In this document: one piece after another, positions 1-21,816 of the stretch
Position numbering within the stretch: the stretch's first letter is position 1
Layout: each line of letters opens with the position of its first letter
DNA from: a virus
Strand: one strand, 5' to 3'
IMG/VR virus record: IMGVR_UViG_3300021964_000631
Span: 1-21,816 of that record
Length of the DNA stretch: 21,816 nucleotides
The notes under the pieces: model-generated
What the model was told of the DNA's origin: nothing
Database searches by the model: none
Seen by the model: only the letters and a program-made list of their open reading frames with translations
Position numbers and translations under genes: made by a program

Positions 1-1
1 A

Positions 2-232
2 GACGGTGAGAGAGAATTAGCCTGTCTAGTAGCAGACGACTTAAGCGGTGTTAAGATTGAGGACAACACTTTAGATTTAATCTACCAGGGTAGGGAAGTA
101 CAATTACTCTTCTCAACATCTAAAAGCGCAGGATATGCTTACGGATATGTATGTGTAGCTTTAGAGTCAGTGGAAGAGACGGCTAACAACTTTGAGAGAA
201 CCTTTGTATTTGGGAGAGAAGAAGATGAGTAA
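2..232 (+). CDS. Hypothetical protein, C-terminal fragment (5' truncated)
   Basis: An open frame runs from the left edge to a TAA at 230-232, giving 76 residues of a gene whose start lies outside the window. The peptide is mixed and acidic, ends in GREEDE, and shows no membrane segment or motif that I recognise. It reads as a globular C-terminus with alternating hydrophobic stretches (LDLIYQG, VQLLF, YGYVCVALE). Its stop overlaps the start of the next gene (ATGAGTAA, start at 225), the same tight coupling seen across the late operon, which supports it being a real gene. Function unknown. Confidence 0.7.
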   Translation, partial: DGERELACLVADDLSGVKIEDNTLDLIYQGREVQLLFSTSKSAGYAYGYVCVALESVEETANNFERTFVFGREEDE

Positions 233-419
233 GACTAATTTAATAGCAGCAGTTAAAGCTTTTGTTATAACTTTGGCTTTATTTCTAGGACTTGGAGTAG
301 TTTTTTTAGTGTTCGCTATAGCAACAGGTTTTTTTGGTATAGAGGCGGTGCTAGGGATGGTATTATTCTTTATGGTTTTTTATTGCGTATTCCAAGAGAT
401 AGGAGCGAAACCAGAATAA
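225..419 (+). CDS. Small membrane protein, two predicted TM segments
   Basis: This 64-residue protein starts at ATG 225. A start at 192 is also open, but 225 has a purine-rich ribosome-binding sequence (GGGAGAGAAGAAG) just before it and gives the natural MSKTNLIAA N-terminus. Two long hydrophobic stretches, roughly residues 9-34 and 36-55, are separated by a short Gly/Glu turn and followed by a short charged tail ending GAKPE. It sits upstream of the terminase genes. Small two-TM proteins in phage late regions are sometimes holins, but nothing specific marks this one as such. It could equally be a membrane-targeted early or host-interaction protein. Confidence 0.65.
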   Translation: MSKTNLIAAVKAFVITLALFLGLGVVFLVFAIATGFFGIEAVLGMVLFFMVFYCVFQEIGAKPE

Positions 420-565
420 TGAGCAAAGGTAGCGGAAGAAGAAAAGAAAACACCAAACAAGTAGAAGAGAACATAAATAAGGTTAAGTTTGGCACATTAA
501 AACCATCGAGAGAGTGGGAAGTTAAGAAGCCAAATGCAAATAAGAATGATTCGCATTCTCAATAA
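419..565 (+). CDS. Small basic hypothetical protein
   Basis: This 48-residue protein starts at ATG 419, which overlaps the stop of the upstream gene (TAATG). An upstream in-frame ATG at 383 would overlap that gene by 37 bases and is less likely. The product is rich in Lys, Arg, Asn and Ser (MSKGSGRRKEN at the start, NANKNDSHSQ at the end), hydrophilic and probably partly disordered, with no recognised domain. It lies 17 bp before the terminase small subunit. Role unknown. Confidence 0.5.
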   Translation: MSKGSGRRKENTKQVEENINKVKFGTLKPSREWEVKKPNANKNDSHSQ

Positions 566-582
566 GTTAAAGTTATATCAAC

Positions 583-912
583 ATGAATAAAGGTGGAGCG
601 CCTAAAGGCAATCAGAACGCAGCTAAGGGCAGGCAAGCAACGCAAGCCCTAGAGATAGCCTGTGCCATTCATTCAGGTGAGAGAGACTTAGAGAGCGTTG
701 TAGAGGGTAACGGAATGAAGACCCTCGTTAAGCTATGGCTTAAACAGATAGAAGATGCTCAAGAGGAAGGAGACGCGGCTAAAATGAAGCTGATTACTGA
801 GCGATTAGATGGCAGACCAAGGCAGGCAGTCGATATAGGTGGGCAAGATGAGAATCCATTATTAGCTGAGGTGAGAAGAACTATTGTCGATACTGGAAAT
901 AAAGACAGCTAG
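583..912 (+). CDS. terS: Terminase small subunit
   Basis: Predicted DNA-recognition subunit of the packaging motor (109 residues). It begins with a Gly/Asn/Lys-rich segment, GGAPKGNQNAAKG (residues 4-16), which is a recurring N-terminal signature of small terminase and related phage DNA-binding proteins. A helical middle follows, then KLITERLDGRPRQAVDIGG near residues 68-87, a C-terminal pattern typical of small terminases where the assembly contacts the large subunit. The length is normal for the family. The large subunit follows immediately and overlaps it by 29 bp. There is no obvious Shine-Dalgarno before the ATG, so expression may rely on transcription and translation coming from upstream genes. 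Confidence 0.8.
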   Translation: MNKGGAPKGNQNAAKGRQATQALEIACAIHSGERDLESVVEGNGMKTLVKLWLKQIEDAQEEGDAAKMKLITERLDGRPRQAVDIGGQDENPLLAEVRRTIVDTGNKDS

Positions 913-2173
913 AGCTTTCAAGCCATTACTTGAGCCTGCTAGATACAAAGGCGCTCATGGTGGAAGAGGTAGCGGCAAGTCTCATTTCTTTGGTGAGATG
1001 CTTATCGAGGACTCACTACTAGAGAAAGGATTGCTATCGGTTTGTATTAGGGAAGTACAGAAGTCACTTAAAGACTCAGCTTATCGATTACTTTGCAATA
1101 AACTGTCAGACTTTGGCTTAGGCGAGAAAGACGGTTTTAAGATATATCAGGATAGAATCCAAACCCCTGGCGATGGGGTAATCATATTCCAAGGTATGCA
1201 AGACCACACTGCTGAGAGTATCAAGTCATTAGAAGGCTTTAAGAGAGCATGGGTAGAGGAAGCGCAGACACTTAGTAAAACATCATTAAAGCTATTAAGA
1301 CCAACTATCCGAGCACCTGAGTCTGAGCTGTGGTTTAGCTGGAATCCTCGATTTAACACTGACCCTGTAGACGCTATGTTTAGGGAAGGTCAGCCACCCA
1401 CTAACTCGGTGTGTATTCAGGCTAATTACTCAGAAAATCCGTGGTTTCCTAAAGAGCTAGAACAGGAAAGGCTAGATTGCTTAAGAGATGACCCTGACCA
1501 GTATGGACATATTTGGGAAGGTGACTATGTAACGGTAGCCGAGGGCGCTTACTTCGCTACTCATATAGCTGACCTTAAGAAGCGAGGAGGCATTACACCT
1601 ATTCAGCCTGACCCATTGCTCCCTATTAAGATATTTGTCGATATAGGCGGCACAGGAAGGCAGTCAGACGCTTTTAGTATGTGGGCGTGTCAGTTTGTAG
1701 GGCATGAAATGAAATGGCTAAACTACTACGAGGCGCAAGGGCAAGAGTTAGCTAACCATTTAGATTGGTTAAGAGAGTGGGGTTATACACCTGCTAGGGC
1801 GCATATCTATCTGCCTCACGATGGCAAGACACATGATAAAGTCTATAGCGTTAGCTATGAATCAGCCTTTAAGAGTGCAGGTTATACAGCTACAGTTATT
1901 CCTAATCAGGGTAAGGGAGCGAGCAAACAGAGGATTGAAGCGGCTAGAAGATTATTTCCTACAATGTGGTTTGACCCTAAGTGTGAAGAGGCTGGATTAA
2001 AGGCTCTCGGGTGGTATCATGAGAAGAGATGTGATATAAGGGGAATTGGTTTAGGAGCTGAGCACGACTGGTCTAGTCACGCTGCTGACTCCTTTGGTTT
2101 AGGGTGTGTTGTTTACAAAACTCCTGTGACCAAAAAGGCTAAGAATAAGAAGCCGAGAATTAACATTGCATAA
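884..2173 (+). CDS. terL: Terminase large subunit (packaging ATPase and nuclease)
   Basis: This ATP-driven motor and headful nuclease loads DNA through the portal. The 429 residues contain a Walker A P-loop GGRGSGKS (26-33), a Walker B with catalytic glutamate in AWVEEAQ (122-128, E126 likely catalytic), and motif III-like WFSWNP (150-155). An RNase H-like nuclease follows, with acidic residues D253 and D262 (FVDIGG...SDA), D313 (LPHDGK) and D402 (SHAADSF). The start is TTG at 884. An in-frame TGA at 872-874 blocks any earlier start, and the first ATG (998) lies beyond the Walker A motif. GAGAAG at 873-878 gives a good ribosome-binding spacing. The domain set resembles the P22 gp2/Terminase_3-type group of short-tailed phages. 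Confidence 0.95.
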   Translation: MSILEIKTARAFKPLLEPARYKGAHGGRGSGKSHFFGEMLIEDSLLEKGLLSVCIREVQKSLKDSAYRLLCNKLSDFGLGEKDGFKIYQDRIQTPGDGVIIFQGMQDHTAESIKSLEGFKRAWVEEAQTLSKTSLKLLRPTIRAPESELWFSWNPRFNTDPVDAMFREGQPPTNSVCIQANYSENPWFPKELEQERLDCLRDDPDQYGHIWEGDYVTVAEGAYFATHIADLKKRGGITPIQPDPLLPIKIFVDIGGTGRQSDAFSMWACQFVGHEMKWLNYYEAQGQELANHLDWLREWGYTPARAHIYLPHDGKTHDKVYSVSYESAFKSAGYTATVIPNQGKGASKQRIEAARRLFPTMWFDPKCEEAGLKALGWYHEKRCDIRGIGLGAEHDWSSHAADSFGLGCVVYKTPVTKKAKNKKPRINIA

Positions 2174-2309
2174 CGAAAGAGACGAGATATTAAGAGAGAT
2201 TACTGAGCTAAAGCGTGAGGGAAGAGAGACGGGAGCGCTTGTGGCTAGACTAATAGAGATAGATAAAAAGTCTAAGCCTAACAAGAAACCTAAAATAAAT
2301 ACTCCCTAA
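2166..2309 (+). CDS. Small hydrophilic protein between terminase and portal (TTG start)
   Basis: The 138-bp space between terminase and portal is filled by one open frame of 47 residues. It starts at TTG 2166 (overlapping the terminase end by 8 bp), has GAGA at 2155-2158 as a weak ribosome-binding site, and ends at TAA 2307-2309, two bases before the portal ATG. The product begins MHNERDEILREI, continues as a charged amphipathic helix (ITELKREGRE, ALVARLIEIDKK) and ends in a basic tail KPNKKPKINTP. It looks like a short coiled coil or helix. The portal gene has almost no ribosome-binding site of its own, so translation of this small gene may carry ribosomes into it. Function unknown. The lack of any ATG in the frame is the main caution. 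Confidence 0.55.
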   Translation: MHNERDEILREITELKREGRETGALVARLIEIDKKSKPNKKPKINTP

Positions 2310-2311
2310 CT

Positions 2312-4303
2312 ATGGCAAAACTTACAGACGCAGATATAAAGAATATCGTAGAGGCAGAAGAGCGCCAAGCAATAGATTATGAAGGCGAGATAGCCGAAAC
2401 CCGCGCTAAGTTAATGGATTACTATAACTGCCTTCCTTATGGTGATGAGGTCGAAGGTCAGAGCCATGCAATTAGCTCAGATGTAAGCGACACTGTAGAA
2501 ACCTTGATGCCTGGACTCATGCGAGTCTTCACACAAGGCAGGTTAATAGGACAATTTGAGGCAGACGAGGAAGCTTATGAGGAAGAGGCTGAGCTAAAGA
2601 CTGAGCTTAGTAACTATGTATTTCAGAAGCAGAACAATGGCTTTCTTGTATTAAATACCATGTTTAAAGATGCCCTCTTACAATTGAGCGGCACGGTTAA
2701 AGTTTATTGGGATGAGACAGAAGATAGCGAGGTTACTAAATACCGTGGATTGAGTGCTGAAGAGCTAAAGGTATTAGAGGCTGAGGACGGTGTAACTGTT
2801 GAGGAAGTTGAGAAAGTCGAAGAGGATGGACTTGTTACTTACAATGCTGAGAAGGTAACGATTAAGAAAAAGGGCTGCGTTAAGTATGATAATGTACCAC
2901 CCGAAGAGTTTCTAATATCTCGAAGTGCTAGAAACTTTGTAGACAGACCTAGCTTTATAGGTCAAAGGTCACCTAAGACACGCTCAGACTTAATCAAGAT
3001 GGGCTATGACAGAAAGATAGTACAGGGCTTACCTGCTGACGATTACTTCAAAGACTCAGAGGAAAGGAATGCTAGATACTTCAAATACAATCAATGGTCT
3101 ACTACCAACCCTTCAGAACATCACCCTAACGATATTATCTTTGTGGGTGAATATTATTTGAATATAGACATGAACCAGGATGGGGTTTGTGAGTACTACC
3201 AAATTATTTATGCAGGCGAGCAAATCCTTAAAAAGCAGCAAGTAGATGACCATCCCTTCTGCACTGTTGTACCTGTGCCTGTATCTCACAGAGCTATTGG
3301 TACATGCCCTGCTGAGCAAGTAGCTGACCTTCAGTATCGTAAATCTCACTTAGAACGTAATATGTTTGATAACGTTTATCAGACTAACTACCCGAGAGTC
3401 ATGCACTCTAACAAAGTTGACCTTGATGACCTATTAACCCCTAGAGCGGGTGGTACTATCGAGATTGACACAGAGCTTGGCGATGTAGGTGGACACGCTC
3501 AGCCACTTGTAATACCTAATATGATAGGCGATATATTGCAGGCTATCGAATACACAGACACAGCTAGAGAGACGCGTACAGGCGTTACTCGATACACTCA
3601 AGGTCTTAACCCTGAAGCGTTGAATAAGACAGCTACAGGCTATCTAGGCATGATGGACGCTAGCCAGCAGAGAGAGTACCTAATAGCTAGGCTATTCGCT
3701 GAAACTGGCGTTAAGCATATCTTTGAAAAGACAGTATCATTATTAGCTAAGTATCAAGACACACCTATGCAGATTAAGGTGAGTGGTCAGCCTTTAGAGA
3801 TTAACCCTGTTGAGTGGAGTGGTCATACAAGATGCTCTATTCATGTAGGTTTAGGCTCAGGCGATAGACAAGAAAAAATAATGAATCTTAATCAAGTCTT
3901 ACAGAATCAAATGATGTTTATGCAGAGTGGTTTGGTATTAAGTGACCAAGCTAAAGTCTATAAGACAATGGAGAAGATTATTGATGAGGTAGGTTTAAAA
4001 GATGCCTCAACTTATTTTAATAACCCTGAGACTGATGTAGAGACGCTACAAGCGCAGAATGAGCAGTTAATGGGCATGGTGCAGCAGTTACAAGCACAAG
4101 CGCAGCAGAATCCACTAGCAGAGGCTGAGATGGTTAAGGTGCAAGGTGATATAGCTACTAAGCAGATGGTAGAGCAGAATAAAGCACAACAATTCATGCT
4201 TAAGATGCAGCAAGAGCAGGAAGAGTTTAGAAAAGAGTTTGCAAGAAAAATGACAGAGCTAGAGCTTAAATATCAAACGGACGTACCAGGAAGCACAGTA
4301 TGA
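2312..4303 (+). CDS. Portal protein
   Basis: Predicted portal, the dodecameric ring at one capsid vertex through which DNA enters and leaves. At 663 residues it is in the usual size class for podovirus portals. The N-terminal part has MDYYNCLPYGDE and VSDTVETLMPGLMRVF, typical of the portal clip and wing entry in P22-like podoviruses. The middle has LISRSARNFVDRPSFIGQR, and the stem/crown part has TRETRTGVTRYTQGLNPEALNKTATG (written here by position, about residues 424-449). The last ~100 residues are Gln/Glu/Met rich and predicted coiled coil, like the long barrel of P22-type portals. The position between terminase and scaffold supports the call. The next gene overlaps its stop by ATGA. Confidence 0.92.
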   Translation: MAKLTDADIKNIVEAEERQAIDYEGEIAETRAKLMDYYNCLPYGDEVEGQSHAISSDVSDTVETLMPGLMRVFTQGRLIGQFEADEEAYEEEAELKTELSNYVFQKQNNGFLVLNTMFKDALLQLSGTVKVYWDETEDSEVTKYRGLSAEELKVLEAEDGVTVEEVEKVEEDGLVTYNAEKVTIKKKGCVKYDNVPPEEFLISRSARNFVDRPSFIGQRSPKTRSDLIKMGYDRKIVQGLPADDYFKDSEERNARYFKYNQWSTTNPSEHHPNDIIFVGEYYLNIDMNQDGVCEYYQIIYAGEQILKKQQVDDHPFCTVVPVPVSHRAIGTCPAEQVADLQYRKSHLERNMFDNVYQTNYPRVMHSNKVDLDDLLTPRAGGTIEIDTELGDVGGHAQPLVIPNMIGDILQAIEYTDTARETRTGVTRYTQGLNPEALNKTATGYLGMMDASQQREYLIARLFAETGVKHIFEKTVSLLAKYQDTPMQIKVSGQPLEINPVEWSGHTRCSIHVGLGSGDRQEKIMNLNQVLQNQMMFMQSGLVLSDQAKVYKTMEKIIDEVGLKDASTYFNNPETDVETLQAQNEQLMGMVQQLQAQAQQNPLAEAEMVKVQGDIATKQMVEQNKAQQFMLKMQQEQEEFRKEFARKMTELELKYQTDVPGSTV

Positions 4304-4572
4304 GCAAAAAAAGAGAGGGCGAATTGAGAAAGCAAATAGGTGAGGGATTCGAGGCTAAGAGAATATTAGACAACCCTTTAGTAGTTGAATACTTTGAGAA
4401 TGCTAGAGGGGGAATTATGCAGCGATTGCAGACAGCAGATGTAGATGAGGAGCAAGAGAGGGAGCTAGTTAGAATGCTGAAAGTAATGGCGCATTTTGAG
4501 CGAGACTTCACAAAGAAGATAAAGAGCGGCAATAAAGCCGAAAACTTACTAGCACAACTATTTAAGAGGTAG
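4300..4572 (+). CDS. Conserved small head-region protein
   Basis: This 90-residue soluble, charged, helical protein is encoded between portal and scaffold, starting at ATGA overlapping the portal stop. The pattern EAKRILDNPLVVEYFENARGG (residues 18-37 region) followed by a helical QRLQTADVDEEQERELVRML segment resembles a family of small hypothetical phage proteins that often follow the portal gene. I recognise this as a pattern, not by name. No enzyme motif or membrane segment is present. A role in portal or procapsid assembly is inferred only from position. Confidence 0.75.
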   Translation: MSKKREGELRKQIGEGFEAKRILDNPLVVEYFENARGGIMQRLQTADVDEEQERELVRMLKVMAHFERDFTKKIKSGNKAENLLAQLFKR

Positions 4573-4575
4573 AAC

Positions 4576-5478
4576 ATGAACGAAAGGTCAGAATTAGCGA
4601 AAGCTGCAAAGAGTTTATTATCTGAGCCACCAAGCGAGCTAGAACAGCCACCCGCAGACAGTGGAGCAGAAGCACAGGAAGTGCAGGTAAAAGAGCAAGA
4701 TGCTGCACCAAAGGCACAGGAAGCAAGTCAGGAAACACTAGAGAATAGTGACACAGAAGACGCGCCTAATATGCACAAGGTCAAGATAGATGGCGAAGAG
4801 GTAGAGGTGGATTATGACGAATTGCTTAAGGGCTACTCGCGTGAATCACACTACCAAAAGAAGTCTAAAGAGCTTTCTAAAGAAAGAGATGATTTTACTT
4901 TAAAAGCTAAAGAGCTAGAAGATAGCATTAACGATGCTCAATTAGTTATAAATGATGAGACTGCCAAACTTAACAGTGCAGAGATGCGTGAGTTAAGGGA
5001 GGACGACCCTGAGCAATACTTAAGAGAGGTCGAGCGCATAGAAAACAAAGTTGAGAAATTCCAAAAGCTAAAAGAAAAGCAGCAAGCAGAAGCGCAACAA
5101 AAAGAGCAAGCACGAATTGCCAAAGAGCGTGAAGCACTTTTCGAGGCTTTCCCTCACTGGAATGGTGATGAGGAAGTCATGGGCAAGGAATCGGGCGAGC
5201 TATTAAAAACACTAGGCGACTTAGGTTTTAGTGAGACTGAATTACAGGAAATCACAGACCATAGGTTATTTGTGTTAGCTAGCAAGGCAAATAAATTTGA
5301 TAAAATCGACTCAGTAGATTTAGAGAGCAAAAAAATAACTGAAAAACCCGCCTCAGTTAAGCCTAACGCTAAAGGGCAGAATGATGTGAGTGAAAGCAAG
5401 TCTAAAAAGGATGCGCTTTATAAAACGCTTAGAACAGGCTCATTGCGTGACGCTTCTAAGGCATTAACACAAACTTAA
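4576..5478 (+). CDS. Capsid scaffolding protein
   Basis: Predicted internal scaffold that guides capsid assembly and is lost from the mature head. It has 300 residues. Residues 1-65 are Ala/Gln/Glu-rich and disordered. The segment around 67-95 (VKIDGEEVEVDYDELLKGYSR, then ESHYQKKSKEL) is a recurrent motif of podovirus scaffold proteins. A long Lys/Glu/Gln coiled coil occupies about 95-190. The C-terminus (about 260-300) is basic and Ser/Lys-rich, as expected for the part that binds the coat protein in P22-like scaffolds. A ribosome-binding site AAGAGGT precedes the ATG. The position directly before the capsid gene strongly supports the role. Confidence 0.88.
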   Translation: MNERSELAKAAKSLLSEPPSELEQPPADSGAEAQEVQVKEQDAAPKAQEASQETLENSDTEDAPNMHKVKIDGEEVEVDYDELLKGYSRESHYQKKSKELSKERDDFTLKAKELEDSINDAQLVINDETAKLNSAEMRELREDDPEQYLREVERIENKVEKFQKLKEKQQAEAQQKEQARIAKEREALFEAFPHWNGDEEVMGKESGELLKTLGDLGFSETELQEITDHRLFVLASKANKFDKIDSVDLESKKITEKPASVKPNAKGQNDVSESKSKKDALYKTLRTGSLRDASKALTQT

Positions 5479-5495
5479 AATAAAGGTGGCTTAAA

Positions 5496-6467
5496 ATGGC
5501 TTTACCAGGACAAACTTGGACTAGCTTCTCTAGTATCGGAAATAGAGAAGACCTAGCAGACGTAATTTATAATATTTCTCCGATGGACACACCATTCCAA
5601 AGCGGAGTGGACAAAGTATCAGCTAGTGCTGTTTACCATGAGACACAAACAGACGAGCTTCGTGCTGCGGCTGCTAACATCTCTTTAGAAGGTGATGACG
5701 CTACAGGTGCTACTCTTTCTCCCTCTACTCGAATTGGTAACTATTGCCAAATTCTTGAGGAGACTGTTGTTGTATCTGGTACTTCTCGCAGCATTGACCA
5801 AGCAGGTCGCGCTGACGAATACTCTTACCAAACTGTTAAAAGCGGTAAGCAGCTAAAGAGAGACTTAGAGCTAGCTCTTACTCAGAACCAAGCTTCTAGT
5901 GCTGGTGGTATTGGCACAGGTCGCTCAATGGCTTCTGTTGAGTCATGGTTGGCAACTAACAAGACTACTCAAGGCTCTTCTGCTGGTGGTGCTACTACTG
6001 CGGGCTTCGCCTCTGGTGTTGTTGCTGCTCCTGTAGACGCTTCTACTGCTGCTACTTTCACTAAAGCAAACCTTGATGCTGTTATTCAAGCTTGCTGGAC
6101 TGAAGGCGGTGAGCCTACTGTAATTATGGTTGGTCCATATAACCGTACTAAGGTTAGTGGCTTCTCAGGTATCTCTACCTTAGAAACTACTGCTGAGGCT
6201 ACTGGTGAAGTTGCGCTAATTGGTGCAGTTGATATGTATAAGTCTAACTTTGGTATCTTGAAGGTTGTACCTAACAGATTCCAACGTGACCAGACCGCTC
6301 TAGTACTAGACATGAATATGTGGGCTATTGCTGAGCTTCGACCTATGCAGATGAACTCTCTAGGTAAAACTGGCGACAACGACAAAGCTCAATTGCTTTC
6401 TGAATGTACTCTTGTTTCTCGAAATGAGAAGGCTTCGGGAAAAGTAACTGACTTATCTACTAGCTAG
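5496..6467 (+). CDS. Major capsid protein (SU10 / DUF5309-like)
   Basis: Predicted main shell protein with the HK97 fold (323 residues). The N-terminus LADVIYNISPMDTPFQSGV (about 20-38), the middle ILEETVVVSGTSRSID and VKSGKQLKRDLELAL, and the C-terminal LDMNMWAIAELRPM with LVSRNEKASGK match the pattern of the SU10 major capsid / DUF5309 group. No separate protease or prohead domain is present. AAAGGTGG at 5482-5489 is a strong ribosome-binding site. The gene has its own codon taste: about 9 of 12 Arg codons are CGN, whereas the portal uses mostly AGA/AGG, and ACT, GGT, TCT and GCT dominate. This fits very high expression. A terminator follows. Confidence 0.93.
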   Translation: MALPGQTWTSFSSIGNREDLADVIYNISPMDTPFQSGVDKVSASAVYHETQTDELRAAAANISLEGDDATGATLSPSTRIGNYCQILEETVVVSGTSRSIDQAGRADEYSYQTVKSGKQLKRDLELALTQNQASSAGGIGTGRSMASVESWLATNKTTQGSSAGGATTAGFASGVVAAPVDASTAATFTKANLDAVIQACWTEGGEPTVIMVGPYNRTKVSGFSGISTLETTAEATGEVALIGAVDMYKSNFGILKVVPNRFQRDQTALVLDMNMWAIAELRPMQMNSLGKTGDNDKAQLLSECTLVSRNEKASGKVTDLSTS

Positions 6468-6476
6468 TAAGTAAAT

Positions 6477-6511
6477 AGATAGGGGTGGCTTAGGCTGCCC
6501 CTTATCTTTTT
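6477..6511 (+). terminator. Rho-independent terminator after the capsid gene
   Basis: AGATA-GGGG-TGGC, loop TTAG, then GCTG-CCCC-T-TATCT form a hairpin with one bulged T and two G-U pairs. It is followed directly by a T run (6507-6511). It sits 9 bp after the capsid stop codon and just before the ribosome-binding site (GGGGGAG, 6512-6518) of the next gene. Partial read-through would let the capsid message exceed that of the downstream connector and cargo genes. Confidence 0.85.
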
Positions 6512-6520
6512 GGGGGAGAT

Positions 6521-6844
6521 ATGACAAGACGTTTAATAGATTACAATCCTTATTCGCAAGAGGCGACCTATCACCATTATGACCATGCTACGGGCATGAC
6601 TCATATCGAGACAGTGCAAGAAACACGCGCTATCAATAAAATCCTAGACAGTAACAAAGCTGTTTCTAACGCAGGTCACAACTCTACTAAGGGAGACTAC
6701 TGGCATTTTGCGACTATACCAAATGCAGTTATAATTAAGCTTAAGAATGAGAAAGGAATTGACATATTTAACAAGGATGACTTACCAAAACTTGAAACGC
6801 TAATACAGCGTGACCCTGAGTACAGATATTTAAGACGATATTAA
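6521..6844 (+). CDS. Conserved small podovirus protein, probable virion or neck component
   Basis: This 107-residue protein begins MTRRLIDYNPYS and continues with TYHHYDHATGMTHIETVQ, a KILDSNKAVSN helix, GDYWHFATIPNAVI and a C-terminal DPEYRYLRR. This arrangement is familiar from small proteins encoded after the capsid gene in marine podoviruses and related phages. I know no established function. Strong ribosome binding (GGGGGAG) directly after the terminator hairpin suggests efficient translation. It has no membrane segment. A structural or neck role is inferred from position only. Confidence 0.75.
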   Translation: MTRRLIDYNPYSQEATYHHYDHATGMTHIETVQETRAINKILDSNKAVSNAGHNSTKGDYWHFATIPNAVIIKLKNEKGIDIFNKDDLPKLETLIQRDPEYRYLRRY

Positions 6845-6853
6845 GAGAGGAAT

Positions 6854-8200
6854 ATGGAAGAGGAGCTACTAAGAGCTAAATCATTAGCAGAGTCTGAGCC
6901 TGATGAGGCTATGCGTATTTGTTGTGATGTGCTTAATCAAGACCTAGATGGATTAGACGGGCAAAGAGCCTTGTTTATGATAGGCTTCATTATGATGGAA
7001 GCTAGGCGCTATGGTTTTGCTTATCAGATATTTAAACGCTGTGCAGATGTAAACCCAAAAGTATCTGAAATCTACTCTAACATGGGTATGTGCTTAGAGC
7101 CTACAGACGCGCATGGTGCAGTGAGGTTATTCCAAAAGGCTTACCAATTAAGACCAGATAACTCTCACGCATACGCTAACGAGGCATTGATACACTTACA
7201 AACGGGCAGACCTGATAAGTGCATTACATTAAGCGAGAAAGCTTTAGAGTATGAGCCTGACTTAATGAGTGCTAAACATAATCTAGGCTTAGCTCAGATT
7301 ATGGAGAGGGATTTTAAAAGCGGGTGGGCTAATTACTTTGACACGCTAGGCGTAAAGCAGAGAAAGAAAAGAGACTACGGTCTACCTGAATGGGATGGCA
7401 AGGCTAAAGGCGAGGTAGTTATCTATGGCGAGCAAGGTGTAGGTGATGAGGTTATGTTTGCCTCTTGTCTAGCCGATGTGCAAAAGACTAATAATGTTAT
7501 CTTAGACTGCGACAAACGCCTTGAGGGGCTGTTCAAGCGTAGTTTTGACTTCCCTGTTTATGGCACTCGATTTAAGAAAGAAACGCCTATACTGGACAAC
7601 CACAGCCCTCAGTACCAGATAGCGATGGGACAATTGCCTCACTTCTATAGGAATGATGAGGATTCATTTCCAGGCACTCCCTATTTAAAGCCTGACCCTG
7701 AATTAGTCATTAAATGGAATGCTCTGTTTGATACCTTCAAGGGTAGGAAAATTGGCGTAGCGTGGAGTGGTGGACTACCTGAAACAGGATTAAAGAGACG
7801 CACACTAGACCCCTCAGACTTTGAGCCTTTATTCAACGATGAGGATACTTTTATCTGTTTGGAGTACAAAGAAGTAAGTAATGAAATCCTTGATAAATAC
7901 AATCTTAAATACTATCCGAGGTCAGTGGGTAAAGGACAGGATATTGATGAGCTTGCAGGTATTATTGCTTGTCTCGATGTTGTTGTTACCGCTTGTACCA
8001 CTGTGGTTTATATTGCGGGTGCTCTTAATATCCCCTGTGTGGTATTAGTGCCTAGAGAAGCGGGTTATCGCTACCATAGTCATGGTCAATTCCCGTGGTA
8101 TAATTCTGTGGAGCTAGTAAGACAGAGAAACAGTTGGAAAAAGACAGTTAAAGAAGCTGTAAAGATTGCAAATAAAAGAGGGGGTGTTAAATGCCTGTGA
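6854..8200 (+). CDS. TPR protein with C-terminal GT9-like glycosyltransferase domain
   Basis: This 448-residue fusion has tetratricopeptide repeats at residues ~1-165 (for example YQIFKRCADVNPKVSEIYSNMG, AVRLFQKAYQLRPDNSHAYAN, ALEYEPDLMSAKHNLG) and a sugar-nucleotide transferase-like domain at ~185-435. The GEQGVGDEVMFAS loop (192-204), KIGVAWSGG (299-307), LDVVVTACTTVVYIAGAL (374-391) and HGQFPWYNSVELVRQ (410-424) are the standard landmarks of bacterial TPR/GT9 proteins related to heptosyltransferases. It would transfer a sugar to an acceptor, possibly protein or glycan; donor and acceptor are unknown. It starts the cargo cassette, with AGAGAGGAA as ribosome-binding site. Its last residues RGGVKCL overlap the start of the next gene. 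An unusual gene for a virion operon. Confidence 0.85.
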   Translation: MEEELLRAKSLAESEPDEAMRICCDVLNQDLDGLDGQRALFMIGFIMMEARRYGFAYQIFKRCADVNPKVSEIYSNMGMCLEPTDAHGAVRLFQKAYQLRPDNSHAYANEALIHLQTGRPDKCITLSEKALEYEPDLMSAKHNLGLAQIMERDFKSGWANYFDTLGVKQRKKRDYGLPEWDGKAKGEVVIYGEQGVGDEVMFASCLADVQKTNNVILDCDKRLEGLFKRSFDFPVYGTRFKKETPILDNHSPQYQIAMGQLPHFYRNDEDSFPGTPYLKPDPELVIKWNALFDTFKGRKIGVAWSGGLPETGLKRRTLDPSDFEPLFNDEDTFICLEYKEVSNEILDKYNLKYYPRSVGKGQDIDELAGIIACLDVVVTACTTVVYIAGALNIPCVVLVPREAGYRYHSHGQFPWYNSVELVRQRNSWKKTVKEAVKIANKRGGVKCL

Positions 8201-8382
8201 CGGATTTGGCGCAGTATATAATTGATAAGTTTCTACATCAGCCCTATAAGGTAATCAGTGTTTTTACTTATCCTGACAGGCTAGAGGCTGGTATAAGAAT
8301 GACTGACGGCAGGCTGGTTTTTGTTGATGGACTATTTGCTGCTAAACTTAAAGAGGCGCAAAGAGGAGGCGTTAAGTGTTAA
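8191..8382 (+). CDS. Small hypothetical protein between two glycosyltransferases
   Basis: This 63-residue protein begins MPVTDLAQYIIDKFLHQPYK, continues with strands VISVFTYPDRLEAGIRMTDG and RLVFVDGLFAAKL, and ends in RGGVKC. It looks like a small helix plus beta-strand domain; I do not recognise the family. It starts inside the end of the TPR-glycosyltransferase gene (10-bp overlap) with AGAGGGGG as ribosome-binding site. Its own last codons supply the AGAGGAGG ribosome-binding site and GTG start of the next gene. The tight coupling implies it is made with both transferases, perhaps as an accessory subunit. Confidence 0.65.
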   Translation: MPVTDLAQYIIDKFLHQPYKVISVFTYPDRLEAGIRMTDGRLVFVDGLFAAKLKEAQRGGVKC

Positions 8383-9035
8383 AAATTATGATTGGTTACG
8401 ACCCCGCAGAGACTGTGGCTTATCACGTCTTATGCCATTCAATTATGCGACAGGCTAAGGGTGAGGTAATGTTTTGCCCTATCAACAAGAGAAATATTCC
8501 ACAGTTTACAAGAGGCATCGAGGACGGTAGCACAGAGTTTAGCTTCTCGCGCTTCTTAACCCCTTATCTAGCAGGCTATCAAGGTCAAGCTATCTTTATG
8601 GATTGCGATATGTTGGTAAGGGGTGATATATATGACGTTTTAAAACACTGTGACTTTAACCATGACGTATTTTGTGTGAAGCATGACTACACGCCAAAGA
8701 CTGAGGATAAGTTTTTAGGCAATAAGCAGCATCTTTATCCTAAGAAAAACTGGTCTAGCTTTATGGTATTTAATTGCTATAAGGAAGGCAGTAAGAGATT
8801 AACTGTTGATGCGGTTAATAACGAGTCGGGCGCATACTTACATCAATTAAAATGGGCTGATTCTGTAGGCGAATTGCCCGTAGAATGGAATCACTTGGTA
8901 GGTGAGTATGAGCCTAATCCCGATGCTAGAGTGATACACTACACACTAGGCACTCCATGCTTTCAAGGTTATGAAGAGCAAGAATGGGCTAATGAGTGGG
9001 AACAAGAATTCGATTTAATGGTATGGAGTAAATAA
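8376..9035 (+). CDS. GT8-like glycosyltransferase (GT-A fold)
   Basis: Predicted sugar-nucleotide-dependent glycosyltransferase, 219 residues. It has N-terminal MLKIMIGYDPAE, a FSFSRFLTPYLAGY segment (55-68), the metal-binding DxD motif in AIFMDCDML (D76, D78), KNWSSFMVFNC (124-134) and the C-terminal IHYTLGTPCF (187-196), whose His is expected to coordinate the metal. This is the GT8 / nucleotide-diphospho-sugar transferase pattern in a short form. The start is GTG 8376, set by AGAGGAGG at 8362-8369 with 6-base spacing. It overlaps the preceding gene by 7 bp. With the TPR-GT9 gene it may build a two-step glycan. Substrate unknown. Confidence 0.87.
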   Translation: MLKIMIGYDPAETVAYHVLCHSIMRQAKGEVMFCPINKRNIPQFTRGIEDGSTEFSFSRFLTPYLAGYQGQAIFMDCDMLVRGDIYDVLKHCDFNHDVFCVKHDYTPKTEDKFLGNKQHLYPKKNWSSFMVFNCYKEGSKRLTVDAVNNESGAYLHQLKWADSVGELPVEWNHLVGEYEPNPDARVIHYTLGTPCFQGYEEQEWANEWEQEFDLMVWSK

Positions 9036-9036
9036 A

Positions 9037-9237
9037 ATGGCAGCTAAAAAGAAAGTAGTTAAAAAACCTGTAGCACAGAAACAGCCACCTAAGAAGTATT
9101 ATGACATTTTGCATCATGAAGACCCTCAAGCGTTAATCGCTGAAGTAGAGCGGTGGATAGATAAAGGCTGGCGACCTGTAGGCGGTGCTAACTTTTCGCC
9201 TGATGGTTATTTTCAGTCAATCACAAAGGTGCGCTAA
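9037..9237 (+). CDS. DUF1737-like small protein
   Basis: This 66-residue protein has a Lys/Pro-rich leader (AAKKKVVKKPVAQKQPPKK, residues 2-20). A compact domain follows, matching the DUF1737 pattern: YYDILHHEDPQALIAEVERWIDKGWRPVGG, then SPDGYFQSITKV. DUF1737 proteins are short, of unknown function, and common in bacteria and phages, with a helix followed by a GW-PxGG turn and strands. The basic leader could bind nucleic acid or polyanion, but this is only a guess. It is translationally linked to the methyltransferase gene, whose ATG overlaps its stop (TAATG). Confidence 0.7.
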   Translation: MAAKKKVVKKPVAQKQPPKKYYDILHHEDPQALIAEVERWIDKGWRPVGGANFSPDGYFQSITKVR

Positions 9238-9764
9238 TGACTACCATCACAGAGGAATATAGGGAAGAAATGAAAGCTCTGCATGAGAAGAGTGGTGATG
9301 GCTTTGGTGTTGCCTCTACTCACTTTGCACCTGTTGTATCTAAGCTTATCAATGAGCTTAATATTACTGACGTTTTAGACTATGGAGCGGGTAAGGGTTT
9401 ATTAGCTAAATGCTTAAAAGTAGACCATGATGTAGAAGTACATCATTACGAGCCAGCAGTAGAAGAGTGGGCTGCTAAGCCTGATTCTCACCAGTTAGTA
9501 TGTTGTTTAGATGTGCTTGAGCATATCGAGCCTGAGTTAATAGATGAGGTGTTAGACGACTTAGTGCGTTGTACCGAATTTTTTGGTATATTTAGCATAC
9601 ATACGGGCGCGGCTAAGAAGTTTCTAAGCGATGGACGAAATGCCCACCTAATCCAAGCCCCTGCAACATGGTGGCTACCTAAAATCATGCAGCGCTTTGA
9701 GTTACAAGTATTTAGCGCTCATCCTAACGGCTTTTATGTCGTGGTAAGAAAATATGGCACTTAG
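9237..9764 (+). CDS. Class I SAM-dependent methyltransferase
   Basis: This 175-residue protein has the Rossmann-fold SAM-binding motif I VLDYGAGKG (46-54), an acidic residue at the end of strand 2 (HHYEP, 69-73), and the post-motif CCLDVLEHIEPE (89-100), in which D92 and E95-H96 match the methyltransferase type 11/23 pattern. It is shorter than most free methyltransferases. The target could be a sugar, small molecule, nucleic acid or protein and cannot be told from sequence. The nearby glycosyltransferases make sugar methylation the simplest guess. AAAGGTG precedes the start. Its 3' end overlaps the adaptor gene by 11 bp, so the cassette is fully locked into the late operon. Confidence 0.82.
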   Translation: MTTITEEYREEMKALHEKSGDGFGVASTHFAPVVSKLINELNITDVLDYGAGKGLLAKCLKVDHDVEVHHYEPAVEEWAAKPDSHQLVCCLDVLEHIEPELIDEVLDDLVRCTEFFGIFSIHTGAAKKFLSDGRNAHLIQAPATWWLPKIMQRFELQVFSAHPNGFYVVVRKYGT

Positions 9765-10389
9765 CAACTATAACGAGCTTAAAACAGCTCTAACTGATTG
9801 GGGAAAGAGAGGAGACGCAGACGGTAAACTAGATACATTCATTGACTTATGCGAGTCAGAGATGTGGCACGGCTCAGCTATGGAGGGGCTAAACTCTGAG
9901 CCTTTACGCATTAGGCAGATGGAAACAAGAGCCACGGGCAACCTGTCAGGGCGTACATTAGCCTTACCTAGCGACTTTTTGGAGTCTCGTAAGCTAAGAT
10001 TAACCACAAACCCGCCTAGAGAGCTAACATTTCGCACTACTGAGGCGCTAAACATTGATTCTACTAACGGAATCCCCACAGATTACACGATTACAGACCA
10101 AATAGAGTTTAATCGCACCCCTGATAGCACTTACGGGTATGAATTAACCTATTATCAGTCATTAACAGCCCTTTCAGGCGCTAATCAGACCAATGCAGTG
10201 ATAACTAATCACCCTAATGTGTATTTATACGGTGCTTTATCACACTATTTCGACTGGGCGCAGAATATAGAGCAGTCAATGAAGTATAGACAGATGTTTG
10301 TCTCTGCAATCAAGAACGCAAACAAGTCTAGCCGCAAAGGACGCTACCCCTCAGCTAAATCTATGAAGCGAGAAGCGCCTACTCCATGA
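9754..10389 (+). CDS. Head-tail adaptor protein (P22 gp4 / SU10 adaptor-like)
   Basis: Predicted ring protein that binds under the portal after packaging and links it to the tail hub. It has 211 residues. The N-terminal helices MALSNYNELKTALTDWGKRGD and FIDLCESEMWHG, the RTLALPSDFLESRKLRL strand pair, ELTYYQSLTAL, and NHPNVYLYGALSHYFDWAQN followed by a MKYRQMFVSAI helix form the pattern of podovirus adaptors, in which a long N-terminal helical bundle is followed by a beta region. The C-terminal tail is basic (SSRKGRYPSAKSMKR). The gp10-like hub follows with an ATGA overlap, the order expected for adaptor then hub. Confidence 0.85.
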   Translation: MALSNYNELKTALTDWGKRGDADGKLDTFIDLCESEMWHGSAMEGLNSEPLRIRQMETRATGNLSGRTLALPSDFLESRKLRLTTNPPRELTFRTTEALNIDSTNGIPTDYTITDQIEFNRTPDSTYGYELTYYQSLTALSGANQTNAVITNHPNVYLYGALSHYFDWAQNIEQSMKYRQMFVSAIKNANKSSRKGRYPSAKSMKREAPTP

Positions 10390-11792
10390 TAGTTGATTAT
10401 AATTTCAGCCCTATTATTGGTAGCGATAGGTCTACACAGTTTGACCCTGCCACTATTAGAAATGTCTTTATCACAAAGGCAGATGCTAGTGGGCGTATAG
10501 GTTGGCATGACTTTCCTGGACTTAAAAAGATAAGCACAGACACCTCCCCCGAGCGTGGAATGCACGAAATGAGCAGCGAGAGGTATTTAGTCACAGGCAC
10601 AACTCTTTACAAGGAGTCGAGTAGTGGTGTAAGAACCACCATAGGCTCTATTGTAGGCTCAGCTAGGTGTACCTTTGCAGACGATGGCACTAATTTGCTT
10701 ATTGCTAATGGTGAGGGTGGGAAAGTCTATAAATACGATGGCACAACATTAACAGACCACACTAGCACTCTATCAATAACAAATCCTAGATGGGTAGACT
10801 TTTTCTATGATACTTTTCTAGCAGGTAATGATACGACTTTAGCCACATCTAATAACGGTGATGTAGATACATGGAATAGTTTAAACATTACACCTACTGA
10901 CCAAGAGTCAGACAAAATGGTTAGAGGTTATGTGTTTCAATCTATCCTCTATGCTTTTTGTGAGAAGAGTACAGAGAATTGGTTATTCACAGCCTCAGGC
11001 AATCCCCCTATATCTCGTAGAGGCTCATCTTCTAGCGCGATAGGCATAGCAGGGCGCTACGCGGTGGCTAACAGTGATTCATACTTATACTGGCTAGGTG
11101 ATGATAGGAGGGTGTACAAAGGCTCAGGCGGCTCTGCAATTCCTGTCAATACGGCTTCTGTATCGAGCATTATAGACGGCTATAATTTCGTAGCTGATTG
11201 CATAACTTCCTCTTTCATATTGAAGGGGCAAGTATTTGTCATGTTTAAGTTTCCACAAGAGGGTGACTGTCTTGTGTATTCAGAGACTAATGATTACTGG
11301 ATTCCCCTCTCAAGTGGCACTGACAGGTATACGAGAGCAGGTTGGTATGGTAACGCTATACATAATGTTTACGGGAAAAACCTATCTTTAGATGCTGTAG
11401 ATGGGCATACCTATGAGCTAGACTTTGATACTTTAACGGATAATGGCGACACAAGACTAAGAATATTAACAGGCAATCCTATAACAGGCGCTGTAATAGG
11501 TAAGCCACAAAATCAAATAAGTGTAGACGCTATCCACATCCCTATGCAGCGCGGTGTGGATTTAACAACAGGACAAGGTTCTACTGCTCAGATAATCTTT
11601 GAGTTAAGCCCTAACGGTGGGCAGATATTTAACAGACAGGATTTAGTAAACATTGGCGCTTATGACAATAAGGTAATACTTCACCAATTCTGCACAGGCT
11701 ATGAGATTGTGCCTAGAATTATGATTAGTGACCCTGTGCCTCTAACTGTATTTACAGGTGGCAGTGTTAGCGTATCGGATGCGGGGTATTAA
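10386..11792 (+). CDS. Tail hub / DNA stabilisation protein (P22 gp10-like)
   Basis: Predicted short-tail hub that plugs the portal-adaptor channel, retains DNA and bears fibres. The 468 residues are nearly all beta-strand with repeated GTTLYK, GGKVYKYDGTTLT, DSYLYWLGDDRRVYKG, CLVYSETNDYWIPL and VDGHTYELDFDT blades. This is the beta-propeller arrangement of P22 gp10 (Phage_stabilise-type) proteins. The N-terminus MIVDYNFSPIIGSDRS and the phrase NVFITKADASGR also resemble that family. The length is close to P22 gp10. The position after the adaptor supports the call. Confidence 0.85.
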   Translation: MIVDYNFSPIIGSDRSTQFDPATIRNVFITKADASGRIGWHDFPGLKKISTDTSPERGMHEMSSERYLVTGTTLYKESSSGVRTTIGSIVGSARCTFADDGTNLLIANGEGGKVYKYDGTTLTDHTSTLSITNPRWVDFFYDTFLAGNDTTLATSNNGDVDTWNSLNITPTDQESDKMVRGYVFQSILYAFCEKSTENWLFTASGNPPISRRGSSSSAIGIAGRYAVANSDSYLYWLGDDRRVYKGSGGSAIPVNTASVSSIIDGYNFVADCITSSFILKGQVFVMFKFPQEGDCLVYSETNDYWIPLSSGTDRYTRAGWYGNAIHNVYGKNLSLDAVDGHTYELDFDTLTDNGDTRLRILTGNPITGAVIGKPQNQISVDAIHIPMQRGVDLTTGQGSTAQIIFELSPNGGQIFNRQDLVNIGAYDNKVILHQFCTGYEIVPRIMISDPVPLTVFTGGSVSVSDAGY

Positions 11793-11936
11793 ATGAGTAC
11801 AACAGTAGAAGAATTAGGCTATCAGGAATTAGATAGATTTATACAAACAGGCTCTGAGGAGGACTTAGAAGCTTGCTTAAAATATATATATGAAATGCTT
11901 AGACAATTACAGAAAGAGAGCGACATTGATACTTAA
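11793..11936 (+). CDS. Small acidic helical protein after the tail hub
   Basis: A 47-residue frame starts at ATG 11793, directly after the hub stop (TAA-ATG), and ends at TAA 11934-11936. The product MSTTVEELGYQELDRFIQTG, then SEEDLEACLKYIYEMLRQLQ and KESDIDT, is acidic and strongly helical and could form a short coiled coil. The perfect abutment, ATG start and lack of any other use for this stretch support a real gene. I do not recognise it. Its 3' end carries a candidate promoter for the next block. Confidence 0.65.
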   Translation: MSTTVEELGYQELDRFIQTGSEEDLEACLKYIYEMLRQLQKESDIDT

Positions 11937-11955
11937 CCCATTTATAGGTTAAAAT
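11926..11955 (+). promoter_or_regulatory. Candidate sigma-70-like promoter with inverted repeat
   Basis: TTGATA (11926-11931) and TAAAAT (11950-11955) are each one base from consensus and are 18 bp apart. The spacer holds a perfect 6-bp inverted repeat, TTAACC (11933-11938) and GGTTAA (11947-11952), separated by CATTTATA, which could be an operator. It lies in the longest gap without a gene (11937-12002) ahead of the ejection-protein block. There is no T run after the hairpin, so a terminator is unlikely. Chance AT-rich matches are possible. Confidence 0.4.
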
Positions 11956-12002
11956 CAAGCAAATAATAACATCGAGGAGGGTGAGATTATTTGAGGTAAG
12001 AC

Positions 12003-12890
12003 ATGGGTTGGGGTTTAGGCAGTATAGGCGACTTTATTGGCAACTTAACGGGTGCTAATGCAGCAGATGCAGCAGGTAGAGCTGGCAGATTACAAGCAGA
12101 TGCGGCAGAAGAGTCTGCTGATATTCTATCAGGAGCGGCTACAGAGGCTGCTGGCGTACAGGAAGGCACTCTAAGAGGTGCTTTAGCACAGACAGAAGGA
12201 CTAACATCACCCTATCGGCAGTTAGGCACAGACAACATACAAGGGTTTCAGAATCTAATTTCTAACCCTATGGGCTTCCTTGAAAATAATCCTATGTTTA
12301 ATGCTGCAATCGCTCAACAGAGCGAAGGTATTAAGAATCTTCAATCCTTATCAGGTAAGGCAGGCTCAGGTGGCACAGTAGGTCAATTATTCCAAAACTA
12401 CCTAGCTACAGGTAATGAGCAAATAAATCAGCAGTACAATAGACTCTTATCCCCTATTCAAATGGGGCAAAGTGCTGCTATGAATCAAGCAGGTCTAACT
12501 TCTAACCTATTAAGCAATGTAGGCGCTGTTCAAGCTGGCGGCATCACAGGCGCGGCTAATGCACAGGCAGGCGGCATTGTAGGAGCGGCTAACGCTAGAG
12601 CGGGTGGTCTTGTGGGTGGCGCTAATGCAGAGCAACAGGGTGCAGCTAATATACTAGGCTCTGCGGCTATGTACTTCTCAGACAGACGATTAAAAGAAAA
12701 CATTAAGCAGGTCGGTACTGGCGACAGAGGCTTACCCCTTTATAAGTTTAACTATATAAATGAGAATGATTCTTATTTAGGCTATATGGCTGACGAAGTA
12801 CAAAAGCTAGACCCTGATTCGGTATTCCTTGATACAGACACTAACTACCTAAAAGTTAGCTATAAATACGCACCTGTGAGGCTTAACTAA
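12003..12890 (+). CDS. DNA-ejection-like virion protein with C-terminal peptidase S74 domain
   Basis: This 295-residue protein has an N-terminus MGWGLGSIGDFIGNLTG and a long Ala/Gly/Gln-rich helical region resembling podovirus DNA transfer proteins (P22 gp7-like). Residues 179-211 contain three 11-residue repeats of the form GG-I/L-x-G-x-A-N-A-x-x. The C-terminus (225-295) is a short S74 intramolecular chaperone: FSDRRLKENI (225-234), the cleavage-site motif, then LPLYKFNYI and YLGYMADEVQKLDPDSV. In fibres this domain trimerises the protein and cuts itself off. An in-frame TAA at 11997-11999 fixes the start; GAGG at 11993-11996 is the ribosome-binding site. It could instead be a fibre or spike, but the neighbours favour ejection. 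Confidence 0.75.
   Translation: MGWGLGSIGDFIGNLTGANAADAAGRAGRLQADAAEESADILSGAATEAAGVQEGTLRGALAQTEGLTSPYRQLGTDNIQGFQNLISNPMGFLENNPMFNAAIAQQSEGIKNLQSLSGKAGSGGTVGQLFQNYLATGNEQINQQYNRLLSPIQMGQSAAMNQAGLTSNLLSNVGAVQAGGITGAANAQAGGIVGAANARAGGLVGGANAEQQGAANILGSAAMYFSDRRLKENIKQVGTGDRGLPLYKFNYINENDSYLGYMADEVQKLDPDSVFLDTDTNYLKVSYKYAPVRLN
12537..12635 (+). repeat. Three 33-bp (11-residue) coding repeats
   Basis: Three tandem units encode GGITGAANAQA, GGIVGAANARA and GGLVGGANAEQ, followed by a partial fourth (QGAANI). The DNA copies have diverged at third positions while the residues are kept, so selection acts on the protein. An 11-residue spacing suggests a right-handed or membrane-lying helix. Confidence 0.8.
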
Positions 12891-14128
12891 TGGCAATAGA
12901 CCCTAGCATCATAGGCAGACTTGATACTCGCCTACCCTTAACGGCTCAAGTAGCTGACCCTGTGAAAGCAATCCAAGGCGGTTTATTAACTCGCTCACAA
13001 TTCGACAAAGCTAAAGAGTTGAGAGAGACAAAAGATGTAAGGAATAAGCTATTAGAGCAGCAAGAGAAGATAGGTCAGCAGCAAATAGAGACAGGTGATA
13101 TTGCGCTAGAAACTGCTCAAGAGATTAAAAACTTTGAATCTATACACCAAGGTATATCTGATATGGAGGGTTTTATCAGGAGTGGTGATTTAGGTGGCGC
13201 TGAGAATATGCTGAATGAGCGTATAGCTAAAGGACAAGCAGAAGGGCGGGATATGTCCGACTCTATAAGAGCGCGTGACGACCTACTAAACGATATGCAG
13301 TCAGGAATGACAGCTCAAGAGATTCAAAAGAAACAGTATTCAGAATTGCAAGCAGATAAGGCTGAAGTTATTGACGCTATTAACTTGCGAAGAGGCAAGC
13401 TTGAGTCAGCCACAGGTGTAGACTCTGATACAGCCTTAAAAATGCAAGAGGCTAAATTTAAGCAAGTAAGAGAGCTTAGAGGCGATGCTGAGAAAATATC
13501 TAAGACCTTTAAGCAAACACAAGAGGCATACAACAGAGTTAACTCTGTATTTGAGACTAACGAAAGCGCAAAGGCAGCAGAGGCTGATATGAGGAATGCG
13601 CTAACTTCTCAGCAAGATGATGCGGGCGCTGATGCGCTATCTGTTTTGGAAAGCACAGAGGCTTTTGGTGACATGGCTTTGATATTTAACTATATGAAAG
13701 TGCTAGACCCAGGCTCAACAGTTAGAGAGGGTGAGTTTGCTAACGCTCAAAACACAGCAGGCATACCCGATAAGGTTAGAAACCTTAGAGACCAACTACT
13801 AGCAGGTAAGCGATTACAGCCAAACCAGCGAGAAGGTATTAAGAATCAAGTTGAGGGGCTTTACAGCACAGCAAGAAAGCAAAACAAAAAAGACCTTTCT
13901 AAGATTATAGGGCAAGCAGAAGAGAATGAGCTTCCTTTAGGTCAGATAGTAGATTTAGGTGAACCTGAGCCAGACCCCGCACAAGTTACAGACGATGAGC
14001 TAGCAGACGCTCAACAACAACCAGCGACACCTCAGCCAATTAGTGTGCAAGAAGGCACGATTATATCTAACGGGCAGCAACAACTAATACTTAGAGGCGG
14101 GCAGTGGATTCCGTTTCAGGGGCAATAA
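12890..14128 (+). CDS. DNA ejection / internal virion protein
   Basis: This 412-residue, mostly helical protein opens with MAIDPSIIGRLDTRLPL and a coiled region rich in Gln/Glu/Lys. The middle holds ALIFNYMKVLDPGSTVREGEF (about 263-283), a motif seen again and again in podovirus DNA transfer or ejection proteins and in some tape-measure-like proteins. The C-terminus is Pro/Gln-rich and disordered, ending IISNGQQQLILRGGQWIPFQG. In P22-like phages proteins of this kind ride in the capsid and exit with DNA to form a conduit across the envelope. The start overlaps the previous stop by one base (TAATG). The function is inferred from motif and position. Confidence 0.72.
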   Translation: MAIDPSIIGRLDTRLPLTAQVADPVKAIQGGLLTRSQFDKAKELRETKDVRNKLLEQQEKIGQQQIETGDIALETAQEIKNFESIHQGISDMEGFIRSGDLGGAENMLNERIAKGQAEGRDMSDSIRARDDLLNDMQSGMTAQEIQKKQYSELQADKAEVIDAINLRRGKLESATGVDSDTALKMQEAKFKQVRELRGDAEKISKTFKQTQEAYNRVNSVFETNESAKAAEADMRNALTSQQDDAGADALSVLESTEAFGDMALIFNYMKVLDPGSTVREGEFANAQNTAGIPDKVRNLRDQLLAGKRLQPNQREGIKNQVEGLYSTARKQNKKDLSKIIGQAEENELPLGQIVDLGEPEPDPAQVTDDELADAQQQPATPQPISVQEGTIISNGQQQLILRGGQWIPFQGQ

Positions 14129-16068
14129 TGGCTGAACTACCAGAAGGGTTTGAAGTAGTCTCACAACCTAAGCAAGCACAACCCTCTCAAGCGCCAGCAG
14201 TACCAGAAGGGTTTTCTATTGTTGAATCTCAAGCATCTTCTAGCGCACCCCTAGAGGTTACTTTTGGCGAGAATCCAGCAGAAGGCAGCATACTAGACCC
14301 TCTGGCAAGCGGCTTAGGTTTTGGCTTTACAGATGAGGCTTTAGCGGGCATGGGTACAGCTTTCGCTTTGGTTAAGGGTGATATAGAACCTAATCAAGTG
14401 GGTGAGATGTATGAGGGCATGAGAACAGGTCTATTAGAACAGAGACAGAGTTTTGCAGAAGACCACCCCGTACAAGATTTTCTAGCAGAAATCGCGCCAA
14501 TGATTGTAGGCGGACTTCCTAAGATTATGGAGCAATACGCTTCTAAAGGGCTGTTTGGTGCTGGCATGGTGGGCGGTGGCGAAGCTGGTCTATATGGCGC
14601 AGGTACAGCAGAGGGAGACGGTATAAAAGAGGGCGACCCTATAAATGTGCCTTTCACAGATATTCAGATAGGTGAGTCTCCTATAGATGTGCCCGCTAGA
14701 GTTGAAGGGGCAGTAACAGAAGCGCCTATTGGTGTTTTGGGTGGCGCAGGTGGCGCTAAGGTAGTAAATACAGCGACAGACCTAATACAAAACGCAGCCA
14801 CTAAGAAAAAGCTAGTAAGAGAGGGTAGAGCGGGTACTGAAAGAGCTGATTTAATCTTAAAAGACCCTTCTAAGGCACAGCCTACTGAGGGTATGTTTGA
14901 CGAGCCTTCTGGTTTGTTTGAGGTGAGCAGTCAATTTATGCCTAACCAGCCTCGCGTGGTTAAGCTAAAGAGCGCAGACAAGGCGTTTAAGCAGCAAATA
15001 AGCAAGGGTACTGTAGCCAGAATAGCTAAGGCGAACAAATCTACAAGAGACAGCATGAAGCTGCTAACCAAACGCCACTACCAACAACTAGAAGGCATCT
15101 CAGACGATGAGGCTTATGGAATTATTGGTGATGAGTTTTCTAAGAGATTGACAAAAGTACAAGATACCCACAAAAAGGCTCTAAACTCTCAGAAGCGAGC
15201 TGTACAGACTGATTTAAGAGGAATTAAGGGAGAGCAATTAGCTAACTCGCTAGATAACTTTGCAGATGATTTATTTAGAGTTGATGAGGCGGGAAACCCT
15301 GCGGGAATCCTGAATAAAAACAATATATCTGTAAACGATAAAGGCTCTCTTGATTTCTCTCAAGTGCCTGAGTTAAACCCATTGTCAGACCCTTCTAACC
15401 AAGCAACACTCAATAAGATGTGGTCACAATATAAGAAGGTCAAAAATGGCGAGGACTTGCATAAGCTTAGACAGGATATTGATAAAGCAAGAAAGAACCC
15501 GCCTAAAGGCTTGGCAAAAGTGGACGATGTTTCTAATAACATTCTAAAACAGATGCGCGGCTCTCTCAGAAACCAGCTTATAGATTTATCAGACGACTAC
15601 GCAGAGGCTAATGGCGTGATAAGCAGAAACATAGCAGCCTTTGAGAAGATGGAAGACACTATACCTGCGTTAAAGAAAATAGATTTCAACGACCCTGATG
15701 GCTACCAGAAGGCTATGGATTTAGTGGCTAACAAGTCTCGAAGCATGAGCGCAAACACAGACCAAGGCATAAAGATGCGCGACATGATAGACACCTTTGA
15801 CAATCTATCTGCTGAGTATGGTGGAAAGTTTGACACAGACATAAAGCAGTTGTCTCGATATTTCTTAGACCTAAAGCAGTCTATGGGTACAACCAAGCCT
15901 GCCTCTTTTGCTGGAGAGGGTGAAACCTTTGTTAAGCGAGGTGTAGAGAAAGCGAAGCAATATACAGGGCTAGACCTTATAAAATCCAAACAATTAGACA
16001 TAACTAATCGCACTAAACATGATGCACTTTTAGATGTAATAGACGAGGCGAACAAAAGGCAAAAATAA
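14128..16068 (+). CDS. Large ejection / internal virion protein
   Basis: 646 residues from ATG 14128, which overlaps the previous stop (TAATG) and has AGGGG just upstream. A GTG at 14104 is open but would overlap more and adds MDSVSGAI. The N-terminus holds a duplicated LPEGFEVVSQ / VPEGFSIVES element. A Gly-rich amphipathic region with GLGFGFTDEALAGMG follows, common in large phage internal proteins, then a Gly/Ala stretch (IVGGLPKI, AGMVGGGEAGLYGAG) that could lie in a membrane. From ~300 on it is charged and helical (KAFKQQISKGTVARIAKANK and later). No lytic-transglycosylase motif is visible. Likely the third ejection protein. Confidence 0.7.
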   Translation: MAELPEGFEVVSQPKQAQPSQAPAVPEGFSIVESQASSSAPLEVTFGENPAEGSILDPLASGLGFGFTDEALAGMGTAFALVKGDIEPNQVGEMYEGMRTGLLEQRQSFAEDHPVQDFLAEIAPMIVGGLPKIMEQYASKGLFGAGMVGGGEAGLYGAGTAEGDGIKEGDPINVPFTDIQIGESPIDVPARVEGAVTEAPIGVLGGAGGAKVVNTATDLIQNAATKKKLVREGRAGTERADLILKDPSKAQPTEGMFDEPSGLFEVSSQFMPNQPRVVKLKSADKAFKQQISKGTVARIAKANKSTRDSMKLLTKRHYQQLEGISDDEAYGIIGDEFSKRLTKVQDTHKKALNSQKRAVQTDLRGIKGEQLANSLDNFADDLFRVDEAGNPAGILNKNNISVNDKGSLDFSQVPELNPLSDPSNQATLNKMWSQYKKVKNGEDLHKLRQDIDKARKNPPKGLAKVDDVSNNILKQMRGSLRNQLIDLSDDYAEANGVISRNIAAFEKMEDTIPALKKIDFNDPDGYQKAMDLVANKSRSMSANTDQGIKMRDMIDTFDNLSAEYGGKFDTDIKQLSRYFLDLKQSMGTTKPASFAGEGETFVKRGVEKAKQYTGLDLIKSKQLDITNRTKHDALLDVIDEANKRQK

Positions 16069-17279
16069 TGGCATATAAAATAGGCGAACCCACACAACAG
16101 CAGTTTATAGATGATAATGGCGACCCTGCCACAAGTCATAAACTCTATTTCTATCTAGAAGGCACAACTACCCCTACTAACGTAGCTTTCGACACTGCGG
16201 GAAGCTCTGTAGCTACCACTGTGACTATTGGTAGCAATGGCTACCCTCAATCAGGTGGAAGCGATGTAACTATCTACTACGATGAGGACACGACTTACGA
16301 CATCGTTAGAAAGGATGCCGCTGACGTAGCTTATGGCGCGACAATCGAGAGCTACAAAGTACCTACCCCTAGCTCAACAGATACTATTAAATCTGTACTA
16401 AGCGCGGGCGGTAGTGCTGCTGATGTGATAACAGCTAGCTTAACCCCTGCGCCTACTTCTTTAGTAGACCAGCAAACTGTCATTGTAGAATTACAACATG
16501 GCGCTAATACAACAACAACTCCTACCTTTAACCTAAACTCTCTAGGCGCTAAGACTATTGTCAGAGACGATGACCAAGCTCTAGTAGTGGGTGATACAGG
16601 TGGAGATGGTTATAAGCTATTATTGTCTTTTTCTAATACGAAAGATTCCTGGCAGTTATTAAACCCCGCGAAATCAGGCGTATCTAAAACAATTTATACC
16701 AGCAACGACACTCATACACCATCTAGCAAAGCCTCTACTATAGAGTTTGAGGTTATTGGTGCGGGTGGAGGTTCTGGCGGCTGTGCAGCAACAGGTGGAG
16801 CGCAGTATTCAACTGGTGGCGCTGGTGGCGGTGGTGGGTATGTAAACCATTCGACTACCACTGTCGATACATCTTATACCATAGTTGTTGGCTCAGGTGG
16901 TGCGGGTGGCACAGCAGGCGCTAACGCTGGCAGTGTTGGCGGTGATTCCTCAGTAACAGGCGCTTCTATTACTTTAACAGGTAACGGTGGTGCAGGTGGC
17001 ATAGGCGGTACAGCCATTGGCTCTGTTATATATCCTGCAACTTCTGGAGGAACTGCAAGCGGAGGCTTATTTAATGTTGCTGGAGGAGATGCTGGTAGTG
17101 GTCTTGATGGGGGATTGTCTTTTAAACAGACAATAGTGGCTACGGCTACAAGACCTAGCGCGGGTGTTGCTGGTATTGATTACGGCACTGGTGCTAGTGG
17201 CGCTGCAAGCGACCCAAATGAGTCAGCTAGAGCTGGCGCAGCAGGCGGTGATGGAATCGTAATAGTAACTGAATACTAG
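16068..17279 (+). CDS. Tail fibre with glycine-rich C-terminal domain
   Basis: 403 residues. The N-terminal ~110 residues (GEPTQQQFIDDNGDPAT, LYFYLEGTTTPT, VTIYYDEDTTYDIVRKD) form a tail-attachment beta domain common in marine phage fibres. A middle beta region (VDQQTVIVELQHGAN, TIVRDDDQALVVGD) is followed from ~230 by a glycine-rich domain with runs such as GAGGGSGG, GGAGGGGGYV, VVGSGGAGGTAG and GNGGAGGIGG, ending in GAAGGDGIVIVTEY. Such glycine-rich domains pack as polyglycine-II-like sandwiches in known phage adhesins and often end fibres. Predicted receptor-binding fibre. It abuts the ejection gene with TAATG. Confidence 0.85.
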   Translation: MAYKIGEPTQQQFIDDNGDPATSHKLYFYLEGTTTPTNVAFDTAGSSVATTVTIGSNGYPQSGGSDVTIYYDEDTTYDIVRKDAADVAYGATIESYKVPTPSSTDTIKSVLSAGGSAADVITASLTPAPTSLVDQQTVIVELQHGANTTTTPTFNLNSLGAKTIVRDDDQALVVGDTGGDGYKLLLSFSNTKDSWQLLNPAKSGVSKTIYTSNDTHTPSSKASTIEFEVIGAGGGSGGCAATGGAQYSTGGAGGGGGYVNHSTTTVDTSYTIVVGSGGAGGTAGANAGSVGGDSSVTGASITLTGNGGAGGIGGTAIGSVIYPATSGGTASGGLFNVAGGDAGSGLDGGLSFKQTIVATATRPSAGVAGIDYGTGASGAASDPNESARAGAAGGDGIVIVTEY

Positions 17280-17287
17280 AGGTAATT

Positions 17288-17395
17288 ATGAGCGGATTTG
17301 TAATACTAGCACTAACAGTATCTATCACTTTATGGGTGGGGGATATGATAGAAGAGCATGAGCAAAAAGACATTAACATTGAGCAACAGAGGTAA
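17288..17395 (+). CDS. Very small single-TM protein
   Basis: A 35-residue frame starts at ATG 17288 with AGAGG at 17278-17282 (good spacing) and stops at 17393-17395, two bases before the next start. Residues 3-17 (GFVILALTVSITLWV) are hydrophobic enough for one membrane span. The rest is charged (GDMIEEHEQKDINIEQQR). Its stop region supplies the AGAGGT used by the next gene. Small, but start, spacing and composition are consistent with a real gene. Function unknown. Confidence 0.55.
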   Translation: MSGFVILALTVSITLWVGDMIEEHEQKDINIEQQR

Positions 17396-17397
17396 AA

Positions 17398-17763
17398 ATG
17401 TACTACCAATTTGAACAAGAACAAAACATAGCAACTAATGGCACTAAAACCATTACTGTAAATAAACCAGTGGATAAGTCTCGCAATCCTGACGACCCTT
17501 TCACAGACAAGCACTGTATTGCTATTGACCCAGGCGGCTTCACTGCTGGAACTATCACAGTAACCTCTACCGCTATCGGAGCGGCTTCTGATGAGGCTGT
17601 GTTTGAAGATGGCAGTGCTTTAGTTATCAATCTAGCCACAAGTGGCGAGCCTTTCACTCGCAAGCTTGAGGGCTTTCCTGTTGAGTCGTTTAAGTTTGTC
17701 GGAGCTTCTATGACAGGCGGCAGCGGTAACGATTGGGGAATAACTATAGTTTCAGGTCACTAG
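17398..17763 (+). CDS. Small beta-rich virion protein
   Basis: This 121-residue protein starts MYYQFEQEQNIATNG, with many short strands (KTITVNKPVDK, AGTITVTSTAIG, ALVINLATSGEPFTRKLEG) and a C-terminus FKFVGASMTGGSGNDWGITIV. Its size and the closing strand pattern resemble small phage tail-tip or fibre-attached proteins, but I cannot name a family. Ribosome-binding site AGAGGT lies 6 bases from the ATG. It sits among fibre genes, so a surface or adhesion role is likely. Confidence 0.6.
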   Translation: MYYQFEQEQNIATNGTKTITVNKPVDKSRNPDDPFTDKHCIAIDPGGFTAGTITVTSTAIGAASDEAVFEDGSALVINLATSGEPFTRKLEGFPVESFKFVGASMTGGSGNDWGITIVSGH

Positions 17764-17764
17764 A

Positions 17765-18316
17765 ATGACTTTAGACCTCTCTAAAATGTCGCTCTCTAAG
17801 ATGGCTTTAGAGGGGATGGATGTTAATACAATAAATACCAGACTTGCGACTGCTTCCACTTTTTACGCAATGACACAAAGAACAGCCGCCTCTGTCGCTA
17901 CGGTTGCCACTTTTGCTGATGGTACAACTTACTATCCAGTGGCGTTGACTACAGCGGCAGTAGGCACAGCTTATAATTTTACAGATAACAATGACGGAAG
18001 CTTTACAAACGCAAGCGGCATCACCTTAAAAGTAAGGGGAACGGTTTTAATACAGGGTGTAGATAGTGTTGCGGATTTACAACTACTCTTAACAGCTCAA
18101 ACAAATGAAAGCGGCTCATGGGCTGAGATAGACACAAGGCGCGGAAGCATGACAAGAACACCAAGCTCATCAAACCCTATCACCTACACTTGTCAATACT
18201 CTCTTTCTTTAAGTAACGGGAAATCAATACGACCCGCAGTAAGGGCATACGATGGAACGGGTGCAGAAACTTTTAGCGCGTCAACTATTACGCATTCAGT
18301 TTGGGGGTATGAATAA
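17765..18316 (+). CDS. Fibre-associated beta-sandwich protein (single module)
   Basis: 183 residues. A short Lys/Met/Leu helix (SKMSLSKMALEGMDV) is followed by one beta module starting near residue 50: TYYPVALTTAAVGTAYNF, DGSFTNASGITLKVRGTVLIQG, ITYTCQYSLSLSNGKSIRPAVRAYDG and a closing TITHSVWGYE. The FTN-x-(S/T)G-x-x-L element and strand order recur twice in the next protein, so these genes probably arose from a common module. Such modules resemble C1q/TNF-like jelly rolls at fibre tips, though only a structure prediction could show it. TAATG joins it to the next gene. Confidence 0.65.
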   Translation: MTLDLSKMSLSKMALEGMDVNTINTRLATASTFYAMTQRTAASVATVATFADGTTYYPVALTTAAVGTAYNFTDNNDGSFTNASGITLKVRGTVLIQGVDSVADLQLLLTAQTNESGSWAEIDTRRGSMTRTPSSSNPITYTCQYSLSLSNGKSIRPAVRAYDGTGAETFSASTITHSVWGYE

Positions 18317-19227
18317 TGGCTACTAACCCTAAAATGATTGGCTCAACTATTGGCGCGGATAATTTAAACACAACAGAGGCTATGAGTACGAGTGCTTATG
18401 TTTTGCTTAATCCCGCTTGCGTAAGTGGAACTAATAACAGGAATTGCACAGACACATCAAGCGCGGGGCAGCTTAAAAACGAATCAGGGCAAGACTTAGA
18501 TATTGAAATACTTTTTTCCTTGTCCAGTGATGATTCTGATCAGACAGCTAGATTCGCGCCAATGACTTCAACAGATAACTCAACATACACAGAAGACACC
18601 ACAGCATACGCATGGACTTACCTAGTTGGCGCTGACCCGAAAGTCGTAGTGCTTAAATGGAGGCTAACCCTAGCGGCTGGTAGCTGGGTGGGTGTAGGCG
18701 TTAAGGGTGACACAAACACTAATAACCAATCTTATAGAACATACGTTTTGCATATTAGGTCTATTGAGGGCTACGGTACACCTTCACTTATTGGTGATGC
18801 GTACTCTACTTATGACAACACAGAAGAGACAACAGCAGGTACAACAGCTTTCCAGGTGCCTCTTGTTACAACAACAGCAGCAGGGGAAAATGTCGGTTTA
18901 ACAACGGACAACGCAGGAGCATTAACAAACAATACAGGCAGCACATTGGTGTGTGATGTTTTCTGGTTTGGCACAGGTCGAAAGCCCACATCTACATCGA
19001 GAATTTACACCTTTAGCATTGGTAAAAACACAGGCTCTGGTTTTTCGGCTGTAGACACAGGCACTAGCCGAATCAACTTAGCACAACAATCACAGCAGGG
19101 GGTTTTCGCTTTTGCTACAGTTAGCCTAGACGATGGCGATTCTATTGCAGCGATGTTTAGTTGCCCCTCAACCAACGCTAGCTGGGAAATGTGGTCTTAT
19201 CAATTACATATTATGAGTAGAACTTAG
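18316..19227 (+). CDS. Fibre-associated protein with two tandem beta modules
   Basis: 303 residues made of two related halves. Module A (~13-150) runs from MSTSAYVLLN through AGQLKNESGQDLDIEILFSL and TVLKWRL-like strands to YRTYVLHIRS. Module B (~158-303) runs from TTAFQVPLVTT through AGALTNNTGSTLVCDVFWFG and ATVSLDDGDSIAAMFSCP to SYQLHIMSR. Both have the AGxLxNxxGxxLxxxxxF segment and a final YxLHIxS strand. No signal or membrane segment is present. Two domains plus the single one in the preceding gene suggest a jointly assembled surface structure. No family name known to me. Confidence 0.65.
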   Translation: MATNPKMIGSTIGADNLNTTEAMSTSAYVLLNPACVSGTNNRNCTDTSSAGQLKNESGQDLDIEILFSLSSDDSDQTARFAPMTSTDNSTYTEDTTAYAWTYLVGADPKVVVLKWRLTLAAGSWVGVGVKGDTNTNNQSYRTYVLHIRSIEGYGTPSLIGDAYSTYDNTEETTAGTTAFQVPLVTTTAAGENVGLTTDNAGALTNNTGSTLVCDVFWFGTGRKPTSTSRIYTFSIGKNTGSGFSAVDTGTSRINLAQQSQQGVFAFATVSLDDGDSIAAMFSCPSTNASWEMWSYQLHIMSRT

Positions 19228-19237
19228 GAGCAAAATT

Positions 19238-19585
19238 ATGGATTTAGTATTACATGGCGTAGAGCCAAACAGGGTTTTAATAGGTACAGATGCAGACGGT
19301 AATCGCTGGAATGCTCAAGAGGGTTTGCATGATGGTGGTGCTAAGTTTGCTAATGCTATGGCTGACGATAACAACAACACTGTCACAAAATTTGAAGACA
19401 CTCAGGAATATGCTGACGGTGTAGCTGCACAAGAAAGATATAACAAGCTAGGTGAGATTGAGGCGCTCGAACAAAAGGCTTTACGCTCAGTGATTGCTTT
19501 GTCGCTTGACCCTAGCGACAATACAGAGCGCGGGTATCTTCAAGACTATAAAAACCAAATAGACGCGATAAGAGCTAGCTTATAA
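19238..19585 (+). CDS. Small protein, possible fibre assembly factor
   Basis: 115 residues. The N-terminal half (VLHGVEPNRVLIGTDADGNRWNAQ) is beta-rich. The C-terminal half is helical, with EIEALEQKALRSVIALSLD and a closing NQIDAIRASL. A terminal helix of the form I..LEQ.ALR....L..I..LRA.L is frequent in tail-fibre assembly chaperones and small tail proteins, so that role is possible but unproven. AGGAG lies well placed before ATG 19238. It sits between two fibre genes, which supports a fibre-linked job. Confidence 0.6.
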   Translation: MDLVLHGVEPNRVLIGTDADGNRWNAQEGLHDGGAKFANAMADDNNNTVTKFEDTQEYADGVAAQERYNKLGEIEALEQKALRSVIALSLDPSDNTERGYLQDYKNQIDAIRASL

Positions 19586-20761
19586 ATGACTATAGACGTA
19601 TCAGGCGGGGGTGGTGGTGTAGCAGATGTACCTCTAGCAGGTAATGACAGCTCCACTGCTTTAAACACAGGCTCTAGCTTTACAGGCTCATGGTCTGCTG
19701 TACCTGTTGGCTCTTTGCTTACTGTTGATTTAAAGAGTGATGTGGACTTAACTTTAAAAGTTGAGTATTCCGTAGATGGTGGTACTACAACGGACTCTAC
19801 CTTAACTCGATACTATCGCACTGCTTTTATATTTGCTCCCCAAACCTTTAAGAATGCTAGACCCTATGTTCGTTTAGTTGTTGAGAATAGTAGCGGTACA
19901 AACGCCACATACATGAGATTAAATTCCTATGTGGGTGAAGGCGAGGCTATTCTTAACATACCCGTAGACGGCACAATGTCTAAGGACTATGGGGCTATCT
20001 CTACACGCCCTACTGACTTCCATGCAGAGGTAGCATTGGGAAGGCGGCAAGGTGTGAGTTTATGGAATAAGTTTGGATATAACGATGATGTTGACACAGG
20101 CACAGAGCTTCTAGCTTCTTGGGGTGGTACTTTTCAGTTTCTAACAACAGGCGAGACTATCAATATCGTATCGACATCTACTGCTGACGATGGCGACCCT
20201 GCTGGTACAGGCGTAAATTCTATTGTTGTTTATGGTGTTGATGAAAACTGGGATTCTCAAACTGTAGTCTACACAATGGACGGCACTAGCACAGTCACAA
20301 GCGCAGAATCATGGATAGGCATAAATAGGGTAGCTGCTTTCCTATCAGGAAGCGGGCAAACTAACGCAGGCACTATCAACATTACTGCAACTACATCGGG
20401 CTACCAGATGGCTCAAATGCCAGCAGGGGAGGGGGTATCTCAACAATGTATTTTCTACACTCCCCAAAATCATACATTCTTAGCTGAGTGGTTACATTTC
20501 AACAGTATCAAGTTATCAGGCGGGGGAAACCCTGAGCTAATCTTTAAAGCGTGGGTTTATAGTGCTGTAAACAATACTAAACAAGAAGTATTCAGGGGAA
20601 AGATGGATTTAGCCAGAAGTAATGATTTAGATGTAGCGCCCCCTGTGCCTTTTCCTCTTTCTGAAAAGACTATATTCTGGCTAGAGTGTACCACTGACTC
20701 TGATAATACTCAGGCAAGCGCCAGGTTTTCAGGTGAGCTAGCAAGAGACGCAGACGCATGA
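19586..20761 (+). CDS. Large virion surface / fibre protein of marine-phage type
   Basis: 391 residues. After a Gly run (SGGGGGVADVPL), residues ~18-130 form a beta domain (FTGSWSAVPVGSLLTVDLKSD, LKVEYSVDGGTTTDSTL, YVRLVVENSSGTNATYMRL). From ~150 comes GRRQGVSLWNKFGYNDDVDTG, GTFQFLTTGETINIVS, NSIVVYGVDENWDSQTVVYTMDG, NRVAAFLSGSGQTNAGTINIT and VSQQCIFYTPQNHTFLAEWLHFN. This set of short phrases is very common in uncultured marine phages, whose proteins are annotated only as structural. No catalytic motif. The start abuts the upstream stop (TAA-ATG) with no clear ribosome-binding site, so it is probably coupled. Confidence 0.72.
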   Translation: MTIDVSGGGGGVADVPLAGNDSSTALNTGSSFTGSWSAVPVGSLLTVDLKSDVDLTLKVEYSVDGGTTTDSTLTRYYRTAFIFAPQTFKNARPYVRLVVENSSGTNATYMRLNSYVGEGEAILNIPVDGTMSKDYGAISTRPTDFHAEVALGRRQGVSLWNKFGYNDDVDTGTELLASWGGTFQFLTTGETINIVSTSTADDGDPAGTGVNSIVVYGVDENWDSQTVVYTMDGTSTVTSAESWIGINRVAAFLSGSGQTNAGTINITATTSGYQMAQMPAGEGVSQQCIFYTPQNHTFLAEWLHFNSIKLSGGGNPELIFKAWVYSAVNNTKQEVFRGKMDLARSNDLDVAPPVPFPLSEKTIFWLECTTDSDNTQASARFSGELARDADA

Positions 20762-20961
20762 TTATAGAAGATGCAAAAAAGTTAATTATACAATCTGACT
20801 CTCGCGGTGTGTGGATTGGTTATTTAAGGAAGGAGATAGGCGCAGATGCGGTTAATGACTTACTAGAGTCGGGTGAGTTTGTTAAGGTTAAGCAATCCAA
20901 CCCTATCCACAATAACGGCTCTAGCGGTATGGTTTGGGCAGTCAAGGGTGCTAAAAAATGA
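20758..20961 (+). CDS. Small soluble hypothetical protein
   Basis: 67 residues starting with ATGA over the stop of the fibre gene. The sequence is helical at first (IIEDAKKLIIQSDSRG, YLRKEIGADAVNDLLESG) and then beta-like (EFVKVKQSNP, GMVWAVKG), an arrangement seen in small winged-helix folds. That is only a pattern and not a DNA-binding call. It is followed by another ATGA overlap into a membrane protein. I do not recognise it. Confidence 0.55.
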   Translation: MIIEDAKKLIIQSDSRGVWIGYLRKEIGADAVNDLLESGEFVKVKQSNPIHNNGSSGMVWAVKGAKK

Positions 20962-21188
20962 CAACGCCTATACAATTAGTCTTTATCGCTCTAGGTGTAA
21001 TAATCGCCATTCAATCACTGTCAAAAGGTATAGCTGTTGGCGCTTTGCCTACAGGGTGGTTTTTTGCAGAAGATGCTGAGAACTCAGTCTATGTTTGGCT
21101 AGGTGCTGTCTTTGTATGGAGCTTATCGCTCGTTTTCTTATTAAAGGTTCAAGATGCTCGAAATAATCAAAAACAGCCTCAACGATAA
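20958..21188 (+). CDS. Two-TM membrane protein, candidate holin
   Basis: 76 residues with two predicted transmembrane helices, roughly 5-22 (IQLVFIALGVIIAIQSL) and 44-63 (VYVWLGAVFVWSLSLVFLLKV), and a basic, Gln-rich tail (DARNNQKQPQR). Size, two helices and charged C-terminus match class II holins, and it lies after the fibre genes where short-tailed phages often carry lysis genes. No endolysin follows within the window, which weakens the claim. It starts at an ATGA overlap with the previous gene. Confidence 0.55.
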   Translation: MTTPIQLVFIALGVIIAIQSLSKGIAVGALPTGWFFAEDAENSVYVWLGAVFVWSLSLVFLLKVQDARNNQKQPQR

Positions 21189-21360
21189 GAGCGGAGCACT
21201 TACTGTCATACTAGCGGTGATTATAATGGCTGTAGGAGGCTCTTATAAGCTGCTGACAGACCGTTTAAATGAAGAGCATAGAGATGTGACACAGTTACAA
21301 AAAGACCTTCACAGCCTTGATAAGCGCGTTACAGTGCTAGAGGTTAAGAATGACAATTGA
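21154..21360 (+). CDS. Single-TM protein with C-terminal coiled coil
   Basis: 68 residues. After a short polar start (MLEIIKNSLNDKSG), residues 15-32 (ALTVILAVIIMAVGGSYK) form one membrane span. The rest is a predicted coiled coil (LTDRLNEEHRDVTQLQKDLHSLDKRVTVLE). It overlaps the preceding gene by 35 bp, which is long but typical of phage lysis and small membrane genes. AAAGG precedes the ATG. The plan, a TM followed by a coiled coil, resembles XhlA-like or DUF2730-like phage proteins and also i-spanins, but no embedded lipoprotein partner was found. Confidence 0.55.
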   Translation: MLEIIKNSLNDKSGALTVILAVIIMAVGGSYKLLTDRLNEEHRDVTQLQKDLHSLDKRVTVLEVKNDN

Positions 21361-21631
21361 GCAATTTTTAAATAATGTTATAGGCTCTTCCTGGCTTTTA
21401 CCCTTATTAGCTATTTTAGGGTGGATATTAGTCAAGTATTTAGATGGTAAGTTTCTATCTACTGACGACTTCAATAAATACAAGGAAGCTAGGGGTGAGG
21501 AGGAAAGGGAATACCGTGAGCATATTAAGGATGAGTTTGAAGAGAAGCAGCGGTATATAGAAACCGTGGATAAGAAAGCCAACGATAACGGGAGAGAAGT
21601 GGCTAGGCTTGAGGGTAAGTTAGAGAGCTAA
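21350..21631 (+). CDS. Single-TM protein with acidic coiled coil
   Basis: 93 residues. It starts MTIEQFLNNVIGSS, has one membrane span at about 14-30 (SWLLPLLAILGWILVKYLD), then a highly charged helical tail (FNKYKEARGEEEREYREHIK and further to VARLEGKLES). GAGG at 21340-21343 is well placed. It overlaps the previous gene by 11 bp. The layout matches its neighbour and suggests that the two form a complex at the inner membrane. Similar TM plus coiled-coil proteins occur in phage lysis and superinfection regions. Its last 29 bases overlap the minus-strand gene at 21603-21755. Confidence 0.6.
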   Translation: MTIEQFLNNVIGSSWLLPLLAILGWILVKYLDGKFLSTDDFNKYKEARGEEEREYREHIKDEFEEKQRYIETVDKKANDNGREVARLEGKLES

Positions 21632-21755
21632 ACTCCTTTCTAGCCCTCTTACTTAATGCGCGTTTTATTTTTTTTCTTTGTCCAGACTTCCATGTGTGGA
21701 TATTTTTAGCGCAGATTGCATCTACCTCATCACCTGACTTGAGTTTCTGTTTCAC
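21603..21755 (-). CDS. Small basic conserved phage protein
   Basis: A 50-residue frame on the minus strand runs from GTG (complement 21753-21755) to TAG (complement 21603-21605). It begins MKQKLKSGDEVDAIC, has HTWKSGQRKKIKRALSKRARK in the middle and ends SSLTYPQA. The SGDEVDAI...KSGQRKKIKR...KR pattern is common in small phage proteins of unknown function, often rich in Lys/Arg. The GTG overlaps the stop of the next minus-strand gene upstream (GTGA). Convergent with the late operon, it probably belongs to a separate early or middle transcript. A run of T at 21667-21676 is its own Lys codons and not a terminator. Confidence 0.72.
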   Translation of the reverse strand: MKQKLKSGDEVDAICAKNIHTWKSGQRKKIKRALSKRARKEFSSLTYPQA

Positions 21756-21816
21756 TCTACAGCTTCGCTAACAGCATCCTGTACAGCTTCATTTTGCACC
21801 AAATCTAAAAGTGCTT
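21752..21816 (-). CDS. C-terminal fragment of a minus-strand gene (5' cut by window edge)
   Basis: Reading the minus strand from the right edge gives 20 residues (ALLDLVQNEAVQDAVSEAVE) followed by TGA at complement 21752-21754. The 4-bp GTGA overlap with the next gene is a normal phage gene junction, which supports a real reading frame. It is helical and acidic. Too short to identify. Confidence 0.55.
   Translation of the reverse strand, partial: ALLDLVQNEAVQDAVSEAVE

Follow-up and report, generated by a model that had tools for sequence, protein, structure and literature searches.

A TPR glycosyltransferase gene beside the phage capsid gene and its exchangeable neighbours: a candidate module for virion-protein glycosylation

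Introduction

What would glycosyltransferases and a methyltransferase modify when they are encoded amid the structural genes of a phage? The question is raised by the window analysed here, which is an entire IMG/VR viral record of 21,816 bp and carries such genes among five closely packed open reading frames (ORFs) between the capsid side and the head-tail adaptor. The original prediction took them for a five-gene cassette that could glycosylate and methylate capsid or fibre proteins, or alternatively alter the host surface and so block superinfection.

Results and discussion

Organization of the locus

Portal, scaffold and terminase genes lie upstream of the block that begins with the major capsid protein (MCP) gene (5496..6467, + strand; SU10_MCP, Pfam E=1e-86; phrog_1328, E=8e-93). 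It is followed by g6521 (6521..6844, +; phrog_3982), a conserved 107-aa structural-operon protein that forms the left border of the slot and adjoins the MCP/adaptor genes in 113 of 117 dereplicated loci, while the right border is a SU10-type head-tail adaptor (9754..10389, +; PF24175, E=2e-23). Between the two borders stand a 448-aa protein with TPR and GT-B glycosyltransferase parts, hereafter TPR-GT (6854..8200, +), which is the constant gene of the cassette; a 63-aa orphan ORF (8191..8382, +), coding-like by codon score; a variable gene for a 219-aa GT-A glycosyltransferase of predicted GT8 fold, with a GTG start (8376..9035, +; phrog_28018, E=1e-47); a small DUF1737 protein with a basic tail (9037..9237, +); and a 175-aa class I SAM methyltransferase (9237..9764, +).

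The ORF check of the window confirmed that the five ORFs overlap or abut at these coordinates, as had been predicted. Scored against the codon usage found elsewhere in the window, all five, the 63-aa ORF included, came out as coding, and Shine-Dalgarno-like sequences were seen 5' of most of them; since the arrangement is conserved in relatives, it is not a product of chance. The block does interrupt the structural order, for g6521 and the adaptor gene are contiguous in those relatives whose site is empty. Next to the adaptor, where a hub had been foreseen, lies a head-closure Hc3-like gene instead (10386..11792; phrog_578). A nucleotide-level search of the cassette block against phage records returned no match.

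Fold of the TPR glycosyltransferase

The TPR part of TPR-GT was certain by Pfam, its GT9 match was weak and sub-threshold (E=0.12), and a GT41 Pfam match was not found. The AlphaFold2 model (pLDDT 90.7, pTM 0.87; alignment of 12 sequences) comprises TPR helices over residues 3-162, followed by alternating Rossmann-like domains, and its top PDB structural matches were SPINDLY and O-GlcNAc transferase (OGT). The Foldseek TM-scores were modest (0.3-0.46), because the two domains are set at different angles, and the match is inflated by the TPRs; the stretches of OGT in the PDB best matched in sequence likewise fall in the TPR region. OGT and SPINDLY are cytoplasmic protein glycosyltransferases, the latter being a protein O-fucosyltransferase. 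An N-terminal TPR part with a C-terminal GT-B part, the layout of FlmG-like enzymes, was found jointly by Pfam, the predicted model and the PDB matches. The label "TPR-GT9-like" was right in its first half, whereas its second half gave way to a predicted fold nearest OGT/SPINDLY. A plain GT9 heptosyltransferase label was rejected, with the Pfam match being weak and OGT/SPINDLY the better structural analogue.

Other genes of the cassette

For the 219-aa protein, the Pfam Glyco_transf_8 match stayed below threshold (15.1 vs 24.3 bits cut-off, E=0.018). Its predicted model has a GT-A fold (pLDDT 88.6) with structural matches to WbbM, UGGT, LgtC, LARGE1, GlyE and glycogenin, and D76-x-D78, the DxD metal site, is invariant in the alignment. 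On this modelled fold the protein is a GT-A enzyme of the GT8 fold, though outside Pfam GT8 membership, and the description as GT8-like stands by fold and DxD site and fails by the Pfam cut-off. The DUF1737 assignment was upheld by PF08410 (25.9 vs 24 bits, above the cut-off). The methyltransferase also proved correctly named: it lies below the Pfam cut-off, its PHROG match (phrog_24759, E=2e-18) and its invariant SAM motif I (L47-D48-Y49-G50 with G52-K53) place it in class I, and it probably acts on sugar. No family match for the 63-aa protein was found in Pfam or PHROG, and no homologue in the fetched loci or in a dedicated IMG/VR scan.

Constant and exchangeable genes

A TPR-GT profile matched 536 or more IMG/VR loci, from which the 80 best were kept; these contigs (about 80) represent 56 non-redundant loci, chosen through TPR-GT and thus giving no estimate of its frequency. 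Most of the loci are metagenomic fragments, and the relatives' genes were called by simple ORF tiling. In essentially all of the roughly 80 best contigs, TPR-GT directly follows MCP-g6521, and the adaptor lies downstream with rare exceptions. Close relatives on intact contigs, with MCPs 58-75% identical, carry MCP, g6521, TPR-GT, GT8, methyltransferase and adaptor genes in that order.

The stretch from TPR-GT to the adaptor is variable, and among the best 80 of at least 536 loci it contained 204 ORFs in about 53 clusters. GT8 was present in 31 loci and the methyltransferase in 36; nearly all the larger clusters were GT8, other transferases, several methyltransferase families including FkbM, radical SAM/SPASM proteins and DegT aminotransferases. 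GT9-like transferases also occurred among the variable genes, a GDP-mannose 4,6-dehydratase and a hexapeptide acetyltransferase were each seen in a single locus (L002 and L077, respectively), and no NeuB-like gene was seen in this stretch. This bears on pseudaminic acid, the sugar transferred by FlmG-like enzymes; the donor sugar may be host-supplied. At some loci, such as L209 and L170, TPR-GT occupies the slot alone.

The five genes as one unit were accordingly rejected: in the synteny comparison proposed to see whether the block comes and goes as a whole, the DUF1737 gene was shared with one relative only (L016, 3122-3310) and the 63-aa gene with none. What was announced as a five-gene cassette is a constant TPR-GT with common but exchangeable GT8 and methyltransferase genes, its downstream enzymes being swapped between phages.

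Occupancy of the slot and the capsid tree

Loci were also chosen by capsid-protein scans, which avoids selection by the enzyme itself. Among the 77 dereplicated MCP-chosen loci, the slot between g6521 and the adaptor was empty in 52 and held TPR-GT in 10; nine, forming a separate clade, carried just one enzyme, an unrelated GT-A of GT2-like type, and other content was found in six. Individual genomes illustrate two of these states, Microcystis phage PP496355 having a clean empty g6521-adaptor junction and MW202711 a GT2/Anp1-like enzyme in the slot. An unrelated GT-A enzyme thus recurs at the same site, in the other clade and in MW202711, which also speaks for a glycosylation module in a fixed slot.

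In an MCP-based tree (65 rows), the presence of TPR-GT required three changes versus 17 on shuffled labels, and within TPR-GT carriers GT8 required 12 and the methyltransferase nine, both figures being inflated by incomplete contigs. TPR-GT can therefore be regarded as a stable clade trait around which the neighbouring genes turn over.

A second capsid family and prophage-like copies

The slot is not confined to phages with SU10_MCP. In L003, L004, L091 and L189 the capsid belongs to Phage_capsid_3/phrog_334, and the capsid of L183 was grouped with them by resemblance to that of L004 only; all five loci have TPR-GT, methyltransferase and GT8 genes between capsid and adaptor. L091 corresponds to MW202512, which is annotated as complete. 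The same three genes precede the adaptor in L173 (Reyranella sp. CPCC 100927). Both L173 and L189 (Vineibacter terrae CC-CFT640) sit inside long contigs of cultured bacteria and are therefore probably prophages.

Protein acceptor and rival explanations

The relatives of TPR-GT outside phages point to proteins as acceptors. Flagellin lies within 10 kb of a TPR-GT homologue in five of 13 non-phage genomes, a proximity with a rough P of about 4e-6 (7e-5 with two related genomes counted once) that rests on an assumed, generous chance rate of ~2%; flagellin near bacterial homologues was confirmed by Pfam in L186, L188, L190, L191 and L198. Distant bacterial homologues adjoin flagellin, FliD/FliS-like or FlaF genes, and phage members adjoin the MCP gene instead. 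The neighbourhood in phages could reflect late co-expression alone. Co-divergence was examined over 37 loci: MCP distances correlated with those of the TPR domain at r=0.75, the GT domain at 0.62, the scaffold at 0.70, g6521 at 0.64 and the adaptor at 0.59. The difference between the TPR and GT domains was 0.14 (95% 0.05-0.24), and the partial r with MCP was 0.60 for TPR with GT held constant and 0.29 for GT with TPR held constant. Gene length may account for part of this co-divergence, and so may linkage, as the MCP gene lies closer to the TPR half than to the catalytic half.

Taken together, the capsid-side position, the OGT/SPINDLY-like architecture, the flagellin-adjacent homologues and the TPR-MCP co-divergence favour modification of a virion protein, with MCP as the most likely glycan acceptor. 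The suggestion that the genes could glycosylate and methylate capsid or fibre proteins survives to the extent that a glycosyltransferase and methyltransferase set does lie with the late structural genes and that a virion-protein target is favoured. Other virion proteins, such as a tail fibre or g6521, modified by unchanged chemistry, are possible but less probable acceptors, and would make a variant of the same explanation; the tail-tube proteins glycosylated besides capsid proteins in mycobacteriophages, according to PMC12363180, speak for it, whereas TPR-GT stands beside MCP, the TPR distances track MCP, and the correlation of MCP distances is higher with TPR than with any of scaffold, adaptor and g6521.

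The host surface offers a different target, since a late change of LPS or capsule could block superinfection or keep progeny from sticking to debris. Phage glycosyltransferases that convert the host serotype are well known (PMC12619734), and the LPS enzymes LgtC and WbbM are among the structural matches of the GT8-fold protein. This half of the original prediction has nonetheless lost ground and is now considered unlikely. By hydrophobicity of the window proteins, no credible membrane segment was found in the cassette, the sole hydrophobic peak of TPR-GT being the Rossmann core in the alternating helix/strand region of the model; the cassette showed neither a flippase nor a GtrAB-like pair nor any lysogenic-conversion context. 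The late structural-operon place beside MCP, in two capsid families, is also at odds with a surface role, and the TPR domain and flagellin-linked homologues indicate a protein acceptor. Hypermodification of phage DNA, in which the transferases and methyltransferase would alter bases against restriction, is more improbable still: phage glycosyltransferases acting on DNA exist (PMC12619734), but neither the place in the capsid operon nor the OGT-like architecture with TPRs agrees with such a role, and no thymidylate-synthase/hydroxymethylase-type enzyme was present in 18 cassette contigs (32-44 kb), some of which may be incomplete. With the thymidylate-synthase family absent from these contigs, the DNA reading was disfavoured.

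Proposed mechanism

We therefore consider it likely that the locus encodes an FlmG-like, TPR-targeted module that glycosylates a virion protein, with MCP as the most likely target, and then extends and methylates the sugar. In the proposed sequence of events, the TPR domain would bind the newly made virion protein, most likely MCP, in the host cytoplasm, as the co-divergence suggests, and the predicted GT-B domain would attach the first sugar to it, with a nucleotide sugar as donor; transfer to protein is suggested by the OGT/SPINDLY-like structure and the flagellin-adjacent bacterial homologues. From its modelled fold and DxD site, the GT8-fold enzyme may then add a further sugar, which the methyltransferase would cap or decorate. 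As the genes downstream of TPR-GT are swapped between phages, we propose a different glycan per phage built on a common attachment chemistry. Speculatively, the altered virion surface might bring a benefit in particle stability or in adhesion, or let the phage evade binding factors or predators.

A broader view, to which we give an even chance, is that a widespread group of environmental podovirus-like phages combines a conserved OGT/FlmG-type initiator, directed to the capsid protein by its TPR domain, with a hotspot of exchangeable enzymes, yielding a variable capsid "sugar coat" across two capsid families, and that other clades convergently use another transferase in the slot.

Implications and comparison with known systems

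Virion glycosylation has so far been documented mainly in mycobacteriophages. TPR-GT relatives occur at 536 or more IMG/VR loci and those closely examined are nearly all capsid-adjacent, so glycosylation of phage particles may be far commoner than known. If the proposal is true, capsid chemistry is diverse among many uncultured aquatic phages, owing to a constant TPR-targeted transferase and exchangeable tailoring enzymes, and a compact cytoplasmic system becomes available for putting chosen sugars on an assembling protein shell. The prophage-like copies in cultured bacteria make the idea testable now.

Phage virion glycosylation as such is already known; the new element is the MCP-adjacent TPR-GT slot with exchangeable genes, and a search of open-licence papers found no description of a TPR glycosyltransferase beside a phage capsid gene. 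The mycobacteriophage glycosyltransferases (Che8 gp110, Corndog gp38, Myrna) glycosylate capsid and tail-tube proteins (Freeman et al. 2023, as relayed in the available part of PMC12363180). The likeness would lie in phage-encoded glycosyltransferases that act on virion proteins; the hosts differ, and a TPR-GT module or a conserved, exchangeable MCP-adjacent slot is not described in that part of the source. Protein heptosyltransferases of the TibC/Aah type resemble the GT domain, which is matched by an MW202713 phage protein annotated as TibC-like (hhalign 99.5%), but the TPR part is unmatched and that gene lies upstream of the terminase, not by MCP. OGT and SPINDLY (GT41), the top PDB structural matches, share the TPR plus GT-B layout but differ in identity (~12%), in that the phage enzyme has few TPRs, and in its Pfam hint of GT9, not GT41.

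A close parallel in architecture is FlmG of Caulobacter crescentus, a cytoplasmic flagellin O-glycosyltransferase; modification of flagellin depends on the TPR domain of FlmG, to which flagellin binds (PMC7591256). Both enzymes have an N-terminal TPR and a C-terminal GT-B part without a membrane part; the phage TPR-GT has 448 aa versus 596 aa in FlmG, and its gene adjoins that of the capsid.

The conserved 107-residue gene g6521 (window 6521-6844, phrog_3982), which forms the left border of the sugar-enzyme cassette slot, was found to be near-universal, lying directly 3' of the major capsid protein (MCP) gene or 5' of the SU10-type adaptor gene in 113 of the 117 dereplicated loci. The g6521/adaptor slot is filled in a separate clade by a single GT-A enzyme with a DSDM motif, as observed at 1285-1905 of related locus L229, 1421-2098 of L268 and in similar loci.

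On the other side of g6521, between it and the MCP gene, L028 and about 30 similar marine loci carry a 2OG-Fe(II) oxygenase (PF13640; 247 residues with prolyl-hydroxylase-like motifs at L028:1501-2244), a further candidate protein-modifying enzyme adjoining the capsid gene. Within the cassette itself, L002 encodes a DegT aminotransferase and a GDP-mannose 4,6-dehydratase (6124-8893), a pair compatible with GDP-perosamine-type sugar synthesis, and radical SAM/SPASM proteins, which may modify sugars or peptides, occur at L004:9039-9995 and L162:7283-8233. A homologue of GT8, the cassette's GT-A-fold transferase, is located upstream of the large terminase gene at L005:2820-3476 and not beside MCP.

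Prophage-like copies were present in two cultured isolates, Reyranella sp. CPCC 100927 (L173) and Vineibacter terrae CC-CFT640 (L189). The Acidobacteria MAG contig JADFOI010000014.1 (L170), carrying portal, MCP, TPR-glycosyltransferase, adaptor and head-closure (Hc3) genes, is phage sequence inside a bacterial genome bin and was possibly misbinned.

Bacterial TPR-glycosyltransferase homologues in L186, L188, L190, L191 and L198 adjoin flagellin, FliD/FliS-like or FlaF genes, and are candidate flagellin glycosyltransferases of the Caulobacter crescentus FlmG type.
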